Positions 1 through 64,000 of a stretch of DNA of 64,000 nucleotides are shown one piece after another (the stretch's first letter is position 1; each line of letters begins with the position of its first letter). A program made the position numbers and the translations under genes. A model generated the notes under the pieces. It searched no databases and was not told the DNA's origin. It was given only the letters and a program-made list of their open reading frames with translations. Source of the stretch: SAR86 cluster bacterium SAR86B (GTDB lineage: Bacteria > Pseudomonadota > Gammaproteobacteria > Magnimaribacterales > D2472); assembly GCA_905182885.1 (NCBI GenBank), contig CAJJCW010000001.1:186001-250000 (forward strand), in the 5' to 3' direction.

Positions 1-2
1 CC

Positions 3-83
3 TCTGTAATGAGTAACTCATTTGGATTTGGCGGAACTAACGCCAGTTTGGTATTGAGTAAGAGATTAGTAAAGTTTGAATAA
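3..83 (+). CDS. fabB: beta-ketoacyl-ACP synthase I, C-terminal fragment (cut by window start)
   Basis: The 26 residues readable here contain VMSNSFGFGGTNASLV, the C-terminal signature of the thiolase-fold condensing enzymes; its wording is closest to FabB, whose proteins end soon after this motif. The family elongates acyl-ACP chains in fatty acid synthesis in the cytoplasm; FabB also serves the unsaturated branch. The catalytic Cys and two His lie outside the window. The stop codon lies inside the 3' end of the convergent oxidoreductase gene, giving an 18-base tail-to-tail overlap. FabF is the alternative, since it shares the motif, but the VMSNSFGFGGTNA string favours FabB. Confidence 0.8.
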   Translation, partial: SVMSNSFGFGGTNASLVLSKRLVKFE

Positions 84-1145
84 AGCTTCTTTGGTATAAG
101 GAATAACATCCTCCAGTCTTCCCTCTTTCATCTTAATTACCCATTCAGGGTCTGATATAAGAGCTCTGCCAACGGCAACCATATCGTATTTACTATTATT
201 AATATCTTCAATGGCTTTATTGATATTTGTAGGTGATGCAGGTGCACTCATATCAATGAATTCAGAGTCAAGACCGACACTTCCAACACTAATAGTTGGT
301 AATCCTAAAAGTTTTTTTGTCCAGTAAGCTAAATTTTCTTCCGATCCGCTAAATTCACTATCCCAAAATCTTCTCATACTTGAATGAAGGTAATCAAGTC
401 CAGCTTCCGTAGGAAGAGTAAGTACTTTTTTGAGCTCTTCAGGGGTGGAGGCTAATTTTGCTTCATAGTCTTGCTGCTTCCATTGGGAGAATCTCAGTCC
501 AACAATAAAATTACTGCTTACTTCTGATCTTATAGCTTTCACAATTTCAGTTGCCAATTGAGACCTTTCTTCAGTGGATCCTCCATACATATCCTTTCTT
601 ACATTTGTGCCATGCCAAAAGAAGTTATCAATTAGATATCCATGAGCGCCATGGATTTCTACTCCATCGAAACCAATTTCTTCACAAAACTTAGCATCAG
701 AAGCAAAAGCTTGAACAGTCTCATTGATATCTTGAATGGTCATTTCATGAGCCACTTTTTTTCCAGGTCTTACAAGACCCGAGGCTGTATGACCAGGAAT
801 TTCTGGCTCTGGGGCCATGCCTAATTTTCTAAAGCCGCCGCAATGCCATAGTTGAGCCACCACTGCGCCATCGTGTTTCTTAATACCACTTACAACTTTC
901 TTCCAAGCGCCTCTTGCTTCCTCACTATCTAGCCTAGGAACGTCAGGGTAAGCGCTAGAAGCTTTATGGCTAACTTCTATGCCTTCAGTGATGATAAGGC
1001 CAACTTCAGCCTTAGCTCTTCTTTCGTAATAATCAATGACAGCTTGAGTTGGAACTCCTCCAGGGGACATGCTCCTGGTCATTGGAGCCATAACAATTCT
1101 ATTTCTTAAAGTAGTATTTTTAAGCTTATATGGATTGAATAACAT
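66..1145 (-). CDS. NADH:flavin oxidoreductase, old yellow enzyme family
   Basis: This is a 359-residue single-domain FMN TIM barrel of the OYE family, which reduces activated C=C bonds or related substrates with NAD(P)H. The N terminus has the family pattern NRIVMAPMTRS (about residues 16-26). The active-site and barrel motif HGAHGYLIDNFFW sits near residues 164-176, followed by YGGSTEER. The C-terminal phosphate-binding part includes MVAVGRALISDPEW. There is no iron-sulfur extension as in 2,4-dienoyl-CoA reductase, so it is the short form. It lies 8 bases downstream of an enoyl-CoA hydratase gene and is probably cotranscribed with it, which may hint at an acyl-CoA or enoyl substrate, but the substrate cannot be read from sequence. 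Confidence 0.88.
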   Translation of the reverse strand: MLFNPYKLKNTTLRNRIVMAPMTRSMSPGGVPTQAVIDYYERRAKAEVGLIITEGIEVSHKASSAYPDVPRLDSEEARGAWKKVVSGIKKHDGAVVAQLWHCGGFRKLGMAPEPEIPGHTASGLVRPGKKVAHEMTIQDINETVQAFASDAKFCEEIGFDGVEIHGAHGYLIDNFFWHGTNVRKDMYGGSTEERSQLATEIVKAIRSEVSSNFIVGLRFSQWKQQDYEAKLASTPEELKKVLTLPTEAGLDYLHSSMRRFWDSEFSGSEENLAYWTKKLLGLPTISVGSVGLDSEFIDMSAPASPTNINKAIEDINNSKYDMVAVGRALISDPEWVIKMKEGRLEDVIPYTKEALFKLY

Positions 1146-1153
1146 AATTGTAA

Positions 1154-2023
1154 TTACTCCTTATCTTTAAATTTACTTTCTATCCAAGGAAAAATTGACG
1201 GCATGTCGCTGGATATTTTATTAGGATAATCTGCATTTCTCTTTTCTAAAAAAGACATAACTCCTTCAGCAGCATCTCCTGATGAGCCTCTCGAATCAAT
1301 AACTTTACTGTCTATTATGTGCGCTTCTTCTGGCGTTGACGTCGATGATAAACTCCACATCATCTGTCTGGTTAGCGCGATTGAAACTGGGGAAGATTCT
1401 TTAATAAACTTGTTGGCTATTTGAATTGCTTTATCCATTAATTCATTTGGCTCTACCAGATATGAGACTAGGCCAGCTTCATAGGCATCTGATGCATCAA
1501 ATAACTCTCCTGAATAAGACCATTCTAAGGCTTTTGAAATGCCTACTATTTTTGGTAAAAACCAGCTAGAGCATGCGTCTGGAGCAATCCCTCTTTTGGC
1601 AAATGGAAAAGAAAACTTGCTTGATGTTGAAGCTATTCGTATATCAGCAGCAAGTTGCATGGTTGCTCCGACTCCAACTGCAGCTCCGTTACAAGCTACA
1701 ACAATTGGCTTTAAACACCTGTACATTCTTAAGGTCAGAATGCCGCCAGAATCTCTTCTGAAATCTTCGGTATATTTTTTTGAATTATCGAACTCAGTAT
1801 CAAAAGTTTTTTCTCCAGCTGAAAGATCGGCACCAGCGCAAAATGCCCTTCCAGCTCCTGCTAGGATTACAGCTCTTATGGAATCTTTTTTATCAATGTA
1901 ATCAAATGCTTCAAGCATTTCACTAAGCATAACTTGATTGAAAGCATTTAGCTTTTCAGGCCTGTTGAGAGTAATTAACGCTAATGAATTTTTTTCAGTA
2001 AATATAATCGTTTCGAAGTTCAC
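1154..2023 (-). CDS. enoyl-CoA hydratase/isomerase family protein (crotonase fold)
   Basis: The 289-residue crotonase-family protein shows the N-terminal beta strands (LALITLNRPEKLNAFN), the first oxyanion-hole segment GAGRAFCAGADLS near residues 57-69, and the second segment ACNGAAVGVGATMQLAADIR. Crotonases hydrate, isomerise or cleave acyl-CoA thioesters. A Pro-Asp pair (GIAPDACSS) occupies the region of the second catalytic acid in hydratases, but the exact activity is not certain. It sits 16 bases downstream of ssb and 8 bases upstream of the OYE-family gene, all leftward. Short-chain enoyl-CoA hydratase and a degradation-pathway isomerase are the main possibilities. Confidence 0.85.
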   Translation of the reverse strand: MNFETIIFTEKNSLALITLNRPEKLNAFNQVMLSEMLEAFDYIDKKDSIRAVILAGAGRAFCAGADLSAGEKTFDTEFDNSKKYTEDFRRDSGGILTLRMYRCLKPIVVACNGAAVGVGATMQLAADIRIASTSSKFSFPFAKRGIAPDACSSWFLPKIVGISKALEWSYSGELFDASDAYEAGLVSYLVEPNELMDKAIQIANKFIKESSPVSIALTRQMMWSLSSTSTPEEAHIIDSKVIDSRGSSGDAAEGVMSFLEKRNADYPNKISSDMPSIFPWIESKFKDKE

Positions 2024-2039
2024 ACTAAGTCACTAAATA

Positions 2040-2495
2040 TTAAAATGGAATATCATCATCCGTTAAACCTGTCCCTGAGTCATCATCTTTTGGGAAAGGA
2101 GATTCTGATTGAGAACCCATTTGAGAGCCAGATCCCATGGAAGAATCAGAACCAGATGATCTTGATCCAAGCATAGTTAATTCATTTCCTACAATTTCTG
2201 TAGTCCATCTGTCAGCGCCACTCTTGTCTTGCCATTTTCTAGTTTGAAGCTTGCCTTCTATGTAAACACTAGAGCCTTTATCTAAATATTTTTCAACTAT
2301 CTCGGCAAGTTTTCCAAAATAAACAACTTTATGCCATTCTGTTTTATCTCTCATCTCGCCACTTTCTTTATCTTTCCATGACTCAGTAGTTGCAATGGAG
2401 ATATTAGCTACAGCTGACTGAGTTGCTGTGTATCTCATTTCAGGTTTTTGACCTAAATTACCAACTAAAATTACTTTATTTACGCCTCTACTCAT
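2040..2495 (-). CDS. ssb: single-stranded DNA-binding protein
   Basis: The 151-residue SSB has an OB-fold of about 110 residues beginning [20 protein letters not shown] Gly/Ser-rich flexible linker follows, then the acidic tip DDDIPF, which recruits replication and repair proteins. It binds ssDNA as a tetramer during replication, recombination and repair. The gene is divergent from uvrA, with 68 bases between the two start codons. The ssb/uvrA divergent arrangement is classical in gammaproteobacteria and supports both calls. Confidence 0.96.
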
Positions 2496-2563
2496 ATTTA
2501 CCTCTTATAATATTGTTAGAAGTTTAACCTAAATTAATTTTTTCATCACGGATTTTTTTTCAT

Positions 2564-5381
2564 ATGGATAGTATTTATATCAAAGGCGCTCGTACACATA
2601 ATCTTAAAAATATTAGTCTTGAAATACCGAGAAACAAAATTGTTGTGATAACAGGCTTGTCAGGATCTGGTAAATCATCACTAGCATTTGATACGATTTA
2701 TGCTGAAGGTCAAAGAAGGTATGTTGAGTCTCTATCTACCTATGCTAGACAGTTTTTATCAATGATGGAAAAACCAGATGTAGATCAAATTGAAGGTCTA
2801 TCACCAGCAATCTCAATAGAGCAGAAAGCAACTTCCCATAACCCAAGATCAACGGTAGGAACTGTAACTGAGATATATGATTATCTAAGACTCTTATATT
2901 CAAGAATAGGCTCACCTATTTGCCCAGATCACAATGAAGAACTCAAAGCTAAAACTGTTTCTGAAATATGCGACGAGGTTTTAAAAATAAAAGAAGGCAC
3001 TAAAATTATGATCTTATCTCCTCTTGTTAGAGGTAAAAAAGGAGAGCATTTAGCAATATATGAAGATCTTAGAAAAAGTGGATATGTAAGAGTTAAAGTT
3101 AAATGGTGTTGTTTACCCTATTGAGGAATTTCCAGAACTAGAGAAAAATAAAAAGCATGATATCTCAGCAGTTATAGATCGATTGGTAATAAAAGATGAT
3201 GATGAGGATAGATCTAGATTGGCAGAATCAATAGAGACATCCTTAACTCTTTCTAACGGCTTGGTAGAAATTGAAAATTTAGACAAAAAGTTATCTTCAT
3301 TATTTTCATCAAATTTCTCATGCTCTCAATGTGGTTATGCAATTGCTGAATTAGAACCAAGAATGTTTTCTTTTAATAACCCTTATGGCGCATGTACAAG
3401 ATGTGATGGCCTTGGAGTAATTCAATACTTTAATGAGAAAAGATTAATACAAGATGATGATGTTTCTATTTCAAATGGAGCAATAAAGGGCTGGACAAGA
3501 AGAAATAGGTTCTATTTTTATCAGCTTAAATGTCTGGGTATTCATTATGACTTTAGCTTAACAACAAAATGGAAAGACTACCCTCAAGATATAAAAGATA
3601 TTATTTTATGGGGATCAAAAGACAAGGTTGATTTTTCTCATAGATTTAGAAGTGGAAGCAAGATAGTTCGTAAACATAAATTTGAAGGAATAATACCTAG
3701 TACAGAAAGACGTTTTAAGGAGACTGATTCCGACTTCATAAGAGATGAGTTATCAAAACTTATGTCTAAAAGTTCTTGCGATGAATGCGAGGGATCGAGA
3801 CTAAATACACAATCAAGAAATGTTTTCATAAATAAAACTCCTATACATTCTATTACTGGAATGAGGATTAATGAAGCCCTGGATTTCACAACAAAAATGA
3901 AACTAGATGGTGCGAAAAAGAAGATAGCAGAAAAAATATTAAAAGAAATAACAGAAAGATTAACTTTTTTAGAAGATGTTGGTTTGAGTTACTTAACCCT
4001 TGAAAGAAGTGCTGAAACCCTTTCTGGTGGTGAGGCGCAGAGAATTAGGCTTGCCAGCCAAATAGGATCAGGGTTGGTGGGTGTAACTTATGTACTAGAC
4101 GAGCCGTCTATTGGATTGCATCAAAGAGATAATGAAAAACTTATTAAAACTTTAAATAACCTTAAGAACTTAGGAAATACGGTAATTGTAGTTGAGCATG
4201 ATGAGGAAGCCATTAGATGCGCAGATCATATAATTGATATTGGCCCTGGAGCTGGAAAGCATGGTGGTGAAATTTGTGCTGAAGGCACTCTAGAAGATAT
4301 CTTAAAAAATAAAAACTCGATTACAGCTCAGTATTTATCTGGGGAGAGAGAAATTAAGATTCCTAAAAAACGAATGTCTCGAGGAAGTGAAAATATTAAG
4401 ATTATTAATTCTTCGGAGAATAATTTACAAAATATTTCTGCTGAAATACCTGTTGGATTATTCACATGTATCACTGGGGTATCGGGTTCAGGAAAATCCT
4501 CCCTAATCAACCAAACTCTACTTCCATTAAGTTCGTTTATGTTAAATAAATCAAAATTAACTAAAGAAATAAAGTGCGACAAGATAGAAGGGTTAGAATA
4601 TTTAGATAAGGTAATTAGTATTGACCAATCGCCTATTGGAAGAACCCCCAGATCTAACCCTGCAACCTATACAGGTTTATTCTCTTATATTAGAGATCTT
4701 CTTACTCAGACAATTGAAGCAAAATCTAGAGGGTATAAGCCTGGAAGGTTTAGCTTTAATGTGAAAGGAGGAAGATGTGAGGCTTGCCAGGGTGATGGAA
4801 TGATAAAAGTGGAGATGCATTTTCTAGCTGATGTTTATGTAAAGTGTGATATTTGTGAAGGCAAAAGGTATAACGAACAGACATTAGAAGTAAGGTATAA
4901 AGGAAAAAATATAAGCGACATGCTTAATATGACTGTTGAAGAAGCTTTAGAATTCTTTCAAGCATTACCTGCAATTAAAAAGAAGCTAGCTACACTTAAC
5001 GATGTTGGGCTTGGTTATATCACCCTAGGTCAGTCTGCTATCACTCTTTCTGGAGGAGAGGCTCAGAGAATAAAACTAGCTAAAGAGCTTTCAAAAAGAA
5101 GTACGGGCAAGACTTTGTTTGTTCTGGATGAGCCAACAACAGGCCTCCACTTTGCAGATATTGAGTTACTTTTAACAGTTCTGGAGAGACTAAAGAATCA
5201 AGGGAACACTGTTGTTGTTATAGAGCATAATCTTGATGTCATTAAAACGGCTGATTGGATTATAGATCTAGGTCCAGAAGGTGGGAGTGGTGGGGGTAAA
5301 ATTATAGCTACAGGAACCCCTGAAGAGGTTGCTAAAGTTAGCAACTCCTTCACAGGTCAATATCTAGAGAAAATGCTTTAA
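2564..5381 (+). CDS. uvrA: excinuclease ABC subunit A (reading frame broken once)
   Basis: UvrA is the damage-recognition ATPase of nucleotide excision repair. The first 186 residues carry Walker [15 protein letters not shown], then the frame breaks at the AAA run 3101-3103 and resumes with YPIEEFPEL. The second part has zinc-finger cysteines ([18 protein letters not shown]), the ABC signature [14 protein letters not shown] with [13 protein letters not shown], a second Walker [30 protein letters not shown], and [12 protein letters not shown] with [10 protein letters not shown]. Removing one A gives 938 residues, the normal UvrA length. The ATG at 3183 is only an internal methionine. Whether the extra base is real or an error is open; all other motifs are intact. 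The stop lies one base from the convergent rplQ stop. Confidence 0.93.
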
Positions 5382-5382
5382 G

Positions 5383-5796
5383 TTAAGCTGCTGAGTCTTC
5401 TTTAAGTTCAGGTGTATCTGAGCTAGCAACATGATTAGTGTCTCTATCAACAAGCTCGATGTAAGCCATGTCAGCCTTATCACCTGGTCTAAAACCAGCT
5501 TTAATAATTCTTGTATATCCGCCCTTTCTTTCTTTGGCGTTTACAGAGATCTCAGAAAATAACTTACCAACGGCAGCGTCGGATCTAAGTCTACTGAAAG
5601 CAAGTCTTCTATTAGCAACTGTATCTTCTTTGCCTAAAGTAATTAGCGGTTCAATAGTCTTTCTAAGCTCTTTAGCTTTTGGAAGAGTAGTTCTAATAAT
5701 GTCCTGCTCAATCAAAGCAATTGCTAAGTTTTTTAATAATGCTTTTCTGTGAGAAGAATTCCTATTAAGTTTTCTTCCTGCTTTTCTATGTCTCAT
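5383..5796 (-). CDS. rplQ: 50S ribosomal protein L17
   Basis: The 137-residue L17 begins [20 protein letters not shown], matching the N terminus of bacterial L17. It binds 23S rRNA near the exit-tunnel side of the large subunit. It is the last gene of the alpha operon, 3 bases after rpoA. The last 15 or so residues ([13 protein letters not shown]) form a short acidic tail beyond the usual core. No terminator hairpin is seen between it and the convergent uvrA stop, a single base away. Confidence 0.97.
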
Positions 5797-5799
5797 TTT

Positions 5800-6765
5800 T
5801 TATCCTACTGGTGGCCAATTGTCTACGTTCATACCTAGGGAAAGATTTTTAGATGCAAGTACATCTTTAATCTCATTAAGAGATTTTTTACCTAGATTCG
5901 GAGTTTTTAATAAATCAAATTCTGATCTGTGAATAAGATCACCGATTAAAAAGATACTTTCAGCTTTTAAACAATTAGTTGATCTAACAGTAAGCTCAAG
6001 CTCTTCTATTGATCTTAATAGTATTGGATCGAAATCATTTTGATCTTTCTTAGCTTCTTGCTCGGCAATTGCGTCTAGGTCAACAAAAGCACTTAGCTGT
6101 TGTTGAAGAATGGTTGCTGAATGCTCAATAGCCATTTTTGGATCTAAAGTACCATCAGTTTCAAGCTCAATTATTAACTTATCTAAGTCAGTTCTTTTTT
6201 CAAATCTTGCATTATCAACAGTATAAGAAACTCTTCTTACTGGGCTATATGAAGCATCCAATTTTAAAGCTCCAACGACTCTGTCTTCATCATCTCTCAA
6301 GTCTGCAGGCTCGTAACCTCTTCCAGTATTAACAGATAGTGTCATTTTAAGATTAACTTTATCTACGATAGTTGCAATATGAAAATCTTGATTAACAAGT
6401 TCAACATTTGCAGGTACAGTAAAAGAAGAAGCAAGGACATCACAAGGACCTGTTACATCTAGAACTATCTCTGCTGAATTACCTTCAATAAGACTAACAG
6501 GCATATCTTTAATATTAAGAAGGATATTTATCACATCTTCTCTAACACCTTCAATAGTACTGTATTCATGGGATATACCGTCAATTGAAACGTCTGTTAC
6601 AGCAGCTCCTGGCATAGAAGATAAAAGAATTCTTCTTAGCGCATTACCAAGCGTATGACCAAAACCTCTCTCTAAAGGCTCAAGTGTTACCTTGGATAAG
6701 TTAGGTGTAATATCGTCCACCTGTATTTCAGTTGGGACCAATAGATCTATTACTGATGTTTGCAT
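5800..6765 (-). CDS. rpoA: DNA-directed RNA polymerase subunit alpha
   Basis: This 321-residue protein has both alpha domains. The N-terminal dimerisation domain includes [26 protein letters not shown], here cited in part as [15 protein letters not shown] (about residues 34-48). The C-terminal domain includes [18 protein letters not shown], with the helix-hairpin-helix that binds UP elements and activators. It nucleates assembly of beta and beta prime. It sits between rpsD (23-base gap) and rplQ (3-base gap), as in the standard alpha operon. Length is close to the 329 residues of the E. coli protein. Confidence 0.98.
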
Positions 6766-6788
6766 AGTTTTTCTCCGCCTTTAAAGTA

Positions 6789-7412
6789 TTATTTTGAGTA
6801 AAGCTCAACAATAAGATTTTCGTTAATTTCAGTACTAAGGTCTGTTCTATCTGGAACTGACTTAAATACACCTTTTAAATTTGCTTCATCGACTTCAATC
6901 CAATCACACTCTTCTCTTGTAGCGGCAATTTTAAGCGCTGAGGCTATCCTAAGATGACCTTTCTTGTTATCTCTAACTTGAACCTCATCTCCTGCTTGCA
7001 TTTGGTATGAAGGGATATTCACAACTTGCCCGTTAACTTTAAATGCTTTGTGTGAAACCATTTGTCTAGCTTCAGCCCTTGTTGAGCCAAAACCCATTCT
7101 GTATACGACATTATCCATTCTCTTTTCAAGTAGAGATAAAAGATTCTCACCTGTATTACCTTTAGATGAGGCTGCTTTTTTATAATAATTTCTGAACTGC
7201 TTTTCAAGAACGCCATACATACGTCTAACTTTCTGTTTTTCTCTAAGCTGAAGTCCGTAATCTGAAAGTCTTCCTCTTCTTGCTCCAGCAGCAACTCCTG
7301 GAGGAGAATCCATATTACATTTTGATTCAATTGCTCTAATACCACTTTTCAAGAATAAGTCTGTTCCTTCTCTTCTTGAAAGTCTTAATGTAGGTCCTGT
7401 ATATCTTGCCAT
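6789..7412 (-). CDS. rpsD: 30S ribosomal protein S4
   Basis: The 207-residue S4 begins [20 protein letters not shown] and carries an S4 RNA-binding domain ([19 protein letters not shown], then [16 protein letters not shown]). It nucleates 16S rRNA folding in the 30S body and contributes to decoding fidelity. The N-terminal part lacks the four-cysteine zinc finger present in some S4 proteins. In enterobacteria S4 represses the alpha operon through a leader before rpsM. Here rpmJ and rpsM are only 3 bases apart, so no room for that leader is seen. Confidence 0.98.
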
Positions 7413-7423
7413 TTGTTACTCCG

Positions 7424-7801
7424 TTAAACTCTTCGTTTTTTAGATGGACGACAACCGTTATGAGGAAGCGGTGTCACATCTGTAATACTTCTAATCTTTA
7501 ATCCACATGAATTTAGAGATCTGATCGCAGACTCTCTACCTCCACCAGGGCCCTTAACTTTAACGTCTAAGTTAATCATGCCAAACTCTTTAGCTGCATT
7601 TCCAGCTTTATCAGCAGCAATCTGTGCTGCAAAAGGTGTACTTTTTCTTGAGCCCTTAAAGCCAGAACCGCCTGACGTTGCCCAGCATAAAGTGTTGCCT
7701 TGCTTATCAGTAATAGTAACGATTGTATTATTAAATGAAGAATGGATATGAGCCACTCCGTCAGTAACAATTTTCTTACCTTTTTTTCCTTTAACCGCCA
7801 T
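7424..7801 (-). CDS. rpsK: 30S ribosomal protein S11
   Basis: The 125-residue S11 has the core [18 protein letters not shown] and the C-terminal [20 protein letters not shown] followed by KKRRV. It forms part of the 30S platform at the E-site cleft. It lies 1 base after rpsM and 11 bases before rpsD. Length and sequence are ordinary. Confidence 0.98.
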
Positions 7802-7802
7802 C

Positions 7803-8162
7803 TTATGATCCTCTCATTGGTTTTTTAGCACCTTTTCTAGTTCTAGCATTATTCTTTGTGTTCTGACCTCTAGTAGGTAACTTTCTTCTATGTCTAATTC
7901 CTCTATAGCTACCAAGATCCATTAATCTTTTAATATTTTGACTAATATTCCTTCTAAGATCACCCTCTACAACATAAGTTCCGATAGCTGTTCTTAAGCT
8001 CTCAACCTCTTCTTCTGTAAGTTCAGAAAGTTTTCTTGTGTAATCTATTTTTAACTCTTCACAAATGTTTTGAGCTGTTTGTCTTCCGATTCCGAAAATG
8101 TGAGTTAGTGATATCTCAACATGTTTATTTTCTGGAATGTTTACTCCTGCGATCCTAGCCAT
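7803..8162 (-). CDS. rpsM: 30S ribosomal protein S13
   Basis: The 119-residue S13 begins [20 protein letters not shown] and ends with the basic tail [18 protein letters not shown], which reaches towards tRNA. It sits in the 30S head and makes intersubunit bridges with L5. It is the first gene of the alpha operon, 3 bases after rpmJ, so it is probably transcribed by readthrough from the spc genes. Confidence 0.98.
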
Positions 8163-8165
8163 ATT

Positions 8166-8282
8166 TTAACCTTGCCTTTGTTTATGTTTTTGGTCTGTTT
8201 TACAGATTACAAAAAGAACGCCATTACGACGTACAATTTTGCAATTTCTGCATATTTTCTTTACTGATGCTTTAACTTTCAT
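8166..8282 (-). CDS. rpmJ: 50S ribosomal protein L36 (zinc-ribbon form)
   Basis: This 38-codon gene is easily missed because of its size. It reads [20 protein letters not shown] and continues to the C-terminal KHKQRQG, matching L36 along its full length. Cys11, Cys14, Cys27 and His33 form the zinc ribbon, so this is the C+ form that needs zinc. It binds 23S rRNA and stabilises the large subunit. It lies between secY (1-base gap) and rpsM (3-base gap), its standard position. Confidence 0.96.
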
Positions 8283-8283
8283 A

Positions 8284-9585
8284 TTACCTTTTATAGTTTT
8301 TTAGATTAGCTTTTTTCATTAACGATGAGTACTGAGTAGACATCATATGAGATTGAACTTGTGCCATAAAATCCATTAGAACAACAACAATAATCAATAC
8401 TGAAGTACCGCCAACCGAGATAGTTGGTGAGACTCCTGCGAAATTAATAAGCGCCAATGGAAGTAGGCAAATTAGTGTTAGGTATATAGCCCCGAAAACT
8501 GTAAGTCTTGCAAGAACGGCATCAATATAATTTGAAGTTTGTTCTCCTGGACGAATTCCAGCTATATATGCACCTGAGCGTTTTAAATTATCTGAAACTT
8601 CTCTTGTATTAAAAGTAAGAGCTAGCCATATAAAACAGAAACTAATAATAAGGCCTGCAAAAACTAAAATATATAAAGGTTGACCGGGATTAAGGGCTAA
8701 TGAGAAAGTCTGTAAAAATCCAAGTGACTCACTCTGACCAAACCAAGTTGATAAGGATGCTGGAAATAATAAAAAAGTACTAGCAAAAATTGCAGGAATA
8801 ACTCCAGCCATATTTACCTTAAACGGAAGATGACTTGTTTGAGCTTGCATTAACTTTCTGCCCTGCTGTCTCTGAGCATAATTGACTGTAATTCTTCTTT
8901 GCCCTCTTTCGATAAAGACAACAACTGCTATAACAGCCATTGATAAAAGGCCAATTGCTATAAGAAGAAGAACACTTAAGTCTCCCTGTCTAGATTGCTC
9001 TAAAGCCTGACCTATTGAACCAGGTATACCAGTTAAAATACTAGTAGCAATAATGATTGAGATTCCATTTCCAATCCCTCTGTCTGATATCTGCTCACCT
9101 AACCACATTAAGAACATAGTTCCTGCAACAACAGAGAATACAGCTGAAATAAAGAATGAAGGACCAGGTGTATAAGCTAGACCGCTCGCAGATAAAGTAA
9201 CTGCTAAAGCAGAAGCTTGAATGAAAGCAAGAATGGCTGTTCCATATCTTGTGTACTGGGTAATAGTATTCCTTCCAGCTTGGCCATCTTTTTTTAGTTC
9301 TTGTAAGTAAGGAATCGAGTTTGAGAATAACTGCATAATAATTGCAGAAGATATGTAAGGAACAACGTTAAGAGCAAATATACTCATTCTCTCCAGTGCG
9401 CCACCAGAGAACAGATTGAACATTTCAATAATGGTTCCTTGATTCTGATCAAAAAGAGCAGCAAGCCTATCTGGATCTATTCCAGGTATAGGTATATGTG
9501 TTCCTATTCTATATACAAGAATAGCAACAAATACAAAGCGCAGTCTTCTCCAAAGATCGCTCATTCCTGTACCTTTATCGCTCAT
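8284..9585 (-). CDS. secY: protein translocase subunit SecY
   Basis: The 433-residue polytopic inner-membrane protein has about ten hydrophobic segments. It starts with the typical [20 protein letters not shown] and contains IPIPGID. The cytoplasmic loop before the late helices has [20 protein letters not shown] and [13 protein letters not shown], conserved contacts for SecA and the ribosome. It forms the protein-conducting channel with SecE and SecG. Its partners secE (32766-33128) and secA (49325-52003) are also in this window. It follows rplO by 3 bases in the spc operon. Confidence 0.98.
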
Positions 9586-9588
9586 TTA

Positions 9589-10101
9589 TTATTCCGCAGC
9601 CTTTATTTTTTTAACAAATTTAGGTCTAGCAACTGGCTCTACAAAATCAGCAACAGTCCCGCCTGCTTTTTCTATAGACGCTTTTGCACCCTTGGTAACT
9701 CTTATTCCTTCAACATTTAATTTAGATTCAAGCTCAAAAATACCAAATATTTTTACTTTCTTAATTGATTTTGAAATAACTTTATGTTCTTTTAATGTAT
9801 CTATGGTTACTAGCTCAAGACCTTCTATACCATTGATGTGTTTAACGTTTACTTCTTTCAAGTAATTATTAGTTCTTGAAGAGAAACCAAACTTTGGCAA
9901 CCTCATTTGAAGCGGCATTTGACCACCCTCAAAACCTAGTCTAACTGATCCACCAGATCTAGATTTTTGTCCTTTATGACCTCTACCAGCTGTTTTACCA
10001 GTTCCAGATCCTATGCCTCTACCTACTCTTTTTCTATTCTGAGCAGTACCTTTACTTGAAAGGTTGTTTAGAGATAAATTATTTGTTTCTTGTTCACTCA
10101 T
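9589..10101 (-). CDS. rplO: 50S ribosomal protein L15
   Basis: L15 is recognised by VGRGIGSGTGKTAGRGHKGQ followed by KSRSGG, and by FEGGQMPLQMRLPKFGF. At 170 residues it is about 25 longer than the E. coli protein. It has a short N-terminal addition (MSEQETNNLS...) and a C-terminal extension after GGTVADF ending in KKIKAAE. It is a core 50S assembly protein. It lies 2 bases from rpmD and 3 bases from secY. Confidence 0.97.
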   Translation of the reverse strand: MSEQETNNLSLNNLSSKGTAQNRKRVGRGIGSGTGKTAGRGHKGQKSRSGGSVRLGFEGGQMPLQMRLPKFGFSSRTNNYLKEVNVKHINGIEGLELVTIDTLKEHKVISKSIKKVKIFGIFELESKLNVEGIRVTKGAKASIEKAGGTVADFVEPVARPKFVKKIKAAE

Positions 10102-10103
10102 TT

Positions 10104-10292
10104 TTAGTTTTCCTGAATCTCAATCATGTCAGATATTTTATTAACCAAGCCTCTATTGCTTGGAGTATCTATGACAGTTACTGTCTGGTTAAGTTTTTTA
10201 AAGCCGAGGCCTTTAATACAAAGCTTATGACGCTTCATTCTGCCAATTCCACTTTTAATTAACTTTATAGTCATTGTTTTATCTTTAGTCAT
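10104..10292 (-). CDS. rpmD: 50S ribosomal protein L30
   Basis: The 62-residue L30 contains KLIKSGIGRMKRHKLCIKGL and GLVNKISDMIEI, the short-form bacterial L30 pattern. The start codon overlaps the rpsE stop in a TAATG arrangement, which suggests translational coupling. The first residues (MTKDKT) may be a short extension, as an internal start at MTIKLIKSG would give the usual family N terminus. Confidence 0.95.
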   Translation of the reverse strand: MTKDKTMTIKLIKSGIGRMKRHKLCIKGLGFKKLNQTVTVIDTPSNRGLVNKISDMIEIQEN

Positions 10293-10798
10293 TATGCTTG
10301 CTCAACCTTTTTCCCTCTTCTTGCAGCAACAGTCCCTGGAGACTCCATCGCGCTCAAAGCATTAATAGTGGCTCTAACAACATTTACAGGATTTGTAGAT
10401 CCGTAACATTTTGCTAAAACATTTTGAACACCAGCTAACTCGAGCACCGCTCTCATAGCTCCACCAGCAATAATACCTGTACCTTCTGAAGCTGGTTGCA
10501 TGTATACATTAGCAGCACCAAACTTAGCTTTAACTGGATACCAAATAGTAGTGTTGTTTAACTCGACATCAACCATATTTCTTCTAGCATTTTCCATAGC
10601 TTTCTGAATTGCCATAGGTACTTCTTTAGACTTACCTCTACCAAAACCAACTTTGCCATTTCCATCACCAACAACTGTAAGGGCTGTAAAACCAAAGATT
10701 CTTCCACCTTTAACAACTTTAGCTACTCTGTTTACCTGAACTAGCTTCTCTTCAAGAGCATCAGTTTGTTGATTATTTGTTGTATTATTTTCTCTCAT
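10292..10798 (-). CDS. rpsE: 30S ribosomal protein S5
   Basis: The 168-residue S5 has the dsRBD-like N-terminal domain ([20 protein letters not shown]) and the [18 protein letters not shown] loop. The C-terminal domain includes [17 protein letters not shown]. It contributes to decoding accuracy and mRNA unwinding at the entry site. It is placed between rplR and rpmD in the spc operon, with its stop overlapping the rpmD start. Confidence 0.98.
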
Positions 10799-10805
10799 AA
10801 TTTAA

Positions 10806-11153
10806 TTAAAACTCCAGACCTGCTTTTCTAGCTGAATCAGCTAGGGCTTTTATTCGGCCATGATATCTATATCCAGATCTATCAAAAACCACTTTTGTAA
10901 CTCCACTTTCAAGAGCTCTTTCAGCAACTCTTTTCCCGACAGTTTCAGCACCTTCAACATTGTTTGATTTAATTTTTAAATCTTTTTCATTAGTAGAAGC
11001 TGAGGCTATAACCTTAGTTCCAAGACTATCGAAGATCTGAGCATAAAAATGCTTAGATGATCTATGAACTGTCAATCTTGGTGATTCTTGTTCTCTAATT
11101 TTCATTCTAGTTTTCGTAGCTCTTCTTATTCTTGATATATTCTTAATACTCAT
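10806..11153 (-). CDS. rplR: 50S ribosomal protein L18
   Basis: The 115-residue L18 shows [17 protein letters not shown] and ends with [20 protein letters not shown], the 5S rRNA-binding signature, then ARKAGLEF. It delivers 5S rRNA to the central protuberance with L5. It lies 2 bases after rplF and 7 bases before rpsE. Confidence 0.98.
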
Positions 11154-11155
11154 TA

Positions 11156-11698
11156 CTATGCTCCAGCTGCTTTCTTGGCTTCTTTTCTTCTAACTACTTC
11201 ATCAGAGTATCTAACACCCTTACCTTTATAAGGCTCAGGAGGTCTAAATGCTCTAATCTCTGCAGCAGCTTGCCCAAGGATCTGTTTATTGAAACTTTTA
11301 AGCACTATTTCAGTATTTGAAGGAGTTTCTACCTCAACCTCTTCTGGAATTTGATAGCTAACAGGATGAGAAAAACCTAATGTTAACTCAAGATGCTTAC
11401 CTGTAGCTTTTGCTCTATAACCAACGCCTTTTAATTCTAATTTTTTTTCAAAGCCTTGTGACACTCCGACAATCATATTATTAACAAGCGCTCTTGTTGT
11501 TCCGGCCAATGCTGCTGATTGTTGATTTTCAGTATCATATTGAACAGTTATAACATTATCATTTATTTCTAAGGAGACGGTTTCAGGAACATCAAATTTC
11601 ATTGCTCCAATCTTGCCTTTAACATCTACAATGCTTCCCTCAAGATTGACAGTTACGCCATCAACAATTTGAATTGGGTTTTTTGCTACTCTAGACAT
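11156..11698 (-). CDS. rplF: 50S ribosomal protein L6
   Basis: The 180-residue L6 has the two-domain pattern, beginning [20 protein letters not shown]. The second domain contains [20 protein letters not shown] and the C-terminal [16 protein letters not shown]. It sits near the GTPase-associated centre. It lies 2 bases after rpsH and 2 bases before rplR. Confidence 0.98.
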
Positions 11699-11700
11699 AA

Positions 11701-12096
11701 TTAAAATACCTCACAAAGGACTTCGCCACCGACATTTTTAGCTTTCGCTTGCTTGTCAGTCATTAAACCTTGATTGGTAGTAACAATAAGAGCTCCTAGG
11801 CCATTTTTAACAGACTTAATATCTGAAGAAGCTGAGTATCTTCTTAGACTAGGCTTACTAATTCTTTTAATGCTCTTAATTGCTGGAGCTTCATTAAAGT
11901 ACTTAAGTACTATCTTAATAGAAGGCTTTCCATCTTTTTCTGTTTTTTCACAACTTTTTAAATACCCTTCGGATATCAAAATATTAACTAATTCATGCTT
12001 TAACTTAGAATAAGGCGCATCAACGTGAACCTTTCCACGCATTAAGCCATTACGTATTCTTGTTAAACAATCTGCTATAGGATCTTGAAAACTCAT
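11701..12096 (-). CDS. rpsH: 30S ribosomal protein S8
   Basis: The 131-residue S8 begins MSFQDPIADCLTRIRNGLMR and ends NGLGALIVTTNQGLMTDKQA then KAKNVGGEVLCEVF, the normal C-terminal rRNA-binding domain. It is a primary 16S-binding protein. In E. coli it represses the spc operon by binding near the rplE start; I did not identify an equivalent mRNA fold here. It lies 9 bases after rpsN. Confidence 0.98.
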   Translation of the reverse strand: MSFQDPIADCLTRIRNGLMRGKVHVDAPYSKLKHELVNILISEGYLKSCEKTEKDGKPSIKIVLKYFNEAPAIKSIKRISKPSLRRYSASSDIKSVKNGLGALIVTTNQGLMTDKQAKAKNVGGEVLCEVF

Positions 12097-12105
12097 AATA
12101 TTATA

Positions 12106-12411
12106 TTACCAACTTGATTTAACTAAACCTGGGATATCGCCTCTCATAGCTGCTTCTCTTAGCTTTATTCTGCTAAGTCCAAACTTTCTATACACAGCAT
12201 GCGGTCTTCCAGTTACCTGACATCTTCTTACAACTCTTGAAGGGCTAGAGTTTCTTGGAAGTTTCTGTAACTTAACAGAAGCCTCATACCTCTCTTCACT
12301 CGTTGCTTTTTCATCGTTCATTATTGCTTTTAGGCTTACTCTTTTATCAGCAAACTTAGCAACTGTTTTAATTCGTTTAACTTCTCTTGCGATCATTGAT
12401 TTTTTTGCCAT
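12106..12411 (-). CDS. rpsN: 30S ribosomal protein S14 (zinc-free form)
   Basis: The 101-residue S14 ends [20 protein letters not shown] then KSSW. It is the long C-minus form: the CxxC pairs of the zinc-binding paralogue are absent, and only one Cys (RRCQVTGRP) is present. It is located in the 30S head. It lies between rplE and rpsH with gaps of 9 bases on each side. Confidence 0.98.
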
Positions 12412-12420
12412 TTCTAATAC

Positions 12421-12960
12421 CTATTTTTTGAATGGAAATTGTAAAACTTCTAGTAAAGCTTTAGCATCTTCTTTGTTTGTTGCAGAAGTATTGATACATA
12501 CATCCATGCCTCTAATACTCGCTACAGTGTCATATTTAATTTCTGGAAAAATGATTTGCTCTTTAATTCCAAAATTATAATTACCCTGACCGTCAAATGA
12601 TTTAGGGTTTAGTCCTCTAAAATCTCTTTCTCTAGGAATGGCTACATCGATCAACCTTTCCATAAACTCATACATCTTGTTGCCTCTTAATGTGACTTTA
12701 CATCCTATAGGCCATCCTTCTCTTATTTTAAAACTTGCTACTGATTTTCTAGCTTTTGTTATAACTGGTCTTTGTCCTGCTATTGCCGCCATATCTGCTA
12801 CTGCAGTATCAAGATGCTTTTTATCGTTCGCAGCTTCCCCAACACCCATATTAATTACTACTTTAGTAAGCTTAGGCACTGCCATTATATTTTTTAAACC
12901 CAGCTTTTCTTGAAGAGTAACTCTTAATTCTTTATTGTATTTTTCTCTTAAATTTGCCAT
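12421..12960 (-). CDS. rplE: 50S ribosomal protein L5
   Basis: The 179-residue L5 contains [36 protein letters not shown] and the C-terminal region with [17 protein letters not shown]. It binds 5S rRNA in the central protuberance and contacts S13 and P-site tRNA. Its start codon directly abuts the rplX stop. Confidence 0.98.
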
Positions 12961-13290
12961 TTACTTGATCTCTGTCTCATCTGATTTGAATAGTCTTATT
13001 TTCTTTCCATCTTTATCAACTGAATAAGCAATTCTATCTTTAGTTTTCTTACCAGGATTCCAGATAGCAAGGTTGGATAGATCAATAGCAGCTTCTTGCT
13101 CTACAACTCCACCAGTTACACCCATTTCTGGATTTGGCTTAGTATGTTTTTTAACCATATTAATGCCTGTAACAATTCCTTTATTTTTATTTTTAACAAT
13201 CTTTCTTAAAGGTCCCTTCTTGCCGGAATCTTTCCCTGCAACAACAACAACCTCATCGCCAACTCTTAATTTTGTTAGGGTAGTTTTCAT
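12961..13290 (-). CDS. rplX: 50S ribosomal protein L24
   Basis: The 109-residue L24 has an N-terminal KOW motif ([20 protein letters not shown]) and [17 protein letters not shown] near the middle. It is an assembly initiator at the 5' end of 23S rRNA. It is packed directly between rplN and rplE with no spacer. Confidence 0.98.
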
Positions 13291-13659
13291 TTATATCACC
13301 TCTGGGGCTAGTGAAAGGATTTTCATGTGCTTCCCTTCTCTTAACTCTCTAGTTACAGGGCCAAATACTCTTGTACCAATTGGAGCTTTCTGGGCGTTAA
13401 CTAATACAGCAGCATTTTCATCAAATTTAATTAATGACCCATCTGATCTTCTAACGCCTTTTCTTGTTCTCACAATTAAAGCATCACATACCTGACCTTT
13501 TTTTACTTTTCCAGTAGGGATAGCTTCTCTAATAGCTACTTTAATAATATCTCCAATATTTGCATATCTTCTCTTCGATCCTCCAAGGACCTTGATACAC
13601 ATAACACTTCTTGCGCCACTATTATCAGCAATTTTTAGAATTGATTGCATTTGAATCAT
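13291..13659 (-). CDS. rplN: 50S ribosomal protein L14
   Basis: The 122-residue L14 begins [20 protein letters not shown] and contains [20 protein letters not shown] with a C-terminal FGPVTRELR. It binds 23S rRNA at the subunit interface and contacts the silencing factor RsfS. It begins the spc set. The start overlaps the rpsQ stop (TAATG-like), so S10 and spc genes look cotranscribed, and no separate spc promoter was seen. Confidence 0.98.
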
Positions 13660-13949
13660 TATTCAGTCTCCTCAATCTTTTCTTCTGTTACAACAGATGC
13701 GTTTGTAGTTCCTTCTGCAACTAAAACCCATGTTTTACTTTTAGAAATAGGCCTACATTCCTGAACAGTAACAACGTCACCCATTACAGCTGAGTTATCT
13801 TCATCATGCGCACGAACTTTAGTAGCTCTTTTCATAACTTTTCCGTATAACGGATGTTTTACTTTTCTTTCTATCCTTACAGTGATTGTCTTATCAGCTT
13901 TATCACTTATAACAACTCCTGTAAGTATTCTTGGATTAGTTGAAATCAT
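13659..13949 (-). CDS. rpsQ: 30S ribosomal protein S17
   Basis: S17 is recognised by [20 protein letters not shown] and [20 protein letters not shown]. It is a 96-residue OB-fold protein that binds helix 11 of 16S rRNA. The tail after [10 protein letters not shown] (about 18 residues, acidic) is slightly longer than in E. coli. It overlaps both rpmC and rplN by one base. Confidence 0.97.
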
Positions 13950-14155
13950 TATTTACTATCCTGTATTTTTAATTCGTTCATTATTGTCTTAATTTTTGCT
14001 ATCTTTTTTCTAACTAGAGTTATCTGATTAGTTTCTTTCAGCTGTCCCGTTTTATGCTTAATTCTAAGATCAAACTGTTCCTTTCTTGCTACTATAAGTT
14101 CAGCACCAAGTTGGTCAACATTTTTCTTTCTTAGATCAGCTAATTCTTTGCTCAT
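13949..14155 (-). CDS. rpmC: 50S ribosomal protein L29
   Basis: The 68-residue helical protein begins [20 protein letters not shown] and ends [19 protein letters not shown], the two-helix hairpin of L29. It sits next to the tunnel exit with L23 and helps form the docking site for SRP and trigger factor. The start abuts the rplP stop. Confidence 0.96.
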
Positions 14156-14566
14156 TTATACATCCTTCCTAATAAAATGTGTTTTTACAGGTAGTTTGGC
14201 AGCAGCTAATTTAAAAGCCTGTCTAGCTATATCCTCATCAATACCTGCCATTTCAAACATTACCTTTCCTGGCTGAACAAGAGCTACCCAATACTCAACA
14301 TTACCTTTACCTTTGCCCATACGAACTTCTAAAGGTTTTTTTGTTATAGGTTTGTCAGGGAAAATTCTTATCCAAATATTTCCACCCCTTTTAATATGTC
14401 TAGTCATGGCACGCCTAGCAGCTTCAATTTGACGAGCCGTTATACGACCTCTGTCAGAAGCAACAAGACCGAACCTTCCAAAGGCAACTGTGTTTCCGTT
14501 TTGTGCAAGACCTCTATTACGGCCTTTATGCATTTTTCTAAATTTTGTTTGTTTTGGTTGCAACAT
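14156..14566 (-). CDS. rplP: 50S ribosomal protein L16
   Basis: The 136-residue L16 begins [20 protein letters not shown] and contains [20 protein letters not shown] and [15 protein letters not shown]. It is a late-assembling protein that helps position A-site tRNA. It lies 9 bases after rpsC and abuts rpmC. Confidence 0.98.
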
Positions 14567-14575
14567 AATATCTAA

Positions 14576-15232
14576 TTAAACTCCTAGATCTACTTTGTAA
14601 GGATCTTCAGTTATTTCACCTTTAAACACCCAGACTTTAATACCTATAATTCCATAAGTAGTTAATGCTTCTGCTGTTCCGTAATCAATATCAGCTCTTA
14701 AAGTGTGCAATGGAACTCTTCCTTCTCTATACCATTCAGTTCTTGCAATCTCAGCACCGTTTAATCTTCCTGAAACCTCTACTCTTACACCTTTAGCACT
14801 TTGTCTTAGAGCACTTTGAACAGTTCTTTTCATTGCTCTTCTAAACATGACTCTTTTTTCAAGTTGCTGTGCAACACCTTCAGCTAATATTTGAGCATCT
14901 AGATCAGGTTTTCTAACCTCTTTAATATTAATTTGAGATGGCTTCTTTACTATTTTTTCTATAGCTTTTTTCAGGTTATCAATTTCCTCGCCTCTTTTAC
15001 CAATAATAATTCCAGGTCTTGCTGTATGAATTGAGACAACAAAATTTTCTGCTGATCTCTCAAGCTCTATTTTACTTATAGAAGCATTTTTAAGATTTTT
15101 CTTAAAATATTCTCTTACTTTTAGGTCTTGGATTAGATAAGTAGAGAAATCTTTACCCTTTGCATACCAGTTAGCATTTTGCTTCTTGGAAGTTCCTAAT
15201 CTAAAACCAATTGGATTAACTTTTTGTCCCAT
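14576..15232 (-). CDS. rpsC: 30S ribosomal protein S3
   Basis: The 218-residue S3 begins [20 protein letters not shown]. It has a KH domain with [20 protein letters not shown], the GxxG RNA-binding loop being IGKRGEE, and ends [17 protein letters not shown]. It lines the mRNA entry tunnel with S4 and S5. Its start overlaps the rplV stop. Confidence 0.98.
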
Positions 15233-15570
15233 TATTTCGCCCCTTCAGCTAATATAATTTCAATATGGCATGACGGCTTGATGATCCTATCTGCTCTTCC
15301 TCTTGCTCTAGGCTTCATTCTCTTTAATCTCATACCTTGATTAACTATTATTGTTTTAACTGATAATAAATCTACATCAGCATTGTTGTTGTTTTCTGCA
15401 TTAGCAATAGCAGACTCTAGTAATTTCTTAATAATCGCAGAACCTTTTTGTTTGTTAAAAACTAAGAAATCCATTGCTTCTTGAACTGACTTACCTCTAA
15501 TTGCATTAGCAACCAGACCAGCTTTTTGAGGTGAAAGTCTAGTGCCTTTTAAATATGCTCTTGTTTCCAT
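15232..15570 (-). CDS. rplV: 50S ribosomal protein L22
   Basis: The 112-residue L22 begins [20 protein letters not shown] and has the tunnel-lining beta-hairpin region [20 protein letters not shown]. The Met-Lys-Arg stretch known as a macrolide-resistance site is unmodified. The start overlaps the rpsS stop by one base. Confidence 0.98.
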
Positions 15571-15842
15571 TATTTAGCCTTCCTATCGCCTGAATGCATT
15601 TTGAAAGTTCTTGTCATGGAAAACTCACCTAACTTGTGACCAACCATATCTTCATTGATATAGACTGGAATATGCTGTCTTCCGTTATGAACTGCAATGG
15701 TTAATCCAACCATTGATGGGTTAATCATTGATCTTCTTGACCAAGTTTTGATAGGTCTCTTGTCGTTCGAAGCTAAAGCAGCCTCGACTTTCTTTTCAAG
15801 AGATAAATCTATAAACGGTCCTTTTTTTAGTGATCTTGGCAT
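15570..15842 (-). CDS. rpsS: 30S ribosomal protein S19
   Basis: The 90-residue S19 begins [20 protein letters not shown] and contains [20 protein letters not shown] and [19 protein letters not shown]. It lies in the 30S head next to S13. It is 3 bases after rplB. Confidence 0.98.
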
Positions 15843-15845
15843 AGT

Positions 15846-16673
15846 CTATTTCCTGCTTCCTCTTCTTCTTATAATAAGGTCATTTGTTCGTTTGTTCTTT
15901 CTAGTCTTGTACCCTTTAGTTGGAACACCCCATGGAGTAGAAGGATGTCTTCCACCTGAAGTTCTTCCTTCACCACCACCATGTGGATGGTCTACAGGGT
16001 TCATCGCAACCCCTCTAACAGTAGGTCTAACACCTCTCCATCTTTTAGCTCCAGCTTTACCTAAAGATCTCAGATTATTTTCAGCATTTGATACAGATCC
16101 TAATGTTGCTCTACATTCCCATAGAACCTTTCTAGTCTCTCCAGATTGAAGCCTTAAGGTTGCATAAATACCTTCTTTAGCAATAAGCCTTGCTGATGTA
16201 CCTGCACTTCTAGCAATCTGAGCACCTTTAAGAGGCTTTAATTCAACGCAATGTACATTAGTTCCTAAAGGAATATCCTTTAGTTTCATAGAGTTGCCAA
16301 CTTTTATTTCACACTTATCAGCAGAAATAATCTTATCGCCAATATTTAATTTAGCTGGGGCAATTATGTATTTTCTTTCACCATCTGCATAAAGCATCAA
16401 AGCAATATGAGCTGATCTATTAGGATCGTATTCTATTCTCTCAACTGTAGCTGGAATATCAAACTTGTCTCTTTTAAAGTCTATTATTCTGTAATGCTGT
16501 TTATGGCCACCACCTTGGTGTCTTACAGTAATTCTTCCGTTATTATTTCTTCCACCATTCTTGGATTTAGCTTGTGTTAAAGACTTGAGTGGCTTTCCTT
16601 TATAAAGATCGCTCTTAATCTGAATGACACCACGTCTCCCTGGACTGGTAGGTTTAGCTTTTACTATTGCCAT
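15846..16673 (-). CDS. rplB: 50S ribosomal protein L2
   Basis: The 275-residue L2 has the conserved loop [13 protein letters not shown] whose His approaches the peptidyl-transferase centre, then GRHPSTPWG near the C terminus. It is required for subunit association and peptidyl transfer. It lies 2 bases after rplW. Confidence 0.99.
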
Positions 16674-16675
16674 GA

Positions 16676-16972
16676 TTAGTTAATACCCTCAAACTGAATC
16701 TCTGAATCTTTACTTAAAGATACAAAGGCTTTTTTATAATCTGATCTCTTGTGAATACCGTTTCTATTTCTCTTTCTTTTACCTTTAACAATTGAGGTCG
16801 TTACCTTAGTAACTTCAACTTTAAATAACTCCTCTACCGCTTTCTTGATTTCTCTTTTATTCGCTGTTAGGTCAACTTTAAAAACAACTTGTTTGTTTAA
16901 TTCACCAACTCTAGCTGCTTTTTCGGTAACTATTGGGGCTTTAATTAAAGTAAATAATTTTTCGTTATGCAT
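16676..16972 (-). CDS. rplW: 50S ribosomal protein L23
   Basis: The 98-residue L23 contains [20 protein letters not shown] and [20 protein letters not shown]. It is the main docking site for trigger factor and SRP at the tunnel exit. Its start lies 8 bases inside rplD, consistent with coupled translation. Confidence 0.98.
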
Positions 16973-17579
16973 CTATCCACTCCTCAATTTTTTTGAAGGC
17001 TTCAGCAGTAACAGCTACTTTATGAGCCTTTAGTAATGAAACTGGATTTATTTCTCTAACAGTAATAGCTTCGACATTTGGTATGTTTCTAGTAGATAAG
17101 TAGAAATTAACATCTAACTCATCTGTAATTATTAATACCTTGCTTAATGAAAACTCTTTTAAGAAATCATAAATAGCTTTAGTTTTAGGCTTTTCAAGAA
17201 CTGGATTTTCAATCGCAACTAGTCTATTTTGTCTAAGTAGCTCTGAAAATATAGATCTAATTGCAGCTTTGTACATTTTCTTGTTAATTTTCTTGCTGTA
17301 ATCTCTTGGAGTCGCAGCAAAAGTAACACCACCACCTCTCCAAAGAGGACTTCTAATTGTTCCTGCTCTAGCTCTACCTGTACCTTTCTGAGCGTAAGGC
17401 TTTTTACCACCACCACGAACTTCAGATCTAGTCTTTTGTTTAGAGGTTCCTTGACGGGAACCTGCCATGTAGCTTACAACAGCTTGATGTATTAAAGATT
17501 CGTTAAAATCTTTGCTAAAAGCATTATCAGATATATTAATATCTTTAGTCTTTGTATTTGATAGTAATTCTATTTTCAT
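16965..17579 (-). CDS. rplD: 50S ribosomal protein L4
   Basis: The 204-residue L4 contains YMAGSRQGTSKQKTRSEVRG and the tunnel loop KPYAQKGTGRARAGTIRSP. L4 is the autogenous repressor of the S10 operon in E. coli; the structured leader before rpsJ might be relevant but is far shorter than the E. coli one. It overlaps rplC by 4 bases (ATGA). Confidence 0.98.
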   Translation of the reverse strand: MKIELLSNTKTKDINISDNAFSKDFNESLIHQAVVSYMAGSRQGTSKQKTRSEVRGGGKKPYAQKGTGRARAGTIRSPLWRGGGVTFAATPRDYSKKINKKMYKAAIRSIFSELLRQNRLVAIENPVLEKPKTKAIYDFLKEFSLSKVLIITDELDVNFYLSTRNIPNVEAITVREINPVSLLKAHKVAVTAEAFKKIEEWIDA

Positions 17580-18211
17580 GATTTTTTAAGCGCTGGTTTG
17601 ATTTTTAAATCAGATCCATTGAAACCTGGAACTGCACCTTTAATATATAAAACGTTATTTTCAACATCAAGCTCAACGATCTTTAAACTCTGAACAGTTT
17701 TTTGCTCGTGACCCATGTGACCTGACATCTTTTTACCTTTCCAAACTCTACCAGGTGTTTGACACTGACCGATAGAACCATGGGCTCTATGAGATAGCGA
17801 GTTACCGTGAGTAGCGTCTTGCATAGCAAAGTTGTGACGTTTAATGACACCAGCGTAACCTTTACCTTTTGATGTGCCTGTTACGTCTACGTACTGACCA
17901 ACTTCAAACATGTCAGCAGTTAGATGTGCTCCAACTTTAAATTCGTCAGAGATTTCTTTATCAGATCTAAATTCAGCCAGAATGCCTGGTGTAAGATTGA
18001 TCTTTTTAAAGAATTCACTTTTTGATTTGTTAACATTGTTCGATTTTGTAACTTTAGATACAACAAAAGCATTATATCCATCTCTTTGAGATGTTTTAAT
18101 GTCTGCTAAAAAGTTACCACAAACCGAAATTGCAGTTACTGGGATTGCTGCTCCGTCTTCAAGAAAAAGACGTGACATGCCAGCTTTTTTACCTATTAAG
18201 CCTATGCTCAA
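17576..18211 (-). CDS. rplC: 50S ribosomal protein L3
   Basis: The 211-residue L3 begins MSIGLIGKKAGMSRLFLEDG and contains GNSLSHRAHGSIGQCQTPGR followed by VWKGKKMSGHMG. The Gln in SIGQCQTPG is at the position methylated by PrmB in relatives. It is an early-assembly protein reaching the peptidyl-transferase centre. It is 61 bases downstream of rpsJ, a comparatively long gap for this block. Confidence 0.98.
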   Translation of the reverse strand: MSIGLIGKKAGMSRLFLEDGAAIPVTAISVCGNFLADIKTSQRDGYNAFVVSKVTKSNNVNKSKSEFFKKINLTPGILAEFRSDKEISDEFKVGAHLTADMFEVGQYVDVTGTSKGKGYAGVIKRHNFAMQDATHGNSLSHRAHGSIGQCQTPGRVWKGKKMSGHMGHEQKTVQSLKIVELDVENNVLYIKGAVPGFNGSDLKIKPALKKS

Positions 18212-18272
18212 TTTAATCTCCTTTTACGGGGCTTATAACCCTCTATGGCCGCGTTCGCGTTAAATAAATGAA

Positions 18273-18584
18273 TTAACCCAAGCTAATTTGAACGTCTACC
18301 CCTGAAGATAGATCTAATTTCATCAAAGCATCAACTGTTTTATCAGTTGGTTGGATTATATCCATAAGTCTTTTATATGTAACAATCTCATACTGGTCTC
18401 TAGCATCTTTATCTTTATGCGGAGATTTCAATATTGTTGTTCTCTCTTTTTTAACTGGTAAGGGTATTGGTCCATTAACAATTGCGCCTGTTTTTTTAAC
18501 AGTCTCAACTATCAACTTAGCTGAAGCATCTATCAGTCTGTAATCAAAAGCTTTAAGCCTAATTCTGATTGATTGATTCTCCAT
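18273..18584 (-). CDS. rpsJ: 30S ribosomal protein S10 / NusE
   Basis: The 103-residue S10 contains [40 protein letters not shown] and [14 protein letters not shown]. Besides its place in the 30S head it acts as NusE, linking NusG (also encoded here) to the ribosome and to antitermination complexes. It is the first gene of the S10 set. A strong promoter and a 5' hairpin lie in the gap to fusA, where other gammaproteobacteria often have tufA. Confidence 0.98.
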
Positions 18585-18620
18585 TTTTACCTTTATTTAT
18601 CCTATTAAATTATTCTTACT

Positions 18621-18645
18621 CACATTGTGCTTATTGCAAAATGTG
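18621..18645 (-). promoter_or_regulatory. stem-loop at the 5' end of the rpsJ leader
   Basis: An imperfect inverted repeat has arms CACATTGTG (18621-18629) and CAAAATGTG (18637-18645), with a single mismatch in nine pairs and a 7-base loop. It begins within a few bases of the start point predicted from the -10 box at 18650, so it would form at the extreme 5' end of the S10 mRNA. It may stabilise the mRNA or bind a regulator. The function is inferred; only the repeat is seen. Confidence 0.5.
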
Positions 18646-18649
18646 GCGT

Positions 18650-18678
18650 ATTCTAAGCTCATACTAGCTATACGTCAA
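18650..18678 (-). promoter_or_regulatory. sigma70-like promoter of the S10 operon
   Basis: On the minus strand, -35 TTGACG (18678-18673) and -10 TAGAAT (18655-18650) are separated by exactly 17 bases, upstream of rpsJ. The -35 box lies inside a perfect 7-base inverted repeat (18672-18690), described separately. Confidence 0.75.
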
Positions 18679-18690
18679 CAATATTGACGT
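18672..18690. promoter_or_regulatory. perfect palindrome overlapping the rpsJ -35 box
   Basis: ACGTCAA (18672-18678) and TTGACGT (18684-18690) are perfect inverted arms with a 5-base spacer. The left arm, read on the minus strand, supplies the -35 hexamer of the rpsJ promoter. It has no T-run and is therefore not a plausible terminator for fusA. A dimeric regulator binding here would block the promoter; alternatively the symmetry is a by-product of TTGACG hexamers. Confidence 0.45.
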
Positions 18691-18706
18691 CATTTACTAA
18701 TATAAT

Positions 18707-20809
18707 TTATGAGTTTTTTAATTGCTCAGCAATCATTTTAGGAACTTCACCATATTTAGTGAATTCCATTGTAAATGTTGCTCTACCTTGAGTGGCAGAT
18801 CTTAGGTCTGTGGCATATCCAAACATCTCAGCTAAAGGCACTTCCGAAGAAACCTCTTTACCAGATGGAATATCATCCATACCTAAAATAATACCTCTTC
18901 TTCTATTAAGATCTCCAACTACGTCTCCCATATGATCTTCAGGTGTCACTACAACTACCTTCATTATAGGCTCAAGAACAGCTGGATTTGCTTTCAAAGC
19001 ACCATCTTTAAGAGCATATGATCCTGCAATTTTAAATGCCATTTCATTAGAATCAACATCATGGAATGAACCATCAAATAATGTAGCTCTAAGTGCTAAT
19101 AATGGATATCCAGCAATACAACCATTTTTCATTTGCTCTTGAATACCTTTATTAACAGCTGGGATATATTCCTTAGGAACTGATCCACCAACAATTTTAT
19201 CTACAAATTCATATTCGTCGTCAAGTCCTAGAGGTTCAAGTTTTAACCATACGTGACCGTATTGGCCCTTACCACCACTCTGTCTAACAAACTTGCCTTC
19301 TATTTCTACAGTTTCCTTAATGGTTTCTCTATAAGAAACTTGAGGTTTACCTATATTAGCTTCTACTGAAAACTCTCTTCTCATCCTGTCTACAAGAACA
19401 TCTAAGTGAAGCTCTCCCATTCCAGATATAATTGTTTGACCTGACTCTTCGTCACTATGGACTCTAAAGGAAGGATCTTCTTGAGCTAGTTTACCTAGAG
19501 CTAGAGACATTTTTTCTTGGTCTGGTTTTGATTTAGGTTCAACAGCTACTGATATTACAGGTTCTGGGAAATCCATTCTTTCTAATACAATTGGTTTGTC
19601 TGGATTAGATAACGTATCACCGGTTGTAACATCTTTAAGACCGATACAGGCTGCAATATCCCCTGCTCTAACTTCTTTAATTTCTTCTCTGTTATTGGCA
19701 TGCATCTGAACCATTCTTCCAACTCTTTCCTTCTTTTGCTTAGTGGAATTAACAACAGCATCGCCTACTTTTAGGACACCTGAATAAACTCTTATGAATG
19801 TTAATGTTCCAACGAAGGGATCAGTGGCAATTTTAAAAGCAAGAGCTGAGAAAGGTTCTTCGTCAGATGATTTTCTTACATCTTCAACTTCATCTTCTTG
19901 ACTATTGTTTGGAATAACACCCTTTATTGCTTTAACTTCATCAGGTGCAGGAAGAAATTCGATGACTGCATCAAGCATGGCTTGAACGCCTTTGTTTTTA
20001 AAAGCCGAACCACATAAACCTACTATTAATTCATTAGCAAGGGATCTGATTCTAAGACCTGTTTTAATTTGTTCAATAGACAGCTCTCCAGATTCAAGAT
20101 ATGTATCCATTAGCTCTTCGTTAGCCTCAGCTGCTGCCTCTACCATCTCTTCTCTCAACTCATTACATCTCTCTAAAAGTTCTTCTGGAATCTCTTTGGA
20201 ATCAAATGTAAGACCTTGATCCTCTTCATTCCAGTAAATAGCACGCATATTGATTAAATCAACAACGCCTTTGAAATCTTCTTCTTCTCCAATGTTGTAT
20301 TGAATTGGAACAATGTTAGCGCCTAGTCTGTCTTTGATTTGAGCAACAACTCTATCAAAGTTTGCTCCAGCCCTATCCATTTTATTAACGAAAACAATTC
20401 TAGGTACTTCGTATCTATTAGCTTGTCTCCATACAGTTTCTGATTGAGGTTCAACTCCGGATGTAGCACAAAAAACTACCACAGCCCCATCTAGAACTCT
20501 TAATGATCTTTCAACTTCAATTGTAAAATCAACGTGACCTGGTGTGTCAATAATATTAACTCTGTGCTGTGGAAACTGTTGCTCCATACCACTCCAAAAA
20601 CATGTAGTAGCAGCAGAGGTAATTGTTATTCCTCTTTCTTGCTCCTGCTCCATCCAATCCATAGTAGCTGCGCCATCATGAACTTCACCTATTTTATGGG
20701 ATAAACCAGTATAAAAAAGAACCCTTTCTGTTGTAGTAGTTTTACCTGCATCAACGTGGGCACAAATCCCAACATTACGATATTTGTTTAAAACAATCTG
20801 TCTAGCCAT
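18707..20809 (-). CDS. fusA: elongation factor G
   Basis: This 700-residue translocase GTPase has P-loop [19 protein letters not shown] (about residues 17-35), switch [10 protein letters not shown] and NKMDRAG for guanine recognition. The later domains include [20 protein letters not shown] and the C-terminal [20 protein letters not shown]. It drives tRNA-mRNA translocation and, with RRF, ribosome recycling. It follows rpsG by 27 bases in the str operon. The usual next gene tufA is missing, and rpsJ with its own promoter comes next. Confidence 0.99.
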
Positions 20810-20836
20810 AATTTATACTTTATTAATGATTAATGA

Positions 20837-21307
20837 TTAAAATCTAAAGTGAGAGAATGCTTTATTAGCTTCTGCCATTTTATGAACATCTTCTCTTTTT
20901 CTAACAGCAGATCCTTTCTTCTGGGATGCATCCATTAGCTCTCCGGCTAATCTAAGGTTCATATTTTTTTCACTTCTTTTACGAGCAGCTTCAACAATCC
21001 ATCTCATTGCAAGTGCTTGTCTTCTTGATGGTCTAATTTCGATAGGTACTTGATAGTTTGCGCCACCTACTCTTCTAGATTTAACCTCAACAACTGGGCT
21101 AACTTCATCCAAGGCTTTCATAAAAATTCCCAGTGGGTCTTCTTTTAAAGTCTTTTCAACTTGTTCAAAAGCTCCATAAACAATTTTCTCAGCAATAGAC
21201 TTTTTACCGTCTTTCATTAAGTTATTCATGAACTTAGCAAGAATTATATCTTTGTATTTAGGATCTGGTAAAACTTTTCTTTTCTCGGGACTTCTTCTTC
21301 TTGGCAT
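20837..21307 (-). CDS. rpsG: 30S ribosomal protein S7
   Basis: The 156-residue S7 begins [20 protein letters not shown] and contains [20 protein letters not shown] and [17 protein letters not shown]. It nucleates 30S head assembly and in E. coli regulates the str operon. The rpsL-rpsG gap is just 2 bases, so the E. coli type intercistronic S7 target between these genes cannot be present in the same form. Confidence 0.98.
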
Positions 21308-21309
21308 AA

Positions 21310-21681
21310 TTATTTACCTTTTTTGGCTCCATATTTAGATCTTCTTTGTTTACGATTGGCAACACCAGATGTATCTAGTGTTCCTCTAACTGTGTGATAT
21401 CTGACACCAGGTAGATCTTTTACTCTTCCACCTCGAATTAGTACCAATGAATGTTCTTGAAGATTGTGCCCTTCTCCACCAATATATGATGTAACTTCAA
21501 AGCCACTTGTTAGCCTAACTCTGCATACTTTTCTTAAAGCAGAATTCGGTTTCTTTGGAGTAGTTGTATATACACGAGTGCAGACACCTCTTCTTTGAGG
21601 ACATGCAACAAGTGCGGGAACGTCAGTCTTTCTAACCTTAGGGTTTCTAGACTTTTTAATTAATTGATTTACTGTAGCCAT
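21310..21681 (-). CDS. rpsL: 30S ribosomal protein S12
   Basis: The 123-residue S12 contains [20 protein letters not shown] and [17 protein letters not shown]. The lysines equivalent to the classic streptomycin-resistance positions (in KKPNSALRK and GRVKDLPG) are wild type. It contacts the decoding site. It opens the str operon behind its own strong promoter. Confidence 0.99.
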
Positions 21682-21705
21682 AATTTTATTTTTAGTTAGA
21701 TCGCG

Positions 21706-21734
21706 ATTCTATAGAGCATGTTAGTCGCGGTCAA
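21706..21734 (-). promoter_or_regulatory. sigma70-like promoter of the str operon (rpsL)
   Basis: On the minus strand, -35 TTGACC (21734-21729) and -10 TAGAAT (21711-21706) have a 17-base spacer. The -35 box starts 2 bases after the rpoC stop. The rpsL ATG is 25 bases below the -10, giving a leader of about 18 bases. The boxes are close to those of the rpsJ promoter. Confidence 0.75.
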
Positions 21735-21736
21735 GA

Positions 21737-24700
21737 TTATTCCTCGTTTTCTTGAAGACCTTCCCTTAGCGCTGCTTCTATATCGTCAGCAGATAAGGTT
21801 GTTTCATCAATATCGTTTTGTTTTTTATTCTTCAATTTGTCATGGAAAGCCATTCCTGTTCCAGCAGGTATTAGTCTTCCAACAACAACATTTTCTTTAA
21901 GGCCTCTAAGATGATCCTTCTTACCAGTAACCGCAGCTTCAGTTAAAACTCTAGTTGTTTCTTGGAATGATGCAGCAGATATAAATGAATCTGTTGATAG
22001 AGAAGCTTTGGTAATACCAAGCAATACTCTTTCAAACTCAGCAGGAGTTTTTCCAGATTTCTCAACTTTTGCATTTTCTTCTTTAAGCTCGGCATAACTA
22101 ACTACATCTCCTTGGATAAACTTAGTATCACATCCGTCTATGATTAAAGCTTTTCTTAGCATCTGTCTTAGTATTGTTTCAATATGCTTATCGTTGATTG
22201 ATACACCTTGCAGTCTATAAACATCTTGTATTTCGTTAACAATGAAGTTTGTAAGAGCAGGAATCCCTTTCAATCTTAAAATATCATGAGGGCTATAAGG
22301 GCCATCAGAAATAATATCTCCTTTAGAAATTCTTTCCCCTTCAAAAACAGACAATGTTCTGTGTTTTGGAATTAACATTTCAGTATTTTGAGTTTTCTTA
22401 GTAGATCCCTCTGGAGTAATAACAAGTCTAATCTTACCTTTAGTTTCTTTTCCGAAAGAAATAATACCCGTTTCTTCTGATAGAACAGATGCATCTTTTG
22501 GTTTTCTAGCTTCAAATAAGTCAGCAACTCTAGGCAATCCACCAGTAATATCTTTAGTTTTTGATGCAACTAAAGGCATTCTAGCGATAACTTCACCGGC
22601 TGTTAGCTTTTGACCGTCTCTTAAATTAACTAGTCCGCCTGCTGGTAATGGATATTCTGCAGGGACTTTAAAGTCGCCTATTATTACCGGCTTACCTTTG
22701 GAATCAACAATCTGAACCTTAGGTGATAATTCTCTTCCTGCAGTTGGTCTTTCTGATACGTCTATGATTTCAATACTTGAGAGTCCTGTCAGTTCATCCA
22801 TTTGCTCTCTAACTGTTATCCCGTCTTCAATATCGACGAATTTAATTTTTCCAGATGCTTCGGCAATAATTGGACGTGTGTAAGGGTCCCATGAGGCAAC
22901 TTTAGTACCAATCTTGAGATCAGCATTATTTTTAACTTCTAAAGTAGCTCCATAAGGAACTTTATATTGCTCAGTTATTTTACCGTTGGGTTCTGTAATT
23001 GTTGCCATACCATTTCTTGAAACAACAACCTCAAGTTTGTCTTTGTTAGTAACTGTTTTCATCTCATCAGAAAACGTAACAACACCTAGGTTTTTATTGA
23101 AAATAGCATTATCTTCAGAGGTACTTGATGCAGCTCCTCCGATATGGAAGGTACGCATAGTTAGCTGTGTTCCAGGCTCACCAATTGATTGAGCGGCCAC
23201 AACACCTACAGCCTCACCTCTATGAACTAAATGACCTCTAGCTAAGTCTCTTCCATAACATGATGAACAGACTCCAATAGAAGCCTCACATGTCATAGGA
23301 GATCTAACTTTTAAAGTAGATAAATTTAATGAATCAATGCTATCAACAGCATCTTCATCAAGCATAGTGTCTTTAGCAAATAACTCTTTGCCATCTGCAT
23401 CAAATATAGGCTCTGCAATAACTCTACCTAAGATTCTATCCGTGAGTGCTTGAATAATCTCTCCACCATCAATAATAGAAGTAACAGTAATTGATTCAGA
23501 TGTTCCGCAATCTGCTATGTTAATAACAGAATCCATTGAAACATCGCATAATCTTCTTGTTAAATAACCTGAGTTAGCTGTTTTAAGAGCTGTATCTGCA
23601 AGACCTTTTCTGGCTCCATGGGTTGATATAAAGTACTGAAGAACTGATAAACCTTCTCTAAAGTTAGCTGTAATAGGTGTTTCTATAATAGATCCATCTG
23701 GCTTAGACATAAGTCCTCTCATTCCTGAAAGCTGTCTAATCTGTGCAGGAGAACCCCTCGCACCTGAATCTGCATATATATATACTGAGTTAAATGATGA
23801 TTGCTCTACTTTTTCTCCATCAGGAGTAGTAGCTGTTTCAATACTAATTTTTTCCATCATAGCTTTGGCTACTTGTTCATTAGCTCTAGACCAGATATCA
23901 ATAACTTTATTATATCTCTCTCCTCTAGTTACTAGGCCTGAATCAAATTGCTTCTCAATAGCTTTAACTTCTTTTTCAGATGTTTCAATAATTTTTGATT
24001 TTTCATCTGGGATAACAAAGTCATTAACACCAATTGACGAACCTGATCTTGTTGAAAAATCAAAACCTAAATACATAAGTTGATCAGCAAAAATAACAGT
24101 CTTTTTGAGACCGCCTTTTCTATAAGAAATATCTACTAATTTTGATATTAACTTCTTATTTAGAACTTTGTTTATATTTTCAAAACCAACTTCTACAGGA
24201 GTAATTCTCCAAATTAGAACTCTTCCAACAGTGGATTCTTGTATAGATGTTTCACCATCTACATCTGTAATTCTTACTTTAACTGGAGAATGAACATTTA
24301 ATGTCTCAGTTCCAAATGCTCTTAAGACCTCATCAGGATCACTGAAAACTCTTCCGCCGCCAGTAGCACTAGCATTATCACGAGTCATGTAATAAAGACC
24401 CAGAACAATATCTTGAGTTGGACTAATTACAGGAGACCCATCAGCTGGTGATAGTATGTTATTTGTAGACATCATTAGAGCTCTTGCTTCAAGCTGAGCT
24501 TCTAATGTTAAAGGTACGTGGACAGCCATTTGGTCGCCATCGAAATCAGCATTGAATGCAACACAAACCAAAGGATGCAACTGAATAGCTTTTCCTTCTA
24601 TAAGTTTTGGTTCAAACGCTTGCAAGCCCAATCTATGCAATGTAGGAGCCCTGTTAAGCATGACCGGATGCTCTCTAATGACATCTTCAAGAACTTCCCA

Positions 24701-25918
24701 TACTTCAGGAGTCTCCCTTTCTACTAGCTTCTTAGCAGCTTTAATAGTAGTGGCCAACTCTCTTTCTTCTAATTTTCCATATACAAAAGGTTTAAATAGC
24801 TCGAGTGCCATTTTCTTAGGTAATCCACACTGATGCAGTCTAAGTGTAGGACCTGAAACGATTACAGATCTTCCTGAATAATCAACTCTTTTACCTAAAA
24901 GGTTTTGTCTAAATCTTCCGCCTTTACCTTTAATCATATCAGCAAGAGACTTTAGTGGTCTTTTGTTTGTACCAGTGATAACTCTTCCTCTTCTTCCATT
25001 ATCAAGAAGGGCATCCACTGATTCTTGAAGCATTCTTTTTTCATTTCTTACAATGATTTCAGGTGCGCTTAATTCAAGAAGTCTTTTTAATCTGTTATTT
25101 CTATTAATAACTCTTCTATATAAATCATTTAGATCTGAAGTTGCAAACCTTCCTCCTTCAAGAGGCACTAGAGGCCTTAAGTCTGGCGGTAGAACAGGTA
25201 GTACGTTCATAACCATCCACTCAGGTCTATTTCCAGATTCATTAAAAGCTTCTAAAAGTTTTAGTCTTTTAGACAGTTTCTTTAATTTTGTTTCTGAATT
25301 AGTTTGAGGAATTTCTTCTCTTATAATTCTAATTTCATCATTTATATCCAGTTCTTCAAGTAGCACTTGAACAGACTCTGCTCCCATTCCAGCTGAGAAT
25401 TCATCACCAAATTCTTCATACTTTTCAACCCATTCTTCTTCTGTCAGGATTTGGCCTTTCTCTAGTTCAGTAAGACCAGGATCAGTAACTATATAACTTT
25501 CAAAATATAGAACTCTTTCTATCTCTCTTAAGGTTGTATTTAATAATAGTCCGATTCTAGATGGAAGGGACTTAAGAAACCAAATATGAGCAACAGGAGC
25601 TGCTAAATCGATATGACCCATTCTTTCTCTTCTAACCTTTGCAAGAGTAACTTCTACTCCACATTTCTCACAAACGACTCCTCTATGCTTCATACGCTTG
25701 TACTTACCACAAATACATTCGTAATCCTTAATAGGTCCAAATATTTTTGAGCAAAACAAACCATCTCTTTCAGGTTTAAAAGTTCTGTAGTTTATAGTTT
25801 CAGGTTTTTTAACCTCGCCAAATGACCAAGATTTAATTACTTGAGGAGAAGCTAGCCCTGCAGAAATGGTAGTGAAATCATCCTGCCCTTGTTTTAATGA
25901 ATTTAATAAGTCTCTCAA
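21737..25918 (-). CDS. rpoC: DNA-directed RNA polymerase subunit beta prime
   Basis: This 1393-residue subunit carries the catalytic [15 protein letters not shown], the N-terminal zinc ribbon [20 protein letters not shown], and the second zinc site around [13 protein letters not shown]. The trigger-loop region includes [19 protein letters not shown]. Length matches gammaproteobacterial RpoC of about 1400 residues. It lies 9 bases after rpoB. Confidence 0.99.
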
Positions 25919-25927
25919 TTTTATCTC

Positions 25928-28900
25928 CTAGTTTTCTGAATCTAATTCGAGGTTAATTCCCAATGATTTAATTTCTTTGCTAAGAACATTAAATGATTCG
26001 GGTATAGCAGCATCCATTTCATATTTTCCGGCAACAATGTTTTTATACATCTTCGTTCTTCCGGCCACATCATCAGATTTAACTGTTAACATTTCTTGAA
26101 GAGTGTATGAAGCACCATAGGCTTCTAGAGCCCAAACTTCCATTTCACCAAATCTCTGACCACCAAATTGCGCTTTACCACCCAATGGCTGCTGAGTAAC
26201 TAAACTGTAAGAACCTGTAGATCTCGCATGCATTTTGTCATCAACCAAATGGTTTAGCTTGATGATATACATGTAACCTACGGTTACAGGTCTATCAAAC
26301 TTAGTTCCTGTCCTGCCGTCGTATAAAGTAAATTGACCAGACTCTGGTAAATCTGCTAATTTTAATAGATCTTTAACTTCGCTTTCTTTTGCTCCATCAA
26401 ACACTGGTGTAGCAATTGGAAGGCCATCTCTAAGATTATTAGCAAGTTCAAGTATCTCAGTATTATTAAATGAGTTTATGTCCTCTTTATTAGCGGCATT
26501 AGTGTTGTATAACTTATCTAGATACTCTTTAAGCTCAGCTGGTTTTGCGTTGGCTTTCAACATATTGTCAATCTTTTTACCAATACCTTTAGCAGCACAA
26601 CCCATATGAGTTTCTAATATCTGTCCAACATTCATCCTTGAAGGAACACCAAGAGGGTTTAGCACCACATCAACTGGATCTCCATTTTCATCATAAGGCA
26701 TATCTTCAACAGGCATAATTTCTGAAATAACACCTTTATTACCATGACGACCAGCCATCTTATCACCCGGCTGAATTCTTCTCTTGATAGCTAAATAAAC
26801 TTTAACAATCTTAATAACTCCTGGAGCAAGGTCGTGACCTCGGATAATTTTAGCTCTTTTAGCCTCGTATCTAGCTTGAATATCTTTGACATAAGCATTG
26901 TAGCTTTTTTCTGTATCTTCAATTACATCATTAGTACTATCTTCAGCAGTCCTGATTGAGAATACGTCATTAAGGATAAGGGAACCTAGTAGTTCGCTTG
27001 TTAGAACATCGCCTTTTTTCAGTCCATTTCCTTTAAGTGCTTTCTTATCTTTAAGAAGTTCACATAATCTTGTCTTAGTAGCTTGCTCAACAACAGAAGC
27101 TTCATCATCTGAATTTTTCTTTGTTTCATCTAAATGATCTTGTTCGATAGCTTGTGTTCTTTCATCTTTCTCGACGCCATCTCTAGTAAATACCTCAACA
27201 CCAATTACAGTTCCTTTAGAACTAGCTCTTTGGGATGTATCTTTTACATCAGATGCTTTTTCACCAAAAATAGCTCGTAATAGTTTCTCTTCTGGTGATA
27301 ATTGAGTTTCTCCTTTAGGAGTAATTTTACCAACCAAGATATCTCCTGGATCTACTTCTGCTCCAACATAAACCATTCCACACTCATCTAGTTTATTCAG
27401 AGATCCCTCTCCAACATTTGGAATATCAGCTGTAATTTCTTCTGATCCCAGTTTGGTATCACGTGCTACACAGACAATTTCTTGAATATGTATAGATGTA
27501 AATCTATCTTCTCTCGCAACTTTTTCAGATATTAATATTGAATCTTCAAAGTTATACCCATTCCAAGGCATGAATGCGATTCTAATATTTTGACCTAAAG
27601 CAAGCTCTCCATTATCTATGGAAGGACCATCTGCAAGTACATCTCCAGCTTTAACAATATCACCAACTCTAACGATTGGTTTTTGATTAATACATGTATT
27701 TTGGTTTGATCTAGTGTACTTAATAAGATTGTATACATCAGCAGCTGATTTGGCTTTTTTGTCTGTAACTCTTACAACGATTCTCGCTGCATCAACATTC
27801 TCTACAACACCAGAATGTTTAGCTACGATACAAACACCCGAGTCTCTTGCTACAACAGATTCAAGACCAGTACCAACTAATGGCTTTTCAGCTCTTAAAA
27901 CTGGAACTGCTTGACGCTGCATATTTGATCCCATTAAAGCCCTATTAGCATCATCATGCTCTAAGAAAGGGATTAATGAAGCAGCAATAGATACTACCTG
28001 TTGAGGTGATACATCCATTAGATCAACTCTTTCTGGAGACATTAACTCAAATTCACTTGCATGCCTTACAGCTACAAGATCATCAACAAACTTATTATCT
28101 TTATCTAAAGTAACACTGGCCTGAGCAATAACATACTCTGACTCGTCAATTGCAGATAAGTAGATAATCTCATCAGTTACTTTTCCATTTACAACTTTTC
28201 TATATGGGGTTTCAATGAAACCATACTGATTAGTTCTTGAATATGATGCAAAAGAGTTAATAAGACCAATGTTTGGTCCTTCTGGTGTTTCAATTGGGCA
28301 AACTCTTCCGTAATGAGTTGGATGAACATCCCTGACCTCAAAACCAGCTCTCTCTCTTGTTAATCCACCGGGTCCTAGTGCAGAAACTCTTCTTTTATGA
28401 GTAATTTCAGATAGTGGATTATTTTGATCCATGAACTGAGATAACTGACTTGAACCAAAGAATTCTTTGATTGCTGCAGTTACTGGTTTAGCATTGATTA
28501 GATCTTGCGGACCTAATTCATCTGCTTCAGCCATACTTAATCTTTCTCTAACCGCTCTTTCAACCCTTATTAGGCCTACTCTAAATTGATTAGCAGTCAT
28601 TTCTCCAACAGATCTCACCCTTCTGTTTCCAAGGTGATCAATATCATCAACGATATCATGACCATCTCTAATATTTACTATTCCCTTCATTACTTCAATA
28701 ATGTCTTCTTTATCAAGTGTATGTGGGCTTTCTTTCTCACCGTCTAGTTTTAAACGTCTGTTAAATTTCATTCTTCCAACTTCAGAAAGATCATATCTCT
28801 CTTCATTAAAGAACAAGTTATTAAATAATGTTTCGGCAGAATCTTTGGTTGGCGGCTCACCAGGTCTCATCATTCTGTATATCTCTACAAGAGCTTCAAG

Positions 28901-29989
28901 TCTATTTGAGGTAGGATCTGATCTAAGTGTGTTTGAAATATAAGGTCCTTTATCTAATTCATTGATAAAAAGACATTTAATTTCAACAACATTATTTTCC
29001 TTAAGCGATTCTAGGACAGTCATATCTATTTCTGTATTAGCAGAAAACAATACTTCCCCAGTTTCTTTGTTGAAAATATCTTTAGATAAAACCTTTCCAA
29101 TTAAGTATTCTTCAGAAAGAGTTATCTCATTAACTTTTGAGCTAGATAATTCTTTGATATGTCTAGCTGTAATTCTTTTTCCAGCCTCTACATAAACTTT
29201 ACTTTTAACTTTAATATCAACTGATAAAGTTTCACCTCTTAATCTCTCTGGGATTAGAGCAAGCTTTACAGTTTGTTTATCAAGAGTGAAGAGATCTTCT
29301 TCATAGAACTCTGATAAAATTTCTTCCGTACCCATATCCAACGCTCTTAGCATTATGGTTGCAGGTATCTTTCTTCTTCTGTCTATTCTACTGAATAAGA
29401 TATCTTTAGGATCAAATTCAAAATCAAGCCATGAGCCTCTGTAAGGAATTACCCTTGCAGAATATAAAACCTTTCCAGACGAATGAGTTTTTCCTTTGTC
29501 ATGATCATAAAAAACACCAGGTGATCTATGAAGCTGAGCAACGACGACTCTTTCAGTTCCGTTAACAACAAAAGAGGCATCATCAGTCATTAATGGAACT
29601 TCGCCCATAAATACTTCGCCTTCTTTTATATCCTTAACTTCTTTAAAGTTTGACTCTCTATCATAAAGAACTAATTTAACTTTAATTCTTAAAGGAGCTG
29701 AGTAAGATAAACCTTGTACAAGACATTCTTGCACGTCATAGGTATTCTTACCGAGCTCATAAGAAACATATTCAAGAGCAGCATTCCCTGAAACACTTTT
29801 AATAGGAAATAAAGATTTAAAAACCTCTTCAAGTCCTTGTTTTTTTCTTGCTTCAGGTGCCGTATCAGCCTGCAAAAATTCAGAATAAGATTTAGTTTGA
29901 GTTTCAACAAGGTTTGGAAGATCCATTACCTTTTTGAAAGTACCAAAGTTTTTTCTTATTCTTTTCTTTTCTGTATAACTGTATGACAT
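25928..29989 (-). CDS. rpoB: DNA-directed RNA polymerase subunit beta
   Basis: This 1353-residue subunit begins [18 protein letters not shown]. The rifampicin-pocket sequence [16 protein letters not shown] and [13 protein letters not shown] is of the wild-type, drug-sensitive form. The C-terminal part has [15 protein letters not shown] and the [20 protein letters not shown] region that joins beta prime. It follows rplL by 38 bases. I saw no clear attenuator hairpin in that gap. Confidence 0.99.
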
Positions 29990-30027
29990 AAATGCGACCT
30001 TTTTTTAATATTTATATGTTATTAGTT

Positions 30028-30405
30028 CTATTTAGCTTCAGCTGTTGCGCCTGCTTCGATTAACTGAGTAACCATTGCATCTGCATCATCCTTGCTTGCA
30101 CCTTCTTTTACAGTAGTTGGAGCACCATCTACCATATCTTTAGCTTCTTTTAATCCAAGACCAGTTATAGCCCTTACAGCTTTAATTACTTGAACTTTCT
30201 GAGCTCCGGCTGCTGTTAATACAACATCAAAAGCACTCTGCTCTTCAGCTGCTGGTGCATCTGCTCCACCTGCTGCAGGTGCTGCTGCAACTGCTGCTGC
30301 CGCTGTAACACCAAACTTTTCTTCAATAGCAGAAATAAGATCTACAAGATCCATTACTGACATTTCTTCTATAGTTTTTAAAATATCTTCTTTACTAGTT
30401 GCCAT
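30028..30405 (-). CDS. rplL: 50S ribosomal protein L7/L12
   Basis: The 125-residue stalk protein has a helical dimerisation N terminus, an Ala-rich hinge (about residues 35-52) and a C-terminal domain with [20 protein letters not shown]. It recruits GTPase factors such as EF-Tu and EF-G, both encoded nearby. It lies 18 bases after rplJ. Confidence 0.99.
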
Positions 30406-30423
30406 TCTAATTCTCCTTATAAT

Positions 30424-30954
30424 TTAGGCTGATGCCTGTTTTTTGTCTTGAACTGCTGATAAAACTCTAGCCAGTTTAGTTGGTACTTCATTTAATAAAG
30501 TAGCAAACTTACTGATTGGAGCCTGCAACACATTTGCAATAAGGCCATAAGCCTCATCCTTAGATGGAAGACTAGCTAGAATATCTATTTGGTCTCCATT
30601 AAGTAATTGCCCTTCAACAACTAAAGCCTTGATCTCTAAAGCATCAAAGTTTTTTGCATATGTTTTAAGCAATTTAGCAGCTGCACCTGGCTCTTCGAAA
30701 GAAAAAGCAAATAATGACGGCCCAACAAGGACCTCGTCGGAACAACCAAAGTCAGTACCCTCAAATGCTAATTTAGCAAGAGAGTTCTTGATTATTTGGA
30801 TATGTATTCCAGCTTGAGTAGCTTTTGCTCTTACTTCAGATAACTCAGTGACCTTTAGGCCCCTTGCATCTGAAATAACTAGAGAAGATGCAGTAGATGC
30901 AACCTCTTTAACTTCTCCAACTATTCTTTCTTTTTCACTTTTCGATAACGCCAC
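30424..30954 (-). CDS. rplJ: 50S ribosomal protein L10
   Basis: The 176-residue L10 anchors the L7/L12 stalk and represses its own operon by binding the leader. The start is GTG: AGGAG lies 7 bases upstream, giving the N terminus (M)ALSKSEKERIVGEVKEVA that aligns with other L10 proteins. An out-of-frame ATG a few bases upstream is rejected because it gives no L10 sequence. A structured leader precedes the gene (30962-31082). Confidence 0.97.
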   Translation of the reverse strand: MALSKSEKERIVGEVKEVASTASSLVISDARGLKVTELSEVRAKATQAGIHIQIIKNSLAKLAFEGTDFGCSDEVLVGPSLFAFSFEEPGAAAKLLKTYAKNFDALEIKALVVEGQLLNGDQIDILASLPSKDEAYGLIANVLQAPISKFATLLNEVPTKLARVLSAVQDKKQASA

Positions 30955-30961
30955 AGCATTT

Positions 30962-31082
30962 CTCCTGTTTAAGCCTTTCGGCTATTCGGCGACAAATTGC
31001 GAAATTACAATTTGAACACCACCTACGTAGGAAATTAAGTCTTTCGACACCTACGGTCTTTGACGGCTGCGATAAACGCAAC
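30962..31082 (-). promoter_or_regulatory. L10-type autoregulatory mRNA leader of rplJL
   Basis: The minus-strand RNA between rplA and rplJ can fold into four hairpins: GUUGCG/CGCAGC (31082-31066); CGUAGG/CCUACG (31055-31026) containing a GUC-GAAA-GAC tip and an asymmetric UUAAUUU internal loop like a kink-turn; an AAAUUG/CAAUUU stem; and AGCC-GAAA-GGCU (30983-30972) next to the AGGAG site. This resembles the L10(L12)4-binding leader of proteobacteria. The fold was done by eye. Confidence 0.65.
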
Positions 31083-31116
31083 TATCTAGCAATATAATTT
31101 CTTATAATGCTAAAAC

Positions 31117-31809
31117 TTATACCAGCTCTGATGCGTGTATTTTTATACCAGGGCCCATAGTGCTACTTAGAGCAATACTACCAATAAAAATACCCTTAGC
31201 AGATGCGGGTTTTAATTTTTTTACTTCATCAATTAAAGCAGTTGCATTAGTCTGAAGTTTAGTAACATCAAATGATACCTTGCCAATGCTTCCATGAATG
31301 ATTCCATTTTTATCTGTTCTAAATCTTACTTGTCCTGCTTTAACATTATTAACTGCAGTAGCAACATCGTCAGAAACAGTTCCTGTTTTAGGATTGGGCA
31401 TTAGGCCTTTTGGTCCCAATACTTGTCCTAGCTTGCCAACCACTTTCATTGCAGCATTAGTAGAAATAACTACATCAACTGAAATCTCTTCTTTAGAAAA
31501 TTTCTCAGCCAAGTCATCCATTCCAACATGTTCTGCACCAGCAGCTTTAGCAGCTTCAGCTTGATCGCCATCAGCAAATACAGCAACTGAGACTTGATTA
31601 CCTAAACTATTTGGTAAGGTTACAGCGCCTCTAACATTTTGATCAGATTTAGTTGGATCTACTCCTAGTCTGATAGCAATATCTATAGATTCTTCAAATT
31701 TTGGAGATTTAACAGATTGCATAATATCTAATGCTTCCGCTATAGAATAAGTTTGCTCAGGATTAACCTTTTCAAGGATAATTTTTTGTTTTTTTGTTAC
31801 TTTACTCAT
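31117..31809 (-). CDS. rplA: 50S ribosomal protein L1
   Basis: The 230-residue L1 shows [11 protein letters not shown] and the signature [20 protein letters not shown], then TGTVSDDV. It forms the mobile L1 stalk at the E site and in E. coli represses the L11 operon. It overlaps rplK by 4 bases (ATGA), which would let L1 control both genes together. Confidence 0.99.
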
Positions 31810-32234
31810 AGATCTACCTCTACTCCCATGCTTCTAGCTGTTCCAGCTATAATTTTAACTGCTGCATCTATATCGTTTGAATTAAGATCAGGTTCTTTTA
31901 CTTTTGCAATATCTTCTAATTGCGCTCTAGTTAGTTTTCCAACTTTTTCCTTATTTGGCTCTCCGCTTCCTTTGGTAATGCCTAAAGCTTTCTTAATTAA
32001 TGCCGCTGCAGGAGGTGTTTTAACTACAAAGGTAAAGGACTTATCTTCGAATACAGATATAACAACTGGCAAAGGCATTCCTTTTTCAGCATTTTGTGTT
32101 TCAGCATTAAATGCATTACAAAAATCCATTATGTTGACACCAGCTTGACCTAGCGCAGGTCCTACAGGAGGACTCGGATTAGCTCCACCAGCAGGAATTT
32201 GTAATTTAAGAACACTTGCTATTTTTTTTGCCAT
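31806..32234 (-). CDS. rplK: 50S ribosomal protein L11
   Basis: The 142-residue L11 has [20 protein letters not shown], the N-terminal domain motif used by thiostrepton-type drugs and release factors, and MGVEVDL at the C terminus. It forms the base of the GTPase-associated centre. Its start overlaps the nusG stop by one base. Confidence 0.99.
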
Positions 32235-32761
32235 TATGTTTTCTCTATTTGCATGAACTCTAGATCAACTGCTGTGGATCTACCTAAAATCTGTACTGCT
32301 ACTTTTACTTTATTTCTTTCGTAATCAACACTTTCAACAACACCGTTAAAGTCATTAAATGGGCCATCACAAACTCTTATAACTTCACCTGGTTCAAATA
32401 AAGTTTTAGGTGCCGGAGCATCTTCGCCAACTTCGATTCTATTCACAATATTATTAACTTCATCTTCAGATATCGGAAGTGGTCTAACTTTAGTTCCGCC
32501 AACAAAACCAGATATTCTTGGCGTTGATTGAACAAGTTGCCAAGAGTCATCCTCTAAATCCATTTGAATTAAAATATATCCTGGGAAAAATTTTCTTTCA
32601 GTTGTTTTCTTTTGACCAGCCTTTAATTCAACCACTGTTTCTGTAGGAATAAGTATTTCACCAAACTTTGCTGAAAGATTGTTCAGCTCAATTTTTTCTT
32701 CTAAAGCAAGTTTAACTTTTTGCTCGTAGCCAGAATAAGCTTGTATTACATACCAATCCAT
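32234..32761 (-). CDS. nusG: transcription termination/antitermination protein NusG
   Basis: The 175-residue NusG starts [20 protein letters not shown] and has the NGN domain (about residues 1-115, with [12 protein letters not shown]). A KOW domain follows ([20 protein letters not shown]). It binds RNA polymerase and bridges to S10 or Rho. It lies 4 bases after secE in the standard secE-nusG pair. Confidence 0.98.
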
Positions 32762-32765
32762 AATG

Positions 32766-33128
32766 CTATCCCAATACCAATTTAGTTAAAAAACTTAAAA
32801 GTGATTCTAAAGCCCAAAAAAATAAACACAAAATAACAATTGCACTAAAAACTACTAAAAATGTTTGAGTCGTCTCCATTCTAGTTGGCCAAACAACTTT
32901 TCTTATTTCTTTTCTTGACTCTTTCATAAGTGTCAATGCGTTAGAGCCAAAAGTCGTGACAGATAATATACCTAGTCCAACTATAAATAAAAATACAACA
33001 GCTAGAACTCTATAAAGAAAAGCAATTTCACTAAAGTAACTATTGCCAATGACAGCTGCACTAAATACCGCAAGCGCAAGAAGCCACTTGAGGTTATCTA
33101 TTGATTTTGATGCAGATCCGTTACTCAT
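32766..33128 (-). CDS. secE: protein translocase subunit SecE
   Basis: The 120-residue SecE has three hydrophobic segments (about residues 12-30, 36-58 and 91-117), like the three-helix gammaproteobacterial form. The cytoplasmic amphipathic helix before the last segment reads ESRKEIRKVVWPTRMETTQT, the family signature. It clamps SecY in the translocon. It follows tRNA-Trp by 29 bases and is likely cotranscribed with it. Confidence 0.96.
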   Translation of the reverse strand: MSNGSASKSIDNLKWLLALAVFSAAVIGNSYFSEIAFLYRVLAVVFLFIVGLGILSVTTFGSNALTLMKESRKEIRKVVWPTRMETTQTFLVVFSAIVILCLFFWALESLLSFLTKLVLG

Positions 33129-33157
33129 AAATTCCCTTTTTCAGTATCAAGTTAAAT

Positions 33158-33233
33158 TGGCAGGCCAGGAGGGGCTCGAACCCACAACCCCCGGTTTTGG
33201 AGACCGGTACTCTACCAATTGAGCTACTGGCCT
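33158..33233 (-). tRNA. tRNA-Trp (anticodon CCA)
   Basis: The minus strand forms a complete 76-base cloverleaf: acceptor AGGCCAG/CTGGCCT, anticodon stem CCGGT/ACCGG with loop CTCCAAA, a GGTTCGAGCC T-arm and encoded CCA. It sits between tuf and secE, a common proteobacterial position. Confidence 0.97.
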
Positions 33234-33266
33234 AAAACACATTTTCATATTCTTCAGAGACAAGTA

Positions 33267-33290
33267 AGCCGAGACACAATGGCCTCGGCT
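33267..33290 (-). terminator. hairpin downstream of tuf, possible attenuating terminator
   Basis: Inverted arms AGCCGAG (33267-33273) and CTCGGCT (33284-33290) lie between the tuf stop and tRNA-Trp with a 10-base loop. No long U-run follows on the minus strand (UUACUUGU), so termination would be partial. An RNA-processing site between tuf mRNA and the tRNA is the alternative. Confidence 0.45.
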
Positions 33291-33303
33291 ATATAGTCAA
33301 TTT

Positions 33304-34494
33304 TTACTCAATAATTTTTGCTACTACACCACGACCAACAGTTCTTCCACCTTCTCTAATTGCAAACTTGAGACCTACGTCCATAGCAATAGGAGCTATT
33401 AGTGTAACTACCATATCAAGGTTATCACCAGGCATAACCATCTCAACTCCGCCAGGAAGTTCACATGCACCTGTCACATCTGTAGTTCTAAAATAAAACT
33501 GAGGTCTGTAATTATTCATAAATGGAGTGTGTCTTCCACCCTCTTCTTTAGTCAATACAAGAATATTTGCTTCAAATTTAGTGTGAGGAGAAATCGCACC
33601 TGGCTTAGAAAGCACTTGGCCTCTTTCAACCGCATCTCTCTCAACACCTCTTAATAGGACACCACAGTTTTCACCTGCACGACCCTCATCAAGAGATTTT
33701 CTAAACATTTCAACACCAGTACATGTAGTTGTTGCTGTATCTTTAATTCCGATAATTTCTAATGGATCACCAGTATTAACAATACCAGCTTCGATTCTTC
33801 CAGTTACTACCGTTCCTCTTCCTGAAATTGTAAACACGTCTTCAATAGGCATTAAGAAAGGAAGATCAGTTGGTCTATCTGGCTCTTCAACAAATGAATC
33901 AAGAGTTTCGATTAGTTTAACAACTGAAGGAACTCCGATTTCAGAAGTATCGCCTTCTAGAGCTTTAAGAGCACTACCAACAATAATTGGAGTGTCATCA
34001 CCTGGGAAGTCATATTCAGTTAGTAGTTCTCTGATTTCCATTTCAACGAGCTCAATCATTTCTGGATCATCATTTTGGTCAGCTTTGTTCATATAAACAA
34101 CTATCTGCTTAACTCCAACTTGGTTACATAATAGTAAATGCTCTCTAGTTTGAGGCATAGGACCATCAGCAGCACTAACAACAAGGATAGCTCCATCCAT
34201 TTGAGCAGCACCAGTAATCATGTTTTTAACATAATCGGCGTGACCTGGACAATCTACGTGAGCGTAATGACGAATAGGAGAAATATACTCAACGTGAGAA
34301 GCGGCAATAGTAATACCTCTTTCTCTTTCTTCTGGAGCATTATCAATATTTGCAAAGTCAACGGCTTCTCCACCGAAAACTTCAGAAGCAACTTTAGTAA
34401 GTGCTGCTGTTAATGTTGTTTTACCATGATCAACGTGACCAACTGTTCCTACGTTTACATGGGGTAACGTTCTTTCGAATTTTTCTCTTGCCAT
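33304..34494 (-). CDS. tuf: elongation factor Tu
   Basis: This 396-residue GTPase has P-loop [14 protein letters not shown] (residues 19-32), [20 protein letters not shown], and [11 protein letters not shown] for guanine specificity; domains II and III are complete. It delivers aminoacyl-tRNA to the ribosome. It lies downstream of tRNA-Tyr and tRNA-Thr as in tufB operons. No second copy exists in the window, although the fusA-rpsJ junction, the usual tufA site, is included. Confidence 0.99.
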
Positions 34495-34526
34495 CTTTTG
34501 CCTCTCTAAATATTATTTTTATAAAA

Positions 34527-34601
34527 TGGAGCTCATAACCGGACTTGAACCGGTGACCTCTTACTTACCAAGCAAGTGCTCTACCACTGAGCTATATGAG
34601 C
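34527..34601 (-). tRNA. tRNA-Thr (anticodon GGT)
   Basis: The 75-base minus-strand cloverleaf has acceptor GCTCATA/TATGAGC, anticodon stem CTTGC/GTAAG with loop TTGGTAA, T-arm ACCGG-TTCAAGT-CCGGT and encoded CCA. It lies 32 bases before tuf and is probably cotranscribed with it. Confidence 0.97.
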
Positions 34602-34634
34602 TCGGATATGTAGCATCCCATTTTAAGGTGGCGT

Positions 34635-34663
34635 ATTATCCCTCTAAAAAGTTATAAACTCAA
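34635..34663 (-). promoter_or_regulatory. sigma70-like promoter for tRNA-Thr / tuf
   Basis: On the minus strand, -35 TTGAGT (34663-34658) and -10 GATAAT (34640-34635) have a 17-base spacer, located between tRNA-Tyr and tRNA-Thr. The predicted start is about 27 bases before the tRNA. Confidence 0.65.
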
Positions 34664-34723
34664 CCCCTTTTTTACAGATAAAAGTTAGGTTCTTTTTGTT
34701 AATGATTATAAGACAGAAATATA

Positions 34724-34807
34724 TGGTGGAGAGGGTAGGATTCGAACCTACGTAGCCGAAGCGGCAGATTTACAGTCTGCTGGTATTAACCACTCACCCA
34801 CCTCTCC
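34724..34807 (-). tRNA. tRNA-Tyr (anticodon GTA)
   Basis: The 84-base class II tRNA on the minus strand has acceptor GGAGAGG/CCTCTCC, anticodon stem GCAGA/TCTGC with loop CTGTAAA, a long variable arm (CGCTTCGGCTACG), T-loop TTCGAAT and encoded CCA. In E. coli a tRNA-Gly lies between Tyr and Thr; none is present here. Confidence 0.97.
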
Positions 34808-34821
34808 ATTTCAAGGAAGCT

Positions 34822-34850
34822 ATTTTTGTTCTAGAATGGATTGAAGTCAA
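34822..34850 (-). promoter_or_regulatory. possible promoter of tRNA-Tyr
   Basis: A good -35 TTGACT (34850-34845) is followed after 17 bases by a weak -10 AAAAAT (34827-34822). The spacing puts the start 5-10 bases before the tRNA 5' end, which is typical, but the -10 match is poor. Confidence 0.35.
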
Positions 34851-34863
34851 CTATTTTCTTACA

Positions 34864-35610
34864 TTGAATATACTTAATAAATTTAAAATACTTAAAAATA
34901 TACCTGCTGAAAGGCTTAAATTAAGCTTATTTGATGTAATAGACTCCACAAATGCAGAGTGTAAAAGAATAGTATTAGAAAAAGATATTCATGTAATTAT
35001 CTCTAATGAGCAGACTCATGGAAAAGGAAGAGTTGGAAAAGTTTGGTCAAGCCCAGACTCTGGAAATATATATATGTCTATTGCTTGTAAGGGTTTGCTT
35101 CAAAAGGCCCCTTTAAGTTTAATAGTAGGTATTATTTGCCAAAGATCTATCAGGCAATTTGTAGGATCAGATGTAATCGGTCTTAAATGGCCAAATGACA
35201 TTATTTATTCTAAAAAGAAAATTGGTGGAATACTTGTTGAAAAAGAAATCATGGGACAGGATGTTCTTAACATTATTGGAATTGGATTAAATTTAAACCT
35301 CCCAAATAAAGAATCATGGTGGGGAGATCTTTCTTCTTTTGATTTAGCGTCAAAAAGAAACGAGCTTATTAATAATATTATTATCGAATTTATCAACTTT
35401 ATCGATAACGGTATTGATCAATGGGTTGAGGAATGGGAAGATCTTTGCATACATATGAACTCTGAAATTAATATCAAGCAAAATAATAAAATCATAGATT
35501 CTGGAGTTTTTACTGGCATTAATAAAGATGGAAGTGTAAAAATAACATCCAAAGACGGTAATATAAAAAAATATGAGTTTGGTGAAATTTCAATTGATGG
35601 AGTCTATTAA
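34864..35610 (+). CDS. birA: biotin-[acetyl-CoA-carboxylase] ligase, catalytic domain only
   Basis: This protein activates biotin with ATP and attaches it to the carrier lysine of biotin enzymes such as AccB. It has DVIDSTNAECKR, the biotinoyl-AMP loop HGKGRVGKVWSSP, NIYMSIA, LKWPNDIIYSKKKIGGILVE and a small C-terminal SH3-like domain. At 248 residues it lacks the N-terminal winged-helix DNA-binding domain of E. coli BirA, so it should not repress the bio genes. The start used is TTG: no in-frame ATG precedes the conserved FDVIDSTN region and no clear ribosome-binding site is seen, so the exact start is uncertain. Confidence 0.9.
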   Translation: MNILNKFKILKNIPAERLKLSLFDVIDSTNAECKRIVLEKDIHVIISNEQTHGKGRVGKVWSSPDSGNIYMSIACKGLLQKAPLSLIVGIICQRSIRQFVGSDVIGLKWPNDIIYSKKKIGGILVEKEIMGQDVLNIIGIGLNLNLPNKESWWGDLSSFDLASKRNELINNIIIEFINFIDNGIDQWVEEWEDLCIHMNSEINIKQNNKIIDSGVFTGINKDGSVKITSKDGNIKKYEFGEISIDGVY

Positions 35611-35645
35611 ATAAATGAATCATTTTGTAAATAACAATCCCCTAA

Positions 35646-36170
35646 ATGGTGATTATCTCAGAGAACTTTAAAAGAGTTCTTTTTGGTGCTGGCTGCTTCT
35701 GGGGAGTAGAAAGAAAATTCTGGCAATTAGATGGAATCTGGGTGACTTCAGTTGGTTATGCTGGCGGGAATACAAAAAATCCTACCTATGAAGATGTTTG
35801 TTACAAAGAAACTGGTCATGTTGAGGTTGTGGAAATTGTGTATGACCCAGAAATAATTTCATTTACAAGTTTATTAAAAGTTTTTTGGGAATGTCATAAC
35901 CCTACCCAAGGTATGAAGCAAGGTAATGATGTTGGGACACAATATAGATCAGCTATATATTGCTATTCTGATCTAGACATTCTTGAATGTATTAAAAGCA
36001 AAGAAATTTATCAAATAGCATTATCTAATGAGAATTTTAGTGAAATAACTACTGAAATTAGAAATGCACCTGAATATTTTCTAGCAGAGGAGTATCACCA
36101 GCAGTACTTAGCTAAAAATCCTAATGGCTATTGTGGCTTGGGCGGAACAGGTTGTAGTTTGGAGTTGTAG
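35646..36170 (+). CDS. msrA: peptide-methionine (S)-S-oxide reductase
   Basis: The 174-residue MsrA has the catalytic motif FGAGCFWGVE (Cys about residue 16), SVGYAGG, and ECHNPTQGMKQGNDVGTQYR, the substrate-binding region. A C-terminal Cys in GLGGTGCSLEL may act as resolving residue. It repairs oxidised methionine in proteins in the cytoplasm; no signal peptide is present. It follows birA by 35 bases. Confidence 0.95.
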   Translation: MVIISENFKRVLFGAGCFWGVERKFWQLDGIWVTSVGYAGGNTKNPTYEDVCYKETGHVEVVEIVYDPEIISFTSLLKVFWECHNPTQGMKQGNDVGTQYRSAIYCYSDLDILECIKSKEIYQIALSNENFSEITTEIRNAPEYFLAEEYHQQYLAKNPNGYCGLGGTGCSLEL

Positions 36171-36239
36171 AAAAGCTATCTCTTTCGATTATTTTTTTTA
36201 TTGCAATTTAATCTAGATTAGATATATCGATCAGATGTA

Positions 36240-36268
36240 TTCCATGAAAGATTTAATTAATGTAGAAT
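36240..36268 (+). promoter_or_regulatory. possible promoter of tRNA-Thr(TGT)
   Basis: A -10 box TAGAAT (36263-36268) lies 9 bases before the tRNA 5' end, with TTCCAT 17 bases further upstream as a weak -35. The placement of the -10 is right for a tRNA gene; the -35 match is poor. Confidence 0.4.
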
Positions 36269-36277
36269 TTGCATTTC

Positions 36278-36353
36278 GCCGGTATAGCTCAGTTGGTAGA
36301 GCAACTGATTTGTAATCAGTAGGTCCCGAGTTCGACTCTTGGTGCCGGCACCA
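36278..36353 (+). tRNA. tRNA-Thr (anticodon TGT)
   Basis: The 76-base cloverleaf has acceptor GCCGGTA/TGCCGGC, D-arm GCTCAGTTGGTAGAGC, anticodon stem ACTGA/TCAGT with loop TTTGTAA, and encoded CCA. Together with the GGT species near tuf it covers most Thr codons. It stands alone between msrA and the convergent amidohydrolase. Confidence 0.97.
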
Positions 36354-36360
36354 TATTTAC

Positions 36361-37630
36361 TTAATCTCTATAAGTATTTGGTTTATCAAGGTTCTTAATA
36401 TACCTATCTCTCAGCCTAGTTGATCTAGTAGTAAGATCCATATCAACACCATTAATAAATACTTTTTCAGGCATGCTAGACGGCTCAAGAGGGTCTGCTT
36501 CCCAAATTACTAAATCTGCAATATTACCTGGTTTAATTAGTCCTCTTCTGGCGATATTAAAAGAGTCTGCTACGTTGCTAGTCAAGGCCCTAATAGCTCC
36601 GCCATAAGACATTCCATTTGCAACAGCTATTCCAGCACCCTGTCTAACCAGGTGAGAGTTCTGGCCTCCTCCTGAAGAAAATATTAACTTTATTCCTTCT
36701 GCCTCAAGCCTACTTGATAGATTTATATTAGAAGCAAGTTCATCAAAGGAACCAGGTATATTATTGATTGGATTAATTATTAAAGGCGTATTACTACTCG
36801 ATATCTGCTTAGCCACTAGAGAGGCTTCTTGAGCGCCCATAATTATTAAATTAAGATTGTACTTTTTCTTCATCTCTAATAGCTTAAGAATATCTGTTGC
36901 TCTATTTGCTTTAATAATAAGTGGAAGTTTGTCATCAATTAATCTGAAGAGTGCTTTGACATCCCTAGACTGAAGTTCTAGATAATCCGCTAAAGGTGAA
37001 TCATTAATTATTTGATTGATATCTGCATTTGATTTCATATCCCTTACTATCTAGAGACGATGCAAAAGATAAAATATCATCAGTAAGTGCAAGCATTTCT
37101 GATCTTGATGAAGAGCTGCTTCCTCCGATACGTCCTATCATTACCATATCTGGCAGGCTATCAATTTGAAGACTTCCATTTAATGTAAAGAATGATCCAA
37201 GACCTCCAATAGGGCTTGAGGTATCTCTTGGCAGGGTTATTGCAGAGGTGATTCCGTTTGATCTATTCCAAGGAATTCTTGTTGAGTTAGGATTAAAGGC
37301 ATCGTGAATACTAAAACCAATACTATAAATACTAGACTGATCGTCCTTGGTAACGCTTAATGCTCCAATTTCTACTATTCCAATATCGGTATTAGAGACT
37401 ATAAATCCTGGAGTAACTATTTTACCTTCCGCATCTATTATTGTGTCGCCTTGTATTGATGATTTGGATACTTTTTTAATGACTCCATCTTCAATAAGTA
37501 TATTGCCAGTAAAAGCATTATCGTTAATTCCGTCGAAGATCATTGCATTTTTAATAACAATACTTTGAGCTTCGATAATATAAATATTAAAAATTAAAGC
37601 TGCTGAAAATAATATCTTTGTATAGTTCAT
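36361..37630 (-). CDS. amidohydrolase-family protein, second of a tandem pair (frame broken once; HxH motif absent)
   Basis: Two overlapping reading frames form one protein of about 422 residues. The frame changes at about 37034-37052, probably at the CCC run 37041-37043. It has a signal peptide (MNYTKILFSAALIFNIYIIE), the composite N-terminal beta domain (AMIFDGINDNAF, GKIVTPGFIVSNTDIGIVEI) and the C-terminal GLIKPGNIADLVIWEADPLE typical of imidazolonepropionase-like amidohydrolases. Where relatives have the metal-binding HxH this protein reads VSNTDIG, so it may be a catalytically dead or altered partner of the protein encoded upstream. Its start overlaps the stop of that gene (TAATG), suggesting coupled translation and a complex. 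Substrate unknown. Confidence 0.78.
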
Positions 37631-39032
37631 TATTCTTGTATCCTATTTTTATTTGGATTCATGATTCCGATATCGAAATCTGAGCTTGGCTCAATGCCAG
37701 CCTCTTTATCAAAAGCCTTGGCGCCATCTATGTAGACTTTTTCGGCTAGGGCATAAACACTAAATGGGTTTTTCGACCAGAGAACTACATCAGCATTTTT
37801 TCCTACTTTTAAAGAGCCCGTTTGATCATATATTCCAGCTGCTTTTGCTGGGTTGCTTGTAATCCATTTCATTGCTCTTGCTTTTGTTATTTCAAAGCCT
37901 GCTTTTAGTCCTGCAGACAGTGCTTTCGATGCCTCTTGATTAAGATGTTGGATCCCTATCGCGTCGTCTGAATGAACTATGGCGCAACCAGTTCCATTTC
38001 TTGCTTGATCAACTATGGCTACATTTGCCTGAACCATGTCATAGGCTTCATGTTTAAAGCCCCACCAATCTGCCCACATGGCTGCACAAATATTATTTTC
38101 AGCCAATAAGATCGGCTATCTTGTATGGCCTCAACAGCATGATGGAAGGCTGTAATTTTATAACCAAACTCGTTAGCAATATCTATCATCATCGCCATTT
38201 CTTCAGCTCTATAGCAGTGATTCTGAATTAGTATTTCGCCTCGCAATACTCCAGCAAGGGTTTCTAGCTCTAGATCTCTTGTTGGCTTGTAACTGAGTTC
38301 TTTTGCTTCTTCTGACTTTGATTCATATTCATCCAAACGACTTAAATAGGCCTCTGCCTTAATCCAAGATTTTCTATAGCCAGCAATATTACCCATTCGA
38401 GTTGAAGGTGCCTGACTTTTATTTCCATAAACTCTTTTTGGATTTTCTCCACAAGCCATTTTTAAAGAATGAGGTGCATTAGGAAACTTCATAGAGTTAA
38501 TGGTATTTCTTTGAACATTCTTTGCCGTTACTCCCCTTCCTCCAATCAAGTTAGCTGATCCAGGTAAAACATGAAAAGAAGTTATGCCACCCTTCAAAGC
38601 TAGAGCAAATTGAGGATCTTGAACCCATATAGAATGCTCAGCCCACACATCTGCTGTTACCGGACTTGTAGATTCATTGCCGTCTGAGCTTGTAGTTACT
38701 CCGGGAGCAGAATAAACGCCCATATGCGAATGGATATCAATAATCCCTGGTGTGATCCATTTTCCAGCAGCATCAACCACTGTAAACTCAGATGAAGCAG
38801 GAAGATCTTTACCTATAGCAATGATCTTTCCATCTTTTATAAGTAAATCAGTATCTAGAAACTCATTACCTTCTCCGTCATAAATATTGGCACCTCTGAA
38901 CAAAGTATTAGTTTGAGGCATCGGCTCATACGTAGACTCAAAGGGAGTGCTATTGGCAGCTGAGGAAATATTTATAAATGATAGGAGTATTATAAATAAT
39001 GTAGTTATCTTTAATTTTTTGTAATTTTTCAT
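37630..39032 (-). CDS. exported amidohydrolase, imidazolonepropionase-like (two single-base frame breaks)
   Basis: A 466-residue protein is recovered if one extra base is removed at 38127-38128 and one at 38103-38104; the join then reads AVEAYKIADLIAENNICAAM. It has a signal peptide (MKNYKKLKITTLFIILLSFI...SSA), GANIYDGEG, the metal-binding GIIDIHSHMGVY, ITAFHHAVEA, MWADWWGFKHEAYD and GCAIVHSDDAIGIQHL. The C terminus has GSLKVGKNADVVLWSKNPFS. Family members hydrolyse cyclic amides, or peptides for some exported ones; the substrate here is unknown. It is the first gene of the pair and keeps the metal ligands its partner lacks. Confidence 0.85.
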
Positions 39033-39057
39033 ATTACAAATAATTATGCTCTATAAT
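39028..39057 (+). promoter_or_regulatory. possible promoter for the gene at 39089
   Basis: A perfect TATAAT (39052-39057) is preceded at 18 bases by TTCATA (39028-39033). It lies in the divergent gap between the amidohydrolase and the small WYL_2-like gene and would serve the rightward genes. The -35 overlaps the amidohydrolase start. Confidence 0.4.
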
Positions 39058-39088
39058 CCTCATTTTTTAAAACATAATTAATAAGTTT

Positions 39089-39331
39089 ATGTCATCTAGA
39101 ATAACGCAAATTATCCAATCCCTAGAAAAGGGAGAGGTAGAAATAACATTTAAGTCCTTGAAGAGTGGGAGAGATATAACTGAAAAATGTACTTTAAATG
39201 AAAATTTAACTCCTAAGGGCTTTTCGATCAAGCAGAGCTCAGAGGCTGAATCCATTCTTTGCTACTTAACAGAAAAAAAGCGCTGGGAAGATATAAGAAA
39301 AGAGACTATTGTTAGTCATAATGATACTTAA
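39089..39331 (+). CDS. small conserved protein, possible WYL_2 (SH3-like) family
   Basis: The 80-residue cytoplasmic protein reads as a small beta-rich domain: VEITFKSLKSGRDITEKCTL, then CYLTEKKRWEDIRKETI. The pattern of a charged strand pair ending in CTLN and a terminal W-x2-IRKETI resembles the Sm/SH3-like WYL_2 (DUF2693) proteins of marine bacteria and T4-like phages. This is from memory of the family and is tentative. It lies 12 bases before the alcohol dehydrogenase and is possibly cotranscribed. The function is unknown. Confidence 0.55.
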   Translation: MSSRITQIIQSLEKGEVEITFKSLKSGRDITEKCTLNENLTPKGFSIKQSSEAESILCYLTEKKRWEDIRKETIVSHNDT

Positions 39332-39343
39332 AGAGAAGAATAA

Positions 39344-40399
39344 ATGAAATCATACAGAGTAATAGAAAGCGGAGCTCCTCTCATAGAGTGTGAACTTAAT
39401 ATTCCAACTCCTAAGAATAGTGAGGTTTTAATTAGAACAATAGCCTGCGGTGTTTGCCATACAGATATTCATATTCATGATGGTTTCTTTGATATGGGTA
39501 ATGGTAAAAAGATGGCATCTAGACTCAAAGAGCCCTTAACAATGGGTCATGAAATTTTTGGAGAAGTTGTTGCTATTGGGGAAAGTGTAAAAGATATTGA
39601 GATTGGCAAGAAATTTGTAGTTTATCCTTGGATTGGATGCGGTGAGTGCAAATCTTGTATAGAAGATAATGAGCATGAGTGCGGTCCATTGACTGCTCAA
39701 AATCTTGGGGTATCGGTTGATGGAGGCTACGGAGAATTTGTTTTGGTAAAGGATCCAAAATATCTCTTTGATGCCGGTGATACTCCTGATGAACTAGCAG
39801 GAAGCTATGCTTGTAGAGGTCTTACTGCTTATAGCGCACTTAAAAAAGCAAATCCAAAACTAAATGACAAAAAACTAGTGATTATTAGTGCCGGTGGACT
39901 GGGGTTATTAGCAGTAAAAATTGCACAAGCTGCTTTTAATATAAATCCAATTGTAGTTGATATTGACGATGCAAAACTTGCAACTGCAAAAGCTGCAGGC
40001 GCTTCAGAAGTAATCAATTCTTTGCATGAAGGAGCCAAAGAAAGAATTATCGAGCTAACTGGAGGTGGTGCAACTGCGGTTATTGACTATGTTGGAGCAG
40101 AGGCATCTGTAAGATTTGGTTATGATTTATTTGGTTTTAATAAAAATGGCCTGTATATATTAGTTGGTATGTTAGGTGGTAAATTTGAAGTGCAACTTCC
40201 ATTAATGACATTTTCATCAAGAACTCTGAAAGGAGTCTATCTTGGAAGTATTAAAGAAATGGCAGAGCTTATGGAACTTGTTAAGGCTGGAAAAATAGAA
40301 CCCGTTCCTGTTGAAACTAGACATATATCAAAAGTTAATGATACTATCGCAGAATTAAAGGCTGGAAAAATAAAAGGATTAGTCTCACTTATACATTAA
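39344..40399 (+). CDS. zinc-dependent alcohol dehydrogenase (MDR superfamily)
   Basis: The 351-residue medium-chain dehydrogenase has the catalytic zinc ligands in GVCHTDIHIHDG and MGHEIFGEVVAIGESV. The four structural-zinc cysteines are in GCGECKSCIEDNEHEC. The Rossmann motif SAGGLGLLAVKIA is followed by the acidic VDIDDAKL, which suggests NAD rather than NADP. It oxidises alcohols or reduces aldehydes; the substrate is not evident. It lies just upstream of the putative metal-uptake genes but probably has no functional link beyond using zinc. Confidence 0.9.
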   Translation: MKSYRVIESGAPLIECELNIPTPKNSEVLIRTIACGVCHTDIHIHDGFFDMGNGKKMASRLKEPLTMGHEIFGEVVAIGESVKDIEIGKKFVVYPWIGCGECKSCIEDNEHECGPLTAQNLGVSVDGGYGEFVLVKDPKYLFDAGDTPDELAGSYACRGLTAYSALKKANPKLNDKKLVIISAGGLGLLAVKIAQAAFNINPIVVDIDDAKLATAKAAGASEVINSLHEGAKERIIELTGGGATAVIDYVGAEASVRFGYDLFGFNKNGLYILVGMLGGKFEVQLPLMTFSSRTLKGVYLGSIKEMAELMELVKAGKIEPVPVETRHISKVNDTIAELKAGKIKGLVSLIH

Positions 40400-40404
40400 T
40401 TGAC

Positions 40405-40677
40405 ATGAAAAGCTTAAACAATAAATTATTTATTTTCTTTGCAGCAGTTCTTTTTGTAACAGCGGTTTCATCTGATCCATTAATCCATGATCATCTTGAT
40501 AGCAGTAACTCAACAGTCGAATGTGAGTATTGTGAGAATAAAACATTCGATGCCTCAGAAGCAAAAACTCAAGTCGATAATACCTTTATATCTGAATTAA
40601 CTTCTTGCGAAGTAAATAATGATTTCTTTTCCCCTTCTTTCCAAAATTTTCAATCAAGAGCTCCACCAAAAAGTTAA
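40405..40677 (+). CDS. small secreted His/Cys-containing protein, possible DUF2946-like
   Basis: The 90-residue protein begins with a signal peptide (MKSLNNKLFIFFAAVLFVTA). A mature part follows with HDHLD and CEYCENKT, a plausible metal-binding set, and it ends in SRAPPKS. Small periplasmic proteins with an H-x-H/C-x2-C pattern and a terminal R-[AG]-P-P motif occur next to metal-related TonB receptors, often labelled DUF2946. That assignment is tentative. It lies 40 bases before the ZnuD-like receptor and may bind or pass on zinc in the periplasm. Confidence 0.6.
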   Translation: MKSLNNKLFIFFAAVLFVTAVSSDPLIHDHLDSSNSTVECEYCENKTFDASEAKTQVDNTFISELTSCEVNNDFFSPSFQNFQSRAPPKS

Positions 40678-40717
40678 ATTTCTAGTTTTTTAATTTAATT
40701 TTTTTTAAGGAGTTCAT

Positions 40718-42905
40718 ATGAACAAATATTTATTGTCGCTAATAACTTTTAGCGTATTTACTAACGTTTTACTTGCTCAAGATATGGAAGAGGTTGTTGT
40801 AACCTCTTCTTTAATTGACTCAAGTGAAATTACTAATCCTCTATACGTTATAGATGGGGATGATATTAATGATGACGCAACAACTAGCTTAGGTGAAGCA
40901 GTCGATAGTTATCTAGGTGTTTCTATAGCAGACTATGGCTCTGCTGTTGGACAGCCAATTATAAGAGGCATGTCAGGTCCAAGAGTTAAGATTCTTAAGA
41001 ATGGAATGGTAAACCGAGATGTTTCTGGACTTGGAGCCGATCATTTAAATGATGTTGACTTAAACAATATTGAGCAAATTGAGATTGTAAAAGGTCCTTC
41101 CTCGTTGCTATATGCTAATGGAACAATTGGCGGAATTATTAATGTTGTTGATGATTGTGTTGCGCCGAAAGATTTCGATAAGCCTGAACTTTTTGTAACG
41201 CTTGAAAGCCAATCTGTTAATGATGGTGATACGCAAGCCGTCAATTATAAAAACAATATAAATGGCTTTAATGTTAATTTTGGTTACAAAGAATCTAAGT
41301 TTGGTAACTTCGATGTTCCAAATGGTGCCGTCATTCATGAAGAAGAAGATCACGATGAGCATGAAGAAGAAGGTCATGATGAACATGAGGAAAACTTAGG
41401 TTATATAAATAATTCTGATTATGCGGTTGAGGCTACAAAGTTTGGTATTTCAAAGGTTGGGGACTGGGGTTATGTCGGTTTCTCACTGGATAGTCTTCAA
41501 AGTGTTTATGGCATCCCTTTTCATGGAGATGAGCATGAAGAAGAAGGTCATGATGAAGCATGGAGATGAGCATGAAGATGAAGAGGAAGAACATGAAGAA
41601 GAAAGAATTTTCTCAACAACTGATTCAGAATCTTTTACTATCAAGGGTTTGTATAACGTAAATGGTAATTTAATTAATTCGATTTCTTATAACTACCGAG
41701 ACACGGATTATTCTTTGGTTGAAGCACATGCAGAAGAGGAAGGTCATGATGAACATGAGGAAGAAGATCATGAAGAGCATGCACCTACTCTATTTAAAAC
41801 TGATTCTGCAGAATATGGGGCTATCTTTGATATATCTAACGATAATATGACACAAAAAATTGCATTAAATCTTGTAGATGAATCTTCATCAATTGTTGGT
41901 GAAGAAGCATTTATGAATCCCGCAAAAAATGAAGAATTTACTCTTGGTTACTATGCGAGTAAAGATTTAGAAGCTTTTAAGGTTGATTTTGGTTTTAGAT
42001 TAGATCAAATCGATAGAACTGGAAGTGTTACTGATGAAGATCATGGAGATGTGGATTATTACAGTATTGATGATACTACTAATAGTTTTGCAGTTAGTTT
42101 AGGAAGAGAACTAAGTAATACTTTAGATATGAGCATCGGTTATGCGAGTGTAGAAAGGCTCCCTTCAGTTATTGAGCTTTTTATGAATGGACCTCACTTA
42201 GCAACTGGAAGACTTGAAACTGGTAATCCTAATTTAAAAAGTGAAACATCAAATAATTTTGATATCACCTTTAATTTTGACAACGGAGATTATTATGGTA
42301 TCGCAAGTTTTTATATTAATGATGTAGATAACTACATAACTCTTATGGATGAAGATGACGAACATGAAGATGAGCATGGAGATGAGCATGGAGATGAGCA
42401 TGGAGATGAGCATGGAGATGAGCATGGAGATGAGCATGGAAATCTAATTCACGCGAATTACGTTCAAGAAAATGCAGAGTTTGATGGATACGAATTTGAA
42501 TTTGGAAGAATTCTAAGCCTTGGGTCTGGTGAATTAACTTTATCCTTTGGTAGAGATGTCGTTAATGCAAAATTCTCAGATGGGCACTATGTTCCAAGAA
42601 TCAATCCTTCAAGAAACATCTATTCTCTATCATATGCGCAAGATGATCTTGTCTTTAGGCTAAGTATGAAGGACGTTGACAAGCAAAATGACTTTGGTGA
42701 AGGTGAAACAGCTACTGATGGATATCAAATGCTAGACACAAGACTTACTAAGTCATTTGATATAAGTGGTAAGAGCAAGCTAAGGGTCTCTTTATTCGGG
42801 AGAAATCTTCTTGACGAAGCCGCTAGAAATCATGCTTCTTTTGTTAAGAATGAGGTGCCATTGCCTGGAAGAAATTATGGAATTAAATTTAACTTAACAT
42901 ATTAA
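40718..42905 (+). CDS. ZnuD-like TonB-dependent receptor with His/Asp/Glu-rich loops (frame broken once)
   Basis: Joining the two reading frames at 41556-41557 (one extra A) gives about 728 residues. It has a signal peptide (MNKYLLSLITFSVFTNVLLA), a plug domain (MEEVVVTSSLIDSS, GQPIIRGMSGPRVKILKNGM, VKGPSSLLYANGTIGGIINV), and a beta-barrel ending in GIKFNLTY. Four loops are strings of His, Asp and Glu: near 41334-41390, 41526-41610, 41726-41785 and 42349-42443. Such loops are known in zinc receptors such as ZnuD, so zinc is the likely ligand. An AAGGAG site lies 6 bases before the ATG. A MerC-like gene follows. Confidence 0.88.
42369..42440 (+). repeat. six perfect 12-base tandem repeats inside the TonB receptor gene
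   Basis: The unit GATGAGCATGGA is repeated six times without change and encodes (DEHG)6 in one of the acidic/His loops. Units of 12 bases keep the frame, so copy-number change would lengthen or shorten the loop but not switch the gene off. Related GATGAGCATGAA blocks recur around 41526-41580. Confidence 0.97.
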
Positions 42906-42929
42906 TTAATTTCATTAAAAATATATATT

Positions 42930-42960
42930 CTTAAAACCCATTATATAAATGGGTTTTAAG
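42930..42960. terminator. bidirectional-type hairpin terminator after the TonB receptor
   Basis: Perfect 12-base inverted arms CTTAAAACCCAT (42930-42941) and ATGGGTTTTAAG (42949-42960) enclose a 7-base AT loop. The A-run before and T-run after the CCCAT/ATGGG core make it a plausible rho-independent terminator in both directions. The MerC-like gene begins 17 bases later, so termination may be partial. Confidence 0.65.
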
Positions 42961-42977
42961 ATATTTAAATTAAATTT

Positions 42978-43379
42978 ATGATAAACACTCAATTAGCATC
43001 CGATAAATTGGCAATAATGTTATCTACGATTTGCGTTATTCATTGCTTTTTTTTTCCTTCTTTAATAATACTTTCCGCTGGTTTCTTTTCGTTCTCCTTA
43101 GAGAGCGAATTAATACATAGTTTAATTTTATTATTAACACTCCCAATTAGTATCTTTGCTTTAGCTCATGGATATGAGAACCATAAGACTATAACTTTTC
43201 TTTTAATAGGCATTTTTGGATTAACGATGCTTGTTGCTGCAATTCTTCTAGGTGAGAGTTTTTTTGGAGAATTTGGAGAGAAAGGGTTAACTTTAATGGG
43301 TTCTTTTTTTGTTGCATACTCGCACTTTAATAATTATAAAATTTGTTTAAAATCAGATTGCTCCTGTCACGATAAATAA
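42978..43379 (+). CDS. MerC-domain inner-membrane protein
   Basis: The 133-residue protein has four hydrophobic segments. In the first is CVIHCFFFPS, matching the Cys-containing metal motif of MerC transporters; the cytoplasmic tail ends CLKSDCSCHDK with three more cysteines and a His. MerC-family proteins move metal ions such as mercury across the inner membrane. Chromosomal members next to ZnuD-like receptors are thought to handle zinc. The position after the receptor supports a shared metal role; direction and ion are inferred. Confidence 0.75.
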   Translation: MINTQLASDKLAIMLSTICVIHCFFFPSLIILSAGFFSFSLESELIHSLILLLTLPISIFALAHGYENHKTITFLLIGIFGLTMLVAAILLGESFFGEFGEKGLTLMGSFFVAYSHFNNYKICLKSDCSCHDK

Positions 43380-43420
43380 AAACTCTTATAAAAATCGAAC
43401 ACAACTACTTTAAGAAAACA

Positions 43421-43448
43421 TTGTCTTGTAAAATGTCTTTTTTATAAT
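43421..43448 (+). promoter_or_regulatory. promoter of the second TonB receptor, near-leaderless
   Basis: TTGTCT (43421-43426) and TATAAT (43443-43448) have a 16-base spacer. The receptor ATG is only 11 bases after the -10, so transcription would start about 4 bases before the start codon. No ribosome-binding site is present in the short interval. Confidence 0.55.
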
Positions 43449-43458
43449 TCAAATTTCA

Positions 43459-46062
43459 ATGCATATAAAACTTAGATTCCTATATTTAATATTATTATCA
43501 TCCTTTGTCTCTTCAGATCTTCAGATTGAAGAGTTAATTGCCACAGGAACTCTTTTAAAGAATACAGAACAAGATTCCTCCCCTGTAGATGCTATTTCTG
43601 AAGAGGATTACAAAAACTTTAATATATCTAATATAGCTGAAATCAGTAAATATATAAGCTCATCTTCTGGCTCGCATTTTCAAGCAAATACCCTGGATGG
43701 AGTAGATCAAGGAATGGCTGCAATTACCTTAAGAGGGTTAGATCATTCAGCCACCCTCCTCTTAGTCAATTCAAAAAGGCAAACTTTTGCTGGCACCCCT
43801 TCTAATGAGGGAGAAGGATATATTGATATAAATATCATTCCAGAAATTGCTCTGAAACAAGTCGAGATATTGAAAGAAGGGGCAACATCTCTCTATGGGT
43901 CTGATGCCGTTGCTGGTGTTGTTAATATGATCACACATACAGATTTTAATGGGCTTAAATTTCAGGCTGGTCACCAAAAAACGTCAAACTATAATCAAAA
44001 TGACTCAACAATGGGAATACTTTATGGATCTCAATACAGCAAAGGTAATTATGTATTGGGAATTAATATTTTAAAAAGATCCCCCTTGTCTGCATCAGAA
44101 ATACCAGGAATTGCTGAGCTCGCAATAAGTGGTTTAGGCAGATCATTCATAATATCTGGTGATGCCTCTTTATCTACTGGAATTTGGGCTGGCGACTATT
44201 CTAAGGGACAAAAAATTCCAGATCCAAAATGTCTAGCTAATGGAGGAGTTTTAACAAACCTAACAACATGTGGTTTCTTGTATGGGGATAGGTTTAATGT
44301 AGTTAATGACGAGGATCATATTAAATTTTATTCAAACTTGAATCATCAAGGTGAAAATTTTTTGTATGAATTAATATTTATGTCTTCTCAAGTAAATGTA
44401 AATGATAATCCTCAATCTCCTTCTTACCCCGCCTTGCCATTTCTCTCAAGAATGATTCAGCCTGGAGAAGGAGGAAACCCCTTTAATGTAGCTGTAAAAT
44501 GGTTCGGACGTCCTTTAGGATCAGAGGTTGCCTCTCCAAATTCACCAAAAAAGATTAAGCAATATCATCTAAGTCAAACAATGTACTTAACTCTTAAAGA
44601 TGAAACGGATATGGAGCTTTCTTTCACTAAAAGCGATCATTCAAATGATCATTTCAGACCAGATATAATTGATTCTAGGTTTTTAGATTCCATCAATGGA
44701 ACAACTTTGGGCTCCTCTGGAGGGGATATGGTATTTTGGAATCTTTTTGATTCATCGCAAAACTCACAAGCACTTATTAATTATGTAAGAGGCGCGGAAA
44801 CTTCTACCAAACAAGCTGGTCTGGAAAGTTTAGATCTTATATTTAGATCTAATTTATGGACTGATTACTCATTGGCTTATGGAGTTCAAGTGAATAAAGA
44901 GAATTTAAATATCTCATATGACGAAATAAGTAGAGCAGAATTTGATGAAAATGGAAAAATAATAAAAACTGCAGATCTATTCTTCTTAGGCGGAGGGAAG
45001 AATGTATCTAAATCAAGAAATAAATATGCCAGTTTTTTTGAGATTGAAAAAAAATTTATAGATAGCTTAGATATTCGACTCGCAGGAAGATATGAAGATT
45101 TTGGAAATGACTCATCTTTTGATCCAAAGTTATCTTTTAAGTTCAATCCAATAGATAAAGTTTCAATTAGGGCCTCAAAAAGTTCTTCTTTTTCGATGCC
45201 TTCAATGGCGCAGATGTTTTCAAGTGATATTAATCTTGGAAGCGTGAGAGACTTCAATGGAAACTCTCCCTTTGTTAGACAAGCACAGATTGGCAATCCA
45301 AATCTCAAACCTGCCACATCAAAAAATAGCAATCTTGGGGTAATATTTAATAATATAAACTCTAAATTTAGCATTGATTTCTGGAATATTGATTATAAAA
45401 ATAGAATAGAAGTTGAAAGCTCTCAGGCTATGCTTAATTTAAACCCTAATGGATCAAGTATTACAAGAAATTCTAACGGAGACCTAATAGGAGTTACTAC
45501 TACCTACTTTAATGAAGAAAGCACTGAGGTCTCTGGAGTTGATGTGAGTTATGAAACTTTAATTAATTTAGAAAGTAAAGGTAGGGTGATGTTTGCAATT
45601 AAAGGTACCTCTATAAATAAATTTTTAACACCAGAGATTAAAGATGAGGATGGAGAAGAGCACATACAGATGGCCAATAGAGTTGGTAAATTTAATTATG
45701 ATGCTAATACACACTCATTACCTAAAAAAAGAATTAATGCTTTCATAAACTGGAATTTTAGAGATTATGGCTTTAATTTAAATGCTCGCCATGTAGATGG
45801 CTATTCAAATGAAAGGCCTATAAATGATCTTGGGTTAACCTATGGATATAAAAATAAAGTTGACTCATTTCTTGTATTTGATTTTTCTGCAAGCAAGTTA
45901 ATTAAGTTAAATAATGGTGAGATGGATCTAAAATTTTCTATTATTAATATTTTTGATGAGTCAGCGCCGAGACTTTACGATGCTCCTGATTTTAGTTTTG
46001 ATTCAAGGGTGCATGATCCAAGAGGAAGAATAATTGGCTTAAATCTTGAATATAGAAAATAA
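43459..46062 (+). CDS. TonB-dependent outer-membrane receptor
   Basis: This 867-residue receptor has a signal peptide (MHIKLRFLYLILLSSFVSS) and a plug domain with IEELIATGTLLKNTEQDSSP, GMAAITLRGLDHSATLLLVN and LKEGATSLYGSDAVAGVVNM. A long barrel ends in RGRIIGLNLEYRK, with an aromatic residue three places from the end (Y) rather than at the last position. The plug resembles the large iron-siderophore/sugar type receptors of marine gammaproteobacteria, but the substrate cannot be predicted. It lacks the acidic/His loops of the preceding receptor. The frame is intact. A strong terminator follows. Confidence 0.9.
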   Translation: MHIKLRFLYLILLSSFVSSDLQIEELIATGTLLKNTEQDSSPVDAISEEDYKNFNISNIAEISKYISSSSGSHFQANTLDGVDQGMAAITLRGLDHSATLLLVNSKRQTFAGTPSNEGEGYIDINIIPEIALKQVEILKEGATSLYGSDAVAGVVNMITHTDFNGLKFQAGHQKTSNYNQNDSTMGILYGSQYSKGNYVLGINILKRSPLSASEIPGIAELAISGLGRSFIISGDASLSTGIWAGDYSKGQKIPDPKCLANGGVLTNLTTCGFLYGDRFNVVNDEDHIKFYSNLNHQGENFLYELIFMSSQVNVNDNPQSPSYPALPFLSRMIQPGEGGNPFNVAVKWFGRPLGSEVASPNSPKKIKQYHLSQTMYLTLKDETDMELSFTKSDHSNDHFRPDIIDSRFLDSINGTTLGSSGGDMVFWNLFDSSQNSQALINYVRGAETSTKQAGLESLDLIFRSNLWTDYSLAYGVQVNKENLNISYDEISRAEFDENGKIIKTADLFFLGGGKNVSKSRNKYASFFEIEKKFIDSLDIRLAGRYEDFGNDSSFDPKLSFKFNPIDKVSIRASKSSSFSMPSMAQMFSSDINLGSVRDFNGNSPFVRQAQIGNPNLKPATSKNSNLGVIFNNINSKFSIDFWNIDYKNRIEVESSQAMLNLNPNGSSITRNSNGDLIGVTTTYFNEESTEVSGVDVSYETLINLESKGRVMFAIKGTSINKFLTPEIKDEDGEEHIQMANRVGKFNYDANTHSLPKKRINAFINWNFRDYGFNLNARHVDGYSNERPINDLGLTYGYKNKVDSFLVFDFSASKLIKLNNGEMDLKFSIINIFDESAPRLYDAPDFSFDSRVHDPRGRIIGLNLEYRK

Positions 46063-46081
46063 TTAAAATATAAAACTTAAA

Positions 46082-46102
46082 GGGCTCTTTGAGCCCTTTT
46101 TT
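46082..46102 (+). terminator. rho-independent terminator
   Basis: GGGCTC (46082-46087), loop TTT and GAGCCC (46091-46096) followed by TTTTTTA. A textbook hairpin and T-run 20 bases after the receptor stop. Confidence 0.92.
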
Positions 46103-46127
46103 ATTGAATTTAAACTAAACTCTCCTA

Positions 46128-47612
46128 ATGAATCACATAGAGACAGCAATATCCCAAGTAATAGAAGAAAATTACCTTCCCTATGAATGGAGTGAGCAGA
46201 TAGAAAAAGAACTAGATAAGGTTTCTCTTGATGAGAATCTACCTAGAAAAGACTTAACAAATATGCCATTTATAACTATAGATGGCGCAGATGCGAAAGA
46301 TTTTGATGATGCTATCTACTGCGAGCAAAAGAAATCTTCGATAGAGCTCCACGTAGCAATAGCTGATGTGGCAGAAATAGTAAGACTTGGAACAGCAATT
46401 AATAAAGAAGCTATAGAAAGAGGAACCTCTATTTATTTTCCGTCCAAAGTAATACCAATGCTTCCTGAAAAAATATCTAATGGTCTCTGCTCTCTTGTTC
46501 CAGATGAAATAAGAAATGTATTGGTATGTAAAATAGCTTTTGCAGCTGATGGTGAAAAAGAATCTTATGAATTTTTTGAAGCTAGAATTAAATCTCATAG
46601 AAGAATGACATATATTGAAGTTGAAAATCATTTAAAGAATCCTAATAACGAACTCCCTGACGCAGTTAAGGACTCAATACAATGCCTACATACTCTTACT
46701 AAAAAACTCTTAGTGAAAAGAAGTCATAGGGGCGCGCTTGAGATTGAAGGGCAAGAGCCTTTATTAAAAATAAATCGAGATGGGGCTGTCGAAGAAATAA
46801 CATTACCTAGTAGGCTTTATGCTCATCAAATGATAGAAGAAGCTATGCTAGCAGCGAATGTATCTGCTGCAAGTTTTATGAAGAAACACTATAAATTTGG
46901 TGTTTATAGAAATCATGAAGAACCTGATAATGTTAAGTTAGAGAGCTTAAAGACTTTTTTCTCATTAAAAGGATTCTCCAAATCTTTTAAAAAGAGCCCT
47001 CTTGAGCTAGTAAATCAATGCTTAGGTCATGCAAAAGAGCATAAGTTGGATAAAGTTCTTCAAACTGTTGTTCTTCAAAGCTTAAAAAGAGCCGAGTACT
47101 CTACAAAGGAAGTTGGTCATTTTGGCTTACAGCTAGAAAGGTATTCACATTTTACATCTCCGATCAGAAGATACCCTGATTTGATGACTCATAGGATGAT
47201 AAAAAATATCTTAAAAAAAGAAAATATAGTTTTTAATAAAGATGAAATAGAAGCAGATTGTGCCGAGATGTCTGATCTAGAAAGATTGGCTGAAAAATCA
47301 TCCAGACAGGTTACTCAACAAATGATTTGTTATTTTCTTAAAAAACATATTGGAAAAGAGTTCAATGCAGTAGTAACAGGAGCAGCTGATTTTGGTCTTT
47401 TTGCTGAAATAGATAATTTTTATGTCTCTGGGTTAATTCATGTAACTGATCTTCCTAAAGATAGGTATTTTTTTGATAGAGAGGCAAATATGCTGAAAGG
47501 CAAAAAATCAGGAAGAGCCTACAGGCTTGGTCAAAATATTATTGTCAAGATAGCAAATGTACTCCCTGAAGAGAGGAAGATAACGCTAGTTCCAATAAAA
47601 AACCAGAAATGA
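46128..47612 (+). CDS. rnr: RNB-domain exoribonuclease, RNase R/II family, lacking the N-terminal OB domains
   Basis: The protein degrades RNA 3' to 5'. Its RNB catalytic domain starts almost at once: TIDGADAKDFDDAIY carries the metal-binding aspartates, and HFTSPIRRYPDLMTHRMI is the second signature. A C-terminal S1 domain follows (FNAVVTGAADFGLFAEIDNF). At 494 residues it is much shorter than RNase R (about 800) or RNase II (about 640), because the two N-terminal cold-shock domains are missing. The terminator at 46082 leaves no room for them upstream. It overlaps rlmB by 4 bases (ATGA), as in many rnr-rlmB pairs. Confidence 0.88.
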   Translation: MNHIETAISQVIEENYLPYEWSEQIEKELDKVSLDENLPRKDLTNMPFITIDGADAKDFDDAIYCEQKKSSIELHVAIADVAEIVRLGTAINKEAIERGTSIYFPSKVIPMLPEKISNGLCSLVPDEIRNVLVCKIAFAADGEKESYEFFEARIKSHRRMTYIEVENHLKNPNNELPDAVKDSIQCLHTLTKKLLVKRSHRGALEIEGQEPLLKINRDGAVEEITLPSRLYAHQMIEEAMLAANVSAASFMKKHYKFGVYRNHEEPDNVKLESLKTFFSLKGFSKSFKKSPLELVNQCLGHAKEHKLDKVLQTVVLQSLKRAEYSTKEVGHFGLQLERYSHFTSPIRRYPDLMTHRMIKNILKKENIVFNKDEIEADCAEMSDLERLAEKSSRQVTQQMICYFLKKHIGKEFNAVVTGAADFGLFAEIDNFYVSGLIHVTDLPKDRYFFDREANMLKGKKSGRAYRLGQNIIVKIANVLPEERKITLVPIKNQK

Positions 47613-48331
47613 GCAAAGATCAAAATGATATAAGAATAGGCTTTCATAGCATTGAAAGCATACTAACTCACAACCCCCATAAAATTAAAAAAGTACTACT
47701 TCCTGCCAATAGGGATGATGATCGTCTAAATAATCTTATTAAGCTGCTTCAAGGAAATAATATACCCTTTGAGATATCAAATAAAATCAAGCAAGAGCCT
47801 GAGGCTAAAATTTCAGCCGAACAAGAAAAGAACTTTAAAGATTTAAAGAATTTCTTAGATTTAGAAAGTTCTAACAATCCACTAATACTAATACTTGATA
47901 ATATTATTGATCCCAGAAATCTTGGGGCATGTATAAGATCTGCTGCTGTAATTGGAGTTGATGCGGTCATAATAAACAAACACCAATGCGCACCAATAAA
48001 CGCAGTTGCTCATAAAGTTTCTGTTGGGGGAGCAGAAGTTATAGATATATTTCATGTAACAAATTTAGTAAATTGCTTAAAACACCTTAGTGAAATAAAT
48101 ATCACCATATACGGGTTGAGTGAACATGCTGATAAAAGTCATACTGAATGTAGCTTTACTGGAGCTACTGCTTTGGTTATGGGCTCTGAAGAGTCAGGTG
48201 TAAGAGAAAAAACTCTTGAGAGGTGTGACAATACAATCAGCCTAAGTGGCAATAAGTTATTTAAAAGCTTTAATGTTTCTGTTGCAACTGGGATAATACT
48301 TTCAGAAGCGAGCAGACAGCGTCAGGGCTAA
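47609..48331 (+). CDS. rlmB: 23S rRNA (guanosine-2'-O-)-methyltransferase RlmB
   Basis: The 240-residue SpoU-family methyltransferase has an N-terminal substrate-binding domain (GFHSIESILTHNP) and the three trefoil-knot motifs: LDNIIDPRNLGACIRSA, VMGSEESGVREKTLERCD and SFNVSVATGIILSEA. It methylates a guanosine in 23S rRNA domain V using SAM. Coupling to the upstream ribonuclease gene is the usual gammaproteobacterial arrangement and favours RlmB over other SpoU members such as TrmH. Confidence 0.9.
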   Translation: MSKDQNDIRIGFHSIESILTHNPHKIKKVLLPANRDDDRLNNLIKLLQGNNIPFEISNKIKQEPEAKISAEQEKNFKDLKNFLDLESSNNPLILILDNIIDPRNLGACIRSAAVIGVDAVIINKHQCAPINAVAHKVSVGGAEVIDIFHVTNLVNCLKHLSEINITIYGLSEHADKSHTECSFTGATALVMGSEESGVREKTLERCDNTISLSGNKLFKSFNVSVATGIILSEASRQRQG

Positions 48332-48369
48332 ATACTCAAATCTAGAAAAAATTTAATACACCTAATAGC

Positions 48370-49284
48370 ATGCTAAAACAAAGAACACTAAGAAACCCTA
48401 TTAAAGCAGTTGGAATAGGCCTTCATACCGGCAAAAACATAACGATGGAATTAATTCCAGCAGAGATTAATTCTGGCATAATTTTTATCAGGACGGATAT
48501 TGATGAGACGGTCCTAATTCCTGCAATAGCAGAGAATGTTGGAGATACAAGTCTCTCTACCGCCTTGATTAAAGATGGAATTAAAATATCAACTATTGAG
48601 CATCTTCTATCTGCTATAGCTGGGTTGGGCGTAGACAATTGCTTGATTAAAGTTAATGGTCCTGAAGTTCCTATTATGGATGGAAGCTCTAGTCCTTTTG
48701 TTTTTTTAATTCAATCAGCTGGTTTGGAAGAGCAGAATGCTCTCAAAAAATTTATTAAAGTTAAGAAAGAAATTACAGTTACTAGGGATGATGCATTTGC
48801 CTCAATCAAACCTTTTAATGGTTTTAAAGTATCATTTAAGGTAGATTTTGATCACCCTGTTCATAAAAAACTTCCAGCTGAAGCAATCATAGATTTTTCT
48901 TCCACTTCTTTTGTAAAAGAAGTCTGTAGAGCTAGAACCTTTGGCTATGAAGCGGAGGCTGCTTTACTAAAATCAAAGAATTTAGCTCTTGGAGCAAGCT
49001 CTTCTAACGCCGTTATATTTGGTGATGATAAAATCCTTAATGAAGAAGGGTTGAGATTTAAAGACGAGATAGTAAAACATAAAATGCTAGATGCTATAGG
49101 TGATCTATATCTTCTTGGTGGAAATCTTATAGGCGAGTTTTCTGGTTATAAGTCAGGCCATGCTCTTAATAATCAACTTCTAAGGAAGATTACTGAAGAT
49201 CCAGATGCCTACGATGTCGTAGAGTTTGAAAATTCTGAGAATGCCCCCATTTCATATGTAAGACCTCCTTTTGGTGATATCTAA
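48370..49284 (+). CDS. lpxC: UDP-3-O-acyl-N-acetylglucosamine deacetylase
   Basis: LpxC catalyses the committed step of lipid A synthesis, so the cell has an LPS outer membrane. The 304-residue protein has the zinc ligands in [17 protein letters not shown] and [15 protein letters not shown], plus [11 protein letters not shown] with the catalytic His. The pocket motif FDHPVHKK is present. It lies between rlmB and secA; the lpxC-secA adjacency is common in gammaproteobacteria. Confidence 0.97.
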
Positions 49285-49324
49285 AATTACTAAGAGGTAG
49301 AATCTTTTTATTAAATAATAATTT

Positions 49325-52003
49325 ATGTTAAATCTGTTTTCGAAAATTTTTAGCTCTAGTAACGATAGACTTATAAAAAAAATGATGCTGCATGTCAATG
49401 CTGCTAATAATCTAGAAGAAGATTTATCTCAAAAACCAGATAGCTATTTTAAAGATCTTAAGCAAGAGCTTAATAAAAAATATATTGAAAATAATAATGA
49501 TATATATAGCATTTTACCTTTAGCATTTGCAGCAGCAAGAGAGGCAAGTAAAAGAACCCTAGGGCTAAGACATTTCGACTCTCAAATGCTTGGCGGTATC
49601 TCACTAGCAGAGGGAAATATTGCAGAAATGAAAACAGGTGAAGGTAAAACATTAGTAGCCACCCTTCCTGCATATTTAAACTCAGCAATAGGCAATAAGG
49701 CTATTTTAGTTACTGTTAATGATTATTTAGCAAAAAGAGATGCCGAATGGATGAGGCCTGTATACGAGTTTCTTGGATTAACCGTCGGAGTAGTGGCATC
49801 AAACCAGGAACTTCAAGAAAAGATTGCTGCATATAGATGCGATATTATTTATGCAACTAATAATGAACTAGGCTTTGATTACCTTAGAGATAATATGGCT
49901 CATTCTATTGAAGAAAGAGTTCAGTGTTCTTTGGACTTTGCTATTGTAGATGAGGTTGATTCTATATTAATAGATGAGGCTCGAACTCCTTTAATTATTT
50001 CTGGTCCTTCCTCTGAAAGTTCAGAAATGTATAAACAAATCAAAAAATTTATACCTAAATTAACCCTCCAAGAAAGAGAGCCAACTGATGAAGACCCGCT
50101 CGAAGAAAATGAAAGAGGTCATTATTTAATTGATGAAAAAAATAGAAGTGTTGAGTTAACTGACGATGGGTATATTCTTGTAGAAGAATTGCTTGAAGAT
50201 GCAGGAATCATTGGTGGATCTGATGGTTTATATGCAGTGTCAAACTTAAAGATAATGAAATTTGTTCAAGCAACTCTTAGAGCTAGTTTCTTATTTAAGA
50301 AGAATGTTCACTATCTTGTAAGAGATAACGAGGTTCTTTTAATTGATGAGCACACAGGAAGAACAATGCCTGGAAGAAGAATGAGTGAAGGAGTTCATCA
50401 AGCGCTAGAATGCAAAGAGAATGTTTCAATTCAAAGAGAATCTCAAACACTTGCTTCAACAACTTTTCAAAACTTTTTTAGGCTTTTCTCAAATCTGTCA
50501 GGTATGACAGGAACTGCAGATACTGAAGCTTTAGAATTTAATCAAATTTATGGATTGAGCGTAATTATTATTCCTACAAATGTAGCTATGGCCAGACACG
50601 ACCATAATGATCTGGTCTTCCTGACAACTGATGCCAAATATAATGCACTTGTAGATGAAATTATCATACTTAGAGAAAAATCAGCACCTATTTTAGTTGG
50701 CACAGTATCAGTGGAATCCTCTGAGGAAGTTTCAGAATATCTTAAAGGTAAAAAAATACCTCATCAAATATTAAATGCGAAACATCATGAAAAAGAAGCT
50801 GAAATTATTGCTAATGCCGGAAAGCCTGGAATGGTTACCATAGCAACAAATATGGCTGGAAGGGGAACAGATATTGTCTTAGGTGGTAAAAAAGAGGATC
50901 AGTCAGATGCTGACTGGAAGGAAGGTAACAGAAGGGTATTAGATGCCGGTGGGTTACATATATTAGGCACCGAAAGACATGAGTCAAGAAGGATAGATAA
51001 TCAATTAAGAGGAAGATCTGGGCGTCAAGGAGATCCTGGGTATTCAAGGTTCTTTCTATCGCTAGAAGATGATTTATTAAGGTTGTTTATTTCAGATAGC
51101 CGAAGAGCTCTTTTTGATAAAATCGGTATGGGAGAGGATCATATAGAGCATAAGATGCTATCAAAAGGTATTGAGAATGCTCAAAGAAGAATTGAAAGTA
51201 GAAACTTTGATGCTAGAAAAAGTCTTCTTGAATATGATGATGTATCAAACGATCAAAGACAGGCTATTTACTCATTAAGAAATCAATTACTTGAAGAGTC
51301 AGATATTAGTCAGTCCATTGCTAACTTGATAGAAGAGCAATTTCAAAATATATCTAGTAACTATATCCCTCTTGAGTCAATTGAGTCCCAATGGAAGGCT
51401 ATGGACTTAGAGGATTACCTTAAAGAGACATATAAAATTGAATTAGATATAGCTGATCAAGTTATTAATGACAAAAAATTATTGCCAGACACCATCGCTT
51501 TAAAAGTAATTGAATGTGCTGAAAGCGAGTATAAGAAAAAATATGAATTATTGGGTAAAAATAGATTACTGCTAGAAAAACAGGTAATGCTTCAAGTCCT
51601 AGATGTTCATTGGAAAGAGCATTTAGCAGAGATAGACCATTTAAGAAATAGTGTTGGACTTAGGGCTTATGCACAAAAAAATCCTAAAAATGAATTCAAA
51701 AGAGAGGCATATTCAATGTTTGAATCGATGCTTAAGGAAATAGATAGCGAAACTATTAGAATTCTTTTTTCATTACAAATATCTTCAGATGAGGATATGG
51801 CATCCTTAAATCCTGATCGCAGTGAATCTGAGCTAGTTATGAACAAGGAAGACATACCTTCTGGAATGAATACAGATAATAAGCAAACCAATAACCAGCC
51901 AAGTCCACCGCAAACCATAGTTAGAGAGACTCCAAAACTTGGAAGGAATGAAATGTGTTTGTGTGGTTCTGGTAAAAAATTTAAACACTGCCATGGAAAA
52001 TAA
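49325..52003 (+). CDS. secA: preprotein translocase ATPase SecA
   Basis: This 892-residue motor drives preproteins through SecYEG. It has Walker [18 protein letters not shown], the DEAD-like [31 protein letters not shown] and [12 protein letters not shown]. The C-terminal zinc-binding tail [18 protein letters not shown] binds SecB or ribosomes. Its channel partners secY and secE are in the ribosomal block. The 3' end overlaps folA by 11 bases. Confidence 0.98.
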
Positions 52004-52511
52004 AGATAAAGTCATTTCGCATCTGGTAGCTATATCAAATAACAACGTTATAGGTGTCGACAATAATCTTCCATGGAATCTAAAAGGTGACTTAGCTCAT
52101 TTTAAAGAATACACCCTAAATAAAAGCATTATTATGGGAAGAAAAACATATGAGTCTATTGGTCGCCCCCTCCCTAATAGAAACAATGTGATCATCTCAA
52201 GAACTCTGAAAGATATTCCTGGAGCTTATGTATATTCAGACCTTGAAAGCGCTATTAGCTTTGTTGAAGATAAGAATAGAGAAGACGGCATTGATAATGA
52301 AATTGTAATAATTGGTGGAGGATATCTATTTAGAGAGACTATAGAATCCTTTAATAAGCTTGTCTTAACGAGAGTTGACTGTGAAATTGAAGGAGATATC
52401 TATTATCCAGATATTGATCTAACTAGCTGGGAGCTTGTCTGCTCTAGCTCCTTTAAGAAGGATGCTGACAATAACTATGACTACAAAATAGAAGAATATA
52501 AGAAACTATGA
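51993..52511 (+). CDS. folA: dihydrofolate reductase
   Basis: The 172-residue DHFR has [20 protein letters not shown] near the N terminus, [20 protein letters not shown] and the [15 protein letters not shown] loop. It regenerates tetrahydrofolate and is the trimethoprim target. The start is ATG 51993: an upstream in-frame ATG at 51939 would add 18 residues that merely reread the secA tail in another frame and have no counterpart in DHFRs. It ends in a 6-base tail-to-tail overlap with the TPR gene. Confidence 0.95.
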
Positions 52512-53930
52512 GCCTTGAGTCTGAATATACTCTCTTCTTAAAGCTATATTTTTAACTCTAACCTCTTCATTTTCTGTATATTTAATCCAGTTATTTGCCT
52601 GACTTTTAATAGTTTTAGTTTTATCTCTGGCGGCTATTCTAAATTGCTTTTTAGCTTCATCAAATTTCTGAAGTTCGAAATAGACTTGCCCTAGAGTTAA
52701 ATGAACCTGTGATATTTTCTTAATATCTCCTTTCTTTAAACCTTTTTTAATTGCAACAACTGCTAAATCAAGCTTATCTTCAAATAAATATAAGTTGCCC
52801 AATAAAACATAAGCTTTTCCATCTTTAGATAATTTGGAGGCTTTCTCTAATACTGGTATAGCCTTATCAATCTCTTGGGCCATTCTCCAAGAGTCAGCAA
52901 GGAGTTTTAGGTTTTTATAGCTTTCCTTAATAACAGGAACTATTTTTTCTTCTTTTGTTTTTTCATCAACTATGGTGATCATTTTATTCTGCCCAGAAAC
53001 TAGAACGTTGGCAGCCCAAAAAGGATTTTCATTTAGTAATAATAATTGTGCTAAAGCTAAATATTCTGATTCTTTGTCAAGAAAGTCTTTTGCGTGAGCT
53101 GCTTTAAGAGTGATCATATAATCTCTCTCTCTATTTAGCTGACCGTATGTTCCTCCTAGCTGAATAAAGTATAATTTTTTGGGGTATAAATTGACTAATA
53201 TTTCGTATATATCGGCCTGAAGAAGCAAGGATCTCTTCTCCCCTATTTCATTTTTTAGCTCATTAATACAAGCTGCCATAATTACATACCAATTTTCTTT
53301 AGGCTTATAGCCTTCTTCTTCTGCCATGGAAATAGCAGTCTCCATGGATGATTTAGACTTTTTAAAATCTCCAAGCTGAAAATAAGCCTGTCCTAGTAAT
53401 GACCATGATTGAGCAGTAACTGTCTCTACCTCTTCCATCCATTGAAGAATTAACCTAACGCCTTCTTTATAATTTTCTTGAACTAGATTTAATTGAGCCA
53501 ATGTTAAAAGAGCAGAAACTCTTAGTGGTATTGTAACCTCAGGTTCATTAATAAGATTTTCGTAAGATTGCATTGCCAAGGCATATTTGCCGTCTGAGAA
53601 ATAAACATATCCCCATGAATTCCACATTACAGATCGATCATAACTTTTTAAATTTGCAGAATCATTCTTCAGTTCAGTTAAAATTTCTAATACCGTCTCC
53701 ATGTCTGGAGCTGGCTCTCCTTTCTCATCGACCTCTTCTAAAGCATCATAAACCTTTATCATTTTCTTAGAAACCTTAGGACTTAGCGCTCTAGATTTTT
53801 TATACTTAATTGGTTTTTTTGTTTTATTGTCTGATGACTGAGCTTCTACAAAATTAGAGGTATATGTAAAAGAAAAAGTTAAAATGGCAAATAAATATAA
53901 GAATGAAGATTTATTTAAAAAATTTTTCAT
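52506..53930 (-). CDS. exported TPR-repeat protein of the TonB2-type operon
   Basis: The 474-residue protein has a signal peptide (MKNFLNKSSFLYLFAILTFS...VEA) followed by a helical solenoid of TPR-like units such as WSLLGQAYFQLGDFKKSKSS, AYVLLGNLYLFEDKLDLAVV and VHLTLGQVYFELQKFDEAKK. It is the last gene of the DUF3450/ExbB/ExbD/TonB operon, starting where tonB ends. TPR proteins at this position are typical of Vibrio/Shewanella TonB2 clusters and probably help TonB reach selected receptors from the periplasm. Confidence 0.85.
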   Translation of the reverse strand: MKNFLNKSSFLYLFAILTFSFTYTSNFVEAQSSDNKTKKPIKYKKSRALSPKVSKKMIKVYDALEEVDEKGEPAPDMETVLEILTELKNDSANLKSYDRSVMWNSWGYVYFSDGKYALAMQSYENLINEPEVTIPLRVSALLTLAQLNLVQENYKEGVRLILQWMEEVETVTAQSWSLLGQAYFQLGDFKKSKSSMETAISMAEEEGYKPKENWYVIMAACINELKNEIGEKRSLLLQADIYEILVNLYPKKLYFIQLGGTYGQLNRERDYMITLKAAHAKDFLDKESEYLALAQLLLLNENPFWAANVLVSGQNKMITIVDEKTKEEKIVPVIKESYKNLKLLADSWRMAQEIDKAIPVLEKASKLSKDGKAYVLLGNLYLFEDKLDLAVVAIKKGLKKGDIKKISQVHLTLGQVYFELQKFDEAKKQFRIAARDKTKTIKSQANNWIKYTENEEVRVKNIALRREYIQTQGS

Positions 53931-54625
53931 TAGTCTTGCTCCATTATAAATGTAAATCTGTGAAGAACTCCCTCGACTGGAGTTGGTTTGCCATCAACAA
54001 TTTTAGGCTTGTACTTTAATTTCTGAGCAGCTCTAGTTGATGCACTATTAAATATAGTACATGGTCTAAACTCAGTCTCTGGATTGGTAGGATCTCCACA
54101 ATATCCTTCTAGAGGCTTTGCATCCTCTACAGTTCCAGATGCAGTAATAGTCATAGTAACAATAGCATACCCTTGAGTTCCTCTTTCTTGAGCTCTTCTT
54201 GGGTAAATTGGTTGAACTTTAAATAAAGGGATGTATTCCCCATCTCTAAAAAAGTTTCCTCCAGCTTTAAAATTAGCCTTCGGCTTAGCAATTGATACGT
54301 CAAGACCTGTCAGTGGTTGAAGATCAAGCTCTGGCTGAGCAATATCTTCTGGTTGCTCCTCAGGCTGCTCGGGCTTATCTACTTCAGCCATAAAAGTATC
54401 TATTTGCCTTTCAGGCATAACAACATCAGTAAGCTTTACAGATTTATCTTCCTTCATACCGCTATCTCCAAGCGAGATAAGGACTACCATTACAAAAAAT
54501 AATGCAGTAGTAATAATGACTGAAAGGCCTATACCTGCAGCATATTTATTAGCATTGAATGCCCTATTATATAAATCCTGTACAGGTTTAAATATAGAAC
54601 CAATTGTTGAAATGATTTGATTCAT
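53930..54625 (-). CDS. tonB: energy transducer TonB (TonB2 type)
   Basis: The 231-residue protein has one N-terminal transmembrane helix (IGLSVIITTALFFVMVVLIS). A short Pro/Glu linker (DKPEQPEEQPEDIAQPELDL) follows, much shorter than that of E. coli TonB, and then a C-terminal TonB domain with PIYPRRAQERGTQGYAIVTM. It transmits proton-motive force from ExbB/ExbD to outer-membrane receptors, two of which are encoded at 40718-46062. The short linker is typical of TonB2 proteins. Confidence 0.93.
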   Translation of the reverse strand: MNQIISTIGSIFKPVQDLYNRAFNANKYAAGIGLSVIITTALFFVMVVLISLGDSGMKEDKSVKLTDVVMPERQIDTFMAEVDKPEQPEEQPEDIAQPELDLQPLTGLDVSIAKPKANFKAGGNFFRDGEYIPLFKVQPIYPRRAQERGTQGYAIVTMTITASGTVEDAKPLEGYCGDPTNPETEFRPCTIFNSASTRAAQKLKYKPKIVDGKPTPVEGVLHRFTFIMEQD

Positions 54626-54631
54626 ATAATG

Positions 54632-55042
54632 TTATTTTGGTTCAGAGGCTAGAGATATTGCATTCACTCCCGCTTCACGAGCCCCGTCCATGACTTTAAT
54701 AATGGTATCTGCCATAGCTTTTTCATCTGCTTGAATTACCACCGAACCCTTTGGGTTATCTGCTAGTAATTTAACCACGTTAGCTTTAACCTGACGAACA
54801 TCTATTCTTCTTCCATCCATCCAAACTTCACCTGTTGGACCTACAGCAATTAAGATCGCTGCATTTTCTTGTGTCTCAGCAGTATCAGAGTCTGGTCTAT
54901 TAATTTCTAAACCTGGTTCTTTAATAAAATTAGCAGTAACAATAAAGAAAATAAGCATAATAAAAACAACATCCAGCATTGGTGTTAGATTGATTTCATC
55001 GCTTTCTTCCTGAACTGCACTTGTTATAGCATTTCTTCTCAT
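54632..55042 (-). CDS. exbD: biopolymer transport protein ExbD
   Basis: The 136-residue protein has a short cytoplasmic N terminus, one transmembrane helix with the proton-carrying Asp (NLTPMLDVVFIMLIFFIVTA), and a periplasmic domain with VVIQADEKAMADTIIKVMD. It forms the TonB motor with ExbB. It lies 6 bases before tonB. Confidence 0.95.
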   Translation of the reverse strand: MRRNAITSAVQEESDEINLTPMLDVVFIMLIFFIVTANFIKEPGLEINRPDSDTAETQENAAILIAVGPTGEVWMDGRRIDVRQVKANVVKLLADNPKGSVVIQADEKAMADTIIKVMDGAREAGVNAISLASEPK

Positions 55043-55052
55043 AAAAATTCCC

Positions 55053-55583
55053 CTAAATATCTCTTTTTATAATTTGATTAAGTTCCGTTTCGTGTCTTTT
55101 ACTGGTACTTGTTAAGTATATGGTTGCAAATGAGCCTGATAGCGCAGCGACCATACCGGCCATGGTTGGGAGAGTTGCCTTTGAGACACCTCCAGCCATT
55201 GCCCTTGCGTCTCCGCCTCCGTTAAATGCCATTACCTGAAAAACTTCTATCATTCCCGTCACTGTGCCAAGAAGGCCTAGCAATGGAGCTAATACAACAC
55301 ATGTTTGTATAATACTTAAATTCTTATTAATCTCTGACTTAGCTTGAGAAATCATTTTCTCTCTAATTTGAAGAGCATGCCAAGATTTTTTATCCGAACG
55401 CTCTTTCCATTGTTTTGCTAGGGTGCCTACATATTGGTTGTAAGCATGAGATAGGTACCATATTCTTTCGAAAATCATACCCCACATAAAGAAAACAAGT
55501 ATTGCAATTAACCAAAGCACGCTTCCGCCTTGCTCCATAAAGTCTCTTATGGATGAAAATGCTTCAGATATTGCAAATAGCAT
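55053..55583 (-). CDS. exbB: biopolymer transport protein ExbB
   Basis: The 176-residue MotA/TolQ/ExbB-family protein has three transmembrane segments and the conserved APLLGLLGTVTGMIEVFQVM and VSKATLPTMAGMVAALSGSF. It forms the pentameric stator around ExbD. It is the short ExbB2-like member and lies after a long paralogue encoded at 55592-56986. Confidence 0.95.
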   Translation of the reverse strand: MLFAISEAFSSIRDFMEQGGSVLWLIAILVFFMWGMIFERIWYLSHAYNQYVGTLAKQWKERSDKKSWHALQIREKMISQAKSEINKNLSIIQTCVVLAPLLGLLGTVTGMIEVFQVMAFNGGGDARAMAGGVSKATLPTMAGMVAALSGSFATIYLTSTSKRHETELNQIIKRDI

Positions 55584-55591
55584 ATTAATAC

Positions 55592-56986
55592 TTATTTAGT
55601 TTCTGCTCTCTCAGCCAGAATACCTGTACTTTGCTCTTCAAGAATACTGATTATTCCCCTTGCAGAAGACTGTGTGAAGGAGTGAAGTAAGCTTGTCGGA
55701 ATAGCAACTAGAAGTCCTAACACTGTAGTGACAAGTGCTTGAGATATACCACCAGCCATCAACTTAGGATCACCCGTTCCATACAATGTAATCATTTGGA
55801 AGGTGACAATCATACCGGTAACCGTTCCTAGTAGACCTGCTAAAGGAGCTATAACAGAGATAATCTTAATAAATCCAATACCCATATCGATTGCTGGCCT
55901 TTCTGCCATAATTGCCTCAGCAAGCTTTAGCTCAAGAGTGTCAATATCTTTATTGAAGTTATCTTGGCCTACTTTTAATACTCTGCCTAATGGATTTGAA
56001 GGATCTGCTGCCTTGTTAGTAGTTTGTTTTCTAACTGCAGTTCCAGTGATGTATAAACTATATAACTTCCAGAATGAGAATATAACAGCTACCAAACCTA
56101 CAGCAATAATTGCATAACCAACTTCTCTTCCTTGTTGAGCTCTTTCCATTAAAGATGGTGTTTGGATAAGGTTGGCGAGTAAACTTCCGCCAGTAGGACC
56201 AGTTGGATCAACTCCAAACCTTACCTGTTCTCCGACTTCTGCTTTTCCCACACCTTTTGCAGTCTTGGTAAATCTTCCTGCTGGCTGTCTTGGTAGAAAC
56301 GCGTACTGACCTTTCGAGGATGCATATTCTAGATACTTTCCATCACATACAGCGTTGAATAAACCAACTCTAGTTACGTTACATTCTGAGGTTTCACCAT
56401 CAACATCAATAACGTTAGTAGTAAAAGATACGACTTCGCCACTGGCTATCATTTCTCTTTGAAGCTCATACCAAAGACCTTCAATTTCTCTGATAGTTGG
56501 TAACTCAGTAGTTTCTGACATTTTTCCTGTGAGACTATTTAAGAATGCAACTCTATCTTGTCCATATTGAGCTCCAGTTAAAGATCCTGAGAACTGAACT
56601 GCGGCTTCACCTGCAGAACTTTGCAAATGACCAAAAAGCTCAACTAGTGATCCTAGTTCTTTCTTATAGGCTTCTTCCTTAACTCTTAAGATATCTTCAT
56701 TTTTTTTGTATTCTGTTTCTAACTTGTCAGCGATTTTCTCTTGACGAGCTAGTTCTCTTTTTTCAGCAGCTAAAATTGAAGCTTGTTTGTTCTTATTTGC
56801 TGTAAAAGCATCTTCTCTTTGCGTGTTTGCTGCCTGTTCTTTAGTTTTACCTTCTTTAACAAGAGCAAGCAAAGCCTCAACAGTAGATATTTCTACGACC
56901 TCTTCAGAGGCATCTTGAGCAGAAACAAAAGTGCTTAAGCCTAAAGAAAATGCTAATAAAAGTGGGAATATATATAAATTTCTCAT
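55592..56986 (-). CDS. long ExbB-family protein with periplasmic coiled coil (TtpC-like)
   Basis: The 464-residue protein has a signal peptide (MRNLYIFPLLLAFSLGLSTF...SAQ). A charged coiled coil follows at about residues 45-115, then a periplasmic domain containing two Cys. Its C-terminal MotA/TolQ/ExbB domain includes SVIAPLAGLLGTVTGMIVTF. This matches the TtpC proteins needed by TonB2 systems, thought to bridge the motor to the periplasm. It lies directly between the DUF3450 gene and exbB. Confidence 0.88.
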   Translation of the reverse strand: MRNLYIFPLLLAFSLGLSTFVSAQDASEEVVEISTVEALLALVKEGKTKEQAANTQREDAFTANKNKQASILAAEKRELARQEKIADKLETEYKKNEDILRVKEEAYKKELGSLVELFGHLQSSAGEAAVQFSGSLTGAQYGQDRVAFLNSLTGKMSETTELPTIREIEGLWYELQREMIASGEVVSFTTNVIDVDGETSECNVTRVGLFNAVCDGKYLEYASSKGQYAFLPRQPAGRFTKTAKGVGKAEVGEQVRFGVDPTGPTGGSLLANLIQTPSLMERAQQGREVGYAIIAVGLVAVIFSFWKLYSLYITGTAVRKQTTNKAADPSNPLGRVLKVGQDNFNKDIDTLELKLAEAIMAERPAIDMGIGFIKIISVIAPLAGLLGTVTGMIVTFQMITLYGTGDPKLMAGGISQALVTTVLGLLVAIPTSLLHSFTQSSARGIISILEEQSTGILAERAETK

Positions 56987-57732
56987 TACACTTCTCCTTT
57001 GATGACTGGCATCATTAGCATGTCAGTAGGAGCAAGCTTTTTAGCCATCCTTATGCCGTTTCTAATTGGTTTTCTGTAGCTTCCAGGAAGATCATCCCAA
57101 GTACCCGTTTCGTTATTCCATCTGCCACTTGATTGCTCATCTTTCGTTTGATAATACATACCGATTCTTCCAACAACTAATATATTTACAACCGTTCCAT
57201 CGGCAAGAGTATCCTCATACGTATCAATTTTTCTTCCGTATTCAGCCTCAATATTATAAGCCTCTAAAACCTGACGAACCTGCTCAGAAGCTGTTACCTT
57301 TGGTTTAGCTAATGAAGATCTAACTAGATCAACCCTTTCTTGTCTTTCTTCTTTTCTAAAAGGAGTATCTAAGCCTATAAATGTTTCTAAACTTTCAAGC
57401 ATTCTTTGGGCAAGAGGTGGTATTTGTCTTTGCATCACAACAACTTGAACAAGTTGCTCATCTAGCTTATCCATAAGATCTAGCTGTGCTTGGATTTGAA
57501 TTGTTTTTTGCTTGTTATATAAAATAAGTCCTTCTACCTGTTTTGCAACAGCCTTCCATTCATTTACTATTTTATCTGCTTTTCTTTCGGTAGCATCAAT
57601 ATTTACTTGTGACACTGCGGATAGCTTTTGATTTTCTCTTCCCACTTCTAAGACACTTTCCATGTCCTGAGCATTCATAAAATTAGCAACAGAAACCAGT
57701 ACAAATAAATGAACTAAATTAAACTTCGTCAT
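56986..57732 (-). CDS. DUF3450 periplasmic coiled-coil protein
   Basis: The 248-residue protein has a signal peptide (MTKFNLVHLFVLVSVANFMN...A), a long helical part at about residues 25-110 and the family phrase RQIPPLAQRMLESLETFIGL followed by DTPF. DUF3450 proteins head TonB2-type operons in marine gammaproteobacteria; their role is unknown but they may form part of the periplasmic bridge. It is the first gene of the leftward operon, and its stop overlaps the next start. Confidence 0.85.
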   Translation of the reverse strand: MTKFNLVHLFVLVSVANFMNAQDMESVLEVGRENQKLSAVSQVNIDATERKADKIVNEWKAVAKQVEGLILYNKQKTIQIQAQLDLMDKLDEQLVQVVVMQRQIPPLAQRMLESLETFIGLDTPFRKEERQERVDLVRSSLAKPKVTASEQVRQVLEAYNIEAEYGRKIDTYEDTLADGTVVNILVVGRIGMYYQTKDEQSSGRWNNETGTWDDLPGSYRKPIRNGIRMAKKLAPTDMLMMPVIKGEV

Positions 57733-57870
57733 AATAATCTCCCTATGTGAACGACATATTAACAGTCAAAAAACATAAATAAAACATTTTGTTAAAATAT
57801 TCTAGTTATTTAAAAAATGTTAATAGCTTTTAAATACACCTATCAGTATTAAGCCTATTAACTATATGTT

Positions 57871-58722
57871 CTATTTTAAGTTAAAAAATAATCTTGGAGT
57901 CGTGGATTTATATTTTATATATTCCTCATTATGACCCCATTTCTTCTCACCTCTTTCTTCAAGCATTCTCACACCACTTACATATACTAATAAAAGATAA
58001 GTGAATATTGGCGATATTAAAGTCAAGTACTGCCACCCACTCAAGGATGAAAAAGATATAACCGCAACTCCCAACCATAAAAGAATTTCTCCAAGATAAT
58101 TAGGATGCCTAGATTTAGCCCATAGACCAGTTGTTATAAAGCTATTTTTATTAGCTTCTATAGATCTAAATTTAGATTTTTGATTATCTGCAATAATTTC
58201 AATAGCAAAGCCAAATATAAATATTGCTACTCCTACATAAAAGAAAAGGTTAAGAATAATTCCACTTTCGGAGGAAATAGCTGTTAAGGCACACATTGAG
58301 CACAATGAAACCCAAAGACCTTGTAGTGTCCATGTCATAAAAAATCGTGATGCAGAAGGCTTGATAGTTCTGAACCTTTTGTCCTCTCCATCTTTTTTAA
58401 TTCTTAAAAATAAAAAAGTTCCAAGCCTTATAGCCCAGCTAGATATCAAAAGCACAATTACAATATTTCCGATATTTGTTAATGTTGATTCATTTGATGA
58501 GCTCATTAAGGTGAACCAAATTACAGTTAGGTAGGTAATACTTCCCATTAGGTCATAAAATTTTTCGGTTTGAAAAATATAAGCTGGGATAAAAGCTATC
58601 CATTGAATTGAGAAAGCAATAAAAACTGCTTGAAGGACCAAGGAACTTCCTGATGCATTCGCTATAGCAATAGCTACAACAAAAACAACAAATGAAATAA
58701 TAATATTGATTAATGATTTCAT
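57871..58722 (-). CDS. DUF1295 / steroid 5-alpha-reductase-like membrane protein
   Basis: The protein of about 283 residues has six to seven hydrophobic segments and the C-terminal motif WAKSRHPNYLGEILLWLG, the signature of DUF1295 and the related isoprenylcysteine methyltransferase/reductase membrane fold. Bacterial substrates are unknown. I choose the ATG at 58722, which overlaps the upstream peptidase stop as TAATG; the ATG at 58740 would add MWLGQL and overlap that gene by 18 bases. The shared position suggests coupled translation with the peptidase gene. Confidence 0.82.
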   Translation of the reverse strand: MKSLINIIISFVVFVVAIAIANASGSSLVLQAVFIAFSIQWIAFIPAYIFQTEKFYDLMGSITYLTVIWFTLMSSSNESTLTNIGNIVIVLLISSWAIRLGTFLFLRIKKDGEDKRFRTIKPSASRFFMTWTLQGLWVSLCSMCALTAISSESGIILNLFFYVGVAIFIFGFAIEIIADNQKSKFRSIEANKNSFITTGLWAKSRHPNYLGEILLWLGVAVISFSSLSGWQYLTLISPIFTYLLLVYVSGVRMLEERGEKKWGHNEEYIKYKSTTPRLFFNLK

Positions 58723-60536
58723 TAACTGCCCCAACCACATGCTCTATTTTCATTCTGCTTATCTAGCCACTGCTTCAGTGGGCGATAATAATTCATTACA
58801 GATGTTCCGCTTAACTCTCTTGTACCAGTAATTTTTTCAAAAGAGTCCTGCCATGGAACACTTTGACCCATAGCCATAGTGGCAATTATTTTTTCACCAG
58901 CCTTGGCATTTCCGTAGATAGAACATTCATGAAGCGGACCAGAAAACCCTATTTCATTACATAAAGATTCATGGAACTGATACTGCATAATTCTTGCAAG
59001 ATAATATCTAGTATAAGGAGTGTTAGCAGGCACATGATATTTAGCACCTGGATCAAAATAGTCCTCAGATCTATCAACAGGAGATGTTATCCCTTGATAA
59101 GATTCTCTCATATCCCACCAAGATTGATTTAAATTATCCTCAGTGATGTCGCCGTTAAATACACCCGATCTCCACTTATCAAGCATTAATGCCCAGGGTA
59201 TTACAACAACTCCTTCTAAAGCCTGCTTCATCAATAAACCTATTGCATCAGTTTTTGCATTTTCGGCTTCTGCCTCTGAGATAAAGCCAATCTTATTTAA
59301 ATACTCTGGAGTGATGGATAGAGTTAATAGATCTCCAAATGCCTCATGGAAGCCATCATTGGCTCCTCCTTGAAATAAGGTTGGCAAGTGGTTGTATGCT
59401 TGGTAGTAAAAAATGTGTCCTAGCTCATGATGAATGGTTATAAAGTCTTCTTCGTTTTTTTCTATACACATTTTAATTCTAAGATCATTGGTTTCTGGAT
59501 CAAGATTCCAAGCTGAAGCATGGCATACAACGCTTCTATCGACAGGCTTGATAAATAACGAGCGCTCCCAAAAGGAATCAGGCAGAGATTCAAATCCCAT
59601 AGATAAAAAGAAGTTTTCTGCTAACTCAACCATGTTCTTTTCATTAATTTTTTTGTCTTCAATAATCTGGGTTACATCTACCGAGTTACTGCTGGCTTCT
59701 GTGTAGGCAATATCATAAATATTACTCCAAGACTGTCCCCACATATTTCCAAGCAAGTGAACTGGCAATGGACCTTCTAAAGAGACTTCTTCATCACCAT
59801 ATTTAGCATTAAGTTGACTTCTTACATGGCAATGCAGTGCTTCGTATAGAGGCTTAACCTCTTCCCAAACTCTATCTGTCTCATCTAAAAATTTATCTGC
59901 TGGCATGTCGTACTTACTGAACCATAGATCGCTCAAGCCATCGAAGCCTAAATCTTGAGAGCCTTGATTGCCAATTTCTACCATCCTCATATACATTGGC
60001 TTCATAGGTTTTCCAATTTCATGCCATCCCATCCATGCCCGTAATAGCTCATCTGGATCACGCGAAGCATCAATAATATTTTCAAAGGCCTCTAAATCCA
60101 AGCATGTCCCATCTTCATAACAATGTTTTCCAGTTCCATACATAGCTTCGAGTTTTGTAGAAATCTGAGAAAGCTCTCCGGCTAAATCCTCATCAAAAGG
60201 TGGCGGCATTACGAATGAGCTTTTTAAAAGTTCCAGCTTTCTTCTGTCAGATACAGATACTTCTAAATTATTAAAAGTTGATGCCTTTCTTGATGTCTCT
60301 AAAGCTTCTAACGTATTTCTTTTTCCATAGTCAGCAACTACTTTTTGAGAATCATAGGTAATAAAATTTGATCCTATCCAATAAGCGGAGCTCGCTATTG
60401 GGCCCTCAATCTTATTCTCCTCTTCCACAGATGCTAGAAATAAATCTAGGTCATCTAATGACTGAGATTGTTCGCCACTTGGTGCGCAAGAAGTTACAAT
60501 TGCACTAATGGCAATTAACATAAATAATTTTTTCAT
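58722..60536 (-). CDS. M2-family (ACE-like) dipeptidyl carboxypeptidase lipoprotein
   Basis: The 604-residue metallopeptidase has the zinc motif TIHHELGHIFYYQAYN with the third ligand in FHEAFGDLL. Other conserved ACE regions include MGWHEIGKPMKP and the C-terminal TPYTRYYLARIMQYQFHE. The N terminus MKKLFMLIAISAIVTSCAPS has a lipobox (IVTSC), so it is probably anchored to a membrane facing the periplasm. M2 enzymes remove C-terminal dipeptides, consistent with peptide scavenging in seawater. It is divergent from efp, with 48 bases between. Confidence 0.92.
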   Translation of the reverse strand: MKKLFMLIAISAIVTSCAPSGEQSQSLDDLDLFLASVEEENKIEGPIASSAYWIGSNFITYDSQKVVADYGKRNTLEALETSRKASTFNNLEVSVSDRRKLELLKSSFVMPPPFDEDLAGELSQISTKLEAMYGTGKHCYEDGTCLDLEAFENIIDASRDPDELLRAWMGWHEIGKPMKPMYMRMVEIGNQGSQDLGFDGLSDLWFSKYDMPADKFLDETDRVWEEVKPLYEALHCHVRSQLNAKYGDEEVSLEGPLPVHLLGNMWGQSWSNIYDIAYTEASSNSVDVTQIIEDKKINEKNMVELAENFFLSMGFESLPDSFWERSLFIKPVDRSVVCHASAWNLDPETNDLRIKMCIEKNEEDFITIHHELGHIFYYQAYNHLPTLFQGGANDGFHEAFGDLLTLSITPEYLNKIGFISEAEAENAKTDAIGLLMKQALEGVVVIPWALMLDKWRSGVFNGDITEDNLNQSWWDMRESYQGITSPVDRSEDYFDPGAKYHVPANTPYTRYYLARIMQYQFHESLCNEIGFSGPLHECSIYGNAKAGEKIIATMAMGQSVPWQDSFEKITGTRELSGTSVMNYYRPLKQWLDKQNENRACGWGS

Positions 60537-60584
60537 AGTTTTCCTCGATAACTATTCATAAAATAACATAAAAATATATTCAAA

Positions 60585-61148
60585 ATGAAAATTTCAACCA
60601 ATCAATTTAAAAATGGAACTAAGCTATTAATAGATAACTCGCCTTGCTCAATAATAGAGCATGAGTTTCATAAGCCTGGGAAAGGTCAAGCCGTTATGAG
60701 GGTGAAGTATAAAAATTTACTTACCGGAAATACTAATGATAAGACATTCAAGTCTGGTGAGTCAGCTGAAACTGCTGATGTAGATCATAAGGATATGGAG
60801 TTTCTATATACAGATGGTGAAAGTTGGCATTTTATGGACTCTGTTACTTTTGAACAAATTGAAATTGGATCTTCTGAAATGGGAGACGCAAAAAAATGGC
60901 TTTCAGGTCAAGAGCCATGTCAGATTGTTTTATGGAATGAACAGCCTATTCTTGTAGACCCCCCTGTGATAGTTGAACTCAAGATCACAAGCTCTGAGCC
61001 TGGTGTAAAAGGAGATACTGTTTCTGGTGCAACAAAACCTGCTGAATTGGAAACAGGAGTGATCGTGCAAGTGCCTTTGTTTGTTAATGAAGGTGAAATA
61101 GTTAAAGTTGATACTAGAAATGCGAGTTATGTAGGAAGAGCAAAGTAA
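60585..61148 (+). CDS. efp: elongation factor P
   Basis: The 187-residue EF-P has the loop HKPGKGQAVMRVKYKN, with the lysine at position 33 that is modified (beta-lysylation) in gammaproteobacteria, and three beta-barrel domains ending VDTRNASYVGRAK. It rescues ribosomes stalled at polyproline. The modifying genes epmA/epmB are not in the window. The stop overlaps the argS start by one base. Confidence 0.96.
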   Translation: MKISTNQFKNGTKLLIDNSPCSIIEHEFHKPGKGQAVMRVKYKNLLTGNTNDKTFKSGESAETADVDHKDMEFLYTDGESWHFMDSVTFEQIEIGSSEMGDAKKWLSGQEPCQIVLWNEQPILVDPPVIVELKITSSEPGVKGDTVSGATKPAELETGVIVQVPLFVNEGEIVKVDTRNASYVGRAK

Positions 61149-62891
61149 TGATTGAAAGTATTAATTTAGAGATAGATAATTTTCTATCACTAATACCAAA
61201 TATAAGTAGAGAGCAAACTGAATCTATTAAAAAGAAATACTCATCCAATGTAACTGATGATTTGTCCAAAGGGCATATAACTACAAATGCCTGCATGATT
61301 GCTGCCAGCATTCTCAAAACTAACCCAAAAGAACTTGCGGCTATAGTTGGAGCAACAGCTAACTCTTTTAAATATATACGAAAAAGTAGAATCTGCTGGT
61401 CCAGGCTTCATTAATATAACTTTGAAAAGATCTGATTTTTTTTCAGCAGTTCATTCAGCAAATAAAAATCCTGAAAATTTTGGTACGTCTGAAAAGAATA
61501 AAGGTAAATCTATACAGATAGAATTTGTCTCAGCAAACCCAACCGGGCCTCTTCATGTTGGGCATGGGAGAGGAGCTGCTTACGGAGATGCTCTATCAAG
61601 AATTTTAAAATCCTCTGGGTATAGAGTAGAGAAGGAATATTATATAAATGATGCTGGGAGACAGATAGATATCTTAACGGCTAGTGTTTTTATCAGAATA
61701 TACCAAAAAGAATTTGAAGATTTCTTTCCTCAAAATGCATACAAAGGTTCTTATATATCTGAAATTGGGGATGCATTTGCTGCAAAAAATAACCCCTTAG
61801 GGATAGATGTGTTGGCATATATTAATGATCTTCCAGATGATGAAGAGAAAGAGATAGATGAAATTATTCTTAGGATTCAAAAGAGCCATGGGGAACTATG
61901 GTCTAGTATTAAAGACTTTGCTCTAGAGGAAGTTCTCGATTCAATAAGAAAAGACCTTAAATTATTCAATGTATCATTCGATCATTGGTTTTATGAATCT
62001 ACCCTTGGTAGCGTTTCCGATGAAAGCTCACAAATTTCCTCAGCCATTGATAAGCTAAAAACTAAACAATTAGCATATGAAGAAAATGGTGCATTATGGC
62101 TAAATACAAACTCCACAGGGGACGATAAAAATAGAGTTCTCATAAGGGATGATGGCAGAGCTACTTATTTCGCCTCTGATATTGCCTATCATAAGGATAA
62201 GATAGATAGAGGTTTTGATAAATTGATTAACGTCTGGGGTGCCGATCATCACGGATATATAAAAAGAATAGAAGCCTCAATGGAAGGGCTTGGGTTCGAT
62301 AAAGAAAGGTTAAATGTTCAGCTTGTTCAATTTGCAAATCTTTTTAAGGATGGAAAAAAAGTTAAAATGTCGACAAGGTCTGGAGAGTTTTTCTCATTGG
62401 CTGATCTGATAAATGAAATAGGTACCGATGCCGCAAGATTTTATTACCTTTCAAAACAGGCCGATCAACATTTAGATTTTGATATAAATCTAGCCAAATC
62501 TGATAGTAAAGAAAATATTTTTTATTACATACAGTATGCCCATGCAAGAATATTTTCTTTGCAGAAAAAGTATCTAGAAGATCATTCAGAGGAACCTTCA
62601 GATGCAGAATCTGTAGTCAGTGGTTCATATGCTTCTTGCGACAAGTTAATTCATGAGATCAATAAATATCCAGAGATGGTGTTGAGAGCATCAGCCTCAC
62701 TTCAACCTCACATTATTATTTTTTATCTCAGGGATTTTGCTCAAGTATTTCATAGTTTTTATAATGACAATCATGTCTTTAAAGAGTCTGATGAAAACAT
62801 TCAATCTATTATTTACACTTTAAATGCTGCTAAGAAAGTTATCTCAAACGGGCTTGGATTACTGGGAATAAAGCCTATGGATAAGATGTAA
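61148..62891 (+). CDS. argS: arginyl-tRNA synthetase (reading frame broken once)
   Basis: Two frames make one ArgS of about 580 residues, joined at the TTTT run 61366-61369 by removing one T (reading NSLNIYEKVESAGPGF). The class I signature is ANPTGPLHVGHGRGAAYGD. The region KVKMSTRSGEFFSL takes the KMSKS place. The C-terminal anticodon-binding domain has LRDFAQVFHSFYNDN. The N-terminal ArgS-specific domain is in the first frame. As the enzyme is essential and only one copy is seen, a real inactivating mutation is unlikely. Confidence 0.94.
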
Positions 62892-62896
62892 TATCT

Positions 62897-63430
62897 ATGA
62901 AAGATTTTGCAAATAGAGGGTCGTCGAACAGAAATATAAGAGCTCCAAAGAAAAATAAATTTAGATCAAAGAAAAAGAGCATTCAGGTATTTTCTCCAAT
63001 TACCATAATGTCTCTTATCTTTATCTCTGCCTTGTTAGTTTTTATTTCATTTCTCTATTTTGAGACAGATATTAAAAGCATTGAGCCAAGGACGAATACC
63101 AATAATATAACAATAGATTTTCCAACTTCGCTGATGAATGGTTCTGTTTTGATAGAGTCTGAGATAAGTAATAATTTACTATCTTGTGAGTATTTTGTCC
63201 AAATAGGAGCCTATGGCAATAAAAAATATGCATACGAGGCAGAAAATACCCTTAAAAAAATAGAGCTAATTTCAATTAATGAAATATACAGCAGCTCTAA
63301 CCCTGGAAAGATTCTGTTTAGTGTTCTAAGTGGCCCCTATCCAAATAGATCTGCTGCTAATAATGCTAAAGAAAAAATTACAAAACAAGGCTTTGATCCT
63401 CAATTGAGAACTCTATGCAAAAAGAGCTAG
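62897..63430 (+). CDS. SPOR-domain membrane protein, FtsN-like
   Basis: The 177-residue protein has a basic cytoplasmic N terminus (residues 1-33), one transmembrane helix (IMSLIFISALLVFISFLYF) and a C-terminal SPOR domain: EYFVQIGAYGNKKYAYEAEN, LFSVLSGPYPNRSAANNAKE. SPOR domains bind denuded peptidoglycan at the septum. The topology and the position just after argS match small FtsN-type proteins of gammaproteobacteria, although it is shorter than E. coli FtsN (319). It overlaps the next start by 16 bases. Confidence 0.82.
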   Translation: MKDFANRGSSNRNIRAPKKNKFRSKKKSIQVFSPITIMSLIFISALLVFISFLYFETDIKSIEPRTNTNNITIDFPTSLMNGSVLIESEISNNLLSCEYFVQIGAYGNKKYAYEAENTLKKIELISINEIYSSSNPGKILFSVLSGPYPNRSAANNAKEKITKQGFDPQLRTLCKKS

Positions 63431-64000
63431 AAAATAATTTAAAAATTGTTAATTCAAGCATTAAGCTTGCATGTGATTCTTCTGGAACTAATTCTAAAGA
63501 TATCCTATTAATAGCTGTTTCTAAGAAAAAAAGTTTAGACCATATTAAGTCAGTTATAAAAATTGGAGTTACAGACTTTGGTGAGAATTATTCTCAAGAA
63601 CTTCAGGAGAAATCAGAAGCACTAGCTCTTGAGAATATTTTTTGGCATTTTATTGGGCCCATTCAGTCTAATAAAATTAAGATAATAGCAAAGCATGCTC
63701 ATTGGGTGCATTCACTGGACAGAGAAAGTGTTGTTATAAAATTAAATGGTCAATGTGATGTCTTAATAAAACTATTAACGGGCTTATACAAATTAATATA
63801 TCGAATGAATCTTCAAAAAGTGGCATTGCACCTGCTGAGATGGAAAATTTTGCTAAACTTATTGAGGCTTCGAAGAGCATCAATTTAAGAGGGATAATGG
63901 TTCTTCCAAAGCTTACAGATGACATTGAGGAAACTAAATCAATGATGAGGCTATCGAAAGATCTGCATGACAAATTAGTTAAAATATACCCTCATGCTTC
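63415..64000 (+). CDS. yggS: YggS/PROSC-family PLP-binding protein, 3' end outside the window (frame broken once)
   Basis: The PLP homeostasis protein starts MQKELENNLKIVNSSIKLAC and contains LLIAVSKKKSLDHIK with the PLP lysine, GVTDFGENYSQELQEK and WHFIGPIQSNKIK. The frame changes at about 63761-63764, where one base appears to be missing. The other frame continues with LIQINISNESSKSGIAPAEM and LRGIMVLPKLTDDIEE to the window edge. Family members buffer free PLP; no enzymatic activity is known. The ATG lies inside the SPOR gene, 16 bases before its stop. Confidence 0.88.

Follow-up and report, generated by a model that had tools for sequence, protein, structure and literature searches.

SAR86 bacteria rank with the most abundant heterotrophs of the sea, and how they may acquire zinc is the question raised by the locus treated here, which lies in a 64,000-nucleotide stretch of a SAR86B contig (hereafter, the window). 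The original prediction for this DNA was that three adjacent rightward genes, encoding a small secreted His/Cys protein, a ZnuD-like receptor and a MerC protein, form an outer-to-inner-membrane path for zinc, possibly a minimal one lacking ZnuABC. As the usual zinc importers are missing in SAR86, the locus suggests how zinc may be taken up, and it provides concrete candidates for this uptake where ZnuABC and ZIP were not found in almost all of 61 genomes. Judged from its sequence, it would be a SAR86 zinc-uptake locus composed of ZnuD, the small protein and a candidate inner-membrane MerC of a distinct clade (HC-MerC, described below), a reading to which we assign a probability of about 0.62. 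The assignment of the locus to zinc is well supported, while the three-gene path proved only partly right: the zinc reading finds support for all three proteins, but transport by MerC can be proposed only tentatively.

The window genome comprises 1.05 Mb and is 85% complete, and the features of the locus are collected in Table 1. The three genes do stand in a row in the rightward direction, although the receptor is split over two frames, and since all three are conserved in relatives, they represent more than chance ORFs. The conserved neighborhood also takes in the upstream alcohol dehydrogenase and the second, downstream TonB receptor, after which come RNase R, a SpoU methylase and LpxC. The dehydrogenase gene ends only 5 nt before the small gene starts, thus the two are probably co-transcribed in the window's genus. 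In other SAR86 genera, an iron-type alcohol dehydrogenase occupies the place of the zinc-type enzyme (L274:4825-5958, L276:4630-5760 and L279:4500-5630, Pfam having been run on L274 only), and this exchange may serve to spare zinc. Regarding the second TonB receptor, it lies 3' of ZnuD, with or without MerC in between, in 24 of the 47 SAR86 loci with room for it, being at least as frequent there as MerC; in family f4 (L057, L061 and L078), it directly precedes MerC without ZnuD.

Table 1. Features of the zinc locus and its flanks, in positions of the window.
Feature	Position	Strand	Basis
Zinc-type (MDR) alcohol dehydrogenase	39344..40399	+	PF08240/PF00107; synteny
Small secreted His/Cys protein, 90 aa	40405..40677	+	Signal sequence, HDH, CxxC, C-terminal SRAPP
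ZnuD-like TonB-dependent receptor, N-terminal part	40718..41569	+	PF07715; 4rdr as best match; alignment
ZnuD-like receptor, C-terminal barrel part, other frame	41421..42905	+	PF00593; ZnuD profile; tblastn frames
12-bp tandem repeat, 6.5 copies, His/Asp/Glu-rich extracellular loop of ZnuD-like receptor	42363..42440	+	
Terminator-like hairpin, 14 pairs, 3' of ZnuD	42929..42961	+	
MerC-family inner-membrane protein, 133 aa, HC clade	42978..43379	+	PF03203; tree; alignment; model
Second TonB-dependent receptor, CirA/FepA-like plug	43459..46062	+	

The receptor has the plug (PF07715) and barrel (PF00593) domains above their cut-offs, one in each half, and the predicted His/Asp/Glu-rich loops are present. 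Its likeness to ZnuD is borne out by the intact copy of a sister species (L038), which scores 132.8 bits against the solved ZnuD structure 4rdr, compared to 29.9 bits for the next solved receptor in a comparison that took in B12, heme, copper and siderophore receptors, and by the conservation of zinc ligands. The high-affinity zinc site of ZnuD is formed by Asp99, His100, Glu340 and His499 (PMC4557270), of which D99 and H100 align with a GADH motif in the N-terminal half and H499 with a GPH motif in the C-terminal half, and no SAR86 copy deviates at these three residues; the counterpart of Glu340 would lie in a Glu-rich loop that is too variable to be aligned with certainty, and three of the four ligands are then kept. 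The best NCBIfam model is NF038289 (zinc piracy ZnuD), with 210 bits against a cut-off of 950. This model is a narrow one, as a ZnuD encoded beside zur-znuACB (L263) also falls short of the cut-off, with 415 bits, and the window receptor is filed as ZnuD-like only. An ortholog, one per genome, occurs in 52 of the 61 SAR86 genomes; among the 31 more complete ones, 29 have it.

The small protein has an N-terminal hydrophobic signal and the HDH and CxxC motifs that had been pointed out, the latter reading CEYC. No Pfam or NCBIfam model matches it; DUF2946, suggested by the Cys and PP tail, was rejected, having no Pfam match. In 48 of the 49 SAR86 loci whose upstream sequence is available, that of the window among them, its gene is located 35-58 nt 5' of ZnuD, and this pairing is kept although the genes farther upstream differ between SAR86 genomes. 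An [RQ]APP pattern near the C-terminus and a His before a Cys are found in 48/48 copies, and the CxxC in 42/48, being absent in the other 6. When a SAR86-only profile was run over 369 gammaproteobacterial genomes, four distant matches were obtained outside SAR86, three of them in znu-type loci with an outer-membrane protein gene next; in the locus of the homolog L133, znuA and zur adjoin. The fourth match, L134, was discarded as a false positive within an unrelated gene. After the profile had been widened, each of the nine labelled homologs outside SAR86 was found to precede either ZnuD (L262 and L263) or the outer-membrane protein of a znu-type locus (the remaining seven). In L263, zur-znuA-znuC-znuB is divergent from the small protein and ZnuD, with a Zur box bearing one mismatch, and in L257 the Zur box is exact. 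No homolog of the small protein was matched among plasmids. The outer-membrane protein itself, of about 380-490 aa and without a significant Pfam match, is encoded ahead of znuA in many znu operons of Gammaproteobacteria (L256-L261, L264-L266 and L268-L270) and is probably a zinc-related porin.

In addition, a zigA-type GTPase gene directly follows ZnuD in two SAR86 genomes (L295 and L297), the L297 protein scoring 702.5 bits, above the NCBIfam ZigA cut-off of 600, and L295 bearing the same gene. ZigA is a zinc metallochaperone, a COG0523 zinc GTPase. The zinc role foreseen for the small protein gains support from its homologs beyond SAR86, which precede ZnuD or znu operons, and the small protein and ZnuD can be assigned to zinc with high confidence.

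Conservation of the whole trio in related genomes, which had been put forward as a check, stood for the small protein and ZnuD but not for MerC, whose gene directly follows ZnuD in 19 of the 61 SAR86 genomes (genera g1, g4, g8 and G057), 49 having both genes. Moreover, 40 of 48 SAR86 loci have a stable hairpin (z below -3) after ZnuD, regardless of the next gene, and in the window it lies between the receptor and MerC. A fixed single operon of the three genes does not agree with this sparse adjacency and with the terminator-like hairpin in between, and the conserved unit is the pair of the small protein and ZnuD. As the hairpin follows ZnuD, the core transcript would probably carry this pair, plus the dehydrogenase in the window's genus, and would end at the hairpin; MerC, being separated from ZnuD by it, would need read-through or its own promoter.

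The MerC ORF matches PF03203 with an E-value of 3e-25 (89.2 bits, against a gathering score of 27.6) and bears the expected Cys motifs, CVIHC within helix 1 and C-x4-C-x-CH in the C-terminal tail. Its AlphaFold model (pLDDT 78) consists of helices only, and the fold search with this model gave no match of E below 0.5. The family is present in 54/61 SAR86 genomes, G052 being among those in which it was not detected. A second, shorter paralog (G000:C2:139050-139376, L040) is without the C-terminal Cys tail, adjoins a cupin-like gene and has a conserved position in many SAR86 genomes; given this neighbor and the lack of metal genes nearby, the second copy of the window genome was set aside as a metal gene.

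For a wider view of the family, 58 MerC loci across the class were surveyed with 6-kb flanks, counting FUR/zur, znuA, the linked outer-membrane protein and ZnuD as zinc genes, which occur within 2.5 kb of MerC in 19 of the 58 loci and beyond 3.5 kb in one. The MerC tree splits with 100/100 support into a mercury clade, having the CAMCFPA motif and merA neighbors, and an HC clade, having C-x-x-H-C, and SAR86 MerC falls in the HC clade and not in the merA-linked one. Zinc neighbors within 2.5 kb are found for 18 of 37 HC loci, spread over 14 families, compared to 1 of 21 in the mercury clade (Fisher p 5e-4, which is only indicative because the loci are partly related). Among the FUR proteins encoded beside MerC, seven of the eight tested are clearly closest to Zur, that of L201 being ambiguous. 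The clearest case is L200, where the outer-membrane protein, ZnuA, ZnuB, Zur and MerC are all encoded in one direction. The zinc link of the MerC protein, at first a guess from its cysteines, now has a footing in the zur/znu neighbors of its clade, thus a clade that Pfam files under mercury resistance is linked to zinc by gene neighborhood, and this is the most interesting part of the locus. A limited literature search brought up no relevant paper linking MerC to Zur or to the uptake of zinc. HC-MerC probably belongs to zinc homeostasis; that it imports zinc is a more tentative proposal, which we put somewhat below an even chance.

The idea of a route without ZnuABC agrees with the gene content. 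The ABC-3 permease (ZnuB) is present in only 2 of the 61 SAR86 genomes and absent from 59, ZIP (PF02535) in none of the 61, and ZnuA was not found in the window genome (85% complete); among possible zinc carriers, the search covered ZnuABC and ZIP. The ABC-3 permease of one genome (G009) is probably not zinc-specific, as suggested by its LysR-type neighbor. The single FUR-family protein of the window genome, at that completeness, is Fur, with 172.9 bits, above the cut-off, compared to 26.7 for Zur, and its gene is located between grpE-dnaK and a bamE-like gene. In line with the earlier failure to see a convincing Zur operator, neither the Zur box (GTTAT-N3-ATAAC) nor the Fur box shows any excess over shuffles upstream of the small gene in SAR86, and since the only FUR-family gene found is Fur, the check by Zur boxes cannot work here. 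Outside SAR86, HC-MerC is encoded in several genomes without ABC-3 and ZIP (G103, G243, G202, G424, G314, G313, G408 and G201), and in the first four a Zur-type gene adjoins MerC or lies near it. Across the class, HC-MerC is only weakly associated with ABC-3 absence (15/30, compared to 110/339; p 0.07).

In the proposed route, the ZnuD-type receptor would catch Zn(II) with its His/Asp/Glu-rich loops, and the metal would then pass a buried D-H-(E)-H site on its way in, a TonB-powered step, as the ZnuD structure suggests, the ligands being placed by alignment. The small His/Cys protein would most likely act as a periplasmic zinc acceptor or delivery factor working with the receptor, its fixed RAPP tail suggesting a docking signal. 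HC-MerC, which bears a CxxxC pair in its first helix besides the C-x4-C-x-CH tail, would be the best candidate for bringing zinc into the cytoplasm, where it may stand in for ZnuABC or ZIP, not found in nearly all SAR86.

Many metals are bound by His-rich loops, and OprC and heme receptors are distant relatives of this receptor, so that copper, iron or heme might be imagined as its substrate and the zinc label as wrong. This is very unlikely, however, as the match to ZnuD lies about 100 bits above that to every other solved receptor, three of the four ZnuD ligands are retained and homologs neighbor zigA and zur-znu. Even less credence can be given to a mercury or cadmium transporter standing next to ZnuD by accident: the name of the Pfam family speaks of mercury resistance, but the SAR86 MerC is set apart from MerA-linked MerC with full support, no mercuric reductase (MerA) above the TIGR02053 cut-off is encoded in any of the 61 SAR86 genomes, and the HC clade has zinc-gene neighbors. 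A further concern is the receptor frame, broken near 41555 within the His/Glu repeat of the His-rich loop, which yields the two ORFs of Table 1, the homology of the C-terminal part starting at about 41580. A gene truly broken in the window strain, either as a pseudogene or through a phase-variable loop, in a decaying locus, would fit the position of the frameshift in a low-complexity His/Glu repeat and the likewise broken frames of the receptor gene in L148. It is nonetheless unlikely, considering that the two halves retain 69-73% identity to the sister copy and that the amidohydrolase gene pair at 36361-39032 (- strand) has one frameshift in each gene relative to the sister species. With ZnuD, these are three broken frames close together in one assembly, and because the neighboring conserved pair is broken in the same way, a sequencing or assembly indel is likelier than gene death. 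In sister species the frame is unbroken, at about 700-760 aa, and most SAR86 genomes have an intact copy, while several other assemblies also show breaks in this gene, the contig itself ending inside it. The length of the tandem-repeat loop differs between species.

The role of MerC is where the zinc-uptake reading meets its most serious competitor, in which the small protein and ZnuD form a zinc unit of the outer membrane, a general carrier performs the import, and HC-MerC buffers, senses, exports or traffics zinc. In its favor, HC-MerC stands beside znuA-znuB-zur in L200, where there is no need for a further importer, and is then not simply a substitute for ZnuABC; MerC also sits behind the hairpin; and two near-complete SAR86 genomes (G037 and G039, 96-97% complete) have ZnuD with MerC not detected, indicating that it is not the sole inner-membrane route in all SAR86. 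Against it, MerC is retained almost throughout the streamlined genomes that have neither ZnuABC nor ZIP, it lies near Zur-type genes in the four genomes named above, from which ABC-3 and ZIP are both absent, and known MerC acts in the uptake direction: titles cited in PMC6416403 speak of mercury-type MerC acting in the uptake of Hg(II) and of increased cadmium accumulation when MerC is expressed in plants. We regard this competitor as a real possibility that does not quite reach even odds. At the other extreme, HC-MerC could be an undescribed family of inner-membrane zinc importers, encoded beside zur, which together with the small protein and ZnuD makes up the whole zinc route of SAR86, ZnuABC, ZIP and Zur having been dropped; this is rather doubtful as it stands, and, if true, such importers would be widespread next to zur in Gammaproteobacteria. 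Whatever the part played by MerC, an unnamed family of small proteins is encoded with zinc receptors and znu operons throughout the class.

Compared to ZnuD of Neisseria meningitidis (PDB 4RDR/4RDT/4RVW) and its homologs in Acinetobacter and Pseudomonas, the SAR86 receptor has the same full-length plug and barrel, shares the D-H and H ligands and the His/Asp/Glu-rich loops, and has homologs in zur-znu loci. It differs in its longer repetitive loops, in the small protein gene in front and in its NF038289 score, far under the cut-off. With regard to ZigA, a copy above the cut-off follows ZnuD in SAR86 family f3 but is not beside it in the window's own genus. The SAR86 MerC belongs to the same Pfam family as MerC of mercury operons, both being small all-helical membrane proteins with a Cys pair in helix 1 and a C-terminal Cys motif; however, SAR86 has CxxHC where mercury MerC has CAMC, and its type forms a separate clade with zur, znu or ZnuD neighbors instead of merA, SAR86 having no MerA above the cut-off. 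Finally, the Zur-regulated znuABC operons of Gammaproteobacteria encode, inside or beside them, distant homologs of both the small protein and HC-MerC. Unlike these operons, and unlike the ZnuD system, the window genome is one in which Zur was not found, and SAR86, almost always without an ABC importer, keeps the small protein and ZnuD together with MerC.
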